64,000 bases of DNA from Pelagibacteraceae bacterium. GTDB taxonomy: Bacteria > Pseudomonadota > Alphaproteobacteria > Pelagibacterales > Pelagibacteraceae. Below the pieces are notes generated by a model, which was not told the origin of the DNA, ran no database searches, and was given only the letters and a program-made list of their open reading frames with translations. The stretch spans positions 434,001 through 498,000 of the forward strand of contig JALEGD010000001.1 of NCBI GenBank assembly GCA_022763425.1, in the 5' to 3' direction. Position numbers and translations under genes: made by a program. Below are positions 1-64,000 of this stretch, piece by piece (position 1 is the stretch's first letter; every line of letters starts with the position of its first letter).

Positions 1-448
1 TTAACAAAATTAATTTTGATTGTTTTGAGGCCTCTTCAATAAGATTGGGCCAAATTTCAGACTCTACAAAAATTGAAATTTTAGGTTGCCAATATTTTAT
101 AAATTTTTTTACTATTCTTGGACCATCCAAAGGGGCGTACTGATGGACTGTATTTTTTGTTTCTAAATTTTCTTTAAAAAAATTGTATGAGCTTAATGTA
201 ACCGTGGTGATTAAAATATTTATATTAGGTTTTTTTTGATAATATTTCACAATTGGAGAAATCGATTTAATTTCACCTAAACTTGCCACATGAAACCAAA
301 CCACATTTGATAAATTGGTAATTTTAGTTTCACCTAATTTTTCTTTAAAGCGTTCTGGATCTTCTTTACCTTTTAGAACTCTCTTTTTAAGAATAAGGAC
401 CAAAAATGGTTCTAATAAAAAAGTAAATAGTTTGTATATATACAACAT
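1..448 (-). CDS. waaA: 3-deoxy-D-manno-octulosonic acid (Kdo) transferase, N-terminal part, cut by window edge
   Basis: WaaA (KdtA) transfers Kdo from CMP-Kdo to the lipid A precursor at the inner membrane. About 149 N-terminal residues are visible; the rest lies beyond base 1. They read as a membrane-proximal hydrophobic start (MLYIYKLFTFLLEP) followed by family hallmarks: RFKEKLGE, WFHVASLGEIKS, a TTVTLSS stretch, a QYAPLD motif and FVESEIWPNLI. The ATG at 448 overlaps the stop of the upstream MsbA-like gene as TAATG, so the two are very likely translated together. Pairing of Kdo transferase with an MsbA-like flippase fits lipopolysaccharide assembly. I see this from translation; function follows from family knowledge. 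Confidence 0.92.
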   Translation of the reverse strand, partial: MLYIYKLFTFLLEPFLVLILKKRVLKGKEDPERFKEKLGETKITNLSNVVWFHVASLGEIKSISPIVKYYQKKPNINILITTVTLSSYNFFKENLETKNTVHQYAPLDGPRIVKKFIKYWQPKISIFVESEIWPNLIEEASKQSKLILL

Positions 449-2184
449 TAAGAATTAAGATTCTGTTGATCGTAAAGCTTTTTATATATAATTGAATTTG
501 AAATTAGCTCTTCATGCGATCCTTGTTCAGCAACACGACCATTATCAATAACAAAAATTTTATTTACATTTTTTATAGTAGATAATCTGTGAGCTATGAT
601 GATTGTTGTTTTATCACTAATCAGATTTTCAATAGCTTTTTGAACTAGAGATTCTGATTCAGTATCTAGTGCTGAGGTTGCTTCATCAAGAAGAATAATT
701 GGACTGTTTTTTAAAATTGCTCTTGCAATTGATAATCTTTGTTTTTGACCACCTGATAATTTTATCCCAGCTTCGCCAATGACAGTATCATAACCATCTT
801 TAAGACTTTCAATAAACTCATGAGCCGCCGCTTTTTTTGCAGCTTCGATAATTTCTTCTTCTGTCGCTGAAATATTTCCAAAACTAATATTTGCTTTAAT
901 TGTATCGTCGAAGAGAACTATATCTTGGCTAACTAAAGAAATTTTTTCTCTTAGTGATTTAAGTTGAACATAATTAATATTTTGATTGTCTATATTTATT
1001 TCTCCCTCTTTAAGATTATAAAATCTTGGTATTAAATTTAAGATTGTAGACTTTCCTCCCCCACTGAGACCAACGAGTGCAGCTGAAGTTTTGCCTTTTA
1101 TTTCCAAAGTTAAATTTTCTAAAGCTTTAGTTCCATCTGGATAGTTAAAAGAAATATTTTTAAGTTGAATTTCACCATTTGTAATTTTTAACTTTTCTAA
1201 TTTATCATCTTGATAAACCTCATTTTTTTGATCAATTATTTCATAAATTCTTTTTGCAGCAGTTAAACCCTCTTGTATTCCAAGATTGATACCTGCCAAT
1301 GCTTTTACAGGTTGATATGCCATCATTAATGCAGTTAAGAATGATACGAATTGACCAATTTCCATAGCTCCTTGAATGCTACGATAACCAGCAAATAAAA
1401 TTACTAATGCAATTGCAAAAGCATTAATAGTTTCCATTATTGGACCCGCTCTATGCCTAGTTTGTTCGACTTTTTTTTCTTTTTTTAGTCGGGTATCAAT
1501 AACATCTGAAAATTTTTTTAATTCTTCTTGTTCTCTCTGATAGATTTGTATTACGGAGGTTCCTTTTAAAATTTCTGATAAAAATTTTGTAAAATTTCCA
1601 TATGCATCGAGGTTTTCTGAAGCTGCTTTTTGCATTTTTTTTCCAATTGATTTTGATGCAAATGCAGCAATCGGAATCATGATAATTGCAACTAAAGATA
1701 ATTGCCAATCTTGATAAAACATTACACCAAGCAGAGCAATTAAAGTAAAGCTTTCTTTAACTAAACTAAGTGAAAAAGCCATTATGGTACCAAGCAAAAC
1801 TCTAGTATCGTTTGCAAAATTTGAGATAAATTTTCCTGAGTGTTTTTCAATTAGGTGTGACAAATCTGATATTAAAATCTTACTCGTCATTAAAACTTGA
1901 ATATTTTTTAAAACTTTAAAAGCAACTTTGATTGTTGTCATTCGCACAATAAATATTGCTAAAGATTTGATTAAGAATGTAGCAATGATTGCTATTGGAA
2001 TAACAACTAACATTGTTTCATTTTTCTCAATAAAAATTTTTTTTATTGCAGGGTCTAAAAGCCAGGCTGTTACTGCAGTCATGGCAGCAGTTATGACAAC
2101 AAATAAAAAAATTATTAATATTTCTTTAAAGTATTTTTGTATTTGGGTTTTAAAAATTCTTGATGCAATTTTCACATTGCTCAT
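448..2184 (-). CDS. msbA: ABC transporter, MsbA-like lipid A/lipid exporter (fused membrane and ATPase domains)
   Basis: A 578-residue half-transporter of the type I exporter family. The N-terminal ~320 residues form a six-helix transmembrane domain (hydrophobic segments near 22-42, 60-82, 135-155, 160-176, 252-270, 275-295). The nucleotide-binding domain follows: Walker A VGLSGGGKST at 371-380, signature LSGGQ at 476-480, Walker B IILLDE at 496-501 and a switch histidine near 532. It lies between pmbA and waaA on the same strand and shares one base with waaA, which supports flipping of lipid A-core across the inner membrane. A general multidrug or lipid exporter cannot be excluded from sequence alone. 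Confidence 0.88.
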   Translation of the reverse strand: MSNVKIASRIFKTQIQKYFKEILIIFLFVVITAAMTAVTAWLLDPAIKKIFIEKNETMLVVIPIAIIATFLIKSLAIFIVRMTTIKVAFKVLKNIQVLMTSKILISDLSHLIEKHSGKFISNFANDTRVLLGTIMAFSLSLVKESFTLIALLGVMFYQDWQLSLVAIIMIPIAAFASKSIGKKMQKAASENLDAYGNFTKFLSEILKGTSVIQIYQREQEELKKFSDVIDTRLKKEKKVEQTRHRAGPIMETINAFAIALVILFAGYRSIQGAMEIGQFVSFLTALMMAYQPVKALAGINLGIQEGLTAAKRIYEIIDQKNEVYQDDKLEKLKITNGEIQLKNISFNYPDGTKALENLTLEIKGKTSAALVGLSGGGKSTILNLIPRFYNLKEGEINIDNQNINYVQLKSLREKISLVSQDIVLFDDTIKANISFGNISATEEEIIEAAKKAAAHEFIESLKDGYDTVIGEAGIKLSGGQKQRLSIARAILKNSPIILLDEATSALDTESESLVQKAIENLISDKTTIIIAHRLSTIKNVNKIFVIDNGRVAEQGSHEELISNSIIYKKLYDQQNLNS

Positions 2185-2186
2185 AG

Positions 2187-3506
2187 TTATTTACCTGCAA
2201 CAGTCATTCCATTGATTAAGAGTGTTGGAGAGTTAGTTGATGATTTAAACTCTAAGTCATTAGCTGCAATCATATTTTTGAACATATCTCCTAACGTCCC
2301 TGCAATAGTTACTTCATTAACTGGGTATAGCTCTTCACCATTTTCAATTAAAATTCCAGAGGCTCCCACACTATAATTTCCATTTGTTATATCTCCAGCT
2401 CTTCCTATTAGTTCTTTGACAAAGAAGGCTTTTTTTTGTTCAGAAATTAATTTTTTTAAATCAATACTACCATTATCAATAAAAAAGTTTGTAGAACCCC
2501 CACATCGACCATTAGTTTTCATATTAAGTATTTTTGAGTTGTAAGTATCTAAAAATATTTCCTTTAATATTCCGTTTTCTACTAAATTGATTTTTTCATT
2601 TTTAACACCTTCTCCATCAAAATTTTGTGATCCTAGAGCTTTTTTGATGAGAGGGTCATCTATAATATTGATTTTTTTATCAAATACTTGTTTTCCCAAA
2701 GAGTCTTTTAAAAAAGAAGTACCTCTTGCAAATGAAGATCCAGAAATTGCAGAACCAAAAGTTGAAAGTAAACTTTTTGCGACTCGTTTATCAAAAATGA
2801 TTGACATTTTTCCGCTTTTAATTTTTTTTGCATTTAGCCTTTTACATGCTTTTTCAGAGGCTCGTTTGCCAATTTCTTTTGGGTTTTCTAATTTATCAGA
2901 AAATCTACTGATATTAATTTCATAATCTCTTTCCATTGAGCCATTTTCCTCAGCAAGCGCTTCACAAAAAACTGAAAAGGATGAGGATTGATAGCCATCA
3001 CAAAAACCATCACTATTAGCAAATATAAAATTAGATTTATTTTCAGAAAAAGAGGATCCATTTGAATTTTTAATTTTAGGGTTTGAAAACATTTCCTCTT
3101 CCATTTCTTGTAAAAAATCTTTTTTGAATTCATTGCTTAAGTTAGTTTGATCATAAAGATCAAGATCTTTACTTTCAGTTTCCAGATCATCTTTAGATGG
3201 CAAACCAGTGTTTTTATCTTCTGGAGAAACTTTTGAACAGTCAACACATCTTTGAATTAGTTTTTCTAAATTTTTTTCATCAAAATTAGATGTAGAGACG
3301 TTTGATTTTTTTTTATCTATGTAAGTTGTTAGACCTAAAGATAAGATCTCAGATCTATCTGAATGTTCTACTTTTTTATTTCTAAAATTAATCGTATCGG
3401 ATATTGAATTGCTAAGGCTAACCTCAACATCAGTTGCCCCATATTTTTTTGCAATCGATATTGATTTTTCAGCTAGTTGAGAAAGATACTCTTTTGTTTT
3501 AAGCAT
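2187..3506 (-). CDS. pmbA: TldE/PmbA family protein, partner of TldD
   Basis: A 439-residue member of the TldD/PmbA (TldE) metalloprotease superfamily. It shows the typical N-terminal segment (KYGATDVEVSLS), the YQSSSFSVFCEALAE region and the C-terminal GNYSVGASGILIENGE and VNEVTIAGTLGDMF blocks seen in PmbA. It lacks the HExxxH zinc motif, as expected for the non-catalytic-looking TldE subunit; the window's TldD (6737-8155) has that motif. In characterised bacteria the two form a heterodimer that degrades unfolded or modified peptides. It overlaps ubiA by 8 bases and ends two bases before msbA. Confidence 0.9.
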   Translation of the reverse strand: MLKTKEYLSQLAEKSISIAKKYGATDVEVSLSNSISDTINFRNKKVEHSDRSEILSLGLTTYIDKKKSNVSTSNFDEKNLEKLIQRCVDCSKVSPEDKNTGLPSKDDLETESKDLDLYDQTNLSNEFKKDFLQEMEEEMFSNPKIKNSNGSSFSENKSNFIFANSDGFCDGYQSSSFSVFCEALAEENGSMERDYEINISRFSDKLENPKEIGKRASEKACKRLNAKKIKSGKMSIIFDKRVAKSLLSTFGSAISGSSFARGTSFLKDSLGKQVFDKKINIIDDPLIKKALGSQNFDGEGVKNEKINLVENGILKEIFLDTYNSKILNMKTNGRCGGSTNFFIDNGSIDLKKLISEQKKAFFVKELIGRAGDITNGNYSVGASGILIENGEELYPVNEVTIAGTLGDMFKNMIAANDLEFKSSTNSPTLLINGMTVAGK

Positions 3507-4359
3507 TATGAAAAACTAGTATTTGAATTATAAAAATTGACAACCCATAATAGTTATTCAGTTTAAAAAGAGATAAGTTTTTTTGAGAATTATTTTTAGA
3601 CACATGTATTATTTGATAAATTAGCAATAAAAAAGAGAGCAAAAAAAAACTAATCATTAGATTAAATTTAGCTAGCACTAAGTAAACAGATATTAGCATT
3701 ATTAAAAAACTTAAAAAATAAACAGTAGTAATAAAACTTTTTATTGCTTCACTAAACTTGATTGCAGTTGACTTAACACCAATTTTTATATCATCTTCAC
3801 TATCTTGCAATCCATAGATCGTATCATATCCCAAAGTCCACAATACTGCAGAAATGTATAAAAAAATAATTGAGAGATTGATTGTGTCATTAAATACCAA
3901 CCAACTCAACAGGACGCCCCAATTGAATACAATGCCAAGAAACAGTTGTGGCCAAAAAGTTATCCTTTTCATAAAAGGATAAAGCAAAATTAGAATTGAG
4001 GATGATAGGCCAAATAAAATTGCTTTAAAATTAAATTGCGCAAGTATTAAAAGTGCTAACAAACAAAGTATAAATATTAATAACCATGCACTTTGAATTG
4101 AAATTGTTTCTGATGCTAATGGACGACTTTTTGTTCTCGCAACCTTTTGGTCGATTTTCTTATCAATAATATCATTGTAAACACAACCAGCGCTTCTCAT
4201 CAAAATTGAACCTAAAAAAAATAAAGTAAAATAAATAAACCATTGTTTATCAATGTCATGACCAACTGAAACGTAAGCGAAGCCCCATGCACACGGCCAA
4301 AATAAGAGCATAAATCCTATAGGCTTATCAAGCCTCATTAAGGAAATATATTTTTGCAT
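3499..4359 (-). CDS. ubiA: 4-hydroxybenzoate polyprenyltransferase
   Basis: An integral membrane prenyltransferase of 286 residues that attaches the polyprenyl tail to 4-hydroxybenzoate in ubiquinone synthesis. The two Mg-diphosphate-binding motifs are present: NDIIDKKID at 62-70, followed by the conserved arginines in VARTKSRPLAS, and YDTIYGLQDSEDD at 178-190. About eight to nine hydrophobic helices surround them, as usual for the UbiA superfamily. It overlaps pmbA by 8 bases and abuts the upstream quinone oxidoreductase gene, so it is probably part of the same transcript. Ubiquinone supports the bc1 complex encoded further along. Confidence 0.95.
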   Translation of the reverse strand: MQKYISLMRLDKPIGFMLLFWPCAWGFAYVSVGHDIDKQWFIYFTLFFLGSILMRSAGCVYNDIIDKKIDQKVARTKSRPLASETISIQSAWLLIFILCLLALLILAQFNFKAILFGLSSSILILLYPFMKRITFWPQLFLGIVFNWGVLLSWLVFNDTINLSIIFLYISAVLWTLGYDTIYGLQDSEDDIKIGVKSTAIKFSEAIKSFITTVYFLSFLIMLISVYLVLAKFNLMISFFLLSFLLLIYQIIHVSKNNSQKNLSLFKLNNYYGLSIFIIQILVFHNA

Positions 4360-5334
4360 TTACGGAATTATTACAGCTGGACCTGTTAGAAGTCTTGACT
4401 CAAGCTCTTCATGAATTTTTTGAGCTTCATCTAGTTTGTATTTTTTTGAAATATTAATTTTAATTTTACCATCTTTGATGGCCGCAAATACTCTATTGGT
4501 TGCATCAACAAGCTCTTCTCTTTTCATAGTATAATGAGCTACAGACGGCCTTGTGAAAAACAATCCTTTACCAGCAATATGTTTTTTAACATCAATTGAT
4601 TTAACTGGTCCAGATGCATTTCCAAAGGATACCATCATTCCTCTTACTTTTAAAACTTCAAAAGACCCTTCATAAGTTGTCTCTCCAACTCCATCATAAA
4701 CAACATCAATTGAATTCTCTCCAAATTTTTTTTTAATTTCTTCAGCAAAATTATTTTCGTTGTAATTAATGACATGATGACACCCATTTTGTTTTGCAAT
4801 CTCTTCTTTTTCTTTTGAACCAACCGTGCCAATGACTTCACATCCAAGCGCGTTTGCCCATTGACAAAATATTTGTCCTAGACCACCCGCTGCCGCGTGA
4901 TAAAGAACTTTTTCTCCTTTTTTGACAGGATAAGTTCTATGTAAAAGATACTCAGCAGTATTACCTTTTAGCATGATACAGGCTGCAACTTCGTCTGAGA
5001 TATAATCAGGTATTTTTACTAGTTTATCGGCTGGGTAAATTTGTTTTTCTGAATAAGAACCTACAGGTGCAGATGTATGGACAACTCTATCTCCAGGTTT
5101 AAATTCTTTTACATCATTACCAATCTTTTCAATTACACCTGCAGCTTCTAAGCCTAAAAGAGATGGCAACTCTAAAGGATATAAACCTGAACGATGATAA
5201 GTATCAATATAGTTTAAACCTATACATTTATTTTCAATTAACACTTCATTTGATTTTGGCTCTGGAAGATTTATATCTTCAACTTTTAGAACTTCCGGAC
5301 CACCAAATGCATGAAATCTAACAACTTTAACCAT
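4360..5334 (-). CDS. Zinc-free quinone oxidoreductase (zeta-crystallin-like, MDR family)
   Basis: A 324-residue medium-chain dehydrogenase/reductase of the NADPH:quinone reductase branch. The start resembles Qor proteins (VVRFHAFGGPEVLKVED), followed by GLNYIDTYHRSG and LPSLLGLEAAGVIEKIG. The nucleotide-binding loop AAAGGLGQ lies at 147-154. The structural and catalytic zinc cysteines of alcohol dehydrogenases are absent, as in quinone reductases. It probably reduces quinones or unsaturated carbonyls with NADPH in the cytoplasm; the real substrate cannot be read from sequence. It ends exactly where ubiA begins, so the two may share an mRNA. Confidence 0.88.
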   Translation of the reverse strand: MVKVVRFHAFGGPEVLKVEDINLPEPKSNEVLIENKCIGLNYIDTYHRSGLYPLELPSLLGLEAAGVIEKIGNDVKEFKPGDRVVHTSAPVGSYSEKQIYPADKLVKIPDYISDEVAACIMLKGNTAEYLLHRTYPVKKGEKVLYHAAAGGLGQIFCQWANALGCEVIGTVGSKEKEEIAKQNGCHHVINYNENNFAEEIKKKFGENSIDVVYDGVGETTYEGSFEVLKVRGMMVSFGNASGPVKSIDVKKHIAGKGLFFTRPSVAHYTMKREELVDATNRVFAAIKDGKIKINISKKYKLDEAQKIHEELESRLLTGPAVIIP

Positions 5335-5343
5335 AAGGAAAAT

Positions 5344-6015
5344 CTATAACATTTTTATCAGATCTGAAAGATCTTTTATTTTATAGTTTGGTTGATATCC
5401 AAGGTTATCAAATTTTTTATTAAATCGATCTACCCAGATAGATTGATATCCATAATAACCACCACCTACAATATCCCAGGTATTAGAGCTCATGAAACAC
5501 ACCTCTTCAGGTTTGCATAAATATTTTTTTGTAACCAGTTCATATACTTTTGGATCAGGTTTATAAATACCAACTTCTTCAATTGAAATAATATCATCAA
5601 AAAGCTCTTGGACTTTGGCATGAGTTGTTAGTTTATCAAGTAGGTCAGGAGTACCATTAGATAATATACAAGTTTTAATTTGTTTCTCTTTAAGATCGAG
5701 AAGGCATTTTTTTAACTCAGGGTAGGGTTTTAATTTTTTATAAAGTTCAAGAAGTTCATTGCGATGAGATTTATCAATTTCATGAATATCCATTGCAAAA
5801 TCAAGAGCGTCTTCTGTTATTTTCCAAAAATTTGCATGCTTTTTCATTAAAGATCTTAACCACGTATATTCAAGCTGCACTGTTCTCCAAGTGGTGGAAA
5901 AGGAAAACCAATTGTTACCAATTTTAGAGGCTAAATTTTCTGCTGCTGAATTTATATCAAAACAAGTACCATAAGCATCGAATGCACAAACTTTAATATT
6001 TTCAATTTTCTTCAT
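5344..6015 (-). CDS. HAD-superfamily hydrolase, (S)-2-haloacid dehalogenase type II-like
   Basis: A 223-residue haloacid-dehalogenase-type hydrolase. The nucleophile is D13 in AFDAYGT, and the L-2-haloacid dehalogenase signature residues are all visible: the arginine in STTWR, serine in ILSNGTPD, lysine in YKPDPKVYELV, and the S-N-D pattern in SSNTWDIVG. A dehalogenase is therefore plausible, but related phosphatases share most of this, so the substrate is open. I chose the ATG at 6015 because the frame's next upstream start (6042) would extend past the divergent rsmE start at 6036, and the extra nine residues are not family-like. Confidence 0.82.
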   Translation of the reverse strand: MKKIENIKVCAFDAYGTCFDINSAAENLASKIGNNWFSFSTTWRTVQLEYTWLRSLMKKHANFWKITEDALDFAMDIHEIDKSHRNELLELYKKLKPYPELKKCLLDLKEKQIKTCILSNGTPDLLDKLTTHAKVQELFDDIISIEEVGIYKPDPKVYELVTKKYLCKPEEVCFMSSNTWDIVGGGYYGYQSIWVDRFNKKFDNLGYQPNYKIKDLSDLIKML

Positions 6016-6035
6016 TAGATATAGAAATATTTTAG

Positions 6036-6740
6036 ATGCCAAAAATTAGATTATTTTTTGATAAAACTCTAGAAGAAAAAAAAGAGTTAGAAATTATTGG
6101 AGAAGAATTTCATTATCTTTGTAATGTAATGAGGTGCAATCTTGGATCTGTTATTTCATTATTTAATGGAAAAGATGGTGAGTTTACATGTGAATTAATC
6201 AGTAAAGAAAAAAAAAAAATTATATTAAAGGTATTAAAAAGGGCAGAGTACTTAAAAATAAACAATCATTTTGAACTAGCCTTTTGTCCACCTAAATCTC
6301 AAAGATTAGATTTTTTAATTCAAAAATGTACTGAATTAGGAGTAAAGAGTTTCTCTCCAGTAATATCAGATCATACTTTGAATAGAAAAATTAATTTAGA
6401 TCGTATAAAAAAAATAATCAAAGAAGCTGTTGAGCAGTCAAATCAAATTTATATTCCTGAGATTAATGAGCCTACAAGTTTTGATAAATATACCTCAAAT
6501 AATAAAAAGATTTTTTTTGCAGACATTCAGTCTGAAACAAAATTTTCTGATTTAAAGAGTAGAAGCGATAGCTTAAATAGTTCAATCTTTATTGGACCAG
6601 AAGGAGATTTTTCATCAAAAGAGATTAATATTTTAAGAGAAAGAAAAAATTGTATAAGTTTCTCATTGGGCCCCAGGATATTAAGAAGTGAGACTGCAGC
6701 AATTGCTTCTTTGGTCTTATTTAATAATTTAAAAAATTAA
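6036..6740 (+). CDS. rsmE: 16S rRNA (uracil-1498-N3)-methyltransferase
   Basis: A SPOUT-class methyltransferase of 234 residues that methylates U1498 of 16S rRNA. The N-terminal PUA-like segment includes GEEFHYLCNVMRCNLG. The trefoil-knot SAM-binding core ends with FIGPEGDFSSKEI and SLGPRILRSETAAIASL, both hallmark RsmE motifs. It is a single-gene transcription unit with a 20-base divergent spacer towards the HAD gene, and its last four bases overlap the end of tldD on the other strand. Confidence 0.95.
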   Translation: MPKIRLFFDKTLEEKKELEIIGEEFHYLCNVMRCNLGSVISLFNGKDGEFTCELISKEKKKIILKVLKRAEYLKINNHFELAFCPPKSQRLDFLIQKCTELGVKSFSPVISDHTLNRKINLDRIKKIIKEAVEQSNQIYIPEINEPTSFDKYTSNNKKIFFADIQSETKFSDLKSRSDSLNSSIFIGPEGDFSSKEINILRERKNCISFSLGPRILRSETAAIASLVLFNNLKN

Positions 6741-8155
6741 ATATTAGTACCACCAACGGTGATTTGATCTACTAAGATTGATGGTTGACCAACACCAACA
6801 GGAACCCATTGACCAGCCTTGCCACATGTTCCAATTCCTGGATCAAGTTTCATATTATTTCCCACCATTGAAACTTTGGTTAAAATATCTGGACCATTAC
6901 CGATTAAAGTCACTCCTTTTAATGGAGCTCCAATTTTTCCATTAATAATTTCGTAAGCTTCAGTGCATGAAAATACAAATTTACCATTTGTTATATCTAC
7001 CTGTCCTCCACCAAACGAAACTGCATAAACACCTTTATCTACACTTTTAATCATTTCATCTTGAGTATGATTTCCATTAACCATGAATGTATTGGTCATT
7101 CTAGGCATTGGTGCATATTCAAAACTTTCTCTTCTTCCATTTCCAGTTGGTTCAACTTTCATTAATTTTGCATTCATCCGATCTTGCATGAAATTTTTTA
7201 ATATACCATTTTCAATTAAGACATTTCTTGATGTTGGAGTGCCTTCATCATCAATTGTTAATGATCCTCTTCGACTAGCAATTGTTCCATCATCAACAAC
7301 AGTTACATTTTCATGTGCAATTTTTTGCCCTACCAAATTATGAAATGCTGATGTTTTTTTTCTATTAAAATCTCCCTCAAGACCGTGCCCGATAGCTTCA
7401 TGTAAGATGATGCCTGGCCACCCTGGACCCAAAACAACTTTCATTTCACCTGCGGGAGCTGGTTTACTATCTAAATTGACTTCAGCCTGTCTAATTGCTT
7501 CATCGCATATAGTTTTCCAGTTATCGCTGCCAAGATAATTTTCATAATCCATTCTGCCACCGGTACCATAAGATCCTGTTTCTTTTTTTCCATTTCTTTC
7601 CATCATCACAGAAACATTAAATCTGACTAATGGCCTTTGATCTTTGTAAACTTGGTTATCAGATTTTATAATTTCTACTGATTGGTGTTCGCCAAAAAAA
7701 GATGCTGTCACTTGTTTTATATTTGGATTTTTTTGTCTTACATAATCATCTATTTTTTTTAAAAGCTCCACTTTTTCCTTAAAAGGTTTATTTTCTATTG
7801 GATCTTTGTCTTCATATAATTTTATATTTGTTCTTTTAGGATTACTTTGTTTTTGAACTTTATTTGAACCATTGTTCATGTTTGAAACCAAGTTTTGAGA
7901 AGCATCATTTAGAGATTTTTTTGATATAATATTAGAGTGACAAAATGCAGTTTTGTCATCCTGAACTGCTCTAAAACCAAAACCTAAACTTGAGTCAAAA
8001 CTTGTATTTTTAATCTTACCATCATCTAATACGAGAGACTCACTTTTAGAATTTTCTAAGAATAGTTCACCATCGTCACAGTTGTTTAAGGTCTCCGATA
8101 CAACTTGTTCAGCTTGCTGTTGAGAAATGTCAGAATTGTTAAAAAAGTCGCTCAT
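6737..8155 (-). CDS. tldD: Metalloprotease TldD
   Basis: A 472-residue TldD. The zinc-binding helix is intact at 252-257 (HEAIGH, an HExxxH motif), within LHEAIGHGLEGDFNRK, and the later conserved cysteine in FVFSCTEAYEI is present. TldD with TldE/PmbA forms a barrel-like protease acting on unstructured peptides; the partner lies at 2187-3506. The gene is monocistronic here, transcribed away from the cytochrome oxidase operon across a 71-base divergent spacer, and its 3' end overlaps rsmE by four bases. Confidence 0.95.
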   Translation of the reverse strand: MSDFFNNSDISQQQAEQVVSETLNNCDDGELFLENSKSESLVLDDGKIKNTSFDSSLGFGFRAVQDDKTAFCHSNIISKKSLNDASQNLVSNMNNGSNKVQKQSNPKRTNIKLYEDKDPIENKPFKEKVELLKKIDDYVRQKNPNIKQVTASFFGEHQSVEIIKSDNQVYKDQRPLVRFNVSVMMERNGKKETGSYGTGGRMDYENYLGSDNWKTICDEAIRQAEVNLDSKPAPAGEMKVVLGPGWPGIILHEAIGHGLEGDFNRKKTSAFHNLVGQKIAHENVTVVDDGTIASRRGSLTIDDEGTPTSRNVLIENGILKNFMQDRMNAKLMKVEPTGNGRRESFEYAPMPRMTNTFMVNGNHTQDEMIKSVDKGVYAVSFGGGQVDITNGKFVFSCTEAYEIINGKIGAPLKGVTLIGNGPDILTKVSMVGNNMKLDPGIGTCGKAGQWVPVGVGQPSILVDQITVGGTNI

Positions 8156-8199
8156 ATATTAGTGTTTTGTCAAAGTGTCGCAAAGTACAATTTAGATGT

Positions 8200-8218
8200 T
8201 TTTGCTATAAAAGCAAAA
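8200..8218 (+). promoter_or_regulatory. Perfect inverted repeat just upstream of coxB
   Basis: Seven bases TTTTGCT are followed by a five-base ATAAA loop and the exact complement AGCAAAA, ending eight bases before the coxB ATG. The centre also reads TATAAA, so the same bases could be a -10 element, an operator, or a hairpin in the coxB leader. Nothing in the sequence decides between these. Confidence 0.4.
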
Positions 8219-8226
8219 TCAAAATC

Positions 8227-10658
<2,432 letters not shown>

Positions 10659-10664
10659 TTTGAA

Positions 10665-11582
10665 GTGTCTGCGAGAACAACTGAATTAAACAATACAACA
10701 GTAAGCTTCTCGCAGATTTTTATTTCCTTCTATGAGCTAATGAAACCAAGAGTGATGTCACTCGTAATTTTTACTGCTTTAGTCGGTTTAGTTATTGCTC
10801 CTGTAAAAGTAAATTTTTTAAATTCAGTTATTTCTCTTTTCTTTGTAGCAATTGGCGCTGGTGCGGCTGGAGCATTAAATATGTGGTATGAGTCTGATAC
10901 TGATAAGTTAATGAGCAGAACTTGCCTTAGGCCTTTGCCATTAGGAAAGTTAAAGCAGGACCATGCTTTGTGGTTTGGCTTATCAATGTCAATTCTATCA
11001 ATAATTGGACTTTATTCTTTTTCTAATTTTTTATCTGCTTTAGTATTAACTATTACAATCGGCTTTTATTTTTTTGTTTATACAGTTTGGCTTAAAAGAA
11101 AAACTCCTCAAAATATTGTCATAGGTGGAGCAGCTGGTGCTTTCCCACCAGTTATTGGATGGACTATCGCAACGAATAGTATTTCAATTGAACCAGTTAT
11201 TTTATTTTTAATTATTTTTTTATGGACCCCATCTCATTTTTGGGCGTTAAGCCTATATAAAAATGAAGATTACAAAAATGCAGGCATTCCAATGCTACCA
11301 GTTGTAGCTGGAGAAAATTACACAAAAAAAAATATTCTAATTTATTCAGTTCTTTTATTTCCATTTACAATTTTGCCATACTTTTTAGGTTTTGCAGGAA
11401 TAATAAATTTGATTACCGCAATAGGTTTTGGGTTTTATTATATTTATTTATCATATAAACTTTTTAAAGAAGTTGATAAAAAAATTTATGACAAGATAGC
11501 TACAAAAATTTTTGTTTTTTCAATTTTTTACTTATTCTTTATATTTTCAACTATCTTAATTGATAATTATCTCGGCATTTAA
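10665..11582 (+). CDS. ctaB: Protoheme IX farnesyltransferase (heme O synthase)
   Basis: A UbiA-superfamily membrane enzyme (305 residues) that farnesylates protoheme to heme O, the first step toward the heme a used by CoxA. The heme O synthase signature is visible: N72, E76 and D80 followed by M83, R85 and T86 in NMWYESDTDKLMSRT, then LRPLPLG, and later WTPSHFWALS. The start is GTG at 10665, six bases after the coxA stop. It lies within the oxidase operon, as in other Alphaproteobacteria. Confidence 0.97.
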   Translation: MSARTTELNNTTVSFSQIFISFYELMKPRVMSLVIFTALVGLVIAPVKVNFLNSVISLFFVAIGAGAAGALNMWYESDTDKLMSRTCLRPLPLGKLKQDHALWFGLSMSILSIIGLYSFSNFLSALVLTITIGFYFFVYTVWLKRKTPQNIVIGGAAGAFPPVIGWTIATNSISIEPVILFLIIFLWTPSHFWALSLYKNEDYKNAGIPMLPVVAGENYTKKNILIYSVLLFPFTILPYFLGFAGIINLITAIGFGFYYIYLSYKLFKEVDKKIYDKIATKIFVFSIFYLFFIFSTILIDNYLGI

Positions 11583-11693
11583 ATGGATAAAAAAACTAAG
11601 AAAAAAAATTATATCACTCTTGGAATATTAGTTGTTATTATGATTTTTTTATTTTTTATTACAATTTATCAAATTGGCGTTTCACTAAAATAA
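11583..11693 (+). CDS. Small single-helix membrane protein in the CoxF position of the cox operon
   Basis: A 36-codon frame starts with ATG directly after the ctaB stop and ends directly before the ctaG GTG, with no spare bases. It encodes a lysine-rich head (MDKKTKKKN), one hydrophobic helix of about 18 residues (IT to IT) and a short tail (YQIGVSLK). Many alphaproteobacterial cox operons carry a tiny membrane protein, often called CoxF, between ctaB and ctaG, so position and topology suggest the same. Exact abutment and same-strand frame argue for a real gene. I cannot assign a biochemical role. Confidence 0.75.
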   Translation: MDKKTKKKNYITLGILVVIMIFLFFITIYQIGVSLK

Positions 11694-12218
11694 GTGTCTA
11701 AAACCTTTAAAATCAATCCTAAATACTTAGTAGTATTAGTTATAGGGATGATAGGTTTATCTTTCGCTTCAGTCCCGCTTTATGATCTATTTTGTAGGGT
11801 TACGGGTTTTGGCGGAACTACTCAAAAGACTAACAAAGAGTCAAAGGTCGTTTTAGATAAAAAAATTAAAATAAGATTTGATGCGAATACCAGCCCTGAT
11901 TTATCTTTTAACTTTAAACCTGCTAAAAATTTGAGTGAGGTTAAAATAGGAGAAGTTAATACTATTAAATTTTTAGTTGAGAATCAGCAACCTGAACCAG
12001 AAAAAGTGATATCAACTTTTAATACCAGCCCCCCAATTGTTGGTAAGTATTTTCAAAAATTGCAGTGCTTTTGTTTTGAAAAACAAACAATAAAACCCAA
12101 TGAAATTAAAGAATTTACAGTCGCATATTATATAGACCCAAAAATTGTGGAAGATCCAGCGACGAAAGGAACCAGTGAGATAACTTTATCTTACAGTCTA
12201 TTTAAAGTAAAAGATTGA
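11694..12218 (+). CDS. ctaG: Cytochrome c oxidase copper-assembly protein CtaG/Cox11
   Basis: Cox11-type copper chaperone (174 residues) that delivers copper to CuB of subunit I. One N-terminal transmembrane anchor (residues about 11-27) is followed by DLFCRVTGFGGTTQ and a periplasmic immunoglobulin-like domain with the copper-binding C125-F-C127 pair in LQCFCFEKQTI and the C-terminal TLSYSLFKV strand. The start is GTG at 11694, immediately after the 36-residue membrane protein. This is Cox11-type CtaG and not the unrelated Gram-positive CtaG. Confidence 0.97.
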   Translation: MSKTFKINPKYLVVLVIGMIGLSFASVPLYDLFCRVTGFGGTTQKTNKESKVVLDKKIKIRFDANTSPDLSFNFKPAKNLSEVKIGEVNTIKFLVENQQPEPEKVISTFNTSPPIVGKYFQKLQCFCFEKQTIKPNEIKEFTVAYYIDPKIVEDPATKGTSEITLSYSLFKVKD

Positions 12219-12226
12219 GAATTATT

Positions 12227-13015
12227 ATGGCAGTTGAAAAAAAACATGATTATCATTTAGTTGACCCAAGTCCTTGGCCAATTTTCTGTTCATTCGCAGC
12301 TTTAATTTTAGCAGTTGGTGCAGTTTATTATTTTACCTCTAAAAATTTATGGTTGGTTTATGTGGGGGCAGCAGTAACGCTATACGGTATGTTCATGTGG
12401 TTTAGAGATGTCATTAATGAGGCCGAGCATAATGGAGATCACACTCCAGTTGTTCAAATTGGCATGAGATATGGAATGATACTTTTCATTGTTTCTGAAG
12501 TCATGTTTTTTGTAGCATGGTTCTGGGCATATTTTGATGCAAGTCTTTACCCTGATGCAGTTGGCGGGTCAGTATGGCCTCCAAAAGGAATTGAAACATT
12601 GGACCCATGGCATATCCCTTTAATTAACACATTAATTTTATTATTATCTGGAACCACTGTAACTTGGGCTCATCACGCTCTATTAGAAAATGACAGAAAG
12701 AGTTTAAAACAAGGTTTAATTTTAACAGTTATACTAGGTGCAATATTTACAATGTTCCAAGCGTATGAATATGTGGTTGCGCCATTTAATCTATCATCAG
12801 GAATTTACGGAGCTACATTTTATATGGCGACAGGCTTCCATGGATTTCATGTGTTAGTTGGAACATTATTTTTATTAGTATGTTTATTCAGAGTAAATGC
12901 TGGACATTATAAACCAGATCATCACTTTGGATTTGAAGCAGCTGCATGGTATTGGCATTTTGTTGATGTTGTATGGCTATTTTTATTTGCTGCAGTCTAC
13001 ATTTGGGGCAGTTAA
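12227..13015 (+). CDS. coxC: Cytochrome c oxidase subunit III
   Basis: Subunit III (262 residues, seven predicted helices) stabilises subunit I and lines the proton and oxygen entry paths. Typical blocks are KHDYHLVDPSPWPI, RYGMILFIVSEVMFFVAWFWAYFD, LLSGTTVTWAHHALLE, ATGFHGFHVLVGTLFL and AAWYWHFVDVVWLFLF. I chose the ATG at 12227, which gives the standard MAVEKKHDYH start; a TTG four codons upstream (12215) overlaps the ctaG stop and is less likely. Confidence 0.98.
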   Translation: MAVEKKHDYHLVDPSPWPIFCSFAALILAVGAVYYFTSKNLWLVYVGAAVTLYGMFMWFRDVINEAEHNGDHTPVVQIGMRYGMILFIVSEVMFFVAWFWAYFDASLYPDAVGGSVWPPKGIETLDPWHIPLINTLILLLSGTTVTWAHHALLENDRKSLKQGLILTVILGAIFTMFQAYEYVVAPFNLSSGIYGATFYMATGFHGFHVLVGTLFLLVCLFRVNAGHYKPDHHFGFEAAAWYWHFVDVVWLFLFAAVYIWGS

Positions 13016-13021
13016 AATTTT

Positions 13022-13660
13022 CTGAAGTCCAAATTTTTTAATTTATTTACTTATTTTATAATTCTCATACTCTTTTCACTTGGGTCTTGGCAAGTTTATA
13101 GGCTTCAATGGAAAAATGAACTAATATCAGAAATATCAAAGTCATACTTAAAGCCATCTAAAAATTTTAGTTCTAATTCAGAATTATATTCTAAAGTTCA
13201 AATTACAGGAAAGATTCTTCATGAACCCATATTTGTTTACTCGCTGGGATCAAAAGGTAGTTATGGGTACGATGTATATTTGCCGATTGAAACTGTAGGT
13301 ACAATTGTATTATCCAAGGCAGGCTGGTCACCAAAAAAATTTAAATTAGCTAAAAAGGACTTCGAAGACGTCAAAGTTTTTGATGCTATTTTATTAAAAC
13401 CAAAAAGAAGAAATGCATTTACTCCTGATAATTCCACTGATCTTATTTTCTTTTTGGATATGTCAGTACTTGAGTTAAATTATAAAAAAAAACTATTTCC
13501 TCTAATTGCAGAAAATAATTCAAATCTTTTAAAAGAGTATAATCTAAAAAAAACAGAGAAAATTAAATTACCAAATAATCATTTGCAATATGCTTTAACA
13601 TGGTACAGTTTATGCTTTGTGATAATTATAGCATTCTTAGTTTACAGAAAAAAAATATGA
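13022..13660 (+). CDS. SURF1-family oxidase assembly protein, apparently starting at CTG
   Basis: SURF1 (Shy1) helps insert heme a into subunit I. The frame reads LKSKFFNLFTYFII, then the family-defining LGSWQVYRLQWK with the first transmembrane helix, the central domain, the conserved YGYDVYLPIE and KAGWSPKKFK blocks, and the C-terminal helix near LQYALTWYSLCFVIII. Together these give 212 residues, a normal SURF1 length. Between the coxC stop (13013-13015) and the first conserved residues there is no ATG, GTG or TTG in frame; CTG at 13022 is the only near-cognate start placed to keep the whole first helix. A start at TTG 13280 would lose that helix and half the protein. The stop overlaps the thrC ATG as ATGA. 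Confidence 0.85.
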   Translation: MKSKFFNLFTYFIILILFSLGSWQVYRLQWKNELISEISKSYLKPSKNFSSNSELYSKVQITGKILHEPIFVYSLGSKGSYGYDVYLPIETVGTIVLSKAGWSPKKFKLAKKDFEDVKVFDAILLKPKRRNAFTPDNSTDLIFFLDMSVLELNYKKKLFPLIAENNSNLLKEYNLKKTEKIKLPNNHLQYALTWYSLCFVIIIAFLVYRKKI

Positions 13661-15036
13661 AATATTTTAGTACAAGAGACAAAAACTTAGATTTAACATT
13701 TAAAGAAATATTCTTTAAAGGTCTTTCGCAAGATGGAGGTTTATTTTTACCAAAAAATATTCCAGTTATCTCATCTTCAGATTTAAAAAAGTTTAGCAAT
13801 TATAATTTTCAAGAAATGAGCTATGAAATATTTAGCTTATTTGTAGGTGATACATTTTCTCAAGATGAATTAAGATCTATAATTGATAAAGCATACGCAA
13901 CTTTTCGAAATGATAATATTGTAGACATCAAAAAGCTTGATCACATCTCTTTTGTCCAGCTTCATCACGGACCAACACTGGCATTTAAAGATATTGCCAT
14001 GCAAGTTCTAGGACAAATGTATGAGTTTCTTTTAAAGGAGACAAATCAAAAAATTAATCTTGTTACTGCAACATCTGGAGATACAGGAGCAGCAGCTATT
14101 GATGCAATTCAAAATAAAAAAAATATTAACATTTTTGTTTTACATCCGGATAATAGAATTTCTGAGGTCCAAAGAAAACTCATGACTACCTATGATGCAA
14201 ACAATGTTTTTAATATAGCAATCAAAGGTAGTTTTGATGATTGTCAAAAAATCGTTAAGGACATGTTTGTCGATAAAGAATTTTCAAATCATATTAATAT
14301 GTCTGGTGTAAACTCTATAAATTGGGCACGTATTATCGCGCAAATAGTTTATTATTTTTATATTTTTTACAAATGTAACAAAAAAGACTCTATTGTAGTT
14401 TCAGTTCCCACAGGAAATTTTGGAGATGTTTACGCAGGATATGTAGCAAAACAGATGGGCTTAAACATAAAAAATCTAATCGTTGCAACAAATCAGAATA
14501 ATATTTTAGAACGCTGTATTAAAAGCGGTGAATATAAGCCTTTAGAAGTTGTTGGATCTATATCTCCTAGTATGGATATTCAAGTTGCTAGTAATTTTGA
14601 GAGAATTTTATTTTATTTATGTAAACAAAATTCTGATGAACTAAGTAATTTAATGAATGATTTAAAAACTAAAGGATTTTTTAATCTTTCACAAACTCAG
14701 TTAAAAAATTTACAAAAGGATTTTTCAGCAAGTAGCTGCAGCGAAGATGAAACTCTTGAGATTATAAGAGATATTTATAACAAACATAAATATATTATTG
14801 ATCCTCATACTGCGACTGCTGTCAAACCACTAAATCAAGAAAATTATAAAGATGATGAGTGTTTTTGTTTTGAGACCGCACACCCATCAAAATTTCCGCT
14901 TGCAATTAATAAAGCTATTAATGAATTTCCTAATTTGCCCAATGAATTCAATGGGATCGATAACAAAATAGAAAAATTTGATATTCTAGATAATAATATA
15001 AATACTGTTAAAGAATATATTTTAAAAAAAATTTAA
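13657..15036 (+). CDS. thrC: Threonine synthase
   Basis: PLP-dependent lyase (459 residues) converting O-phosphohomoserine to threonine. The N-terminal MKYFSTRD and SQDGGLFLP segments, the PLP lysine in FVQLHHGPTLAFKDIAMQ, the phosphate-binding TATSGDTGAAA loop and VPTGNFGDVYAGY identify the fungal/proteobacterial threonine synthase class. The ATG at 13657 overlaps the SURF1 stop by four bases, so thrC is coupled to the oxidase operon, an arrangement known from other Alphaproteobacteria. Its partner thrB is nearby on the opposite strand. Confidence 0.97.
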   Translation: MKYFSTRDKNLDLTFKEIFFKGLSQDGGLFLPKNIPVISSSDLKKFSNYNFQEMSYEIFSLFVGDTFSQDELRSIIDKAYATFRNDNIVDIKKLDHISFVQLHHGPTLAFKDIAMQVLGQMYEFLLKETNQKINLVTATSGDTGAAAIDAIQNKKNINIFVLHPDNRISEVQRKLMTTYDANNVFNIAIKGSFDDCQKIVKDMFVDKEFSNHINMSGVNSINWARIIAQIVYYFYIFYKCNKKDSIVVSVPTGNFGDVYAGYVAKQMGLNIKNLIVATNQNNILERCIKSGEYKPLEVVGSISPSMDIQVASNFERILFYLCKQNSDELSNLMNDLKTKGFFNLSQTQLKNLQKDFSASSCSEDETLEIIRDIYNKHKYIIDPHTATAVKPLNQENYKDDECFCFETAHPSKFPLAINKAINEFPNLPNEFNGIDNKIEKFDILDNNINTVKEYILKKI

Positions 15037-15452
15037 TTCTCAACTTCAGATCTAGCTAACTCATCTGCCATATTATTATATTGATTATTGGCATGTCCCT
15101 TTACCCAATTCCACTGTACATTCTTTTCAGAATTTAATTGATCTAATTCATTCCAAAGATCTTTATTTTTTACATCTCGTTTGTTTGCTGTTTTCCAGCC
15201 GTTTTTTTTCCAATTCGAGATCCATTTCTCGATACCATCTTTAGTATATTTTGAATCTGTATAAATTTCTAAATCTTTACCTTTAACGTATTTGAGAGCA
15301 GATATCACAGCAGTTAGTTCCATTCTGTTATTTGTAGTATTATCTTTCGAGCCAGAAATTTTCTCAATTTTTTCACCATCTAAGATTATAGCGGCCCAAC
15401 CTCCACGACCAGGATTTCCAGAACACGCTCCATCAGTATAAATTTTAATCAT
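15033..15452 (-). CDS. rnhA: Ribonuclease HI
   Basis: Removes RNA from RNA-DNA hybrids. The 139-residue protein has all the expected catalytic residues: D7 in YTDGACSGNPG, E45 in NNRMELTAV, D66 in YTDSKY, H120 in VKGHANN and D130 in MADELAR. It overlaps thrB by eight bases upstream and thrC by four bases at its 3' end on the opposite strand. An RNase HII is also encoded (25728-26327). Confidence 0.97.
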   Translation of the reverse strand: MIKIYTDGACSGNPGRGGWAAIILDGEKIEKISGSKDNTTNNRMELTAVISALKYVKGKDLEIYTDSKYTKDGIEKWISNWKKNGWKTANKRDVKNKDLWNELDQLNSEKNVQWNWVKGHANNQYNNMADELARSEVEN

Positions 15453-16386
15453 ATAAAGTTTTATGTAAATTCTTATAAAAATAATCCATTTTAATTAAAT
15501 ATTCGCGTGGATCTTTTTTCCTAACCTCTGCATTTTTGGGTGTATTTTTTAAATCATATAATCTTGTTACAAAAAATCGAATAGCTGCACCAAGACATAG
15601 TATATTAAGTGATCTTAATTCTTTATTACTTATTTTTTTGATAGACAGGTATCCTTGTAAAAGTTTTTTTATTTTTAATTTATTAATATTATTTTGATTA
15701 AAACAGAATGCATTAATACATACTGCAAGTTCATACAAATAAGGACTGTTACATGAAAAATAAAAATCTATAAAACCAGAAAATTTATCATTTTTGAAAA
15801 AGATATTATCCGGAAATAGATCTGCATGTATTATCCCACTAGAAAGTTTTCTCGGTTTATATTGTTTATATATTTTTAGATACTTTTTTAATTTTTTTGA
15901 ATAATTAGGGTAATTTTTTTTAGTTTTATTAAATATTTTTACCCACTCATTATAACCAAGAGTATTTTTTCTTTTAAGTTTTATCCGTGACGAAATTTGA
16001 TGAAATTTTGCAATTTGTTTTCCTACATTTAAACAGTTTTTGTATGAAAGCTTTCTTTTTGACTTTCCATCTAGAAAAGACACAATAATTGCTGGTTTAT
16101 TATTAATTTTAAAGATTGATCTATTATTTTTATTTCTAATAGGTTTTGGGCATTTAATTTTTTTTTTGTTTAGTGCATCCATTAAATTAACAAAGAATGG
16201 TACATCTTGTTTACGAACACGCTTTTCAAAAATCGTAAGTATTAATTTTTGTTTTGATGTTTTGATAAAGTAATTAGTATTTTCTATTCCTTCTTTGATG
16301 CCATGAAATTTTTCTAATTTACCGATATCATAATTATGAATAATTTTTTTTATGTCGATTAATTTTAATTTTGTAAATACAGCCAT
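15445..16386 (-). CDS. thrB: Homoserine kinase (aminoglycoside-phosphotransferase-fold type)
   Basis: Phosphorylates homoserine to O-phosphohomoserine, the substrate of ThrC. The 313-residue protein belongs to the APH-fold homoserine kinases found in Proteobacteria, not the GHMP type: GIKEGIENTNYFIKTSK, ILTIFEKR, and the catalytic loop GIIHADLFPDNIFFKND with the metal-binding aspartate in SGFIDFYFSC. It overlaps rnhA by eight bases, the common thrB-rnhA arrangement in Alphaproteobacteria. Its reading is unusually lysine- and asparagine-rich, in keeping with the AT-rich genome. Confidence 0.95.
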   Translation of the reverse strand: MAVFTKLKLIDIKKIIHNYDIGKLEKFHGIKEGIENTNYFIKTSKQKLILTIFEKRVRKQDVPFFVNLMDALNKKKIKCPKPIRNKNNRSIFKINNKPAIIVSFLDGKSKRKLSYKNCLNVGKQIAKFHQISSRIKLKRKNTLGYNEWVKIFNKTKKNYPNYSKKLKKYLKIYKQYKPRKLSSGIIHADLFPDNIFFKNDKFSGFIDFYFSCNSPYLYELAVCINAFCFNQNNINKLKIKKLLQGYLSIKKISNKELRSLNILCLGAAIRFFVTRLYDLKNTPKNAEVRKKDPREYLIKMDYFYKNLHKTLYD

Positions 16387-16432
16387 TTTTTATTTTACAT
16401 TTTTAAATTTTAGCATAGGTATGTATAGACTT

Positions 16433-16663
16433 ATGGATAAAAAAGTTAAACAACCGATTCAAGTAAATCTTGATAAAGATCGTGTATATTTTTGGTGCAC
16501 CTGCGGGCTATCAGACAAACAACCAATGTGTGATGGATCACACAAAGGTAAGTCAGAAAAAAAATCTCAAAGTTTTAGAGTTGAAGAGACTAAGGAGTAT
16601 TATCTTTGTACATGTAAATTAACAAACAACCCACCATATTGTGATGGTTCACATAATTCTTAA
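16433..16663 (+). CDS. Tandem CDGSH iron-sulfur protein
   Basis: A 76-residue protein that is little more than two CDGSH [2Fe-2S] motifs. Site one has C22, C24, C33, H37 (CTCGLSDKQPMCDGSH) and site two has C59, C61, C70, H74 (CTCKLTNNPPYCDGSH). This two-site arrangement matches the class of mitochondrial CISD3/Miner2, so it probably binds two clusters for electron or cluster transfer; the partner is unknown. The start is most likely the ATG at 16433; an in-frame ATG at 16421 would add four residues. No transmembrane anchor is kept with either start. The gene stands alone, eight bases from the end of atpF. Confidence 0.9.
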   Translation: MDKKVKQPIQVNLDKDRVYFWCTCGLSDKQPMCDGSHKGKSEKKSQSFRVEETKEYYLCTCKLTNNPPYCDGSHNS

Positions 16664-16671
16664 AAATATTA

Positions 16672-17163
16672 TTAATTAATATTTTTCAATTTTTCTATAG
16701 ATTGTTTAACTTTAGAAAGATTAATTTCTTCTTGTTTTTTACTATCTAGATTTTCAGTTAAAACCTTTTCGACAGTTTCAAGAGCAACCTTTGTTGCCAC
16801 TTTTTTTACTTGATTAATTGCATCATTTTTAGCTTGTTCAATTTTATTTTGAGCTGCTTTTTCTTTATTTTCTAAAGAAATCTTCATTTTTTCTAACGAA
16901 GCTGAAATTTCATCGTCACTTATTTTTTGAGCTTTAGCCAAAATATTTGAATTTTCTTCATCAGATTTTTCTAATTTACTTTTTGCCTCACTTAGAAGTT
17001 TTTCACTATTTGATTTCAACTCCTCTGCTTCATTAATTTTATTTTTTAATTCATTTATTTTATTATCAATTTGTCCCAACACAATTTGTGGAACTTTTTT
17101 AAAGACTAAAAGAAGCACAAAAAGAAAAAATGCGATAGCTACCCAAAAGCTTGCATCAAACAT
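16672..17163 (-). CDS. atpF: ATP synthase F0 subunit b
   Basis: Stator subunit b, 163 residues: one N-terminal transmembrane helix (DASFWVAIAFFLFVLLLVF) and a long charged coiled coil. It directly follows the b' gene with no gap. Having two diverged b-type genes is typical of Alphaproteobacteria and photosynthetic bacteria. The F1 genes are not in the window, so the F0 and F1 operons are separate, also typical of this class. Confidence 0.93.
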   Translation of the reverse strand: MFDASFWVAIAFFLFVLLLVFKKVPQIVLGQIDNKINELKNKINEAEELKSNSEKLLSEAKSKLEKSDEENSNILAKAQKISDDEISASLEKMKISLENKEKAAQNKIEQAKNDAINQVKKVATKVALETVEKVLTENLDSKKQEEINLSKVKQSIEKLKNIN

Positions 17164-17736
17164 TTAATTTAATTCTCCCATTTTCTTTTTGCTGATATCT
17201 TCAATCTTTTTAATAATAATGTTTTGATCAATTTCATCATTAAGTGAAAGCTCTTTAAGTAATTCTCCAGATACTTGACTTGCAATCGTTTGCACATCTT
17301 TAATTGAATTAGATTTAAAACTTTGTATTTCTTTTTCTGCTTTCTCAGTAAGTTCTGAAATGTTTTTATCTAATTCGTTCTTTTTTTTATCAAACTCAGC
17401 ATTTAATTTTTTTCTTCCGTTAGTGATAATTTCTTGAGCTTCTTTTTTTGAATTAGAAATTAATTCTTTATATTCATTATTTAATTTTTCAGTTTGCTCA
17501 GCTAGAGTTTTTGCTTCATCTACCAGATCACTTACGTAATCATTTCTTTGTTCAATACTTTCAGAAAGTCTTGGAAAAACTATTTTAGATATAACAATAT
17601 ACAGGCCTCCAAATGTTATAATTAACCAAAAAATTTGAGGCACCCAACTATTTGGATCAAGTTGAGGCATTCCACCGCTTTCAGCAGCAAAAGCTGCTGA
17701 AGAGGCAAAAATTGAAAATATTAAAACCCTTAACAT
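17164..17736 (-). CDS. atpF': ATP synthase F0 subunit b'
   Basis: Second stator subunit, 190 residues. A hydrophobic, signal-peptide-like N-terminus ending near AFAAES is followed by PQIFWLIITFGGLYIVISKIVFPRL, the conserved membrane helix of b' subunits, and then a long coiled coil. Forms a b-b' heterodimer with AtpF linking F0 to F1. It lies ten bases after atpE. Symbols for this gene vary (atpF', atpG, atpX). Confidence 0.92.
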   Translation of the reverse strand: MLRVLIFSIFASSAAFAAESGGMPQLDPNSWVPQIFWLIITFGGLYIVISKIVFPRLSESIEQRNDYVSDLVDEAKTLAEQTEKLNNEYKELISNSKKEAQEIITNGRKKLNAEFDKKKNELDKNISELTEKAEKEIQSFKSNSIKDVQTIASQVSGELLKELSLNDEIDQNIIIKKIEDISKKKMGELN

Positions 17737-17746
17737 TAAAAATTAT

Positions 17747-17974
17747 TTAAAATGCAAATAAGATAATTAATGCAACAACTAATCCAAATAATCCTGTAGC
17801 TTCTGCTAATGCGAAACCAAGTAATAAATTTGGAAATTGTTTTTGAGCCGCTGATGGATTTCTAATTGCTGCAGAAAGGTAATTACCAAAAATAGTACCA
17901 ATACCCACGCCTGCTCCAGCTAATGCTATCGCTGCAAGTCCTGCTCCAATTAATTTTGCTGCTGCTACTTCCAT
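17747..17974 (-). CDS. atpE: ATP synthase F0 subunit c
   Basis: The proteolipid of the rotor ring, 75 residues in two helices joined by the polar loop RNPSAAQKQ. The glycine-rich first helix reads AGAGVGIGTIFG, and the ion-binding carboxylate is E58 in FALAEATGLFGL. The residue after it is alanine, without the adjacent serine/threonine of typical Na+-binding c subunits, so proton coupling is the better guess. A good GGAGG-type ribosome-binding site (AAAGGAGGAAAA on the coding strand) lies upstream, suited to the high copy number of this subunit. Confidence 0.98.
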   Translation of the reverse strand: MEVAAAKLIGAGLAAIALAGAGVGIGTIFGNYLSAAIRNPSAAQKQFPNLLLGFALAEATGLFGLVVALIILFAF

Positions 17975-17988
17975 TTTTTCCTCCTTTG

Positions 17989-18720
17989 TTAATGATGTAA
18001 ATTAAGCGCATCATTTAAATAGATGCATGTTAAAATTGCAAAAACATACGCTTGAAGAAAAGCAACAAGTATCTCCAAGCCAGTTAATGCAACAGAAAAA
18101 CCTAATGGCAACCAACCACCTACTAAACCTAAACTAATCACAAAACCACCAAATACCTTCATCATAGTATGACCAGCCATCATGTTTGCAAAAAGTCTTA
18201 CTGACAAACTTACAGGTCTACTTAGGTAAGATATCACTTCAATTACAACTATAATTGGAAGCAATACTACCGGTACTCCTGAAGGTACAAATAATTTTAA
18301 ATATCCAAAGCCATGTTTAACAAAACCTATAATTGTAACACCTATAAAAATAAAAATTGCTAGTGCAAAAGTTACAATAATGTGACTTGTAACCGTGAAC
18401 GAGTAGGGGATCATTCCAATCATGTTACAAAATAATACAAAAAGAAATAAAGTTAAAATAAATGGAAAATAAGGTCTCGCCTTACTGCCCGCAGTTTCAG
18501 AAATCATTTTTGCTACAAATTCGTAGGCCATTTCAGCTAGCAACTGTAGCCTTGATGGTACTAATGATTTTTTTTTTGTCGCAAATATAAATAATAAAGA
18601 AATTGTAGCTACTGTTATTACCATAAATAAACTTGCATTACTGAATGAGATATCAAAGTTTCCTATTTCTATCTTTGGGCCAATGGTTTTGACCTCGAAC
18701 TGATTCATTGGATTTGCCAT
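17989..18720 (-). CDS. atpB: ATP synthase F0 subunit a
   Basis: Forms the proton half-channels against the c ring. The 243-residue protein has about six hydrophobic helices; the essential arginine is R175 in SLSVRLFANMMAGH, and the LLPIIVVIEVISYLSRPVS and LQAYVFAILTCIYLND blocks are typical. It lies between atpI and atpE with very short spacers, so the order is atpI-atpB-atpE-atpF'-atpF. Confidence 0.98.
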   Translation of the reverse strand: MANPMNQFEVKTIGPKIEIGNFDISFSNASLFMVITVATISLLFIFATKKKSLVPSRLQLLAEMAYEFVAKMISETAGSKARPYFPFILTLFLFVLFCNMIGMIPYSFTVTSHIIVTFALAIFIFIGVTIIGFVKHGFGYLKLFVPSGVPVVLLPIIVVIEVISYLSRPVSLSVRLFANMMAGHTMMKVFGGFVISLGLVGGWLPLGFSVALTGLEILVAFLQAYVFAILTCIYLNDALNLHH

Positions 18721-18725
18721 AAAAT

Positions 18726-18998
18726 TTAGTCTTTATTAATCATTTTAGAAGATCGCACAACATTAAATATGCCTGCAACTGATCCGATAATAAAAAAAAT
18801 TATTATAAAAACTGGCGTAGTTTCAAGCCATTTATCAACATAAAATCCTATGAAGCTTGCGACAAAAACAGCAGCAACAAACTCCGTACCCATTTTCATT
18901 GCAATCCCAAGAGGACTGGCATTTTTTTCTTTGATTTCTTTTTCTTTTAACTCTGATTGAATTTCTTTAACTTTGTCTTTTAATTCTTTGAGTTCCAT
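18726..18998 (-). CDS. atpI: ATP synthase assembly protein AtpI
   Basis: A 90-residue membrane protein with a charged N-terminal helix (about residues 1-30) and two transmembrane helices, ending VRSSKMINKD. Its place as first gene of the F0 cluster, five bases before atpB, and its AtpI/Mg-channel-like pattern (FVAAVFVASFIGFYVDKWL) identify it. AtpI assists c-ring assembly in other bacteria but is usually dispensable. Confidence 0.88.
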   Translation of the reverse strand: MELKELKDKVKEIQSELKEKEIKEKNASPLGIAMKMGTEFVAAVFVASFIGFYVDKWLETTPVFIIIFFIIGSVAGIFNVVRSSKMINKD

Positions 18999-19006
18999 TA
19001 ATTAAT

Positions 19007-21436
19007 TTATGCTACTAATTCTTCAGCCTTGTCTAAATTAACAGCAACTAACTGGCTTACACCTCTTTCGGCCATAGTAACTCCGTATAATCTATTCATT
19101 TTTGACATGGTAAGCGCATGGTGTGTTATGATTACAAATTTTGTATCTGTAAGTCTTGTAAGTTCTTCTACCAATCCATTGAACCTAGTGACGTTAGCGT
19201 CATCTAGAGGTGCATCAACTTCATCCAAGACACATATTGGAGCAGGATTAATCAAAAATACGGCAAAAATTAATGCAAGCGCTGTTAAAGCTTGCTCACC
19301 ACCAGATAATAGTGTGATCGATTGAAGTTTTTTACCTGGTGGACTGACTAAAAGTTCAAGACCTGCTTCTAGAGGATCATCGGACTCTATTAATTCTAAT
19401 CTTGCATTTCCACCTGCAAATAACTTTGTATATACATCATTAAATTTTCTATTAACTTTTTCAAAAGCATCTAACAATCTTTCACGTCCTTTTTGGTTTA
19501 AATCATTGATACTTGACTTAAGTTTTTGAAGTCCATGAACTAAATCTTTTCTGTCATTCATCATTTTATCTATTTTATCCTGCAGTTCTTTAGTTTCGTT
19601 GTCTGCTCTCAAATTTACTGCACCCATTGACTCTCTACTCTTTTTTAGAAGGTCCAAATGATTTTGGGCATCTTCTATTGATAATTGATTTAGATTTTCA
19701 ATTTTTGAAAAATCAGCAATGCCATTTAAATCTATATTAAAATCAATTAAACTTTTTTGCTGCAATTCTTTGAGTTTAGATCTTAAACCTTCAATAATTG
19801 TTTGTGATCGCACTCTAAACTCAGTTTTTTGCAGTGTACTTTCGTTAATTTTTTTTAAAGCTAAATTTAACTCATTAATTTTATTTTCTTTAATAATGAG
19901 ATTTGACTTTATACCCTCAATATCCTCTTCTATATTTTTAATATTCTGTTGATACGAACCTCTTTTTTCTGCAATTTGTCTTGGTTTATCTTCTTCTTTT
20001 TCTAATCCATTTTCTAAAGAGTTAACTTTTTCTTTAAGCTCACCTAGTTTATTTGTTGAATTTTCTTTTAAATCTCTCCAGTTTAGAATTTCTTTATCAA
20101 TATTATTTAGCCTTTCTTTTCTTTTGATTGCTTCTTGCTTTACTAAATCATATTTACCAAATCTTGATGCATATTTTTCCTGTTGATTTTCAATATTTTC
20201 AAATTCTTTGTTAAATTCTTGTTGAATAGCATCTTCATTGATTTCCTCTTTATTTTTAACAATATTAATTAGTTTATTAAAAAAACTTTTAAGAGCTTCT
20301 TTTGCTTTATTTAGTTGATTTAAAGAATCCTTGTAATCGTCTGTTGCTGCTTTCTCAATTTCATAATAATTTTTTTCAACTTCAGCAATATCATTTCTTT
20401 CTTTAATAAGCCTCTCTTCATTATTGGTTGAATTTGCTATGATTTCTTTTTCTCTGCTAATATCCGAATAAGTTAATTTTATATCTTTTTTTATTTTTTC
20501 AATTTCAATTTTGACTCTTTCCTCATCTTTATTGATTTGATCAAATTCAATTTTTAATTTTTGCAAATTTGAGCTTAACTCATTTGATTTAATATTTATT
20601 GGTTGTATTTCAGCTTTAAGTTTTTCAATTTCATTCTCATTAAAGTTTTTTTCAATGTTTACAGCGCTTATTTCGTCTTCAAATTCATTTAGCTTATCTT
20701 TGTTTTCTTCAATTTCTTTTTCAACTTGGATAGAATTTAAAAGTATAATAGCTGCTTCATATCTTCTAATTTCATCTGAAATTTCTTTATATTTTGATGC
20801 CTCTTCTGCTTGCTTGACTAAATTCTTAAGTTGGTTTTCTGTTTGCTTCATTAAATCGTCAGCTTTTTTTAAATTATTCTCAGCTGCATTTAATCTTAGC
20901 TCTGCTTCATGTCTTCTGGCGTGTAATCCCGCAATACCTGCCGCTTCTTCTAATATTGCTCTTCGATCAGTCGGCTTTGCAGTTATTAAAGCTCCGACAC
21001 GTCCCTGACTAACCATTGATGGAGAATGTGGTCCAGTAGATAGGTCGGCAAAAACAATTTGAACATCTTTGGCTCTAACTTCTTTACCGTTAATATAATA
21101 TTTTGAGCCTTTATCTTTTTCTAACTTTCTTTTTATTTCTATTTCTGGAATGCCTTTAAATTGTACAACATCATCGTTATTTTCAAGTTTTATAGAAACT
21201 TCACAAATATTTTTTGACGGTCTATTAGATGTCCCATTAAAAATAACATCTTCCATTCCAGATCCTCTCAAACTTTTAGCAGAAGTTTCACCCATTACCC
21301 ATCTAAGAGCTTCAACAACATTTGACTTACCACAACCATTTGGTCCAACTATTCCAGTGAGACCTTTTTCAAAATAGAAATTGGTTTTATCAGCAAATGA
21401 TTTAAATCCAGAGACTTCTATTTCTTTAAATTTCAT
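19007..21436 (-). CDS. smc: Chromosome segregation ATPase SMC, short form
   Basis: SMC proteins organise and segregate chromosomes. The N-terminal head has Walker A GPNGCGKSN at 31-39 and EALRWVMGE; the C-terminal head has the signature LLSGGEQALTALAL at 709-722 and Walker B ICVLDEVDAPLDD around 734-746. The region between (about 165-640) is almost continuous heptad-rich coiled coil. At 809 residues it is far shorter than usual bacterial SMCs (about 1150-1200), and I cannot find the globular hinge with its conserved glycines. The gene precedes atpI by eight bases and follows dsbA, a cluster seen in Alphaproteobacteria. Confidence 0.93.
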   Translation of the reverse strand: MKFKEIEVSGFKSFADKTNFYFEKGLTGIVGPNGCGKSNVVEALRWVMGETSAKSLRGSGMEDVIFNGTSNRPSKNICEVSIKLENNDDVVQFKGIPEIEIKRKLEKDKGSKYYINGKEVRAKDVQIVFADLSTGPHSPSMVSQGRVGALITAKPTDRRAILEEAAGIAGLHARRHEAELRLNAAENNLKKADDLMKQTENQLKNLVKQAEEASKYKEISDEIRRYEAAIILLNSIQVEKEIEENKDKLNEFEDEISAVNIEKNFNENEIEKLKAEIQPINIKSNELSSNLQKLKIEFDQINKDEERVKIEIEKIKKDIKLTYSDISREKEIIANSTNNEERLIKERNDIAEVEKNYYEIEKAATDDYKDSLNQLNKAKEALKSFFNKLINIVKNKEEINEDAIQQEFNKEFENIENQQEKYASRFGKYDLVKQEAIKRKERLNNIDKEILNWRDLKENSTNKLGELKEKVNSLENGLEKEEDKPRQIAEKRGSYQQNIKNIEEDIEGIKSNLIIKENKINELNLALKKINESTLQKTEFRVRSQTIIEGLRSKLKELQQKSLIDFNIDLNGIADFSKIENLNQLSIEDAQNHLDLLKKSRESMGAVNLRADNETKELQDKIDKMMNDRKDLVHGLQKLKSSINDLNQKGRERLLDAFEKVNRKFNDVYTKLFAGGNARLELIESDDPLEAGLELLVSPPGKKLQSITLLSGGEQALTALALIFAVFLINPAPICVLDEVDAPLDDANVTRFNGLVEELTRLTDTKFVIITHHALTMSKMNRLYGVTMAERGVSQLVAVNLDKAEELVA

Positions 21437-21439
21437 TTA

Positions 21440-22024
21440 TTAAAGTAGCTTATCTATATATTTTTCAAGTTCTTTTGTGGAACCTTTAAATTTTTTTTCA
21501 TTTATAATTAAAGTTGGTGTAGCGTCTATTTCATATTTTGATTGTGCTTTTATTCGACTTTGTAAAACAGCATCTTCATTCTTTTTATTTTTTAAACAAT
21601 CTTGAAAATCTTTCCCTTGCAGCCCGAGTTTACTGGTTATTTTTTCAATGTTTGATTCTAACTCCTTTAGAGTTTTTGCAGTTGTCCATTGTGGTTGCGT
21701 TTTATAAATTTCATCTAAATAGGATTTTTGCGCTTCTAAAGGCAAACATTTTTGAATTTGAGCAGCTTTTAGACCAGATAAATCTAAAGGAAAGTCTATT
21801 AGCTTAATCAATACTTTCTCATTTAATACATATTTTTCTAATAATTTTGGCAAAACATTTAAATGGAAATCTGCACAGTGAGGGCAGGTAAGAGATGAAA
21901 AAACTTTTATAACTATTTTGGGCTCTGGATCTAATTTACCATAATACGGAAAGTCATCATTAGCATTTGCTGACATTGCAAAAAATGCAATAAAGATACA
22001 TATTAATATTTTATTTTTTATCAT
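21440..22024 (-). CDS. DsbA-family periplasmic thiol:disulfide oxidoreductase
   Basis: A 194-residue thioredoxin-fold protein with a clear signal peptide (about 21 residues, ending SANAND). The active site is C47-P-H-C50 in SLTCPHCADFH, the DsbA dipeptide, and the cis-proline loop is DATPTLIIN. It should form or shuffle disulfides in periplasmic proteins. It overlaps the DciA-like gene by 14 bases and is followed by smc after three bases; dsbA-smc adjacency is common in Alphaproteobacteria. The subfamily (DsbA versus DsbC/DsbG-like) is not settled. Confidence 0.92.
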   Translation of the reverse strand: MIKNKILICIFIAFFAMSANANDDFPYYGKLDPEPKIVIKVFSSLTCPHCADFHLNVLPKLLEKYVLNEKVLIKLIDFPLDLSGLKAAQIQKCLPLEAQKSYLDEIYKTQPQWTTAKTLKELESNIEKITSKLGLQGKDFQDCLKNKKNEDAVLQSRIKAQSKYEIDATPTLIINEKKFKGSTKELEKYIDKLL

Positions 22025-22457
22025 TACTAAAATTCTTAAGTTTATTTTTTAACTCTTCATCATTTAATGAATCTATCAAATTTTCCATTTTTTTGTTTAA
22101 TTTTAAACCCTTTTTGACACCTTGTGGACTCTTGTTTTCTTTAATGTTTATTAAAATTTTACTTGCAAACTTAAACCCCAAAAAAGAGTTAACCTTTTCT
22201 ATAATCTCGTCTCTAGAGTAATCAACATCGATAAGATAGTTTCTATCTACTTTTAAAAAAATAGAATTTTCACTATTATATTTTTGAACTTTAACTAATT
22301 CACACTTTTTGGATAGATTTTCACCAACTATTTTTTTCCAAGATTTTTTAAGATTTTCATAATTACTTGTTGGGTGGTTTTTAATTAATTTCTTCAAATT
22401 TTCTGGTAATAAAGTGTGAATAGGTTTTAAAGTACTAAAAGATCTATTTTTTTTCAT
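22011..22457 (-). CDS. DUF721 / DciA-like protein
   Basis: A 148-residue protein whose central part (LKKSWKKIVGENLSKKCE to the IFLKVDRNYLIDVDYSR stretch) matches the DUF721 (DciA) pattern of an alpha-beta nucleic-acid-binding fold with a W-x-x-x-V/I-G motif. In other bacteria DciA helps load the replicative helicase DnaB. Presence here, without evidence of dnaC in the window, fits that role, but this is inference. I chose ATG at 22457 over a GTG at 22469, because the latter would overlap the divergent mutY start. Confidence 0.8.
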   Translation of the reverse strand: MKKNRSFSTLKPIHTLLPENLKKLIKNHPTSNYENLKKSWKKIVGENLSKKCELVKVQKYNSENSIFLKVDRNYLIDVDYSRDEIIEKVNSFLGFKFASKILINIKENKSPQGVKKGLKLNKKMENLIDSLNDEELKNKLKNFSNDKK

Positions 22458-22463
22458 TTTGTT

Positions 22464-23477
22464 ATGCACTCATCAATATCAAAAAAAATTTTAGCTTGGT
22501 ATCAAAAATATCAAAGAGATTTACCTTGGAGAAAATATAAAAATCAAAAAGATAGGCATTATAAAGTTTTACTTAGTGAATTCATGCTGCAGCAGACTCA
22601 GGTAAAAACGGCATTGCCTTTTTTTAACAACTTCTACAAGAAAATTAATTCTTTGGAAAAACTTTCTAAAATAAGTCAGGCAAAAGTAAATAAATTGTGG
22701 CAAGGTTTAGGTTATTATAGACGAGCAAAATTTTTATTAGAAACATCAAAGATTATTAAAAAAAAATATAATTATAAACTTCCAAGCCAATATGAAGATT
22801 TGATAGCTTTACCTGGTATCGGAGACTATACCGCAAAAGCAATATTATCAATTGCGTTTGACAAAAATGAAATTGGAATAGATGGGAATGTAGAAAGAGT
22901 TGTTACTAGAATTTTTAATATTTCCGGTAAAAAAAAAATTTTAAAGTATGTTGAGAGATTAAAAGTTGAAAAAAAATCCAGTTTTTTAATGCAAGGTTTA
23001 ATGGAGCTTGGTGCACTAATTTGCAAACCAAAATTACCGTTATGTAGTGATTGCTTTTTAAATAAAAATTGCAAATATTCATCAAATAAAAAATTTAATC
23101 TAGACAAGAAAGTAAAAGCAGAAAAAAAAATAAAAAAATTTATAGCTATTATTTTTCGTAAAAATAAAAAAATATTGTTGAGACATGAAAAAAATCTTGG
23201 TCCATTAAAAGAGTTTTTGAATGTACCTTTGGTTCCCGAGATATCACAAGAGGGTCGTAATTATAAAAAAATTCTAAAGGAAAATAAAAATTATCAAAAT
23301 CTTGGTATATTAAATATATCTATATCAAATTTTAAGGCAGAAATATTATGTCTTGAAACAAAGAAAATGATAAAAGTTAATCGTCCATATTATTTTATGA
23401 ATGCTACAGAGCTAAAAAGTAAATTTATTTCCAGCTTTTTAAAAAAAATATTAAAAAAGATTAAATTTATAAAATGA
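22464..23477 (+). CDS. mutY: A/G-specific adenine glycosylase
   Basis: Removes adenine mispaired with 8-oxoguanine. The 337-residue protein has catalytic E39 in LLSEFMLQQTQV, the helix-hairpin-helix LPGIGDYTAKAIL at 116-128, catalytic D140 in GIDGNVERVV, and the [4Fe-4S] cluster cysteines C187, C194, C197, C203 with the standard 6-2-5 spacing. The C-terminal third is a reduced MutT-like domain for 8-oxoG recognition. The ATG lies only six bases from the divergent DciA-like start. The 3' end overlaps the FAD monooxygenase gene by four bases. Confidence 0.97.
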   Translation: MHSSISKKILAWYQKYQRDLPWRKYKNQKDRHYKVLLSEFMLQQTQVKTALPFFNNFYKKINSLEKLSKISQAKVNKLWQGLGYYRRAKFLLETSKIIKKKYNYKLPSQYEDLIALPGIGDYTAKAILSIAFDKNEIGIDGNVERVVTRIFNISGKKKILKYVERLKVEKKSSFLMQGLMELGALICKPKLPLCSDCFLNKNCKYSSNKKFNLDKKVKAEKKIKKFIAIIFRKNKKILLRHEKNLGPLKEFLNVPLVPEISQEGRNYKKILKENKNYQNLGILNISISNFKAEILCLETKKMIKVNRPYYFMNATELKSKFISSFLKKILKKIKFIK

Positions 23478-24592
23478 AAAAAGTAGCTATAGTTGGAGCA
23501 GGAATTTCAGGGTTAGTACTGGCATCATTTTTAAAGAAAAATGACAACTATCAAATTACAATTTTTGAAAAAGATATAATCAATAATAAAAATATAAATG
23601 GAATTCAAATCTCACCAAATGCCTTACACATTTTAAATAGTTTGGATTTTGATCGACTCGATCAAACTAAATTTTATTCAGTTAAAGGAATTAATTTTTT
23701 TGATATTTTCGAAAAAGAAAAAATAGCCTCAATGAAATTTAATTATTTAAATTCAAATCAATATTTAACTATGAATAGATCAGATTTAATTGACTTTTTA
23801 ATTAAAAACTATTCTTTAGAAAAAAATATAATTAATAAAAGTGTATCCGAAATCATTCATAATAGAGTCATTTTGAAAGATAAATCTGATTTCGAATTTG
23901 ATATTATTGTTGTTGCTGACGGTATATTTTCAAAATTAAGGCCTGCATATGTAAGACCATTATACTCTGGTTTCTGCGCGTATAGAGGTTTTTTTTCTAA
24001 TTCTGTACAGGAGGAATATATCAATCTTTTAATGGGTAAAAATTTTCATTTGGTAACTTATCCAATAGATCAAATGAAAAATAATTCGTTCACTCTAGTT
24101 TCAAAAACAAAAAAAAATCCTGATGATGATAATTATAATAATTTAGCTACAAACTTTAATGAAATGTTTCAGGATCTACTACCAGAAAGATTTAAAAAAG
24201 TTTGTATTTGTGAAAATATAAAATCGTGGCCAATTTACTCATTAAATAAAATATTTCATGGAAATGATAACACTTTTTTTATTGGCGACTCTGCTCATGG
24301 ATTTATTCCATCTAGAGCACAAGGAGCTGCACAGGCTATAGAAGATTCATTTGCTTTGTATAAAATTATTTCGAGCAAGAATTTATCAGTTAGACGGTTT
24401 TCTAAATTAAGAGTAGATAGGGTAAAAAAAATTAAAGAAAAATCTGAAAATAATTTATTTATTTTTCATCAAAGTTTATTGATTAACAGATTAATAAGAA
24501 ATTTTATTATTAGAATAATTTGTAAATATAAATTTTTGACGAAAAAATTTAACTCTTTTATATTTGATTATAAAATTGAAAGAAATCTATAA
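23474..24592 (+). CDS. FAD-dependent monooxygenase (UbiH / salicylate hydroxylase-like)
   Basis: A class A flavoprotein hydroxylase of 372 residues. The FAD Rossmann motif is GAGISG at 8-13 with E34 in IFEKD, the DG-type motif reads VVADGIFSKLR, and the second FAD site is FIGDSAHGFIPSRAQGAAQAIEDS. Members of this family hydroxylate aromatic rings, including ubiquinone precursors; the substrate is not readable here. It is coupled to mutY by a four-base overlap, probably only through gene packing. Its end overlaps ccrM on the other strand by six bases. Confidence 0.88.
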   Translation: MKKVAIVGAGISGLVLASFLKKNDNYQITIFEKDIINNKNINGIQISPNALHILNSLDFDRLDQTKFYSVKGINFFDIFEKEKIASMKFNYLNSNQYLTMNRSDLIDFLIKNYSLEKNIINKSVSEIIHNRVILKDKSDFEFDIIVVADGIFSKLRPAYVRPLYSGFCAYRGFFSNSVQEEYINLLMGKNFHLVTYPIDQMKNNSFTLVSKTKKNPDDDNYNNLATNFNEMFQDLLPERFKKVCICENIKSWPIYSLNKIFHGNDNTFFIGDSAHGFIPSRAQGAAQAIEDSFALYKIISSKNLSVRRFSKLRVDRVKKIKEKSENNLFIFHQSLLINRLIRNFIIRIICKYKFLTKKFNSFIFDYKIERNL

Positions 24593-25648
24593 AGAACTTC
24601 TAATTTTTTTTCTTAAATAATCAATCGGCTCAAGCTTACCTTCAATATTGAAATGCCAGTATGACCATCCATTGCAAGACGGCATTCCTTGAATTTCAGC
24701 GCCAACTTTATGAATAGACCCTTGAATTTTGTTGCAATATATTGAACCATCCGACATTACCTTTGCTTTGTATCTCTTTTTTAAATCAAATAAGTTTAAA
24801 CCAGGTTCTACGATACCTGTCTCTACCAAGTATCCAAAAGGAATTCTTTTTTCTTTCTTTTTATTCGTCATAGGAATATTGAAATTTTCATCAACCTCTT
24901 TAATTCTTTTAATTCTTTGTTCAGCTGCCTTGAAATATTTTTTATCTTTTTCTATACCTATAAAGTTTCTTCCTAATTTTTTTGCCACTGCTCCAGTTGT
25001 TCCAGTTCCCATGAAAGGATCTAAAACAATGTCATTTTTGTTACTTGCACAAAGTAATACTCGATAGAGAAGAGCTTCTGGCTTTTGAGTTGAATGAATC
25101 TTTTTATTTTTAGATGTTATTCTCTCTGATCCATTACATATTGGAATATCCCAATCAGACCTTAGTTGTTTATCTTCATTAAAAGTTTTCATTGAATGAT
25201 AGTTGAAAGTATATTTTGATTTTTCAGATTTTGCTGCCCATATTAATGTTTCATGGGCATTTGTGAGTCTAGTACCTTTAAAATTAGGCATCGGATTTCT
25301 TTTGTTCCAAATGACATCGTTTAAAATCCAATAGCTATTATCTTGTATTAATTTTCCAACTCTAAAAATATTATGATAACTACCTATGACCCAAATAGAT
25401 CCATTTTTTTTTAAAATTCTTTTGCATTCTTTCAACCAACTATTTGTAAAATCATCATATGTTTCAAAAGAATCAAATTTATCCCAGTAGTCATTTACTG
25501 CAGATACTTTAGAAGCATCAGGTCTGAAAAGTTTATTTTTTAACTGAAGATTATATGGAGGATCAGCAAAAATTAAATCTACACTTTCAGATTCGATTTC
25601 TTTAAGCTTATCCAAACAATCTTGATTATATAATTCTGTAAAAGTCAT
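24587..25648 (-). CDS. ccrM: CcrM-type adenine-N6 DNA methyltransferase (GANTC)
   Basis: A beta-class N6-adenine methyltransferase: catalytic DPPY at 29-32 (FADPPYNLQL) precedes the SAM-binding DPFMGTGTTGAVAKKLGRNFIGIE block. The C-terminal ~95 residues (IPFGYLVETGIVEPG onward, with PSCNGWSYWHFNIEGKL) correspond to the extra domain typical of CcrM. In Alphaproteobacteria CcrM methylates GANTC late in the cell cycle and controls many promoters together with GcrA. The length (353) is close to the Caulobacter enzyme. No restriction endonuclease is next to it, so it is an orphan methylase. Confidence 0.95.
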   Translation of the reverse strand: MTFTELYNQDCLDKLKEIESESVDLIFADPPYNLQLKNKLFRPDASKVSAVNDYWDKFDSFETYDDFTNSWLKECKRILKKNGSIWVIGSYHNIFRVGKLIQDNSYWILNDVIWNKRNPMPNFKGTRLTNAHETLIWAAKSEKSKYTFNYHSMKTFNEDKQLRSDWDIPICNGSERITSKNKKIHSTQKPEALLYRVLLCASNKNDIVLDPFMGTGTTGAVAKKLGRNFIGIEKDKKYFKAAEQRIKRIKEVDENFNIPMTNKKKEKRIPFGYLVETGIVEPGLNLFDLKKRYKAKVMSDGSIYCNKIQGSIHKVGAEIQGMPSCNGWSYWHFNIEGKLEPIDYLRKKIRSSL

Positions 25649-25663
25649 ATTTCAACTGGAGGT

Positions 25664-25694
25664 AGAATAGACTAAATATACTTCTTTTTGTCAA
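25664..25694 (-). promoter_or_regulatory. Candidate ccrM promoter
   Basis: On the minus strand a perfect -35 hexamer TTGACA (25694-25689) precedes a weak -10-like TATTCT/TCTATT around 25664-25671 at 17-19 base spacing, about 15-20 bases upstream of the ccrM ATG. A GANTC site (GACTC) lies further upstream at 25733-25737 inside the end of rnhB. The -35 match is good, the -10 is poor, so this is only a candidate. Confidence 0.4.
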
Positions 25695-25727
25695 TGACCT
25701 TCAATTATCAAATAGTGTTAAAGTTTT

Positions 25728-26327
25728 TTATAGACTCAATATTTTGTGTATTGGAGCAAATGATTTTCGATGGTGAACTGTAATACCGTGTTCTTTAATA
25801 GCCTGTAAATGTTTTTGAGTACCATAACCTGAATTTGTATCCCATGAATATTGAACAAAATTCTTTGAGAGTTTTGACATTATTTGATCTCTGTACACTT
25901 TTGCAATTATAGAAGCCGCAGCAATCGATGGGTATTTAGCATCACCCTTGATTTTTGTAATTATATTTTGGTTTGTTTTATCGAATGACCAAGGGCCATC
26001 TACTAGTATTTTATGGTCTTTCGGCAAATCAAATTTGTCAACTGCTCGTTTCATTGAAATTAGCGAAGCCTGAAGAATGTTAATTTTATCAATTTCATCT
26101 ACTTCAGCTATACCTAATTTAAATTTACTTTTTGTTTTTAATATTTCAAAAACTTTCTCTCTTTTAACTTTGGATAATTTTTTAGAATCATCAAGGCATT
26201 TATAATCGAAATCTAAAGGTAAAATTACAGCTGCAGATACTACAGGGCCCGCGAGCGGGCCTCTGCCAACTTCATCAACTCCAACAATAAAATTAGATAT
26301 TTTTTTTTCTTCTAAGATGCTCAGCAC
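25728..26327 (-). CDS. rnhB: Ribonuclease HII
   Basis: Cleaves RNA in RNA-DNA hybrids and single misincorporated ribonucleotides. The catalytic D18-E19 pair lies in VGVDEVGRGPLAGPVV, with the later aspartate in ILVDGPWSF and the YPSIAAASIIAKVYRD block. I propose the GTG at 26327, which overlaps the upstream glycosylase stop by seven bases and gives the usual length of 199 residues; an ATG at 26375 would add 16 basic residues and a 55-base overlap. The choice is tentative. Confidence 0.93.
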   Translation of the reverse strand: MLSILEEKKISNFIVGVDEVGRGPLAGPVVSAAVILPLDFDYKCLDDSKKLSKVKREKVFEILKTKSKFKLGIAEVDEIDKINILQASLISMKRAVDKFDLPKDHKILVDGPWSFDKTNQNIITKIKGDAKYPSIAAASIIAKVYRDQIMSKLSKNFVQYSWDTNSGYGTQKHLQAIKEHGITVHHRKSFAPIHKILSL

Positions 26328-26977
26328 AAATTTTGTTCGATAATCTTTTGTTTTAAATTTTTTAAATCTTCCCACGATGCTTTTTTCTGCGAGGGTTGTC
26401 TAAGCAAAAAAGCTGGATGATAGCTCGGCAAGCAATCATATTCATTATTGCTTATTTTAATTTTATTCCAATGACCCCTTGATTTAGTGAGTGACTGAGT
26501 ATTTTCAAAAAAAAAATTAAATGTCACAGATCCTAAAATAAAAATAATTTTTGGATTTATTATTTTAATATGGTCAAATATTATGGACCTGTAGTTTTTA
26601 ATTTCGACAGGACCTAATTTCTTATTATCTTGCAATCTAAAATTTATAATATTTGTAAGATATACTTTGTTTCTATCAAGATTAATCGCCATTAGCATTT
26701 TATCTAAAAGCTCACCAGATTCACCAGAAAATGGTTTTCCATTAATTTCATCAGAAACTCCAGGCGCATCACCAATAATCATTATTTTAGATTTTGAATT
26801 TCCATCAGAAAAGACAATTTGATCTTGTTTTTTATTATAGAAGTCTTTTAAGTTATTAATTTTTTTTTTTAAGTCATTTAAAGTTAGACAACTATTGCTG
26901 ATTTTTTTATTAAAAATAACTCTGTCATAAACACCCGATGATTGATAGAAATCAAAGATATTTTTATTTTGCATCAT
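26321..26977 (-). CDS. Uracil-DNA glycosylase, family 4-like, lacking cluster cysteines
   Basis: Excises uracil from DNA. A 218-residue protein with the family-4 blocks GDAPGVSDEINGKPFSGESGELLDKML, an altered NIINFRLQDNKK in place of the usual N-x-x-x-x-R-P-P-x-N-R, PKIIFILG and the C-terminal SYHPAFLLRQPSQKK. The four cysteines that bind a [4Fe-4S] cluster in classical family-4 enzymes are missing at the expected places. The start is uncertain: ATG at 26977 or 26974 both lie just upstream of the conserved region, and a longer version from 27034 would run into the divergent TPR gene. Confidence 0.85.
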   Translation of the reverse strand: MMQNKNIFDFYQSSGVYDRVIFNKKISNSCLTLNDLKKKINNLKDFYNKKQDQIVFSDGNSKSKIMIIGDAPGVSDEINGKPFSGESGELLDKMLMAINLDRNKVYLTNIINFRLQDNKKLGPVEIKNYRSIIFDHIKIINPKIIFILGSVTFNFFFENTQSLTKSRGHWNKIKISNNEYDCLPSYHPAFLLRQPSQKKASWEDLKNLKQKIIEQNLC

Positions 26978-26981
26978 AATC

Positions 26982-28658
26982 ATGAACTTAAAAAAATTTT
27001 TAATAATTTGTAGTATTTTATTTGCATTATCCACTATTGAGGCAACAGCTTTTATTTTTAAAAATAAAACAATTATTCACTCAGATGATTATATTAAAAA
27101 TTATTTGTATGGTTCAATTTTATACGATGAAAATAAACACAACTTGGCAGCGAAAAACTTAGACAAAATAAATGAGCTGACAGGACGACATATTGAATAT
27201 GACATTAAATATATAAGTTCTTTAGTAATTAATGGCAAACTAGGTGAGGCTGCGAAAATAGTATCTGAAACTGAAAGAGTATATTCCGATATTTTCTTAT
27301 TTGATTTTATAAAATCAGTTAATTTTTTGAAGCAAAAAAAATACGAAGTTGCGCTGTCAGAAATAAAAAAAATCAAAAGTAATGACCCGCTTTTTAAAGA
27401 ATTTCAAAATTCTCTAATTTTTTGGATAAAAATTCAAGATAAGAAAAAAAACAGATTAAATGAAATTAAAGAATATAAATCTAGATATTTAAGCATAGGT
27501 TTAATAAATAAATTTTTATCTTCTTACTACTTGGGGAACTTAAAGCTTTATAATGATTATAATAGCAAAGTTCTAAATTCTAATGGATTGATACGGTATC
27601 AAATTTTTTCAGCATGGAATGAAAAAAAAATTAGCAATCATAAAAAAGCTATAGATATTTTAGAAACTGCATTAACCAAAAATGATAGAAATTTACTTTT
27701 AAAACAATCAATCATAGACTTTAAAAAAAATAATAATCAGATTTTATCTTTTTATGATCTAAAAAAATTTGATGATAATATTTCAGAAATTTTTTATTTA
27801 TTTTCAAATCTATATAAGCAAAGAGATGATGAATTTTCAAACTTACTACTATCATTATCATTAGAGTTTAATGATAGATTTTTATCAAATCATCTTGCTT
27901 CTTTTGAAAACCATTTATCTGATAGCAAATCTAAAAATTTTAACTACTTATTAGTAAGTAAACTAAAAAATATTGGATCAGAGTATAGGTGGTATATTGA
28001 TTATCAAATTGCAATACACGAAGAAAAAGAAAACATAAAATTTTTAGAAAAATCAATAGTTGCTGATGATTTATTTTTAAAAGATAAATATTTTGATTTA
28101 GCAAATTTTTATAGAATTAAAAAAAACTATCAATTAGCGCTAAATTATTATGATAAAATTGAAAAACTTAATTTAGATCTTGATTGGACTTTTTATTATT
28201 TTAAAGGAATTTGTCATGAGAGATTGAATATGTGGGATATGTCTGAAAAAAATTTAAAAAAATCTATTTCTCTATCACCTAAGCAATATTCCGTAATTAA
28301 CTATTTAGCATATAGTTGGCTCGAGAGAGAAAAGAATATTGATGAAGCAACTGAAATGTTGGAAGATGCAGTTAAATTAAGCAAGTGGGAATTAGGTTAC
28401 ATTATAGACTCATTAGGTTGGGCTTATTTTTTACAAAAAGATTTTGATAAAGCTGAAAAATTATTAAAAATTGCTTATGAAAAAACACCATCAGAAAGCG
28501 AGGTCTATGATCACTATGGAGATGTTTTGTGGGTACAGAATAAATTTTTACAAGCGCGTTACGTTTGGAAAAATGCATTAAATTTAGAAAATATTGATCC
28601 TGAGAGAGAAAAAAGAATAAAAGATAAAATTGTAAATGGGTTAAAAATTAGTGAATAA
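26982..28658 (+). CDS. Tetratricopeptide-repeat protein, probably exported
   Basis: A 558-residue protein with an N-terminal signal-peptide-like helix (KKFLIICSILFALSTIEATAF) and many degenerate helix-turn-helix repeats. The clearest TPRs are near residues 360-395 (YFDLANFYRIKKNYQLALNYYDK), 430-470 and 485-520 (SLGWAYFLQKDFDKAEKLLKIAYEK). The role is not known; similar alphaproteobacterial proteins scaffold envelope complexes. It starts four bases from the divergent glycosylase start and overlaps ispE by eight bases, so it heads an ispE-tRNA-cca gene string. Confidence 0.85.
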   Translation: MNLKKFLIICSILFALSTIEATAFIFKNKTIIHSDDYIKNYLYGSILYDENKHNLAAKNLDKINELTGRHIEYDIKYISSLVINGKLGEAAKIVSETERVYSDIFLFDFIKSVNFLKQKKYEVALSEIKKIKSNDPLFKEFQNSLIFWIKIQDKKKNRLNEIKEYKSRYLSIGLINKFLSSYYLGNLKLYNDYNSKVLNSNGLIRYQIFSAWNEKKISNHKKAIDILETALTKNDRNLLLKQSIIDFKKNNNQILSFYDLKKFDDNISEIFYLFSNLYKQRDDEFSNLLLSLSLEFNDRFLSNHLASFENHLSDSKSKNFNYLLVSKLKNIGSEYRWYIDYQIAIHEEKENIKFLEKSIVADDLFLKDKYFDLANFYRIKKNYQLALNYYDKIEKLNLDLDWTFYYFKGICHERLNMWDMSEKNLKKSISLSPKQYSVINYLAYSWLEREKNIDEATEMLEDAVKLSKWELGYIIDSLGWAYFLQKDFDKAEKLLKIAYEKTPSESEVYDHYGDVLWVQNKFLQARYVWKNALNLENIDPEREKRIKDKIVNGLKISE

Positions 28659-29502
28659 AATTAAATCATTTGCCAAGGTAAATTTATTTTTAAAAGTTGT
28701 CGGAAAATCTAAAAATTATCATAATCTCTATAGTTTAATTTCTCAAATAAACTTATTCGATGAAATATCAATTCAAGAAACATCAGCAAAAAAAAGTAAA
28801 TTTTTATTTACAGGACCTTTCAAAATTAAATCAGAAAAAAACACTATTTCAGATTTGATTTATTTAATGAAAAAAAAATTTTTATATTTAAAAGATAAAA
28901 ACTTTATTGTACGAGTAAAAAAAAATATACCAAATGGCTCTGGACTGGGTGGAGCATCCTCAAATGCAGTGACTGTTTTTAAATATTTAAAAAAAAAATA
29001 TAAACTAAAAATCTCATATAAAGAGAGTCTTAAATTATTAGCAAAAATTGGAAAAGACTGCCCTTTATTTATTGATAATAAAGTAAAATTAATAAAATCT
29101 TCAGGGGAAAGATATGTAAAATTTCATCATAAGTTAAACTTAACATTACTTATAATTTTTCCAAATCAATCCATCTCAACAAAAAAAGTTTTTAACAAAT
29201 TAAACAAATTTTCAAAAATTAGTATTAATAAAAAAATTAATTTGGCAAAAAAACTCTCATTAATAAATTTATGCAAACTTTATAAAAATGATTTATTTGC
29301 TCCAGCATCTAGAATTTCAAAAAAAATTATAGATTTGAGTAAAATACTAGATAAACTTGATAGCATCTTATATTATTCAATGACTGGAAGCGGTTCAGCT
29401 TTTTTTGTTATTTGCGATACTAAAAAATCACTTTTAAATATTCAAAAAATGATTAAAAAGCAGAAAAAAGCTTTTTGGACTACAATAGCTAAAACAATTT
29501 AA
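28651..29502 (+). CDS. ispE: 4-diphosphocytidyl-2-C-methyl-D-erythritol kinase
   Basis: GHMP-family kinase of the non-mevalonate isoprenoid pathway, 283 residues. It shows KSFAKVNLFLKVVGKSKNYHNL, the ATP-binding PNGSGLGGASSNAV loop, GKDCPLFI and the C-terminal SMTGSGSAFF. It starts with GTG inside the last codons of the TPR gene (eight-base overlap). The pathway supplies prenyl units for UbiA and CtaB encoded elsewhere in the window. Confidence 0.96.
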   Translation: MNKIKSFAKVNLFLKVVGKSKNYHNLYSLISQINLFDEISIQETSAKKSKFLFTGPFKIKSEKNTISDLIYLMKKKFLYLKDKNFIVRVKKNIPNGSGLGGASSNAVTVFKYLKKKYKLKISYKESLKLLAKIGKDCPLFIDNKVKLIKSSGERYVKFHHKLNLTLLIIFPNQSISTKKVFNKLNKFSKISINKKINLAKKLSLINLCKLYKNDLFAPASRISKKIIDLSKILDKLDSILYYSMTGSGSAFFVICDTKKSLLNIQKMIKKQKKAFWTTIAKTI

Positions 29503-29515
29503 TTGTTAAATTAAT

Positions 29516-29590
29516 TGGGGCATAGCCAAGCGGTAAGGCAGCGGTTTTTGGTACCGCCATTCCTAGGTTCGAATCCTAGTGCCCCAGCCA
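29516..29590 (+). tRNA. tRNA-Gln (anticodon TTG)
   Basis: A cloverleaf can be drawn by hand: seven-base acceptor TGGGGCA pairing with TGCCCCA, D arm GCC/GGC, anticodon stem GCGGT/ACCGC with loop TTTTGGT (anticodon TTG), T arm CTAGG/CCTAG around TTCGAAT, discriminator G and an encoded CCA at 29588-29590. It lies 13 bases after ispE and six before the cca start on the same strand, with no visible promoter or terminator, so it is probably cut out of a longer transcript. Confidence 0.97.
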
Positions 29591-29596
29591 ACAAAA

Positions 29597-30823
29597 ATGA
29601 TTTCTAATCTTATAAAATTGAATGAATATGAGGAAGCGAAAAAGGTCTTTCATATAATTAATTCAGAAGAAGAAGATGTTGTATGTTTATTTGTTGGCGG
29701 ATGTGTAAGAGATTTGCTTTTTGGTAAAGAACTTTCTGATATTGATTTTGCAACTTCATTAGAGCCTGAGCAAGTAAAAAATAAACTCAATAAATCTAAT
29801 ATTACTTACGATGACACATTTGAAAAATATGGTTCTATAAAAGTATTTATCAATAATAAATTTTTTGAAGTTAATACTTTAAGAAAAGATTTTAATGAAG
29901 ATGGCAGGCACGCAAGTGTAATGTTCACCAAAGATTGGAGACAAGATGCGCTTAGACGAGATTTTACAATTAATTCTATTTATTGCGATCTAGATGGCAG
30001 GGTTTATGATCCTTTTAAAGGTGTTGATGATATAAAAAATGGATATATAAAATTTATTGGAGATCCAGCCAAAAGAATTAAGGAAGATTATTTAAGAGCT
30101 TTAAGATATTTTAGATTTCATATCCAATTTTCAAAACATGATCATGAAGAATATGTCTTAAAATATATTAGCCAAAATCAAGATAATATAGAGAATTTGT
30201 CCAAAGAGAGATTAATTGGCGAAATGAGTAAAATCTTAATAAGTGGACTTGGTTATAAATTGTTTTCAAATAATTTTTCTAAAGATCTTTTTTTATCAGT
30301 TTATAAAGGAATAAAATATTTAACACGCCTAGAATTCAAAAGAAAAAAAAGAATTTTAAAAAAAGACGTTGATTGGGTAGTTTTAATATCGCTATTGTTA
30401 ATTGACCAAACAAGAAATTTTGAAAGATTTGTAAAAGATTTTCATTTATCAAATGAAATTAAAAATCGTTTAAATAATCTTCAATTGCAATTTACTTTTA
30501 AAACAACAGATACAATTGAAAAAATTGAAAATTTAAAAAAAGCTGTGTTAAAATATGGAGTTGCATCAGTTATTGATTTTATTCATTTTCAATATTTGGT
30601 TAATGAAAAATATCACTATGATTTATACGAGAGTAATCTTAAAGTTATAAAGGAAACAAAACCTCCAGAATTTAAATTTGATGCAAATATACTTATCAAA
30701 AAAGGTTTTAAAGAAGATGCAAATTTAGGGAATGCAATTAATTTTTTAAAGCAAAGGTGGGTAGCAAATAATTATGAAATTAGAGATAAGGATATAGATG
30801 ACGCCATTCAATTATTTAAATAA
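29597..30823 (+). CDS. cca: CCA tRNA nucleotidyltransferase / poly(A) polymerase family
   Basis: A 408-residue class II nucleotidyltransferase. The active-site region is VGGCVRDLLFGKELSDIDFATS with the catalytic aspartates, followed by VNTLRKDF, the RRDFTINSIYCDLDGRVYDPFKG block and DYLRALRYFRF. This class contains both CCA-adding enzymes and poly(A) polymerases; the alphaproteobacterial context favours a CCA-repair role. I chose the ATG at 29597, six bases after the CCA of the tRNA-Gln gene; an in-frame GTG at 29579 lies inside the tRNA and is unlikely. Confidence 0.9.
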   Translation: MISNLIKLNEYEEAKKVFHIINSEEEDVVCLFVGGCVRDLLFGKELSDIDFATSLEPEQVKNKLNKSNITYDDTFEKYGSIKVFINNKFFEVNTLRKDFNEDGRHASVMFTKDWRQDALRRDFTINSIYCDLDGRVYDPFKGVDDIKNGYIKFIGDPAKRIKEDYLRALRYFRFHIQFSKHDHEEYVLKYISQNQDNIENLSKERLIGEMSKILISGLGYKLFSNNFSKDLFLSVYKGIKYLTRLEFKRKKRILKKDVDWVVLISLLLIDQTRNFERFVKDFHLSNEIKNRLNNLQLQFTFKTTDTIEKIENLKKAVLKYGVASVIDFIHFQYLVNEKYHYDLYESNLKVIKETKPPEFKFDANILIKKGFKEDANLGNAINFLKQRWVANNYEIRDKDIDDAIQLFK

Positions 30824-31300
30824 TTAAATATATTGAACATTTGTTATTTCAAAATTTTTTTCACCAGAGGGAGTTTTTATCTCAGCAAATTCTCCTTTAG
30901 TTTTTCCAATAAATCCTCTTCCCATAGGTGATTGATAAAATAAAAGACCGTTCTTTACGTCGGCTTCATCTTTGCCAACTATTTTATACTTACTTTCTTT
31001 GTCAGTTTCTAAATCCTTGACAGTGATGGTTGCACCAAAAATTACTTTATCGTCTTTTTTTAATTTAGTAACATCAATGACATTTGCTGTAGCGATAGTT
31101 GTTTCAAGCTCTTTAATTCTTCTTTCGTTCAAACCTTGCTCTTCTTTTGCTGCATGATATTCAGCATTTTCTTTCAAGTCTCCATGAGACCTTGCTTCAG
31201 CAATCGCTTGTACAATTTTAGGTCTCGTATTATTTTTTCTATCATCAAGTTCTACTCTAATTTTTTGTAAACCTGATATTGTTATTGGTTGCTTATCCAT
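30824..31300 (-). CDS. greA: Transcription elongation factor GreA
   Basis: Rescues backtracked RNA polymerase by stimulating transcript cleavage. The 158-residue protein has the N-terminal coiled coil with the acidic tip (ARSHGDLKENAEYHAAKEEQG) and the C-terminal FKBP-like domain (YKIVGKDEAD, LLFYQSPMGRGFIGKTKGE). It is converging with cca: the two coding regions abut without any spare base. Confidence 0.97.
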   Translation of the reverse strand: MDKQPITISGLQKIRVELDDRKNNTRPKIVQAIAEARSHGDLKENAEYHAAKEEQGLNERRIKELETTIATANVIDVTKLKKDDKVIFGATITVKDLETDKESKYKIVGKDEADVKNGLLFYQSPMGRGFIGKTKGEFAEIKTPSGEKNFEITNVQYI

Positions 31301-31352
31301 GATTTATATTAACATTTTGTTTTAGTTCAAAAAAGACATAACTTAATTAAAT

Positions 31353-31796
31353 TTACCCAAATTGCCTTAAGGCTTCGGATGAAGCTATTGCTACACTGGT
31401 GGCTAAATTGAGCGAACGTGTATTATTTTTAATTGGAATATTCAGTTTATTTTTAATGGTCTCATGAACTTCTTCACTTACACCTTTGCTTTCACTTCCA
31501 AAAAGCAAGGTATCATTTTTTTCAAAAGTGAATTTAGTATAGTTATTTTTAGTTTTAGTCGTAAATAATATTATTCTTTTATGTTTTTTGCTCTTCACAA
31601 AGGTATCAAAACTTTCATGGTAAAAAATTTCACAATCTTTCAAGTAATCCATATAGATTCGGTCTAGTTTTTTTTCATTAAGAACAAAACCTGCCGGCTT
31701 AATAATTTCTAGTTTCAGACCTAGGCATGCACAAGTCCTAATTATAGCTGCAGTATTTTGAGGAATATCTGGCTGATATAAAGCAATATTGAGCAT
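31353..31796 (-). CDS. trmL: tRNA (cytidine/uridine-34-2'-O)-methyltransferase TrmL
   Basis: SPOUT methyltransferase of 147 residues modifying the wobble position of leucine tRNAs. Characteristic blocks: NIALYQPDIPQNTAAIIRTCACLGLKLEIIKP, the LLFGSESKGVSEE loop and the C-terminal knot IPIKNNTRSLNLATSVAIASSEALRQ. It is transcribed divergently from petA over an 81-base spacer. Confidence 0.95.
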   Translation of the reverse strand: MLNIALYQPDIPQNTAAIIRTCACLGLKLEIIKPAGFVLNEKKLDRIYMDYLKDCEIFYHESFDTFVKSKKHKRIILFTTKTKNNYTKFTFEKNDTLLFGSESKGVSEEVHETIKNKLNIPIKNNTRSLNLATSVAIASSEALRQFG

Positions 31797-31819
31797 ATTT
31801 TATCCAATCTGCGTCATTG

Positions 31820-31852
31820 TTGTATTAGAAAAACATCTTAAATTAATAATAT
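31820..31852 (+). promoter_or_regulatory. Candidate petABC promoter
   Basis: In the 81-base spacer a TTGTAT at 31820-31825 lies 17 bases before TTAATA at 31843-31848, which runs into TAATAT at 31847-31852. This gives a plausible but unremarkable sigma-70 promoter about 25-30 bases upstream of the petA ATG. The whole spacer is AT-rich, so chance matches are easy. Confidence 0.35.
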
Positions 31853-31877
31853 ATTCCTTTCATCAAAAAATTTAAAA

Positions 31878-32408
31878 ATGTCAGAAGAGAATAATAATAA
31901 AGACAAACCAACAAGAAGAGAATTTATTCATATCGCTACAACGACAGTTGGAGCAGTAGGAGCTGGATGTGTAGCTCTTCCATTAGTTACTCAAATGAAC
32001 CCAGATGCTTCAGTTAAAGCATTGGCTAAAGTTGAGGTTGATATCAGCAAGATTGATAAAGGTAACGAAGTTACAGTAATGTGGAGAGGTAAACCTATTT
32101 TTATTAGAAGAAGAACAGATGAAGAGGTGATGAAAGCTAGACAGGTAAGTCTCAAAGAACTTAAGGATCCTCAAAAGGATGAAGAGAGAGTTAAAAAAGG
32201 AAAAGATGAATGGTTAGTGATGGTTGGAGTTTGTACTCATTTAGGATGTGTTCCTTTAAAGCAACAAGGAGAATATGGTGGATGGTTTTGCCCTTGTCAT
32301 GGGTCTCATTATGATATCTCAGGAAGAATTAGAAAAGGTCCAGCACCAGTAAACATGGAAGTCCCAAACTATGAGTTTGTCTCAGATACAAAATTAGTAA
32401 TAGGTTAA
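31878..32408 (+). CDS. petA: Ubiquinol-cytochrome c reductase, Rieske iron-sulfur subunit
   Basis: Rieske protein of the bc1 complex (176 residues). A twin-arginine signal anchor (R13-R14 in [19 protein letters not shown]) precedes the soluble domain. The [2Fe-2S] ligands are C119 and H121 in CTHLGC and C138 and H141 in CPCHGSH, with the disulfide cysteines C124 and C140. First gene of petABC; it takes electrons from ubiquinol to cytochrome c1. Confidence 0.98.
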
Positions 32409-32416
32409 TAATAATT

Positions 32417-33682
32417 ATGAGCGATACAAATTATAAACCCACATCAGCTTTTGGAAGATGGTTTGACGAAAGACTTCCACTTTTAACTTTATTCAATGGA
32501 CACTTAATGCAGTACCCAACACCAAAAAATTTAAATTATTGGTGGACGTTTGGTGGAATATTAACTTTTTGTTTAGTTACACAAATTATCACAGGTATCG
32601 TATTAGCCATGCACTACACTGCGCATGCTGATTTAGCTTTTTCTAGTGTAGAGCATATTATGAGAGACGTGAATTATGGATGGTTGATTAGATATATTCA
32701 TGCAAATGGCGCATCAATGTTTTTCTTAGCAGTTTATATTCATATTTTTAGAGCTTTATTTTACGGTTCATATAAATCGCCTAGAGAGGTAATTTGGATT
32801 TTAGGTATCATTATTTATCTTTTAATGATGGCGGCAGCATTCATGGGTTATGTTTTGCCATGGGGTCAGATGAGTTTCTGGGGCGCTACTGTTATTACAA
32901 ATTTATTCAGTGCAATACCGCTTATAGGAGAAAGTATTACCCAATGGCTTTGGGGCGGTTATTCAGTTGACAATCCAACTTTAAATAGATTTTTTAGTTT
33001 ACATTATTTAATACCTTTTTTGATTTTAGGTTTAGTAATACTTCATATTTGGGCACTGCATGTTCCAGGTAATAATAATCCTGTTGGGATCGATTTAAAA
33101 AAAGATGGCTCAGATACAGTTCCATTTCATCCATACATTGTAATTAAGGATTTATTTGCACTTGTAATATTTATGATAGTTTTTGCAGGCTTTGTTTTCT
33201 ATGCACCAAATGTTTTAGGTCACTCAGATAACTACATACAAGCAGATCCACTTGTAACGCCATCTCATATTGTGCCAGAATGGTATCTATTACCTTTTTA
33301 TGCAATTTTAAGATCAGTGCCAGATAAGTTGGGTGGTGTAATTTTAATGTTTAGTGCAATTTTAATATTAGCAGCACTCCCATGGTTAGATACATCTAAA
33401 GTAAGGTCAGCAGTTTTTAGACCAATTTATAAGCAGTTTTTTTGGATACTTGTGATAGATGTTTTAGTTCTAGGTTATATCGGTGCAATGCCTGCAGAGG
33501 GCATGTACGTAACAATTGGTAGAGTTGCAACAGTTTATTATTTTGTCCATTTTTTAATTATTTTACCAATTTTAGGTTTCACTGAAAAAACAAAACCAAT
33601 ACCTACAAGTATTGCTGACCCAATATTTACAGGCTCAGGCAACCCTGCTTTTGCTAAAAAGATAGATAAAGATCTTCAGTAA
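32417..33682 (+). CDS. petB: Ubiquinol-cytochrome c reductase, cytochrome b subunit
   Basis: Membrane subunit of the bc1 complex, 421 residues with about eight helices. Heme-binding histidines lie in [67 protein letters not shown], and the quinol-site PEWY motif is in [16 protein letters not shown]. It lies eight bases after petA and ends directly at the petC start. Confidence 0.98.
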
Positions 33683-34453
33683 ATGAAATTACTATTCTCA
33701 ATATTTGTATCTATTTTAATTTCATTTAATTCATTTGCGGCAGGTGAAGCAGAAAAGCCTATGAAAGTAGACTGGTCTTTTAATGGTTTTTTTGGAAAGT
33801 TTGATAGGGCTCAACTGCAAAGAGGTTATCAAGTTTATAAAGAAGTTTGTGCATCTTGTCATTCAATGAAATATCTAAGTTATAGAAATCTAGGTGAAAC
33901 AGGTGGACCTGAATTCTCAGATGCAGAGGTAAAGGCAATTGCAGCTGGGTTTACTGTTAAAGATGGTCCAAATGAAGATGGAGAAATGTTTGAGAGAGCT
34001 GGATTGCCAAAAGATAAATTTATCAGTCCATACCCAAATGAGAAAGCTGCAAGAGCTGTTAATGGTGGTGCATATCCTCCAGATATGTCAGTGCTAGTAA
34101 AAGCTAGATCTGGTGGAGCTAATTATATTTACTCAATTCTAATGGGTTATGAAAATCCACCTTCAGATATGAAAATAGAGGAGGGTGTTTACTACAATAA
34201 ATATATGGCGGGCAATAAAATTAGAATGGCTGCGCCGCTGAGTGATGGTAGCGTAGAATATTCTGACGGAACGAAAGCTACAGTTTCGCAAATGTCACAA
34301 GATGTAACTGCTTTCCTAACCTGGGCGGCAGAGCCTCATTTAGAAAAGAGAAAAAGAATTGGCTTTAAAACCATTCTTTATTTGTTAATTTTTAGTGTTC
34401 TTGTATTCTTTTCGATGAAAAAGATTTGGTCACGTGTTGAATCTAAAGTGTAA
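33683..34453 (+). CDS. petC: Ubiquinol-cytochrome c reductase, cytochrome c1 subunit
   Basis: A 256-residue cytochrome c1 with a signal peptide (MKLLFSIFVSILISFNSFAAG), the heme c motif C56-A-S-C59-H60, the methionine-ligand region near NKIRMAAPLSDG and a C-terminal membrane anchor (ILYLLIFSVLVFFSMKKIW). It directly follows petB. Its last 24 bases overlap the end of ychF on the opposite strand. Confidence 0.97.
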   Translation: MKLLFSIFVSILISFNSFAAGEAEKPMKVDWSFNGFFGKFDRAQLQRGYQVYKEVCASCHSMKYLSYRNLGETGGPEFSDAEVKAIAAGFTVKDGPNEDGEMFERAGLPKDKFISPYPNEKAARAVNGGAYPPDMSVLVKARSGGANYIYSILMGYENPPSDMKIEEGVYYNKYMAGNKIRMAAPLSDGSVEYSDGTKATVSQMSQDVTAFLTWAAEPHLEKRKRIGFKTILYLLIFSVLVFFSMKKIWSRVESKV

Positions 34454-35506
34454 GATATCACCATCTTGAACTTTATAATCTTTACCTTCAATTCTTAATT
34501 TCCCATTGTCTCTACACCCTGCCTCACCATTAAACTTAATATACTCTTCATAAGCAATAACCTCAGCTTTAATAAAACCTTTTTTAAAATCAGTATGTAT
34601 TACAGCAGCAGCATCTGGTGCTTTGCTATCTTTTTTTACAGTCCATGCTTTTGTTTCTTGGGGTCCTGCTGTAAAGTAAGTACACAAGTCTAGTGATTTA
34701 TAACTAGATTTAATTAATCTATTTAAGCCAGTTTCACTTAAGCCAATTTCTTTCATAAATTCTTTTGCATCAGCATCACTTAAATCGTTAATTTGTTGTT
34801 CTATTTCAGCGGATATTAATACTACCTCATTATTTTTGTTTTGCTCTAAAACTTTCTCTGTATATTTATTTCCATTTGCAACACTTCCCTCATCTGTATT
34901 ACAGACAATAATTTTTGGTTTTAACGTCAATAAATTAGACATATTGATAATTTTCTCATCGTATTTTTCTCTTAGATGATTTATTGAATCACCTTTTTTC
35001 AGTAACTCCATAGCGCTTGATAGTAAGCTATCTAATTCTTCATTTTCAGATTTATTTTTTTTCTTTTTGTCTAATCTTTTTTCCAATGATTCTAAATCTG
35101 CTAACATTAGCTCAGTTTCAATAATTTCAAGATCACGATTAGGATCAACAGTCTTATTTACATTTTGAATATCATCTGAGTCAAAACATCTTAATAAATG
35201 TACTATTGCATCCACTTCTCTTATGTGTGATAAAAATTTATTTCCCAAACCTTCTCCTTTAGATGCGCCCTCAACTAGTCCCGCAATATCAACAAAGGTA
35301 ATCAATGTATTAATTACTTTTTCAGATTTTACTATTTTAGATATTTTATCTAACCTTGAGTCTGGAACTGCAACTACACCAACATTTGGCTCTATGGTAC
35401 AAAAAGGAAAATTTGCTGCTTCAGCGTTTTTAGATTTTGTCAAAGCATTGAAAGTTGTTGATTTACCAACATTTGGTAGACCAACTATTCCGCATTTAAA
35501 GCTCAT
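34430..35506 (-). CDS. ychF: Redox-regulated ATPase/GTPase YchF
   Basis: Obg-family P-loop protein of 358 residues. P-loop GLPNVGKST lies at 9-17, followed by DIAGLVEGASKGEGLGNKFL (G3) and a C-terminal TGS/ubiquitin-like domain (CTYFTAGPQETKAWTVKKDSKAPDAAAVIHTDF). YchF binds ribosomes and prefers ATP in E. coli; its exact role is unclear. It overlaps pth by four bases, the widespread pth-ychF pairing. Confidence 0.96.
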   Translation of the reverse strand: MSFKCGIVGLPNVGKSTTFNALTKSKNAEAANFPFCTIEPNVGVVAVPDSRLDKISKIVKSEKVINTLITFVDIAGLVEGASKGEGLGNKFLSHIREVDAIVHLLRCFDSDDIQNVNKTVDPNRDLEIIETELMLADLESLEKRLDKKKKNKSENEELDSLLSSAMELLKKGDSINHLREKYDEKIINMSNLLTLKPKIIVCNTDEGSVANGNKYTEKVLEQNKNNEVVLISAEIEQQINDLSDADAKEFMKEIGLSETGLNRLIKSSYKSLDLCTYFTAGPQETKAWTVKKDSKAPDAAAVIHTDFKKGFIKAEVIAYEEYIKFNGEAGCRDNGKLRIEGKDYKVQDGDILHFRFNT

Positions 35507-36057
35507 ATAATATTATTTACCTTACTTGAAAATTCATCAAATTTTTTTAAAAGTACTAATTGTAAGTTTTGTTTTATAGATACAAAAGAATTTTCAATAA
35601 GTTTAACTTCTTCTTTTTTGAAATCATTTAAAACATAATTTTCAACTAAATTTTTTTCGCCCGGATGTCCAATCCCAACTCTAATTCGGTTAAAATCATT
35701 ACCGATATGTTCTGAGATAGATTCTATCCCATTATGACCACCACTAGAACCGCCATTTTTAACTTTAATTTTACCGACCTCGAGATCCAAATCATCGTGA
35801 ATTACAAAAATATTTTGATTATCAAGTTTGTAAAATTTTTTTATTTCAAACAAAGATTCTCCAGATAAATTCATATATGTCATTGGTTTTAATAAAAGTG
35901 TTTTATGGCTGTCTATTTCTTTTTCAGCAAGAAGACCTTTAAATTTTTTTTTATAATTTTCCGCTGACACTAGAAAGTCTAGGAACGCAAATCCTACGTT
36001 GTGTCGATTGTTTTGATATTTTTGATCTGGATTACCAAGGCCAGCCAACAAGAACAT
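35503..36057 (-). CDS. pth: Peptidyl-tRNA hydrolase
   Basis: Recycles peptidyl-tRNA released from stalled ribosomes. The 184-residue protein has N9 in LAGLGNPDQKY, catalytic H19 in NNRHNVGF, MTYMNLSGES, the catalytic aspartate in VIHDDLDLEVGKIKVK and GGSSGGHNGIESI. It overlaps rplY by one base and ychF by four, so rplY-pth-ychF are one translationally coupled set. Confidence 0.97.
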   Translation of the reverse strand: MFLLAGLGNPDQKYQNNRHNVGFAFLDFLVSAENYKKKFKGLLAEKEIDSHKTLLLKPMTYMNLSGESLFEIKKFYKLDNQNIFVIHDDLDLEVGKIKVKNGGSSGGHNGIESISEHIGNDFNRIRVGIGHPGEKNLVENYVLNDFKKEEVKLIENSFVSIKQNLQLVLLKKFDEFSSKVNNII

Positions 36058-36764
36058 TATTTCTTGTCAGTGCTCTCTTTTTTTTCTTCACCAGATTTAT
36101 CAGCATCTCCAGATTTAGCTTCTTCAGTTTTTGCTTCCTCGCCACCCTCAGCTGTAGCTTCAGCTCCTTCCGCTGCAGGCTCTGGTTCTTTGACTACTGT
36201 TGGTGCAGCCACTGTAGCTATAGTAAAGTCTCTATCTTTAATCGTAGGAACAACTCCTTCAGGTAAATTAATTGCTGATATATGAATACTTTCACCAATT
36301 TCTCTTTTTGCTAAATCTACAATTAACTCTGATGGAATTTTATCTGCAGGACAATCTAGTTCTACTTTACGTCTAACTATGTTTAAAACTCCACCCATTT
36401 TTAATCCTGGGCAAGTCTCTTCGTTTAAAAACTTCACTGGAATCCAAACGATAACTTTAGTGTTGGCTGATAGTTTTTGGAAATCAACATGAATTGGTTG
36501 ACTAGAAATATTATCAAATTCTATATCTCTAGGAAGCACTTGGTACTCTTTTCCATCCAAGGTAATTTTTATAACTTTACTCTTAAAATTTGTTGTTTTT
36601 AAAAAATGATCTAAGGTACTTTTTTTAACGCTTAAATTAATATTCTTATCAATATCACCATACAATATTCCTGGTACAAATCCTTCAGATCTAAGTTTGT
36701 TAAGCTCTGATTTAGTTTTTGTGGATCTTACTACAGCTTCTATAGTGTTGTTTTCTGAACTCAT
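36057..36764 (-). CDS. rplY: 50S ribosomal protein L25 (CTC/TL5 form)
   Basis: Binds 5S rRNA. The 235-residue protein has the N-terminal L25 domain (TKSELNKLRSEGFVPGILYG, PRDIEFDNISSQPIHVDF) and the C-terminal beta domain of the long CTC form (VELDCPADKIPSELIVDL). After about residue 190 it ends in a low-complexity tail of alanine, glutamate and lysine, likely disordered. L25/CTC before pth is a standard arrangement. Confidence 0.96.
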   Translation of the reverse strand: MSSENNTIEAVVRSTKTKSELNKLRSEGFVPGILYGDIDKNINLSVKKSTLDHFLKTTNFKSKVIKITLDGKEYQVLPRDIEFDNISSQPIHVDFQKLSANTKVIVWIPVKFLNEETCPGLKMGGVLNIVRRKVELDCPADKIPSELIVDLAKREIGESIHISAINLPEGVVPTIKDRDFTIATVAAPTVVKEPEPAAEGAEATAEGGEEAKTEEAKSGDADKSGEEKKESTDKK

Positions 36765-36826
36765 GATTGGCAGGTTTTTACAATAAAGTATAAAAAAGAC
36801 AAGTGAGATTTATTATAAAAAATGAC

Positions 36827-37759
36827 CTATTTAAACAGTTTTGATACAGATTTTGATATAGAAATTCGTTTAATTGCCTCAGCAAGTAAAGTGCCCACAT
36901 TGATAATTTGAAATTTTGCTGATCGCCCAATTTTTTTATCATTCAAAATTGAATTTGAAATTACAAATTTTTTAATTTTTGATTTATTTATTTTTTTTAC
37001 AGCTTCTCCAGTGAGTACTCCATGCACAACGTATGCATAAACATCTTTTGCACCTTTATTTTTTAAAGCAGTAGCTGCATTTACAATTGTACCACCACTA
37101 TCTACTAAATCGTCAATAATTATGCAGGTTTTATTTTTTACATTTCCAATTACATTCATGACTTCTGATTTTCCGGGGCCTGACCTTCTCTTATCAATTA
37201 TGGCAAGATCTGCAGATAATCTTTTACCTATTGCTCTTGCTCTTTCAACCCCGCCCACATCAGGCGCAACACAAACTATATTTTTTGATTTAATATATTT
37301 TTTTATGTGCCCTACAAATGTTGGAGCAGCAAATAAATTATCAACTGGAATATCAAAAAATCCTTGGATTTGATTAGCGTGCAAGTCCATTGTAAGAATA
37401 CGATTTACACCAGATCCAATTAATAGATTAGCAAATAACTTAGCACTAATTGGCGATCTTGGTGTCACTTTGCGATCTTGTCTCGCATAAGCAAAATAAG
37501 GAAGGACTGCAGTAATACTTTTTGCTGATGCTCTTCTTAAAGCATCAACACAAATTAATAATTCCATGATGCTATCATTGACAGGTGTAGATGTACTCTG
37601 AATGACAAAAACATCCTGACCTCTCATATTTTCATTAATTTCAACATAGACTTCACCATCAGCAAATCTTGTAATTTTTGTATCAACAAGTTTTTTTCCT
37701 AATTTTTTTGCGATATCTTTTGATAGGCTAACGTTATTAGTACAAGATATTATTTTCAT
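36827..37759 (-). CDS. prs: Ribose-phosphate pyrophosphokinase
   Basis: Makes PRPP from ribose 5-phosphate and ATP for nucleotide, histidine and tryptophan synthesis. The 310-residue enzyme shows RFADGEVYVEINENMRGQDVFVIQS, YFAYARQDRKVTPRSPISAK, the Mg-binding MDLHANQIQGFFDIPVDN, and the PRPP loop IIDDLVDSGGTI. It sits three bases after pgeF and 62 bases before rplY, the only noticeable gap in this ten-gene minus-strand string. Confidence 0.97.
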   Translation of the reverse strand: MKIISCTNNVSLSKDIAKKLGKKLVDTKITRFADGEVYVEINENMRGQDVFVIQSTSTPVNDSIMELLICVDALRRASAKSITAVLPYFAYARQDRKVTPRSPISAKLFANLLIGSGVNRILTMDLHANQIQGFFDIPVDNLFAAPTFVGHIKKYIKSKNIVCVAPDVGGVERARAIGKRLSADLAIIDKRRSGPGKSEVMNVIGNVKNKTCIIIDDLVDSGGTIVNAATALKNKGAKDVYAYVVHGVLTGEAVKKINKSKIKKFVISNSILNDKKIGRSAKFQIINVGTLLAEAIKRISISKSVSKLFK

Positions 37760-37762
37760 GAA

Positions 37763-38527
37763 TTACGAATCTTTTACTATGACTGAAATGTTTCTTCCAT
37801 AATCATCTTCTTTTTTATGCACAGATCTCCTAAAACTAAAAAAAAATTTAGGACTTGAGTATGTATCCTTCTCAATAATTTGAATATTTTTTCTACTTAT
37901 CTTTTGCTCAATTAATTTTGTAAATGCGTATTGTTTAATATTAAAGAATATCTTGTCTTTTTTCATTTTAAACAATTTTTGATATTTGCTATTCTGGTTA
38001 ATTATTTTGCTTTTAAAATCTGATCTTACCTCATAGCTTTTAAATCCAATACACGGTCCGATAGCGCAAATGATATCTTTTTTTTTTATTTTATTTTTTA
38101 TAAATAATTTTAAAGCATTTTTTATGATATTTTTATGCAAACCCTTCCAACCTCCATGTACAGCACAAATAAATTTTCCACATCTTGATGAAAAAAGTAT
38201 CGGAACACAGTCTGCAGTTAATACTCCAATAATAATATTATTTAATGAAGTAAAAATACCATCGGCATATCCGAGTTTTATATTTTTATTTTTTCTCTTT
38301 AAATGTATTATTCTGTTACTATGGATTTGATTTAATAAATTTATGTTATTACAGCTAAATTTTTTTTTAATAACTTCAATATTTTTGATGACATTTATTT
38401 TTTTATCTTTTGATCCCAAACCACAGTTCAAAGACTCATAAATACCCTTGGAGCAACCTCCTTTTTTTGAAAAAAAACCATGAGAAATATTTTTAACTTT
38501 AGATAATTTTTGAGACTTAATTTGCAT
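37763..38527 (-). CDS. pgeF: Peptidoglycan editing factor / purine nucleoside phosphorylase-like (YfiH, DUF152)
   Basis: Multicopper-oxidase-fold-related laccase-domain protein, 254 residues. The metal-site residues are visible in NQIHSNRI, LTADCVPILFSS and CAVHGGWKGLHKNI, with the family ending HKKEDDYGRNISVI. Homologues remove misincorporated serine from peptidoglycan precursors or act on purine nucleosides; which applies here is open. I use the ATG at 38527 because the only longer start is TTG at 38536. It overlaps midA by 11 bases. Confidence 0.88.
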   Translation of the reverse strand: MQIKSQKLSKVKNISHGFFSKKGGCSKGIYESLNCGLGSKDKKINVIKNIEVIKKKFSCNNINLLNQIHSNRIIHLKRKNKNIKLGYADGIFTSLNNIIIGVLTADCVPILFSSRCGKFICAVHGGWKGLHKNIIKNALKLFIKNKIKKKDIICAIGPCIGFKSYEVRSDFKSKIINQNSKYQKLFKMKKDKIFFNIKQYAFTKLIEQKISRKNIQIIEKDTYSSPKFFFSFRRSVHKKEDDYGRNISVIVKDS

Positions 38528-39545
38528 TAGTAACAATTAAACATTTAAATAAACTCCCCATTTTCTTAGGATGAATTAGTCTATCTACTGACATCTCTAG
38601 TTTTAATTTATCTTTTTCAGAGGTTAAAATATTAGTTGCTTGCCTCAACCTTTCAATAATCCCAGCTCTAGTTAAAAACTCTGATTGAGACATAATTATG
38701 TTATTAAAGGATTTGTTGTTAAAAATTTTTTTTATTAAATTAAAGTTGATTAGGTAGGTTATATCAACATTTCCAGGATCTTCAAAAATACTTACTTTTT
38801 TATGATCCTTTAGTCCTTGTAGTGTATTTTTAAATTTATTATCTTGGTAACCATAGTCAAAAGTTAAAAAACAATTATTTTTATTTTTTTTTAAGACTTT
38901 TATAATTTGATTTAAAAATTGAATTACTAATGGTGAAAATTCAATAAAATCATTATTTTTACTTACTAGTTTGAAAATTTTTTGATTTTTGTTTTTGATT
39001 TTAGCATATTCTGAAATAATCTTATTTTTTTTATTGTCATAGCATACATATTTTTCATACCAATCATTTTTAATTTTTTTTAAATGCTTGATTGGAAATG
39101 CATCTAAAAGTTCATTTGATACTATAAATAAGTTTTTGCATTTTAAATCATCTAGTGATTTTATCCAATTAACTTTGAGTTTATTTAAATTTTTTTTTTG
39201 TTTCTTTTTTAAATTTTCACTTTTTTCTAATATAAAATATGAGAAGTTATTATTTTTAAATTTATTAATAGTATTAATGATATCTCTTGCCATTACACCT
39301 TCTCCAGCACCAATTTCAAGAATTGAAAAACTATATAATTTTTTTTCTAAAAAATAATTAGTTATATAAATTGCTATAATTTCTCCAAATATACTTGAAA
39401 TATATGGCGATGTAATAAAGTCGCCTCTGGGTCCAAATATTTTTTTCTTTTCGTAATAACTAGATTTATATTTGTATAGACAAGTATTGATGTAATCATC
39501 TAATGGTATTTTTTTTTTCTTTATATTATTTATTATTTTTAACAT
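38517..39545 (-). CDS. MidA/NDUFAF7-family protein arginine methyltransferase-like protein
   Basis: A 342-residue SAM-dependent methyltransferase of the COG1565 family. Evidence: GDFITSPYISSIFGEIIA, the SAM motif ILEIGAGEGVMARDI, SNELLDAFPIKHLKK, LTFDYGYQ and FEDPGNVDITYLINF. The mitochondrial member NDUFAF7 methylates complex I subunit NDUFS2; a parallel role here is inference. It overlaps lgt by 20 bases and pgeF by 11, the normal lgt-midA-pgeF order of Alphaproteobacteria. Confidence 0.9.
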   Translation of the reverse strand: MLKIINNIKKKKIPLDDYINTCLYKYKSSYYEKKKIFGPRGDFITSPYISSIFGEIIAIYITNYFLEKKLYSFSILEIGAGEGVMARDIINTINKFKNNNFSYFILEKSENLKKKQKKNLNKLKVNWIKSLDDLKCKNLFIVSNELLDAFPIKHLKKIKNDWYEKYVCYDNKKNKIISEYAKIKNKNQKIFKLVSKNNDFIEFSPLVIQFLNQIIKVLKKNKNNCFLTFDYGYQDNKFKNTLQGLKDHKKVSIFEDPGNVDITYLINFNLIKKIFNNKSFNNIIMSQSEFLTRAGIIERLRQATNILTSEKDKLKLEMSVDRLIHPKKMGSLFKCLIVTNAN

Positions 39546-40302
39546 TAACTATAAGTATCAATCCTAATGATAACATAAATAAACTTAAAATTGTTCCCAT
39601 GCTAAACAATCCAAATATATAGCCCAGATGTTCATCTGGTAACCTAAATTGCTCGGCAAAAATTCTAAAACAACTGTAAAAAATTAAGAAATAGGCGGAT
39701 ATAAAACCTGTAGTTTTTTTAATTTTATAGATTAGATTTAAAATTAAAAATAATACTAGCCCCTCAAGAATAGCTTCGTAAAGTTGCGATGGGTGTCGTG
39801 GCATTTGATCTATTTTTATAAAAATTACAGACCAAGGCAAATTACTGGGTGAACCGATTAGCTCTGAATTTATAAAATTTGCTATTCTTCCTAAAAAAAG
39901 GCCAATTGGAGTAATGATGGCTAACAAATCCGTAAAAATTAAAAATTTTAAATTTTTAATTTTTGAAAAATAAATTGAAATTAAAATAACTCCAATAAGA
40001 CCTCCATGAAAAGACATGCCACCTCGCCAAACATAGAATATTTCAATTGGATTAGCTAAGTAAAATTGAAAATCATAAAATAATACATAGCCAATCCTTC
40101 CTCCAATAATTATTCCAATAATTGCAAATGGTAGATAGTCGTCAAGTATTTTAGGTTCAAAATTAAAATAATGATTATTTTTAATTAAATATTTTCCATA
40201 TTGAATTGCAAATACTAAACCAAAGATATATGCCAAAGAGTACCATCTAATAGCAAATCCAAAAAATTCAAAAGCAACTGGATCAAAATTATTAATAAAC
40301 AT
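39526..40302 (-). CDS. lgt: Prolipoprotein diacylglyceryl transferase
   Basis: Attaches diacylglycerol to the lipobox cysteine of prolipoproteins in the inner membrane, including MlaA at the end of this window. The 258-residue protein has about seven helices, the MSFHGGLIGVIL and GRIANFINSELIGSP motifs and the PRHPSQLYEA block. It shares one base with the upstream histidine kinase gene (TAATG). Confidence 0.97.
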   Translation of the reverse strand: MFINNFDPVAFEFFGFAIRWYSLAYIFGLVFAIQYGKYLIKNNHYFNFEPKILDDYLPFAIIGIIIGGRIGYVLFYDFQFYLANPIEIFYVWRGGMSFHGGLIGVILISIYFSKIKNLKFLIFTDLLAIITPIGLFLGRIANFINSELIGSPSNLPWSVIFIKIDQMPRHPSQLYEAILEGLVLFLILNLIYKIKKTTGFISAYFLIFYSCFRIFAEQFRLPDEHLGYIFGLFSMGTILSLFMLSLGLILIVNVKNNK

Positions 40303-41603
40303 TATGATGGGAATATTAAATTTACTCTTAAGCCAGAGCCTTTAGGATTGTCCTGAAGCTCTATTTGTCCACCATGAGAATTGACGATATCTTGTACAAT
40401 TGATAATCCAAGTCCGACACTCCCAGAGCTTGAAGTTCTGCTTTTATCTAATCTATAAAATGGTCTTAAAACTCTTTCCTTTTCGCGATCTGGAATTCCT
40501 GGACCGTCATCATCGATTATAATTACTACTTTATCTTTAGTATCCTTAACTTTTATTTCTACTGAATTACCATATTTCAAAGCATTCTCAACAACATTGA
40601 GAATGCATCTTTTAATTAGGTGTTGTCTGCCTGTGAGAAAATAATTTTTATTACAATCAAGTTTTATTTTTGAACCACTAAATTTATGGAAAATTTCATT
40701 TAACATAATTGATAAATTAAATTTATTTGAGGATAATTCAGATTGTGATGTTGAGTAATCTAAATAATCAGTAATCATTTTCTGCATTTCGTTTACGTCT
40801 TCTTTTATTTTATTTAATTTTCCATCTTTATTTAAAATTTCTATTTGTAGTTTTAATCTTGTTAATGGTGTTTTTAAGTCATGACTTATTCCCGAAAGCA
40901 TAGATGTTCTTTGGCTAATATGCCTTAATATTCGTTGTTTCATTTTTTCAAATTCATTTATTGCTTTTCTAATTTCTATTGCTCCAGATGGCTTTGTTTC
41001 GGCAACATATTGACCTTTTCCAAATTTCTCAGCTGCAGAAGCCAAGTTTGTTATTGGTCTAATTTGGTTTCTTAAAAATAATAAGGAAATTATAATGAGT
41101 AAAAAAGCTGGAACCAGTATCCAGAGTAGAAAAATTCTTCCTGAAGTATTTCTTATTCTTGATTTAGGTACAATTAAATCAATTATTTGATTATTAAATT
41201 CTACTAAAATTTTAACATAATCTTTATGTATTTTGGTATTAAACCAAAATTTATAATTTAAATTTTTTTGAAATTCTTCATTTAGCAACCTGTCATAAAA
41301 AGCAAATTTGGAATAATTTGGTTCTTGATATATTTTTCCAACCGATACCTTTATTACATAAGGTTGACTATCTTGAAATGCTTTTAGAATTATTCCTTTT
41401 TTTTCTGTATCTTCTTCATTTTCATATAACTTAATGAAAGTTACAATTTCATCTGATAAAGAATTAACCAAGCCTTTATTTGTTTTCAGCCATAGACTGT
41501 CAAAGAAAACAACAGAAAGCAAAATCTGAAATAAAATTACGGGTGCTATTATGATAAGAAAATATCTAAAAAATAAAGTTTTAGGTAAAAACTTTTTAAT
41601 CAT
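40302..41603 (-). CDS. Sensor histidine kinase (EnvZ-like)
   Basis: A 433-residue membrane kinase. It has a transmembrane helix near 14-35, a periplasmic sensor of about 120 residues, a second helix near 158-177, a HAMP domain to about 230, the phospho-acceptor H241 in SGISHDLKTPLTRLKLQ, the N-box NVVENALKYG, and G-boxes DDDGPGIP and GSVGLGLSIV. It lies directly after its response regulator gene. The overall layout is EnvZ-like; the signal is unknown. It is the only sensor kinase in the window. Confidence 0.93.
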   Translation of the reverse strand: MIKKFLPKTLFFRYFLIIIAPVILFQILLSVVFFDSLWLKTNKGLVNSLSDEIVTFIKLYENEEDTEKKGIILKAFQDSQPYVIKVSVGKIYQEPNYSKFAFYDRLLNEEFQKNLNYKFWFNTKIHKDYVKILVEFNNQIIDLIVPKSRIRNTSGRIFLLWILVPAFLLIIISLLFLRNQIRPITNLASAAEKFGKGQYVAETKPSGAIEIRKAINEFEKMKQRILRHISQRTSMLSGISHDLKTPLTRLKLQIEILNKDGKLNKIKEDVNEMQKMITDYLDYSTSQSELSSNKFNLSIMLNEIFHKFSGSKIKLDCNKNYFLTGRQHLIKRCILNVVENALKYGNSVEIKVKDTKDKVVIIIDDDGPGIPDREKERVLRPFYRLDKSRTSSSGSVGLGLSIVQDIVNSHGGQIELQDNPKGSGLRVNLIFPS

Positions 41604-42284
41604 TTAGTCGGCCCAAAGAACATACCCATTACCCCTAACAGTTTGAAGGTATATTGGATTTTTTGGATCGGGTTCTATTTTTTGTCTTAATCTGGTTATT
41701 ACTACATCAACAGCACGTTCTTTGTTTAAATTAATAATTTTGGATATATCCTCTCTTTGAAATACTTTACCCAAAGACATTATCATCTTTTCAAGTAGCA
41801 GCTTTTCGGATTGATTAATTTTTTCAACATTTTTTTTAAAAGTTATAGTCATTTTTTTTAAGTCAACTTTTCTTTCACCAAATTTTATGAGGTGCATGCC
41901 TTCTCTTAAACTTTTAACTCTTTTTAGAATATTTTTAATTCTCAAGACTAATTCTTTTGGCTCAAAAGGTTTTGGAACATAATCATCTGCTCCAGTTTCT
42001 AGCCCATGAATTCTGCTAGCAGACTCACCCATTGCAGTTAAAAAAATTATAGGTGTGTCTTTATCTTTTCTAATTTCTTTGGTTAACTCTAAACCAGATT
42101 GACCAGGCATCATAATATCTACAATTAATAGATCAAATTCTAAAAGTTGAATTTTATTTTTTGCATCTTCAGCATCTTTTGCAGTAGACACAAAAAAATT
42201 TTCACTTTCTAGATATTCTTTTAATGGTTCACGAATACCTTCTTCATCATCAATTATTAATATATGTTTTTTTTCTTCACTCAT
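41604..42284 (-). CDS. OmpR-family response regulator (PetR-like by context)
   Basis: A 226-residue two-domain regulator. The receiver has the acidic pair in IIDDEEG, phospho-acceptor D56 in LLIVDIMMPG and the lysine in DDYVPKPFEP. The C-terminal winged helix includes REDISKIINLNKERAVDVVITRLRQKIEPD and TVRGNGYVLWAD. Upstream lies a MarR-type gene overlapping by four bases, and downstream the histidine kinase. In Rhodobacter a MarR/OmpR pair named PetP/PetR sits near the bc1 genes; here petABC is about 7 kb away. Confidence 0.93.
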   Translation of the reverse strand: MSEEKKHILIIDDEEGIREPLKEYLESENFFVSTAKDAEDAKNKIQLLEFDLLIVDIMMPGQSGLELTKEIRKDKDTPIIFLTAMGESASRIHGLETGADDYVPKPFEPKELVLRIKNILKRVKSLREGMHLIKFGERKVDLKKMTITFKKNVEKINQSEKLLLEKMIMSLGKVFQREDISKIINLNKERAVDVVITRLRQKIEPDPKNPIYLQTVRGNGYVLWAD

Positions 42285-42718
42285 CCTATGATTCTTTTTA
42301 ACACATTTTTAAAGTAATTAACTTCATCTGGTGACGATTTTTTGAATGCATTTAGTATTCTATTTTTTTGAGAATTAAATAAGCTATTATTAAGTTCTAA
42401 GCCTTTTTCTGATAAATATACTTCTTTTTCTCTTCCATCTTTTTCAGCTTTCTTTTGTAAAATTAAATTTTTTTTGATTAGATCTTGCAATACTCTGTTT
42501 AAACTCTGTTTAGTAACTTTTAAATTATTCAAGATTTCAGTGACCTTGATGCCTGGGTTATTATTAATTAGAATAATTAATCTGTGGTGAGCTTTACCTA
42601 AAGCATTTCTTTTTAATGTTTGTTCGCTGTCAGAAAATGAGGCTGTATAGGCCTTTAATAATAGTTCAACAACATCTTTAAGGTTTTGTTCTTTAAGGTA
42701 GAGAAAATCTTTTAGCAT
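42281..42718 (-). CDS. MarR-family transcriptional regulator (PetP-like by context)
   Basis: A 145-residue winged-helix protein: GKAHHRLIILINNNPGIKVTEILNNLKVTKQSLNRVLQDLIKKNLI is the MarR helix-turn-helix, and KAEKDGREKEVYLSEKG is the wing. Its overlap (four bases) with an OmpR-type regulator matches the petP-petR arrangement. It is divergent from ilvE; a 15-base imperfect palindrome in the 62-base spacer could be its operator. Confidence 0.9.
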   Translation of the reverse strand: MLKDFLYLKEQNLKDVVELLLKAYTASFSDSEQTLKRNALGKAHHRLIILINNNPGIKVTEILNNLKVTKQSLNRVLQDLIKKNLILQKKAEKDGREKEVYLSEKGLELNNSLFNSQKNRILNAFKKSSPDEVNYFKNVLKRIIG

Positions 42719-42727
42719 AAGATATTA

Positions 42728-42742
42728 GTCAGTATTATTGAC
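42728..42742. promoter_or_regulatory. Imperfect palindrome in the marR-ilvE spacer, candidate operator
   Basis: The 15 bases GTCAGTATTATTGAC match their own reverse complement at 12 of 15 positions, with perfect arms GTCA and TGAC. They overlap the candidate -35 region of ilvE and lie ten bases upstream of the MarR-type start. Autoregulation by MarR proteins from such sites is common; binding here is inference. Confidence 0.4.
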
Positions 42743-42764
42743 TTATATTACATTCAAATATAAT
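42737..42764 (+). promoter_or_regulatory. Candidate ilvE promoter
   Basis: A perfect TATAAT at 42759-42764 is preceded by ATTGAC/TTGACT at 42737-42743 with 15-16 bases between. Transcription would start near 42771, giving a leader of about ten bases before the ilvE ATG at 42781. Confidence 0.5.
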
Positions 42765-42780
42765 TTCTATCTACTTCAAT

Positions 42781-43671
42781 ATGGAACCTGTCCCGTACGA
42801 TAAAAGAAATGGAAAAATTTGGTTTAACGGCCAAGTTATAGATTGGAAAGACGCCAAGCTTCATGTCCTTACTCATGGATTGCATTATGGCAGCTGTGTA
42901 TTTGAAGGGGAGAGAGTTTATAATGGAGAAATATTTAAATTAAGAGAACATACTGATCGTTTAATATACTCAGCTAGAAGAATGGGTTTTGAAATACCCT
43001 ACACCGTAGATCAAATTGATGAAGCTTGTAATGAGATTATTAAAATTCAAAATGTTCAAAATGGTTATGTAAGACCTGTTGCCTGGAGAGGTAGTGAAAT
43101 GATGGCAATATCCGCACAAAAAAATAAAATCCATTTTGCAATTGCCACTTGGGAATGGGGATCTTATTTTGATCCAAAAATTAAAGAACATGGAATTAAA
43201 TTAAATGTTTCTAAATGGAGAAGACCAGCTCCAAATACAATACCCTGGGATACAAAAGCCGCAGGATTGTATATGATCTGTACACTTTCAAAACATGAAG
43301 CAGAAAAAGATGGATATAATGACTCACTGATGCTTGATCATGAGGACTTTGTAGCTGAAGCAACTGGAGCAAATATTTTTTTCTTGAATGAAGAAACTAA
43401 AGAAATTCACACTCCAATACCTGACTGTTTTTTAGATGGGATTACGAGAAGAACTATAATTGATATTGCAAAAGAAAAAGGTTTTAAAATTATAGAGAGA
43501 AAAATTAAGCTAGAAGAATTGAAAAATTTTGAAGCATGCTTTTTAACTGGTACAGCAGCTGAAGTGACACCTGTTTCTCAAATTGGGGATTATAGTTTTA
43601 AAGTTACAAACTCTATAGGAAGTTTTTTTGATAAGTACTTAGAAATAGTTAATCGAAAAGTTCTTGCTTAA
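42781..43671 (+). CDS. ilvE: Branched-chain amino acid aminotransferase
   Basis: Class IV PLP aminotransferase of 296 residues catalysing the last step of valine, leucine and isoleucine synthesis. Evidence: VLTHGLHYGSCVFEGERVYNG, RPVAWRGSEMM, the PLP lysine in PWDTKAAGLYMICTLSK, EDFVAEATGANIFFL and ACFLTGTAAEVTPV. It is a single gene between two minus-strand operons; its last four bases overlap pgsA. Confidence 0.96.
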   Translation: MEPVPYDKRNGKIWFNGQVIDWKDAKLHVLTHGLHYGSCVFEGERVYNGEIFKLREHTDRLIYSARRMGFEIPYTVDQIDEACNEIIKIQNVQNGYVRPVAWRGSEMMAISAQKNKIHFAIATWEWGSYFDPKIKEHGIKLNVSKWRRPAPNTIPWDTKAAGLYMICTLSKHEAEKDGYNDSLMLDHEDFVAEATGANIFFLNEETKEIHTPIPDCFLDGITRRTIIDIAKEKGFKIIERKIKLEELKNFEACFLTGTAAEVTPVSQIGDYSFKVTNSIGSFFDKYLEIVNRKVLA

Positions 43672-44225
43672 TCAAGGGCATGATCAATGCCTTTTTTTAT
43701 ATAATCATAACCAGTATAAACAGTAAGAATTGCAGAGAGCCATAACAAAGTAATACCTATTTCCAAACCATAACCCCCTAATAATTTATCTCCAGAATTT
43801 CCCGCCAGCAAAATTGAAATTGAAAACATTTGAAAAAAAGTTTTAACTTTTGCAAGTTGAGAAACTGGCATTTTTAATTTAAATTTAGCAAGATACTCGC
43901 GTAAACCTGATACTAAAATTTCTCTGCATAAAATTATTATTGCTGCGATTATATTAGTATTTGTAATCGTATCATTTTTAACTAATAGAATTAAAGCTGT
44001 AACTACAATAATTTTATCTGCAATTGGATCTAGCATCTCTCCAAGTCTAGATTGTTGTTTGAGAAGTCTTGCAAGAAAACCATCAACAAAATCAGTAAAG
44101 CTTGCCAAAACAAAAATTCCGCATGCAAGCCAGTCACCAAGTGTACCGGGTAAAAAAAATACAAAGACTAATATGGGAACTAAAATTATTCGTCCTATAG
44201 TTAATATATTTGGTATTTTTAACAT
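43668..44225 (-). CDS. pgsA: CDP-diacylglycerol-glycerol-3-phosphate 3-phosphatidyltransferase
   Basis: Makes phosphatidylglycerol phosphate in the inner membrane. The 185-residue protein carries the full CDP-alcohol phosphotransferase motif in DFVDGFLARLLKQQSRLGEMLDPIADK and about four helices. It overlaps uvrC by one base; uvrC-pgsA adjacency is widespread in Proteobacteria. Confidence 0.96.
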   Translation of the reverse strand: MLKIPNILTIGRIILVPILVFVFFLPGTLGDWLACGIFVLASFTDFVDGFLARLLKQQSRLGEMLDPIADKIIVVTALILLVKNDTITNTNIIAAIIILCREILVSGLREYLAKFKLKMPVSQLAKVKTFFQMFSISILLAGNSGDKLLGGYGLEIGITLLWLSAILTVYTGYDYIKKGIDHALD

Positions 44226-46063
44226 TAAAGGATATTTTTCTTTTTATGAAAAAAATTATAAACTTTTTCTGCTGAACTGTCATTAATTCCATCAATAGAT
44301 TTGATATCATCTAAACTAGCACCCTCTATCGCTTTTGCAGATCCAAAATGACTTAAAAGTGCCTTTTTTCTTTTTGATCCAATTCCATCAATTTCATCTA
44401 AAGGAGATTTAAACATTTGTTTAGTTTTTTTCTTTCGATGAGTAGTAATTGCAAATCGGTGAGCTTCATCTCTTATTCTTTGAGTTAAAAATAGCACGGG
44501 ATCATTTTTGTCTAACTCTATAACACCATCTTCACTAATAAATTTTTCATTACCTTTATTACGTTCTTTTCCCTTAGATATTGCGATAATCTTAAGACCA
44601 TGAAATCCTAAATCATTTAATTTATTTCTCACAACTGAATACTGACCTTTGCCTCCATCAATGAGCAATAAATCAGGTACATTCTCATCTGTTAGTGAGT
44701 CTACTTTTGAGAAACGTCTCTGTATGACTTCGGTCATCATACCATAATCATCGTTTGATTTTATTTTAGTATTTTTGATATTAAATTTTCTATATCTATT
44801 TTTAATAAATCCATCTTTTCCAAAGGCAATTAATGCACCAATATTACTGTCTCCTTGATTATGACTATTATCGTATACTTCTATTAAAGATGGGGTAAAA
44901 CCTAATTTAAATTTTTCACCCATTGAAACAAGTAGATCATTATTTTTTTCTTGTGATAGTATTTTAATTTGAAGTTGTTCTTGCGCATTTTTAACAGCAT
45001 TTTTCACCATTGAATTTTTTGGTGATATTTTAATTGAAATTTTTTTATTATATTTTTTTTCAAATGCAGATTTTATTAACTCATGATTTTCAGGAGTTAA
45101 ATTTAGAACTAATTCAGACGGAGGTTCTTTGTTTTCGTAAAACTGAGTTAAAAAAGATTTTAGGATATGTTCATCACTATCATCATGATCATGTTTTGGG
45201 TAAAAATATTGACTGCCCCAGTTTTGTTTAGATCGGTAAAAAAATATTACTACACACGTTATATTTTCTTTTCTATAACTAACAATTAAATCTGCATCTT
45301 TTAAATTATTTTTTTGAATATTTTGAGATGATTGGATGTAAGTTAAGGATTTAATTCTATCTCTTAATATAGCTGCTTTTTCAAAATTAAGTCTGTCACT
45401 TTCTTTTTCCATTTCTTGTGACATTTTTTTCTGTATATCTCTTGATTTTCCATTTAAAAAACTTGAACATTCATCAACAGTTTTAGAATATTCGCTTTTT
45501 GTAATTTCTCCAGTGCATGGTCCTGAGCATCTTTTAATTTGATATAAAATACAGGGTCGTGACCTTCCTTTGAAAGTGTTGTCATCGCAAACCCTTATCT
45601 GGAAAACTTTCTGAAGCATTTTAATTGTCCAATTAGCTGACGCGATTGATGCAAAAGGACCAAAATAAATATCCTTATCATTATGTTTACCTCTAAATTT
45701 AGTTATCTGAGGATAGTCATGGCTTGATCTAATTTGAATATATGGGAAAGATTTATCATCTTTAAGCAAGACATTGTATCTGGGTTTATTTTTTTTTATT
45801 AAATTTGCTTCTAAAAGGAGTGCTTCAGATTCATTTAAAGTGCTAATTGTATCTATTCTATTTGTCGATGCTATCATTCTCTCTGTTCTAATTGGCTGTG
45901 TAGAACTGGAGGAATAATTCGATAATCGGTTTGGTAAGTTTTTAGCTTTACCCACATAAATGATTTTATTTTTCTCATCAAATACTTGATAAACCCCAGG
46001 ACTATTAGAGCATAGTTTAGATTTATTTTTAAATATCTCTTTACCTTGTTCTAAAGAGTTCAT
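44225..46063 (-). CDS. uvrC: Excinuclease ABC subunit C
   Basis: Makes the dual incisions in nucleotide excision repair. The 612-residue protein has the N-terminal GIY-YIG nuclease (SPGVYQVFDEKNKIIYVGKAKNLPNR), the cysteine-containing RSRPCILYQIKRCSGPC region, a UVR motif (SDRLNFEKAAILRDRI), the RNase H-like domain (IEVYDNSHNQGD, DLLLIDGGKGQ) and C-terminal helix-hairpin-helix motifs. uvrB is 1.1 kb away in the same gene string; uvrA is not in the window. Confidence 0.98.
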   Translation of the reverse strand: MNSLEQGKEIFKNKSKLCSNSPGVYQVFDEKNKIIYVGKAKNLPNRLSNYSSSSTQPIRTERMIASTNRIDTISTLNESEALLLEANLIKKNKPRYNVLLKDDKSFPYIQIRSSHDYPQITKFRGKHNDKDIYFGPFASIASANWTIKMLQKVFQIRVCDDNTFKGRSRPCILYQIKRCSGPCTGEITKSEYSKTVDECSSFLNGKSRDIQKKMSQEMEKESDRLNFEKAAILRDRIKSLTYIQSSQNIQKNNLKDADLIVSYRKENITCVVIFFYRSKQNWGSQYFYPKHDHDDSDEHILKSFLTQFYENKEPPSELVLNLTPENHELIKSAFEKKYNKKISIKISPKNSMVKNAVKNAQEQLQIKILSQEKNNDLLVSMGEKFKLGFTPSLIEVYDNSHNQGDSNIGALIAFGKDGFIKNRYRKFNIKNTKIKSNDDYGMMTEVIQRRFSKVDSLTDENVPDLLLIDGGKGQYSVVRNKLNDLGFHGLKIIAISKGKERNKGNEKFISEDGVIELDKNDPVLFLTQRIRDEAHRFAITTHRKKKTKQMFKSPLDEIDGIGSKRKKALLSHFGSAKAIEGASLDDIKSIDGINDSSAEKVYNFFHKKKNIL

Positions 46064-46067
46064 ATTT

Positions 46068-46463
46068 CTAAATTCTTTTTTTTGTTATCTCATAGCCAAC
46101 ACTTTCGCACTCTTTTACGGCCTGAGTTTTCTCAATTCTAATTTTGACTTTGTTCACTCTTTGATCGTCAAATATTTTAGTAATAATTTTCTCAGACAAA
46201 GTCTCTAGAAAATTAATATCCTCATTTAAAATTTTTTTTATAATTTTTATGATTTGGTCATAATCTATAATTTCATTTAAAGAATTATCTTGATACAAAT
46301 TTTCATTTGTAAAAATTTTTAAATTAAAAACTAGTTCTTGCTTTGTAATTTTTTCATGAGGATAATACCCAAATTTTGCATTTAATTTTAAGTTTTTAAT
46401 AATGATTACCTCTTCAGAGGTTTTGATATTATTTTTTATTTTAATTACTTTTTTTTCACTCAT
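46068..46463 (-). CDS. folB: Dihydroneopterin aldolase
   Basis: Converts dihydroneopterin to 6-hydroxymethyl-dihydropterin in folate synthesis. The 131-residue protein has an extra charged N-terminus of about 20 residues, then IIIKNLKLNAKFGYYPHEKITKQELVFNLKI, the NEIIDYDQIIKIIKKIL helix, NFLETLSEKI, and a KVKIRIEKTQAV strand. It overlaps the upstream reductase gene by eight bases, so the two are translationally coupled. Confidence 0.9.
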   Translation of the reverse strand: MSEKKVIKIKNNIKTSEEVIIIKNLKLNAKFGYYPHEKITKQELVFNLKIFTNENLYQDNSLNEIIDYDQIIKIIKKILNEDINFLETLSEKIITKIFDDQRVNKVKIRIEKTQAVKECESVGYEITKKRI

Positions 46464-47205
46464 TAATATTTATTAAATCTTTAGTTTGCCAATTTAAACT
46501 TTGACCGCTATCAATCGCTATTGATTGACCAGTTATAGATTGATTCTGAATAAAAAAATTACAAGCATTAAAAATTTCTTTTTTATCTACTTGTTTTTTC
46601 AACAAGGTATTTAAATACTGTTTTTTAAAATGTTTTGTTGATTGCCTAGTATTTTTAATTACCGGACCTGGTGCAATAGCATTTACTCTGATCTTTGGCG
46701 CCAATCGCATTGCTGCTGTTTTTGTCATATTAAATAATATTAATTTACTTACAGTGTAAGAAAAAAAATAAGGAGTAAGTTTAAAAACTCTTTGATCAAG
46801 TATATTTGTTATTGTCGCATTATCACTTTTATTAAGCTTTTGATTAGCAAAATTAGAAATTAAAATTGCCGGTGCTTTAGCATTTGTATCTAGATGTTTG
46901 TTCCAACTTTTCTCATTAAATTTTAGGATATCATCATTTTCAAAAACTGAAGCACAATTAATTAAATGATGAATTTTACCAACTTTTTTTTTAGCATCAT
47001 GAAAAAGTTTTTTTACAGATTGATATTTTTCTAAATTCGCTTTTATTAGAATTGCTTTACTATATTTTAAAATATTTTTTTTTGTATTTTCAGCATCTAT
47101 TTTTGATTTATTATAATGAAGTATTATATTTGCGCCTTTTTTTGCAAATCCAACTGCGATTTCTTTACCAATTCTTTTTCCGGCACCTGTAATCAATATA
47201 TTCAT
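46456..47205 (-). CDS. Short-chain dehydrogenase of pteridine reductase / FolM type
   Basis: A 249-residue SDR. Its cofactor motif is TGAGKRIG (T6, G7, R11, G13), the TGxxxRxG form of pteridine reductases. The catalytic residues are D137, Y150 and K154, an Asp in place of the usual SDR serine with the same 13- and 4-residue spacings as in PTR1. With folB directly downstream and overlapping, it very likely reduces dihydropterins or dihydrofolate (FolM-like). It overlaps uvrB by four bases upstream. I avoid a gene symbol because substrate preference is not settled. Confidence 0.88.
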
Positions 47206-49349
47206 TTTTTTTTGTACCTTTTACCAGCTCTTGTACCAGCTCTTCCTTGTGTGGATCTACCAGCATTTTTAGATTTATAGTTCTTAGTAAATGAATTTAC
47301 GGTTAGACCCATATCAGACTGCTCTAATTTTCTAATTTCATCCCTTATTTCAGCTGCCTTTTCAAACTCTAAATTATCAGCGGCGCTTTGCATATCTTTT
47401 TTCAATGCCTTCATATGTTTTTTTAAATTATGTCCAGGTTTAGTGAATTTATCTGTATTTAAATAATCTTTTTCATAAACACTCTCTAGTATATCCCCAA
47501 TTTCTTTTTTAATTGATGATGCGCTAATATTATTTTTTTTATTATATTCCTGTTGTTTTGTTCTCCTTCTGTCAGTCTCTTCAATTGCTTTTGTTATGCT
47601 TTTTGTTTTCTTATCTGCATATAAAATGACTTTTCCCTCAACATTCCTAGCTGCTCTTCCGATTGTTTGAACTAATGAAGTTTCTGATCTTAGAAAACCC
47701 TCTTTATCTGCATCTAAGATCGCAACTAATGAACATTCAGGAATATCAAGCCCTTCTCTTAATAGATTTATGCCAACTAAAACATCAAAGTGACCAAGCC
47801 TTAAATCTCTGATTATTTCTATTCTTTCTAGTGTATCTATGTCCGAGTGCATATATCTAACTTTAATACCATTTTCGTCAAAGTACTCTGTTAAATCTTC
47901 AGCCATTTTTTTTGTGAGTGTAGTAACCAAAACTCTTTGCTCTTTTTTTATTATTCCCTGACATTCATTTAAAAGATCATCCACCTGATTTTTTGCGGGT
48001 CGTATTTCAACTTCGGGATCAGTTAAACCAGTTGGTCTAATAATTTGTTCTGCGAAAACACCTTTTGTTTGTTCCATTTCCCAAGGACCAGGGGTAGCAG
48101 ATACAAATACTGTTTGTGGCCTCATCAAATCCCATTCTTCAAACTTTAATGGTCGATTATCCATACATGATGGCAATCTAAAACCATAATCAGATAAAGT
48201 TTTTTTTCTTGTATAGTCACCTTTATACATTCCATTCAATTGAGGTACAGTAACATGACTTTCGTCAACAAATACTAGTGCATTATCAGGTAGATATTCA
48301 AATAATGTTGGTGGTGGCTCTCCTTTATTTCTTCCTGATAAAAATCTTGAATAGTTTTCAATTCCTGAACAAGATCCTGTTGCCTCTATCATCTCAAGAT
48401 CAAATCTTGTTCTTTCCTCAATTCTTTGTGCTTCTAAAAGTTTATTTTCTCCTCTAAATTTATCAATGGTTAGTCTTAATTCTTCTCTAATTTGTTTTAT
48501 TGCTTGATTTACTGTAGGGCGAGGGGTGATGTAGTGGCTATTAGCGTATACTTTAATTATATTTAAATTTTCAGTTTTATCTCCAGTGAGTGGATCAAAT
48601 TCTTTAATAGAAACTAATTTACCTTCATCTAAGCTAAGTTTCCAGGCTCTATCCTCAAGGTGAGATGGAAAAATTTCTATGTTTTCCCCCCTGACTCTAA
48701 ATGTTCCTCTTTGAAAGTTTTGGTCATTTCTTTTATACTGAAGTTCTATTAAACCTTTGATTACATTTTCTCTTTCATAATTTTCATTTTTGATAAATGT
48801 AAATGTCATTTTACTGTATGACTCAGCTGATCCAAGACCATAGATGCAAGAAACACTTGATACGATGATTACATCATCTTTTTCTAAAAGAGATCTTGTA
48901 GCTGAGTGCCTCATTCTATCTATTTGCTCATTAATAGATGACTCCTTTTCAATATAAGTATCTGATCTTGGAACATAAGCTTCTGGGGTATAGTAGTCAT
49001 AATAAGATACGAAATACTCAACAGAGTTATTTGCAAAAAAACTCTTCATTTCACCATAAAGTTGAGCTGCTAAAGTTTTATTGGGAGCTAAAATGATCGC
49101 TGGTCTATTTAATGTTTCTATAATTTTAGCCATAGTGAAAGTTTTGCCTGATCCAGTGACCCCTAAAAGCACTTGATTTTTTTGTTGATCATTGAGACCA
49201 GAACAAAGCTCTTTTATAGCCATAGGTTGATCACCCGATGGTTTAAAGTTACTTGTTATTTTAAAATCTTTTCCACCCTCAAGTTTGTTCAAGGATAATT
49301 TATTTGTATCCTTGCTTTCTGATTTATTAATTGTATTTAATACAGACAT
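47202..49349 (-). CDS. uvrB: Excinuclease ABC subunit B
   Basis: DNA damage-verifying helicase of nucleotide excision repair, 715 residues. Seen: Walker [15 protein letters not shown], the damage-probing hairpin [21 protein letters not shown], the [10 protein letters not shown] Walker B, helicase motifs [15 protein letters not shown] and QTIGRAARN, and a C-terminal UVR motif ([18 protein letters not shown]). A basic tail ([10 protein letters not shown]) follows. The start lies five bases from the divergent aspC start. Confidence 0.98.
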
Positions 49350-49354
49350 ATTTT

Positions 49355-50554
49355 ATGAGCATCTTATCAAGTTCTTTATCAAGAATAAAACCTTCTCCAA
49401 CAATAGCTGTTACTCAAAAAGCTAGAGAGTTAAAGGAAAAAGGTGTTGATGTGATTTCTTTAGGAGCAGGAGAACCTGATTTTGATACTCCTGATAATGT
49501 GAAAGAAGCCGCAATCAGAGCAATTAATAGCGGTGACACAAAATATACTGCTGTTGATGGAACTCCTAAGCTTAAAGAAGCTATAATAAACAAATTTAAA
49601 AAGGAAAATGGTCTAGAGTTTTCAAAAGATCAAATTAATGTCGGTGCAGGTGGTAAACAAGTAATTTTTAATGCTATTTTATCTACTATAAACCCAGGAG
49701 ACGAAGTATTAATTCCAGCGCCTTACTGGGTATCTTATCCAGACATTGTATTATTAGCAGGTGGTACTCCTAAGATTGTTATTTGTGACGAGAAAGATGA
49801 ATTTAAAATCACATCTCAAAAATTGAAGAAAAACTTAAACAGTAAAACGAAATGGATTATTTTAAACTCTCCATCAAACCCAACTGGATCATGCTATTCA
49901 AAAGATGAAATTGATGCAATAGCAGATATTTTAAAAGATTATCCAGAAGTTATGGTAATGAGCGATGATATTTATGAGCATGTAGTTTATGATAATTTTA
50001 AATTTTATACTATTGCTCAAAATAAAAATGTCACTGATAGAACGTTAACCATCAACGGTGTTAGCAAATCATATGCAATGACGGGTTGGAGAATTGGATA
50101 TGCTGGTGGTCCAAAAGATTTAATTAAAGCTATGGCAAAGATACAATCTCAATCTACAACTAACCCTTCATCAATTAGCCAGGCTGCAGCAGTTGAAGCC
50201 TTAAGTGGAGATCAATCTTTTATTAAAGATAGATCTGATGCATTTAAAGAGAGAAGAGATTTTGTTGTTTCTAAATTGAATAAAATTAATGGAATTGAAT
50301 GTTTAAATCCACAAGGTGCATTTTATGTATTTCCAAGCTGCAAAGGTTGTATAGGCAAAACTCACTCTGAGCTTGGAGAAATCAAAAACGATACTGATTT
50401 TGTAAGTAAACTACTAGAGTCAACTGGGGTTGCAGTTGTTCAAGGGTCAGCTTTTGGCTTAGAAGGTTTTTTTAGAATTTCATACGCTACATCAATGACA
50501 AACCTTGAAAAGGCAGTCGAAAGAATATCTGATTTCTGTTCTAAATTAAGTTAA
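49355..50554 (+). CDS. aspC: Aspartate aminotransferase (class I, subgroup Ib)
   Basis: PLP transaminase of 399 residues making aspartate from oxaloacetate; some relatives also accept prephenate. Evidence: RIKPSPTIAVTQKARELK, ISLGAGEPDFDTP, AGGKQVIFNAI, NSPSNPTGSCYS, the PLP lysine in NGVSKSYAMTGWRIGYAGG and the distal arginine near GFFRISYATS. I chose ATG at 49355 (MSILSSSL); an upstream in-frame start at 49331 would lie inside uvrB. Confidence 0.95.
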   Translation: MSILSSSLSRIKPSPTIAVTQKARELKEKGVDVISLGAGEPDFDTPDNVKEAAIRAINSGDTKYTAVDGTPKLKEAIINKFKKENGLEFSKDQINVGAGGKQVIFNAILSTINPGDEVLIPAPYWVSYPDIVLLAGGTPKIVICDEKDEFKITSQKLKKNLNSKTKWIILNSPSNPTGSCYSKDEIDAIADILKDYPEVMVMSDDIYEHVVYDNFKFYTIAQNKNVTDRTLTINGVSKSYAMTGWRIGYAGGPKDLIKAMAKIQSQSTTNPSSISQAAAVEALSGDQSFIKDRSDAFKERRDFVVSKLNKINGIECLNPQGAFYVFPSCKGCIGKTHSELGEIKNDTDFVSKLLESTGVAVVQGSAFGLEGFFRISYATSMTNLEKAVERISDFCSKLS

Positions 50555-51495
50555 TGATTTAATAATTTTTCTGCTTCTAGTGCAGCCATACATCCCATGC
50601 CTGCTGCTGTAATTGCTTGTCTAAAAATTTTATCTTTAACATCACCTGCTGCAAAAACACCTTCTATATTTGTTGCTGTTGAGTCTGGATTTGTAATGAT
50701 ATATCCCTCATCATCCATTTTAATTTGATTTTTAAAAATACTTGTTGCTGGATTGTGTCCGATGGCAACAAAAAAACCATGAATTTTTAATTTTTTTATT
50801 AGATTATCTTTTATGTTTTTAATCGTAATGGACTCTAAGTTTTTTGGATTATCAGTTCCGTTTACTTTTTCTACAACGGTATTCCAAATAATTTCAATTT
50901 TTTTATTTTTAAATATTTTTTCTTGCAACATTTTTTCTGCACGTAATTCATCTCTTCGGTGAATTAAATATACTTTTGACGCTATACCAGAAAGGTAGAT
51001 TGCCTCTTCGACAGCTGCATTTCCCCCTCCGACTACCGCTACTTCTTTGCCTTTATAAAAAAAACCATCGCACGTAGCACATGAACTTACACCAAAACCT
51101 TTGAAGCTTTCCTCGTTTTCAATTCCAAGCCATCTGGCCTGGGCGCCAGTAGAGATTATTACTGTATCAGATATAAATGTATTTCCATTTTGCCCTTTGC
51201 AAACAAATGGTCTTTTTGAAAAATCAACATCACTAATTATATCTGTTACAAATTCAGTACCAACATTCTCGGCCTGTTTCTTCATTTCTTCCATTAACCA
51301 TGGACCTTGAATAGCTTTTGCAAATCCTGGATAGTTTTCAACATCAGTGGTCGTAGTTAACTGACCGCCAGGCTCCATACCAGTAACCATTATAGGTTTT
51401 AGCATCGCTCTTGATGTATAAACAGCTGCACTATAACCTGCCGGACCCGATCCTATAATTAGTACTTTAGTTTTAAACTCTTTATTTTGACTCAT
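50551..51495 (-). CDS. trxB: Thioredoxin-disulfide reductase
   Basis: NADPH-dependent flavoenzyme of 314 residues that reduces thioredoxin. FAD motif GSGPAG lies at 15-20, the redox-active pair C139-A-T-C142 in SSCATCDGFF, the NADPH motif VVGGGNAAVEEA and the C-terminal FAD motif GVFAAGDVKDKIFRQAITAAGMG. Single-gene unit whose end overlaps aspC by four bases. Confidence 0.97.
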   Translation of the reverse strand: MSQNKEFKTKVLIIGSGPAGYSAAVYTSRAMLKPIMVTGMEPGGQLTTTTDVENYPGFAKAIQGPWLMEEMKKQAENVGTEFVTDIISDVDFSKRPFVCKGQNGNTFISDTVIISTGAQARWLGIENEESFKGFGVSSCATCDGFFYKGKEVAVVGGGNAAVEEAIYLSGIASKVYLIHRRDELRAEKMLQEKIFKNKKIEIIWNTVVEKVNGTDNPKNLESITIKNIKDNLIKKLKIHGFFVAIGHNPATSIFKNQIKMDDEGYIITNPDSTATNIEGVFAAGDVKDKIFRQAITAAGMGCMAALEAEKLLNH

Positions 51496-51526
51496 TTGAT
51501 TAATTTATAGAAACAATCTAATAAAA

Positions 51527-51532
51527 TATAAT
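51527..51532 (+). promoter_or_regulatory. Candidate -10 element of the ELM1-family gene
   Basis: A perfect TATAAT ends only eight bases before the ATG at 51541. If used, transcription would begin one or two bases before the start codon, giving a leaderless message. The -35 region (around 51504-51510) is poor, and no ribosome-binding site is visible. Confidence 0.4.
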
Positions 51533-51540
51533 TTATTATA

Positions 51541-52491
51541 ATGAAAGCATTACACTGCTGGTTATTAACAGAGGGCGCCCATGGCATGATTAGTCAAGTT
51601 GAGGGTTTAGCAAAATCTTTAAATACAACTTTCGATCATCATACAATTGATCTGCCAGTTTTATTTAAATTTTTACCTCCATTCTTAACTCCAAAAATTC
51701 AACAAAGTTTTAATTTTAATGAAATAGTTAAAGATGGTAGCTCAGTTCCAGACATCATTATATCCTGTGGACGAAAGAGTGTAATTCCAAATATTGTTTT
51801 AAAAAAATATTTCAAAAAAAAATTTAATAAAGATTTAAAAAATATTCATATTCAAGACCCAAAGATATCACCTAAAAACTTTGACCTTATTATCACTCCA
51901 CAGCACGATAATAAAATTAACTCTGAAAATATAATACGATCAGTTGGGGCATTGCATTACCTAAATGAAGAGGAGGTTATAAATAAAAATAATGGAGAAA
52001 ATGTTATTACATTTGTACTAGGCGGACCAAATAAATATTATAATTTTAAAAAAGAAGATTTGGAAGTTCATTTTGAAAAAATTAATAACAACAAAAATTT
52101 AAAAAAAATTAATGTTATAGCATCAAGAAGAACACCCAAATCTGTCTTTAATTTTTTAAGTTCAAAATTTAATCGCCTAGAATTTTGTTATGATTTTAGT
52201 TTAAATAAAAAAAATTATACAAATGCTTATGCTGAAGCTTCTCACATAGTAGTGACCTGTGATTCAACTTCAATGATTTCTGAAGCGGCTATAACTGGAA
52301 AACCATTATATGTAGCTAAATTACCCAATTTTAGGAATGACTATCGTTTTGAAAAATTTTTACAAAGCTTTAAAGATTTAAACATCATAAAGGAGTTCAA
52401 TGGTAACTTAGAACACTGGACTTATGAAAAATTATATGAGAGTAAAAGAATAGCTAAAATAATTAAAAAAAAATTTAATTTAGATAAATGA
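51541..52491 (+). CDS. ELM1-family (DUF1022) protein
   Basis: A 316-residue protein matching the family named after plant mitochondrial fission factor ELM1: the N-terminal LLTEGAHGMISQVEGLAKSL, IIISCGRKSVIPNIVLKK, IHIQDPKISPKNFDLIITPQHD, LGGPNKYYNFKKED, and a glycosyltransferase-like C-terminus (VVTCDSTSMISEAAITGKPLYVAKL). Bacterial members look like GT-B-type nucleotide-sugar-binding proteins, but no activity is established that I know of. Its stop overlaps the following oxygenase-like gene by four bases (ATGA). Confidence 0.85.
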   Translation: MKALHCWLLTEGAHGMISQVEGLAKSLNTTFDHHTIDLPVLFKFLPPFLTPKIQQSFNFNEIVKDGSSVPDIIISCGRKSVIPNIVLKKYFKKKFNKDLKNIHIQDPKISPKNFDLIITPQHDNKINSENIIRSVGALHYLNEEEVINKNNGENVITFVLGGPNKYYNFKKEDLEVHFEKINNNKNLKKINVIASRRTPKSVFNFLSSKFNRLEFCYDFSLNKKNYTNAYAEASHIVVTCDSTSMISEAAITGKPLYVAKLPNFRNDYRFEKFLQSFKDLNIIKEFNGNLEHWTYEKLYESKRIAKIIKKKFNLDK

Positions 52492-53150
52492 GCATTTTAA
52501 ATTCTTTGAAAACAAGCAAACATGGTGTCAAACCATTTAGATATTGGGAATTTGATAAACCATTGACCGAAGATATGATCAAAGAACTTTACGATGCCAA
52601 ACTTGATGATCCAACGGCTCATGACATCGAATATGATGGTACTCGAGCAATTGATGGCGGTGATGGAAAATTAAGAGAGGGAATAAAGTCTGGCGGAAAA
52701 GCTTTAAAATTTCGATGTTTTATAAGTAAAGAAAATGAACAAAACTATCCTGAATTGTTAAAATTAGTAAAAGATCTTCAAAAAAAAGAAACTCATCAAT
52801 TTATAGGTAAAATGATAGGAAAAGATTTATCAAAATCTTTTGTAAGAGTAGAAATTTGTTGTGATAGAAAAGGTTTTTGGCTTAAGCCTCATTGCGATAT
52901 CAAAGAAAAATTAATGTCTTCGATGTTATTTGTAAATAGAAATGGAGAGTCAGAAGAACTTGGAACTGATTTTTATAATGAGAAATTGGAAAAAGTTTAT
53001 ACTGTTCCGTATAAAGATAACTATGGTTATATATTTACAACTGATGAGAATAGTTGGCATGGTCTGGATAAAAAAGTAATTAAAGATGAAAGACGTTGTC
53101 TACAAGTCAATTACGTAACTTTTGAAACAGATTATCCTGTTCAAAAATAA
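52488..53150 (+). CDS. 2-oxoglutarate/Fe(II) oxygenase-like protein
   Basis: A 220-residue protein with the iron-binding pattern of this superfamily: H135 and D137 in LKPHCDIKEK and H191 in NSWHGLDKK, followed by arginines 202-203 suited to binding 2-oxoglutarate (ERRCLQVNYV). The substrate is unknown. It is coupled to the ELM1-family gene by a four-base overlap, so the two may act on the same glycan or envelope component. Its end abuts carB on the other strand without a gap. Confidence 0.78.
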   Translation: MSILNSLKTSKHGVKPFRYWEFDKPLTEDMIKELYDAKLDDPTAHDIEYDGTRAIDGGDGKLREGIKSGGKALKFRCFISKENEQNYPELLKLVKDLQKKETHQFIGKMIGKDLSKSFVRVEICCDRKGFWLKPHCDIKEKLMSSMLFVNRNGESEELGTDFYNEKLEKVYTVPYKDNYGYIFTTDENSWHGLDKKVIKDERRCLQVNYVTFETDYPVQK

Positions 53151-56100
53151 TTATAATTCCTGAATTCTTTTAATTTTTAAGGAATTCTTTTTTAAAGAAT
53201 TTATTGCTTGAGTACATGCTTTTGCGCCTGCAAGAGTTGTAAAATAAGGGATTTTATTATTCAGAGCTGCTCTACGTAGTGACCATGAGTCTTCAATCGA
53301 CTTTTTTTCCGATGTAGTGTTAATGACTAGAGAGATTTTTTTATCATCTAAATACTCAACAATATGAGGACTTCCTTGGTTTACTTTGTTAATTTTTGTA
53401 CATTTAATTCCATGTTTATTTAAAGTATCGGCAGTGCGGCCTGTTCCAAAAATTTTAAATCCAATATCAAAAAGATTTTTTGCATATTCACAAACCTTTT
53501 CTTTATCTTCATCTTTTACAGATATGAATGCAGATCCTTCTGTTGGAAGGTCATTTCCAGCTGACATTTGACTTTTTGCAAATGCCATTCCAAAATCACT
53601 ATCAATTCCCATAGCTTCTCCGGTTGATTTCATTTCAGGCCCTAAAATTGTATCGACTTCTGGGAATTTATTGAAAGGGAATACAGCTTCTTTGATTGCA
53701 AAGATATCTAGCTTTTTGTCTAAATTTTTAAATTCTTTTAATTTTTTACCCGCCATGACTTGCGAAGCAATTTTTGCAACTGGAATGTTAAGAGCTTTTG
53801 AAACGTAAGGAACTGTTCGACTAGCTCTTGGATTTACTTCAAGAATATAAATATCACTTCCTCTAATTGCAAATTGAATATTGATAAGACCAATTACATT
53901 TAATTTTTTAGCAAGAGATGTCGTTTGTTGTTTTAATTCTTGAATTAATTTTTCATCTAATGAAAATGGAGGAATACAACACGCAGAGTCACCTGAGTGA
54001 ATTCCAGCTTCTTCAATATGCTCCATAATGCCTGCGATAAATACATCCTGACCATCACAAACGGCATCAACATCGATCTCGATTGCGTCATTTAAAAATT
54101 TATCAATCAATACTGGACTATCACCGGAGACTTGGACAGCTTCATCAATATATGTATTAAATTGCTCATCATCATAAACAATTTCCATTGCACGACCACC
54201 TAATACGTAAGAAGGCCTAATTACTATCGGGTAGCCAATTTTTTCAACAATAGTTTTTGCTTCTTCCTTGCCTCTTGCCAGGCCACTTTCTGCTTGTTTT
54301 AAATTTAGTTCACTAATGATTTGATTAAATTTTTCTCTATCTTCAGCGGTATCAATTGACTCGAGTTGTGTTCCTAAAATAGGAAAACCAGATTCATGAA
54401 TTTTTTTAGCTAATTTGATTGGTGTTTGTCCACCAAACTGAACGATTACACCTTTTATTTTTCCAGACGAACTTTCTTTTTTAAGTATTTCAATAATATA
54501 TTCATCAATAAGAGGTTCAAAATAAAGTCTGTCACTCGTGTCATAATCTGTTGAAACCGTCTCCGGATTGCAATTAATCATAACTGTTTCAAATCCCATT
54601 TCTTTTAATGAGAAACTTGCCTGACAACAACAATAATCAAATTCAATACCTTGGCCAATTCTATTGGGTCCGCCACCAATTATTATGACTTTTTCTTTAT
54701 CAGATGGATTAGCTTCACATTCTCCATCTGACATTAAACCATGATCATAAGTTGAATACATGTATGGTGTTAATGAGGAAAATTCAGCAGCACATGTATC
54801 AACTTTTTTATATGTAATATTAATTTTGTTATCTTTTTTATATTTTTCAACTTGATCTAAAGTTTTATTTGATAGCTCAGAAATTTTTTGATCCGAAAAA
54901 CCAATTGATTTAATTAATTTGAATGTATCTTTTTGGAATGGGCTTTTAATAATTTCATTTTCAGTATCTACAATTTCTTTTATTTGTCTTAAAAACCATG
55001 GATCAATTTTACAAAGTTGATGAATATTTGCTAAGCTTAGTCCTTTTCTAAATCCCTCAGCAACATATAAAATTCTCAAAGGTATATTTTTTTTCAATTG
55101 ATCTTTTATAGTGTTTAAATCACAGTCAATACTATCAAGACCAGATAGGCCAACTTCAAGCGACACCAATGCCTTTTGCAAAGACTCTTTAAAATTTCTT
55201 CCAATCGACATACTTTCACCAACTGATTTCATTGCAGTTCCTAGTTCTGCTTTACTTTTTTTAAACTTTTCAAATGCAAATCTTGGAATTTTAGTAACAA
55301 CATAATCGATAGTTGGTTCAAATGATGCCGGTGTTACCTTTGTGATATCATTTTGTATCTCATCTAATGTATAGCCAACTGCTAACTTGGCTGCGACTTT
55401 TGCAATAGGAAAACCAGTAGCTTTAGATGCCAATGCTGATGATCTTGAAACTCTTGGGTTCATTTCGATTACAATCATTCTTCCATCCTTTGGATTGATG
55501 GCAAACTGAACATTTGAACCTCCTGTTTCAACTCCAATTTTTCTAAGACATGCAATTGATGCGTTTCTCATGACTTGGTACTCTTTATCCGTTAGAGTTA
55601 GGGCAGGGGCTACTGTAATCGAGTCACCAGTATGTATTCCCATTGGATCTAAGTTTTCAATCGAACAAACAATAATTGCATTATCTTTTTTGTCCCTTAC
55701 AACCTCCATTTCAAATTCTTTCCAACCAACTAAAGACTCTTCAACTAAAACTTCGTTAGTTGGAGATAAATCTAGACCGTTTTTTATGATTTGAAAAAAT
55801 TCTTGTTCTGTATTGGCCACTCCTCCACCTGTACCTCCGAGCGTAAATGATGGTCTAATGATAGAGGGAACTCCAATTTTTTTGTACGCTTCTTTTGCAT
55901 CTTCTTCATTTCTGCATATATATGATCTTGCCGACTCAAGACCAATTTCATTCATATTTTTTTTAAATTTTTCTCTATTTTCTGCATTATCAATTGCTTC
56001 AGCATTGGCTCCAATTAATTCAACATTATATTTTTTTAATATTCCTTTTTGATCTAAGCTCATTGCAGCATTAAGCCCAGTTTGACCGCCCATGGTTGGC

Positions 56101-56360
56101 AGTATTGCATCAGGTTTTTCTTCTTTTATAATTTCTTCCAGGACCTGATCGTTTATAGGTTCAATATAAGTGATGTCTGCAACATTTGGATCGGTCATTA
56201 TGGTTGCAGGATTAGAATTAACTAAAATAATTTTATATCCTTCTTGCCTTAATGCTTTGCATGCTTGTGATCCAGAGTAATCAAATTCGCAAGCTTGCCC
56301 TATTACAATAGGACCAGCGCCAATAATCATGATTTTATTGATATCAGTTCTTTTTGGCAT
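53151..56360 (-). CDS. carB: Carbamoyl-phosphate synthase large subunit
   Basis: A 1069-residue enzyme making carbamoyl phosphate for pyrimidines and arginine. It contains two ATP-grasp halves: [18 protein letters not shown] at the start and the repeat [18 protein letters not shown] near 560, each with [11 protein letters not shown] or [14 protein letters not shown] and [20 protein letters not shown] or [18 protein letters not shown]. The C-terminal allosteric MGS-like domain holds [14 protein letters not shown]. It overlaps carA by 17 bases. Confidence 0.98.
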
Positions 56361-57528
56361 TTTTTTCTACTTCTTTAATAAACTCTAAAAATAAATAATG
56401 ACTATCATGAGGACCAGGACTTGCTTCTGGATGATATTGTACTGAAAAAGCTTTATATTTTTTTGATTTAATTCCTTCGATAGATTGATCAAACAAGGAT
56501 ATATGAGTTACCTCTACATCATTAGGAATATTATCTTTATCAACTTCGAAACCATGATTTTGTGATGTAATTTCAACAAGGTTATTATTTAAATTTTTTA
56601 CAGGGTGATTTGCTCCTCTATGTCCTTGATGCATTTTTTTTGTTTTACAGTTTAAAGCATGTGCAAGTAATTGATGGCCTAAGCAAATACCAAACATTGG
56701 AATTTTGCTCTCTAATATTTTTTTTATAGTTTCATTTGCAAATTTTGAGGTAGCGGCAGGGTCTCCCGGTCCATTTGACAGAAAAACTCCATCAGGTTTT
56801 AACTCTGATATTTTATTAAAGTTTGTATCAGCTGGCACAACTGTTAATTTTGTTTTTAAATTTGAGAAATTTCTTAAAATATTTTTTTTACAACCAAAGT
56901 CCAAAACTACAACATGGTATTTATGTTCATTATTTTTATTATAACCCTTTTCTTTTGACCATAATTCTTCATCATTCCAATTATAAATCTGTTGTGTGGT
57001 AACTTTCTTGGTAAGTTCCATTCCTTTTAAGCCAGGCCAGCTTTTGCATTCTTCAAGATATTTTTTTGTTTCATTGATATCACCATTTACAATTGTTGCT
57101 TTTAAAGCGCCTTTATTTCTAATTAAATTCGTAATAGCCCTAGTGTCGACTCCTGCAATTCCTACAACTTCATTTTTTTTTAACCAATGATTTAGTTTTT
57201 CAAATGATCTATAATTTGAGGGTTCAGTTATTTCTTTTGCAAATATAACTCCTTTTAACCAAACTTTTTCTGACTCGATATCTTCAAAGTTTGTCCCAAC
57301 ATTTCCAATATGAGGAAAGGTGAAGTTTATGATTTGATCGGAATAAGATGGATCAGTTATAATTTCTTGGTAGCCAGTCATTGAAGTATTAAAACAAACC
57401 TCTCCAACAGAATGACCTTTATGACCTATACCTATTGCAGAAAAAGATAATCCATTTTCAAAAACTAAAATACCTGTGGGTTGTGATGATAAAAAATTTA
57501 AATCTGCCTTTTTTTCCTTATTAAACAA
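56344..57528 (-). CDS. carA: Carbamoyl-phosphate synthase small (glutaminase) subunit
   Basis: Hydrolyses glutamine and passes ammonia to CarB. The 394-residue protein has the CPSase small-chain N-domain ([39 protein letters not shown]) and a class I amidotransferase domain with the nucleophilic cysteine in [15 protein letters not shown] and the [15 protein letters not shown] histidine/glutamate. The only in-frame start between the upstream stop and the conserved region is TTG at 57528. carA-carB order with a 17-base overlap indicates one operon. Confidence 0.96.
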
Positions 57529-57548
57529 AAATACAACTCATAGGTTAA

Positions 57549-57574
57549 GAATCAAAGTTTACAAAAAAACTTTG
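57549..57574. promoter_or_regulatory. Hairpin and GANTC site in the carA-yqeY divergent spacer
   Basis: The largest spacer of the window holds a GAATC (a GANTC, CcrM-type site) at 57549-57553 directly joined to an inverted repeat: CAAAGTTT at 57553-57560 and AAACTTTG at 57567-57574 with a six-base loop. It could be an operator or a leader hairpin for carA; no PyrR-type or other known element is recognisable. Confidence 0.35.
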
Positions 57575-57629
57575 GCGTTAATTATGAAAAAGTCTTACAC
57601 TCGTCAAGAAACTAAATTAAATAATCGTC

Positions 57630-58088
57630 ATGACAATTTTTGAAAATGTGAACAACGCTTTAAGTGAATCGCTAAAAAGCAAGCAAAGTGGTCGAGTGCT
57701 TACTTTAAGGGCAATAGTATCAGCAAAAAAAGACAAAGAAATCGAGAAAAGAACTCAGGATAAGAAAGAAGTTACAGATGAAGATATGATTTCTATTTTA
57801 AATAAAATGCTAAAACAAAGAAAAGAGTCAGTAGAAATGTATCAAAAAGCAAGTAGACAAGATTTAGTTGATAAAGAAAATGCTGAAATAAAAATCATAG
57901 AAGAATTTTTACCACAACAGCTTAGCCAAGAAGAGGTTGAGAAAGTTTGTAATGAGGCAATTTCAAATACTGGTGCATCAAGCCTTAAAGATATGGGAAA
58001 AGTAATGGCGGTATTAAAAGAAAAATATTTGGGCAAAATGGATTTTTCTTTAGCCGGCAAGATATTAAAGGATAAGCTCAAAGGTTAA
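57630..58088 (+). CDS. GatB/YqeY domain protein
   Basis: A 152-residue YqeY-type protein: LSESLKSKQSGRVLTLRAIVSAKKDKEIEKR, MLKQRKESVEMYQKASRQDLVDKENAEIKIIEEFLPQQ, and the C-terminal GMGKVMAVLKEKYLGKMDFSLAGKILK-like helices. The domain resembles the tRNA-binding tail of GatB; its cellular role is not known. YqeY commonly precedes dnaG and rpoD, as here. It shares one base with dnaG (TAATG). Confidence 0.92.
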   Translation: MTIFENVNNALSESLKSKQSGRVLTLRAIVSAKKDKEIEKRTQDKKEVTDEDMISILNKMLKQRKESVEMYQKASRQDLVDKENAEIKIIEEFLPQQLSQEEVEKVCNEAISNTGASSLKDMGKVMAVLKEKYLGKMDFSLAGKILKDKLKG

Positions 58089-59833
58089 TGAAGTATCCAA
58101 AAACTTACATTGATGAAATTAGAAATAGGTTAAAAGTTTCTGATGTAGTTAGATTAAAAGTTAATTTAAAAAAAAGAGGAAAAGAATTTATTGGGCTCTC
58201 TCCTTTTAAAAATGAAAAAACCCCCTCCTTTACTGTTAATGATGAAAAAGGGTTTTATCATTGTTTCAGTACAGCGGAACATGGAAATATTTTTGATTTT
58301 ATTATGAAATTAGAAAACTTAAATTTTGGAGAAGCGGTTAAAATGCTTGCTCAAAGAGCTGGAATGCAACCATATCGTTTTACAAAAGAAGATGAAAAAA
58401 TTGAAAAAGAAAATTTGAGAATTCAAAAATTATTTGAAATCTATTTTAACCAATGCAAAGAAGATTTATTTTCTCAATATAAAGATACTCATCTTAAATA
58501 TTTGATTGATAGAGGTTTAAAAATTGAAACTATAAATTATTTTAAATTAGGTTTTTGTGAAAATAGCAAAAAGATACAAAATAAACTTTTTGAAAACGGT
58601 TTTACTTCAGATGAATTAATAAAATCTGGAATGTATTATAAAAAAGACGGTACAGATGAATTAGTTAACCGTTTTAAAAATAGAATTACTTTTCCGATAC
58701 AAAATTATTACAATAATTTTATTGGTTGCGGAGGTCGAACAGTTTTATCAAATGCTTTGGCAAAATATATAAATTCTCCTGAAACAAGTTTTTTTAAAAA
58801 AGGTTTTAATTTGTTTAATTTAAATAATGCAAAAAAAGAAAGTTTAAATTCAAATAACCTAATTCTTGTTGAAGGATATATGGATGTAGTGTCTTTGTTT
58901 AATAAAGGAATAAAAAATGTTTCTGCCACTTTAGGTACTGCAATGACAACTTCCCAGATAAGCTTAGCTTGGAAGAACTTTGATAAAATTATTATTTGTT
59001 TTGATGGTGATCAAAGTGGAATAGATGCTTCTTATCGTGCCGCAGAGAGAATTTTAAAAATATTAAAACCAGGAAAGGATATTTATTTTGCAAAAATCCC
59101 TAACAGCCAAGATCCAGATGATTTTGTAAATCAATTTGGTAAAGAAGGTTTCAATTCTTTAATAAGTCAAAGTAAAGATTTAGCAGATGTTATTTTTAAC
59201 CATCATGCATTAGGTATTAATAAATCAAAACCGTCAGATATTGCTTTGTTAGAAAAAAAGTTATTTAATTTAGCTGACGAAATTGAAGATCAAATTTCAA
59301 AAAAATATATAAAAAATGCATTTAAAAATAAAATTTTTGAAAATATTATTAAGAAGAAAAATTATAATTCTCAAAGTCAGGAGGAGATAAAAAAAGCAAG
59401 TTTGCGATTAATGCTTTCTAAAGAAGAAATAGTAGAGTTATCTTTCATTAATTTAATATTAAATTATCCAGAATTTAGTGAAAATAAAATTGAAGATATA
59501 TCGCTTTTAGAATTTAATTTTAAAGAAAGTAATATTTTTATATCTGAACTTATCAATTCATTAGTAAATGAAAATGTTAAAACAAAAGAAGATTTGAGAA
59601 AAAAATTAACAATAAACTTTGCCTCTTTTGTTAAAAAAATTGAAATGTATTCAAATAACAAAAGTATTATTGTTAATCTTAATGAAGAGTCTTACTCAAA
59701 CTTTTTCAATGACTATGTTGACGAATTAAATGTTGCCAAAAAAAATAAACAGATTTCTAGTCTTGAGTCGGAGCTACTAAAGAACCCTGATGAGGCTAGC
59801 TATAAACAATACTTATCTCTAAAAAATAGCTAA
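58088..59833 (+). CDS. dnaG: DNA primase with degenerate zinc-binding domain
   Basis: Makes RNA primers at the replication fork. The 581-residue protein keeps the N-terminal fold (GLSPFKNEKTPSFTVNDEKGFYHCF at 36-60), the RNA polymerase core (INSPETSFFKKGFNLFNLN, LGTAMTTSQI) and the TOPRIM residues E262 in VEGYMDV and the acidic FDGDQSG at 305-311. Of the four zinc ligands, C-P-F-H has become S38-P-F-K41 and C-F-G-C has become C59-F-S-T62, so only one remains. Overlaps yqeY by one base. Confidence 0.96.
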   Translation: MKYPKTYIDEIRNRLKVSDVVRLKVNLKKRGKEFIGLSPFKNEKTPSFTVNDEKGFYHCFSTAEHGNIFDFIMKLENLNFGEAVKMLAQRAGMQPYRFTKEDEKIEKENLRIQKLFEIYFNQCKEDLFSQYKDTHLKYLIDRGLKIETINYFKLGFCENSKKIQNKLFENGFTSDELIKSGMYYKKDGTDELVNRFKNRITFPIQNYYNNFIGCGGRTVLSNALAKYINSPETSFFKKGFNLFNLNNAKKESLNSNNLILVEGYMDVVSLFNKGIKNVSATLGTAMTTSQISLAWKNFDKIIICFDGDQSGIDASYRAAERILKILKPGKDIYFAKIPNSQDPDDFVNQFGKEGFNSLISQSKDLADVIFNHHALGINKSKPSDIALLEKKLFNLADEIEDQISKKYIKNAFKNKIFENIIKKKNYNSQSQEEIKKASLRLMLSKEEIVELSFINLILNYPEFSENKIEDISLLEFNFKESNIFISELINSLVNENVKTKEDLRKKLTINFASFVKKIEMYSNNKSIIVNLNEESYSNFFNDYVDELNVAKKNKQISSLESELLKNPDEASYKQYLSLKNS

Positions 59834-59872
59834 AAATGTTAAAAATCTTCCGTTTATTTTTTATTAAAAAAA

Positions 59873-59878
59873 TATAAA
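59873..59878 (+). promoter_or_regulatory. Candidate -10 element of rpoD
   Basis: TATAAA lies 14 bases before the GTG start in the 59-base dnaG-rpoD spacer. No convincing -35 is present, and rpoD may instead be read through from dnaG. Confidence 0.25.
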
Positions 59879-59892
59879 TTCCAGCATCTATT

Positions 59893-61734
59893 GTGGAAAA
59901 ATTAATATCAAAATCCTTTGAAAGACTTGTTGAGAAAGGCCTGAATAGAGGTTTTATAACTTATGAAGAGTTACAAAAATCTTTAGGCAAAAGGAACAGT
60001 AATGTTGAAAGTTTAGATACTGCATTAGTACATATTTTTGATCAAGCAATTACCCTAGTCCAAAATAAATCTGATTTTAAAGTAAAAAAACAAGAGTCTG
60101 AAACTGCAAAGCAAACAAAGACAGTTGAAAGAAGCGATGACCCAATAAGAATGTACCTAAGAGAAATGGGTGGCGCAGAACTCCTTTCACGTGAAGGTGA
60201 AACAGCAATTGCCAAGAGAATTGAATCTGGTCGATATGTAATGATTAGTTCGTTATCAGAAAGTCCAATTACTGCAAAAAAAATATTCGATTGGGAAGAG
60301 AAATTAATTAATAATGAAATGCTTGTGAGAGATATTATTGATCTCGATACGAATTTTATTGATGATGAAAAATTAGCAAAGTCAATAAAAGAGAAGAGTA
60401 AAAAAGAAGCTAAAGAAAAAAATCCAAATATAGACACTGAATCAGAAGATAGTAATGATGATGATGAATTTAATATATCTCTAGCGTCATTGGAAATTGA
60501 GTTAAAACCAAAAATTTTAGAAACTTTCAGTAGGATTACAAAAAATTATAAAAAACTAATTTCTTACCAAAGAGATAAACTTGAATGTGTTTTAAAAAAT
60601 CAAGCATTTAGTGACAGTAAAAAGAAAAGTTACGAAAAGGTAAAAAAAGAAATCATGGAAGAACTTTTGAAGCTTCAACTTAACCAAGTTACCCAAGAAG
60701 ATTTGGTAGCCTTAAATTATGCTGAAAATAAAAAAATCGTTTCTTACGATGGTGAACTGATGAGAGCGGCAAATAAACATGGTATTTCAAGAGACGATTT
60801 TATTAAATTTTATGTAGGTAATGAACTAAATCCAAATTTTGAAAAATTTTTAAGTGAAGAAAAAAGTTGGCTGGCTTTCTTTACTAAAGAAAAAAAACTT
60901 TTTGCAAATTTAAAAGATAAACTTATTGAGCTCAGTGACAATATTGGAATGTCAATTTCTGATTTTAGAATTTTAGTGAATAAAATTAAAAAAGGGGAAA
61001 GAGAGTCTAGAATTGCAAAAAAAGAAATGATCGAAGCGAATCTTAGATTAGTTATTTCGATTGCAAAAAAATATACAAATAGAGGTTTGCAGTTTTTAGA
61101 TTTAATTCAAGAAGGTAACATTGGTTTAATGAAAGCAGTAGATAAGTTTGAATATAGAAGGGGATATAAATTTTCAACATATGCAACATGGTGGATAAGG
61201 CAAGCTATTACAAGATCCATTGCTGACCAAGCTAGAACGATCAGAATTCCAGTTCATATGATAGAAACAATAAACAAAATTGTAAGAACTCAAAGACAAA
61301 TGATGAGTGAGTTTGGAAGAGAGCCTACACCAGAAGAATTGTCAAAAAAATTGGCAATGCCACTAGAAAAAGTTAGAAAAGTTCTAAAGATAGCAAAAGA
61401 GCCAGTGTCATTAGAAACTCCAGTCGGAGATGAAGAGGATAGTACTCTTGGTGACTTTATTGAAGACTCAAATGCATTAATACCTGTAGATGCTGCGGTT
61501 CAAACAGCATTAAAAAATACAACAACCAAGGTTTTGGCTTCTTTAACTCCAAGAGAAGAAAGAGTATTGAGAATGAGGTTTGGTATTGGTATGAACACAG
61601 ACCATACCCTCGAGGAAGTTGGTCAGCAGTTTTCTGTTACTAGAGAAAGGATCAGGCAGATTGAAGCAAAGGCATTAAGAAAACTAAAACACCCAAGTCG
61701 ATCTAGGCAATTAAAAAGTTTCTTAGATAATTAA
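59893..61734 (+). CDS. rpoD: RNA polymerase primary sigma factor (sigma-70)
   Basis: The housekeeping sigma factor, 613 residues. Region 1.1 ([19 protein letters not shown]) and region 1.2 ([22 protein letters not shown]) lead into a non-conserved region, then region 2 ([45 protein letters not shown]), region 3 ([12 protein letters not shown]) and region 4 with the helix-turn-helix [27 protein letters not shown]. An acidic stretch (residues about 180-197) sits in the non-conserved region. The start is GTG at 59893. yqeY-dnaG-rpoD is the classic macromolecular synthesis order. Confidence 0.98.
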
Positions 61735-61748
61735 AATAATTTATTTAT

Positions 61749-61776
61749 TTTTGTTATCATTAGTGTAATAACAAAA
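61749..61776 (+). other. AT-rich hairpin between rpoD and tRNA-Ile
   Basis: TTTTGTTAT (61749-61757) pairs with ATAACAAAA (61768-61776) over nine bases with a ten-base loop, 15 bases after the rpoD stop. Only one pair is G-C and no T-run follows, so it does not look like a standard terminator. It may be a processing or protective structure between the mRNA and the tRNA. Confidence 0.35.
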
Positions 61777-61782
61777 TATTCC

Positions 61783-61859
61783 GGGCCTGTAGCTCAGTTG
61801 GTTAGAGCCCCCCGCTCATAACGGGGTTGTCGGGGGTTCAAATCCCTCCGGGCCCACCA
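61783..61859 (+). tRNA. tRNA with CAT anticodon, probably tRNA-Ile2 (lysidine-modified)
   Basis: A clean cloverleaf: acceptor GGGCCTG pairing with CGGGCCC (one T-G pair), D arm GCTC/GAGC, anticodon stem CCCCG/CGGGG with loop CTCATAA, T arm GGGGG/CCCTC around TTCAAAT, discriminator A and encoded CCA. CAT could mean elongator Met, initiator Met or Ile2. The GGGCC acceptor resembles alphaproteobacterial tRNA-Ile(GAT), and the first pair is G-C, against initiator, so Ile2 is preferred. Confidence 0.9.
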
Positions 61860-61866
61860 TTAAATA

Positions 61867-62766
61867 ATGACAAAACCAAATTTTAAAAGCTTTATCCTTC
61901 TTTTTATATTAGCTTCAATTTGGGGATCTGCTTTTTTTAATTATAAAATTGTTTTAGAAAGTTTTGATTTTTATATTTTAACCGCAGGTAGGTTATTTTT
62001 TGCAGCTATATTTTTATTTTTAATCTCTATTTTTTACAAAAAAATTGATTATAGCCCAATTTTTACAAAAGATTTTTATGTATTTTTTTTAATTGGAATA
62101 GTTAATTATATTATACCATTTTCATTAATAGCTCTTGGTATTGACGGTATGAGCAGTGGCCTCGCCGCATTATTGATGGGTGCAGGCCCTTTTTATGCAA
62201 TTATTTTATCTCATTTATTAGGACACGATAAATTTAATAAATTTAAAATTCTAGGAACAGTTACTGGTTTTTTTAGTGTTTTTATTTTGGTTTATGACCA
62301 AGTTTATTTAAATCAATCAAGCAGCTTTTATTCAGTCTTTTTAGTAATGATGGCGTCTCTTAGCTATGTTATCGGTGCGGTATTTATACAAAGATATAAT
62401 AAATTTAAAAATCAGACAATTTCCCTATTATCAATGTCTTGTGGAACTTTAATTCTAGCTCCATACTGCATTTATGAAATGGCTACTTATGATTACAGTC
62501 AATTCAAATTAAAAAGTTTAATAAGTCTAATGTATTTGGGTGTTTTTAGTACTGCGTTAGCTTTTATGATGAGAATAAAATTAATTTTCGATAATGGAAT
62601 TGTATTCATGTCTCAAGTTTCATTATTAATCCCAATATTTGGAGTATATTTTAGTTGGATATTTTTAAATGAAAGTTTTACTGAAAATATGATTTTATCT
62701 TTAGTTATTACAGTACTAGGATTAATGATTTTGCAAAAAGGCTATAAAGCTAATTCTTTGAAATAA
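61867..62766 (+). CDS. EamA/DMT-family transporter
   Basis: A 299-residue membrane protein with about ten hydrophobic helices in two EamA repeats. Typical points are the N-terminal LLFILASIWGSAFFNYKIVLE, GMSSGLAALLMGAGPFYAIILSH at the end of repeat one, and VSLLIPIFGVYFSWIFLNESF in repeat two. The family exports amino acids, metabolites or drugs; the substrate is unknown. It starts eight bases after the tRNA CCA end. Confidence 0.9.
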   Translation: MTKPNFKSFILLFILASIWGSAFFNYKIVLESFDFYILTAGRLFFAAIFLFLISIFYKKIDYSPIFTKDFYVFFLIGIVNYIIPFSLIALGIDGMSSGLAALLMGAGPFYAIILSHLLGHDKFNKFKILGTVTGFFSVFILVYDQVYLNQSSSFYSVFLVMMASLSYVIGAVFIQRYNKFKNQTISLLSMSCGTLILAPYCIYEMATYDYSQFKLKSLISLMYLGVFSTALAFMMRIKLIFDNGIVFMSQVSLLIPIFGVYFSWIFLNESFTENMILSLVITVLGLMILQKGYKANSLK

Positions 62767-63343
62767 AATCTTTTAGATTAGCCATTAAACCATCAAATCC
62801 CTTACTGGCTAATATTGAGCTAAATTCCTCTCTTTGGGTTTTTGCTAAGCTCAAACCCTCTACAACCAAATCTCTAATAACCAACTTGTTATTTATATTG
62901 AAAACTCTCCAGTCAATTTTTATTTCTTGATTGTCTTTTTTGGACACCATTTTTGAATTTACTAAGACGTAATTATCACTAATTTTTTTCGATCCAAAAA
63001 CTTTTATATTTTGATCACTATAATTTTGTAATCTACTTGATATATTCTTTGCAAAAAAAACTCTAAATACCTCTGTGTACTTTTTTAACTGAGTTTCATT
63101 CAAATCTTTTCTTGAAGACCCAAGAGTAAATCGACCTAAACCATCTACATCAACAACGTCTAAAGCAATAGCTTCAATTTTCTTCTTTTTATCATTTATT
63201 TTAATATTTGAGTCTAAGATAATTTTTTTTGCATTATCAGTTGTTGATTGAACAAGTTGCTCAGCTTCTTTTTCAAATGAGTAACTGTTAAAAGTTATAG
63301 CGATAATGAAAAATATATTTAGAAAAAAGATTTTTCTTAGCAT
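62750..63343 (-). CDS. mlaC: MlaC/Ttg2D-family periplasmic phospholipid-binding protein
   Basis: A 197-residue secreted protein with signal peptide MLRKIFFLNIFFIIAITFNSYS. The MlaC pattern is visible: LGRFTLGSSRKDLNETQLKKYTEVFRVFFAKNI, VNSKMVSKKDNQEIKIDWRVF, LVIRDLVVEGLSLAKTQREEFSSIL. It shuttles phospholipids between outer and inner membranes. I chose the ATG at 63343, 13 bases after the mlaA stop; an earlier in-frame start would overlap mlaA and spoil the signal peptide. Confidence 0.92.
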   Translation of the reverse strand: MLRKIFFLNIFFIIAITFNSYSFEKEAEQLVQSTTDNAKKIILDSNIKINDKKKKIEAIALDVVDVDGLGRFTLGSSRKDLNETQLKKYTEVFRVFFAKNISSRLQNYSDQNIKVFGSKKISDNYVLVNSKMVSKKDNQEIKIDWRVFNINNKLVIRDLVVEGLSLAKTQREEFSSILASKGFDGLMANLKDFISKN

Positions 63344-63356
63344 TGATTTTGAAAAA

Positions 63357-64000
63357 TTATTTGAAATCTTTCCATTGATCTTCATCAGAGGAATTACCAT
63401 CATTGGTTAAATAGTCTCTTCTTTGAAGGTATAAACTTCTAACTGATGCATATAGATCTACAGAATTTTTTTCTAAATTGTCTAGTGTATTTATATTTTC
63501 AGCTCGCCAATTTGTTTTATCAAGGGCTGTTTCACCCCAGTAAGTTCCATCCCCCAGGTTATTTCCAAGTAACATTTCTTTATTTCCAACTGTACTTAAA
63601 TAAAAAGGATCAAGCATTGCATTGCCAATTTTTCCAACACTATCTCTTAAAGTTGCAGGCCCCAGAACAGGCAACATTACATAACATCCGTGTCCAACAC
63701 CCCAGGCTCCAAGAGTTTGGCCATAGTCTTCATTTTCATTTTTTTTAATTCCCAATTTTGATGCTGGATCAAATATCCCAAGTATTCCTACTGTTGTGTT
63801 AATTATAAATCTTCCAGTATCATTTATGCCCTGTTTATATTTACCTTGAAGAAATTGATTTGGAATTTGAACAAAGTAGCTAACATTATTGGTTGCATTT
63901 TTCACTCCAGTTTTCACTGGATCGGGTAGGTATGAATAACCTTTCGCAACTGGTTTAAAAATAATTTTATCTAGCCCCATATTAAATGAAAAAACAGCTC
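63357..64000 (-). CDS. mlaA: MlaA (VacJ) outer-membrane lipid asymmetry lipoprotein, N-terminus beyond the window
   Basis: The frame is open to the window end and reads AVFSFNMGLDKIIFKPVAKGYSYLP, the usual mid-start of MlaA, so the true start, signal peptide and lipobox are upstream of base 64000 on this strand. Other hallmarks: GRFIINTTVGILGIFDPASKLG, EDYGQTLGAWGVGHGCYVMLPVLGPATLRDSVG and NAMLDPFYL. It removes phospholipids from the outer leaflet and hands them to MlaC, encoded directly downstream. The rest of the Mla system is not in the window. Confidence 0.95.
   Translation of the reverse strand, partial: AVFSFNMGLDKIIFKPVAKGYSYLPDPVKTGVKNATNNVSYFVQIPNQFLQGKYKQGINDTGRFIINTTVGILGIFDPASKLGIKKNENEDYGQTLGAWGVGHGCYVMLPVLGPATLRDSVGKIGNAMLDPFYLSTVGNKEMLLGNNLGDGTYWGETALDKTNWRAENINTLDNLEKNSVDLYASVRSLYLQRRDYLTNDGNSSDEDQWKDFK

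Follow-up and report, generated by a model that had tools for sequence, protein, structure and literature searches.

A 36-codon gene between ctaB and ctaG of a SAR11 bacterium belongs to a conserved alphaproteobacterial small-protein family resembling the mitochondrial assembly factor COA3

The window, a 64,000-nucleotide stretch of a 1.21 Mb, single-contig Pelagibacteraceae genome, carries on its forward strand a row of cytochrome c oxidase genes in the order ctaC-ctaD-ctaB-(36 codons)-ctaG-ctaE-SURF1. ctaC and ctaD (oxidase subunit I; 9051..10658) were recognised from their translations. ctaB (heme O synthase, COX10; 10665..11582) was identified by UbiA in Pfam and by TIGR01473 with 315.7 bits, and Pfam matches identified ctaG (the CtaG_Cox11 copper chaperone, COX11; 11694..12218), ctaE (oxidase subunit III, Pfam COX3; 12227..13015) and SURF1 (heme A insertion; 13022..13660). 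The small gene, which is CoxF-like and COA3-like as judged by its sequence, the class loci, pN/pS and profile comparisons described below, occupies 11583..11693 on the same strand. The ctaB stop codon TAA (11580-11582) is directly followed by the ATG of the small gene at 11583, and its own TAA (11691-11693) is directly followed by the GTG of ctaG at 11694, leaving zero spare bases at either end. Coordinates 11583-11693 and translation thus bear out the preliminary description, in which a 36-codon frame fills the interval between ctaB and ctaG exactly. The predicted product, MDKKTKKKNYITLGILVVIMIFLFFITIYQIGVSLK, consists, as also described there, of a basic head and a single hydrophobic stretch. 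The head (codons 1-9, 11583..11609) closes with K8-N9, and the helix, as read off the sequence, spans codons 10-29 (11610..11669) and includes F24 (11652-11654) and T27 (11661-11663). The basic head suggests an N-in orientation. In Alpha proteobacterium HIMB114, ctaG is 99% identical to that of the window and the small protein is identical.

Stops or frameshifts in close relatives, named beforehand as the observation that would speak against a gene, were absent from the compared sequences. Conservation of the frame was measured in three SAR11 genera: the mean pN/pS was 0.20 in the window's genus (six sequences, 15 pairs; locus L003, whose protein is identical to the window's, was left out), 0.18 in SAR11 genus g4 (14 sequences, 91 pairs) and 0.07 in SAR11 genus g5 (9 sequences, 36 pairs). 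These values are uncorrected proportions, because several pairs approach saturation at synonymous sites. In the six genus sequences the frame is intact and variable sites are distributed 12/9/30 over the three codon positions; the remaining two forward frames of the interval contain stops, one in 6/6 sequences and the other in 5/6. The exact abutment at both ends would fit a translated spacer or leader that merely couples translation of ctaB and ctaG and whose amino acids are nearly irrelevant. Such a role is very hard to reconcile with mean pN/pS values between 0.07 and 0.20, with the class-wide residue signature described below, and with the fact that elsewhere in the class the small gene does not abut both neighbours; moreover, the predicted RNA fold of 11540-11740 is no better than that of shuffled sequences (z +0.99), and promoter- or terminator-like sites are no commoner than in shuffles. 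The same fold score and the shuffle-level sites leave a structured RNA or a hidden promoter unsupported.

Within the Pelagibacteraceae, a plain search with the 36-residue query gave matches at E <= 4e-4 in 56 of 147 genomes (rows counted by hand) and no match at E <= 10 in 42, the search being insensitive at such a length. In the window's genus, seven of the eight genomes, the window's own included, match at E <= 4.5e-13, and the eighth (G022, 84% complete) reaches only E 0.37. As loci L001 and L003-L031 had been retrieved using the small protein itself, only loci anchored on ctaG are unbiased. A PF04442 search, which is independent of the small protein, located ctaG in 114 of 144 genomes of the class, from which 110 loci were taken (left out: G000, the window's own, and G003, G214 and G267). 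A recognisable relative lies just upstream of ctaG in 103/110 of these class loci, namely in 101 of the 104 with ctaB upstream of ctaG and in two of the six without (L156, L169). The small protein was likewise found at 75 of 76 ctaG loci taken from genome contigs, and all 30 ctaG-anchored loci of a sister family within the order, many of them near-identical, carry the small gene. Because a related small membrane protein is encoded upstream of ctaG in 103 of the 110 class loci and the mean pN/pS is as low as given above, 11583-11693 is a real, conserved gene.

The seven loci that lack the small gene at ctaG (L058, L132, L146, L162, L192, L195, L201) comprise three with a gap of 21-57 bases behind ctaB and four without ctaB upstream; L058, L132 and L146 come from genomes G155, G239 and G275, which match the family profile elsewhere. 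This profile, A1, was built from 67 family members with the window protein as first row, so that the match of the window place (E 4.9e-13, 49.3 bits) arises partly by construction. A1 matches 111 of the 144 class genomes at E <= 1e-4. Small gene and ctaG occur together in 106 of the 144, ctaG only in eight, the small gene only in five and neither in 25, showing that the small-gene family goes with ctaG. The five genomes with the family and no CtaG_Cox11 match are G149, G160, G167, G168 and G265. Three genomes have additional A1 matches beside the copy at ctaG (G242, contig 59:11887-11991; G261, contig 42:12029-12130; G195, contig 3:127409-127516), possibly second copies. In a draw across the phylum, which overlaps the 144-genome class set, A1 matched 81 of 88 class genomes (counted by eye) and none of 161 genomes outside the class at E <= 3e-6, the best outside value being 0.003; 112 match-less rows of this draw were assigned to other classes by table order. 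A borderline small protein (E 0.0012) stands at the corresponding place in L304 (Chromatiales).

Among the 131 anchored of 138 distinct family sequences, a K/R-N pair is present in 129, an aromatic residue at N+15 in 126 and T/S at N+18 in 113. The window protein carries the full signature (K8-N9, F24, T27). The preliminary description had also placed the gene in the position of CoxF of other alphaproteobacterial cox operons. In substance this stands, since the window gene is the counterpart of the small protein found upstream of ctaG at most class loci and shares its location, length class and residue signature. As to the name, no paper placing coxF alongside ctaG and cytochrome c oxidase was found in the full-text literature searched, and coxF denotes a CO-dehydrogenase accessory protein in the relevant passage of PMC3899966. 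The suggestion that the protein may be among the shortest versions did not hold: members of 29 (L182), 33 (L178, L198) and 35 residues (L041, L179) rule out a record for 36. At the other end of the range, lengths of long members may be overstated because they were counted from the first possible start.

COA3 (MITRAC12, CCDC56) is a mitochondrial chaperone of newly made COX1, a human disease gene product that has been studied in yeast and human cells. It shares with the family a basic stretch, K/R-N and one helix with an aromatic residue and T/S; its segment after the helix is a coiled coil. In single scans, the Pfam model Coa3_cc (PF09813) matched 39 of the 67 members at E <= 10, with a best value of 3.3e-7, and the next Pfam family matched 5/67. 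Twenty members were inspected singly: 14 match Coa3_cc at E <= 1, two of them scoring more than Pfam's 27-bit cut-off, and six are without a match at that E. The two above the cut-off come from the sister family and reach 29.9 and 30.3 bits, their residues 9-36 and 10-36 aligning to positions 9-36 and 10-36 of the 48 in the model. Six-frame searches of whole genomes, which remove the choice of query, gave Coa3_cc matches above the cut-off (27.1-33.1 bits) in 17 of 117 genomes of the SAR11 order, and all 17 lie shortly ahead of ctaG on its own strand (compared by eye). Above the cut-off there was none in the 144 class genomes and none in 249 phylum genomes. Among the 150 Coa3_cc matches listed for the 144 class genomes, 37 fall into the gap upstream of ctaG, including 17 of the best 40; about 0.016 would be expected there if matches were spread evenly over a genome of 3 Mb. 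Three more of the listed matches are family members located elsewhere (G265, G242, G149). When every member was shuffled within head, helix and tail, Coa3_cc was not among the best 25 of 61 families, and at most 1/67 shuffled members could match it, with E above 0.058. Judged from these Pfam-profile matches, the family is quite likely homologous to COA3 in its basic head and membrane helix, a stretch of about 28 residues.

The window protein itself gave no Coa3_cc match, at 27 bits or below, either in a Pfam scan of the protein or in the six-frame search of the order. It differs from COA3 in being bacterial, in comprising 36 residues and in lacking the C-terminal domain, as about 7-9 residues follow the helix. 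Because of the missing match and the missing C-terminal part, we refrain from classifying the window protein as COA3. Its link to COA3 runs through the family: it is identical in 15/32 residues, without gaps, to a sister-family protein that scores 20.2 bits with Coa3_cc, which is below the cut-off.

COX14, another mitochondrial factor with a single helix, was rejected as parent family: of its 139 rows in the 144 class genomes, none falls into the gap and one falls on CtaG itself. COX6C (PF02937), the mitochondrial oxidase subunit VIc, has a single helix after a basic stretch as the family does, and was rejected as parent family with 2/98 rows in the gap. One member, L170 (1180-1311 of the ctaG-oriented locus), scores 23.9 bits with COX6C against a cut-off of 22 and has no COA3 match, so a remote relation of the family to COX6C is possible, and COA3, COX6C and the small-protein family may be connected. 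The same score and the two gap rows would be in line with a structural accessory oxidase subunit of the COX6C type. Paracoccus and Rhodobacter oxidases are present in the PDB. The family profile found no convincing match among PDB sequences (best E 0.25, unrelated proteins), on which ground a structural subunit was rejected, and COX6C matches 2/67 members versus 39 for COA3, so that we hold such a subunit to be improbable. The window protein had no COX6C match, at 22 bits or below. The NCBIfam model NF038351 (cyt_ox_assem_30, 'cytochrome oxidase small assembly protein'), a family typical of Betaproteobacteria, matches 16/67 members at E <= 10 (best 9.9e-5), and 7 of 22 listed rows in the 144 class genomes lie near ctaG on the same strand. 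No class genome of the 144 exceeds its cut-off of 27.5 bits and the window protein is not matched; NF038351 may be a related family.

A part of the Coa3_cc signal is generic, because 5 of the 150 listed rows fall on the N-terminal anchor of CtaG. This observation, together with the position of the gene next to ctaG and its retention upstream of ctaG in two of the six loci without upstream ctaB (L156, L169), is compatible with a private helper of CtaG that serves the copper chaperone as anchor, partner or orienting factor, the likeness to COA3 then reflecting convergence of basic-head, single-helix proteins. Neither the shuffled members nor COX14 gave such a signal, however, and 17 order genomes exceed Pfam's own cut-off for COA3. 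The family also occurs without CtaG_Cox11 in 5/144 class genomes, and in L126 the small gene adjoins ctaB and is separated from ctaG by a longer gene, judged by eye to be a short-chain dehydrogenase. We consider a CtaG helper with merely convergent COA3 likeness rather unlikely.

We somewhat favour the view that the window gene specifies a minimal assembly factor for the aa3 cytochrome c oxidase, built around one helix and drawn from a family homologous to COA3, which would act as an early chaperone of CtaD. A single message would yield the small protein in parallel with heme O synthase (ctaB) and the copper chaperone (ctaG), presumably with its translation coupled to that of its neighbours. 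Its helix would be inserted with the basic head on the cytoplasmic side. It may then bind newly inserted CtaD (subunit I), its proposed client, and hold this subunit in an open state for the entry of heme A and of CuB delivered by CtaG, and would depart before the enzyme is closed by subunits II and III. Passages of PMC9232578 describe newly synthesised human COX1 in association with COA3 and COX14, and COX11 in complexes that also contain COX10, COX15 and COA3 and last up to copper loading; the bacterial genes for COX10 and COX11 flank the small gene of the window. For Paracoccus, sections of PMC5249081 state that nascent subunit I encounters CtaG before Surf1 and that an assembly intermediate contains an unidentified mass of about 40 kDa.

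Published findings count against this early CtaD chaperone. The N-terminus of yeast Coa3 is placed in the intermembrane space in part of a review (PMC7582755), the reverse of the N-in orientation suggested for the window protein. COA3 is given as undetected in the jakobid Andalucia in a portion of PMC7050145, and the plant list in PMC5877523, as far as its excerpt extends, has no plant entry for COA3.

The likeness of the family to a mitochondrial assembly factor is unexpected. With about even chances, COA3 is no eukaryotic invention: the alphaproteobacterial ancestor of mitochondria would already have possessed it as a small gene between ctaB/COX10 and ctaG/COX11, the cooperation of human COX10, COA3 and COX11 would be a protein-level relic of the bacterial gene row, and SAR11 would have kept nearly the shortest form. 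In the open full-text literature searched, neither a bacterial relative of COA3 nor a function of the small-protein family was found to be described; matches of this kind may already appear on Pfam or InterPro pages. The family aromatic at N+15 would presumably coincide with Y72 of human COA3. Y72C is a COA3 patient change, as given in a passage of PMC11011759. The word COA3 is absent from a review of bacterial assembly proteins (PMC9145763), and early assembly factors are often poorly conserved according to a passage of the Paracoccus study (PMC5249081). If the family is homologous to COA3, the COA3 step becomes open to study in easily deleted bacterial operons, as few as about 30 residues may make up its minimal working part, and it becomes possible to test where an assembly factor supposed to be eukaryotic came from.

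A further observation concerns SURF1 at the end of the gene row. Its frame (13016-13660) contains no ATG, GTG or TTG until the middle of the protein (13280), and the apparent start is a CTG at 13022, which the window shares with four loci whose ctaG is close (L232-L235). In three more distant SAR11 loci (L237, L290, L291), SURF1 opens with ATT directly after the ctaE stop. In SAR11, translation of SURF1 may begin at rare start codons.
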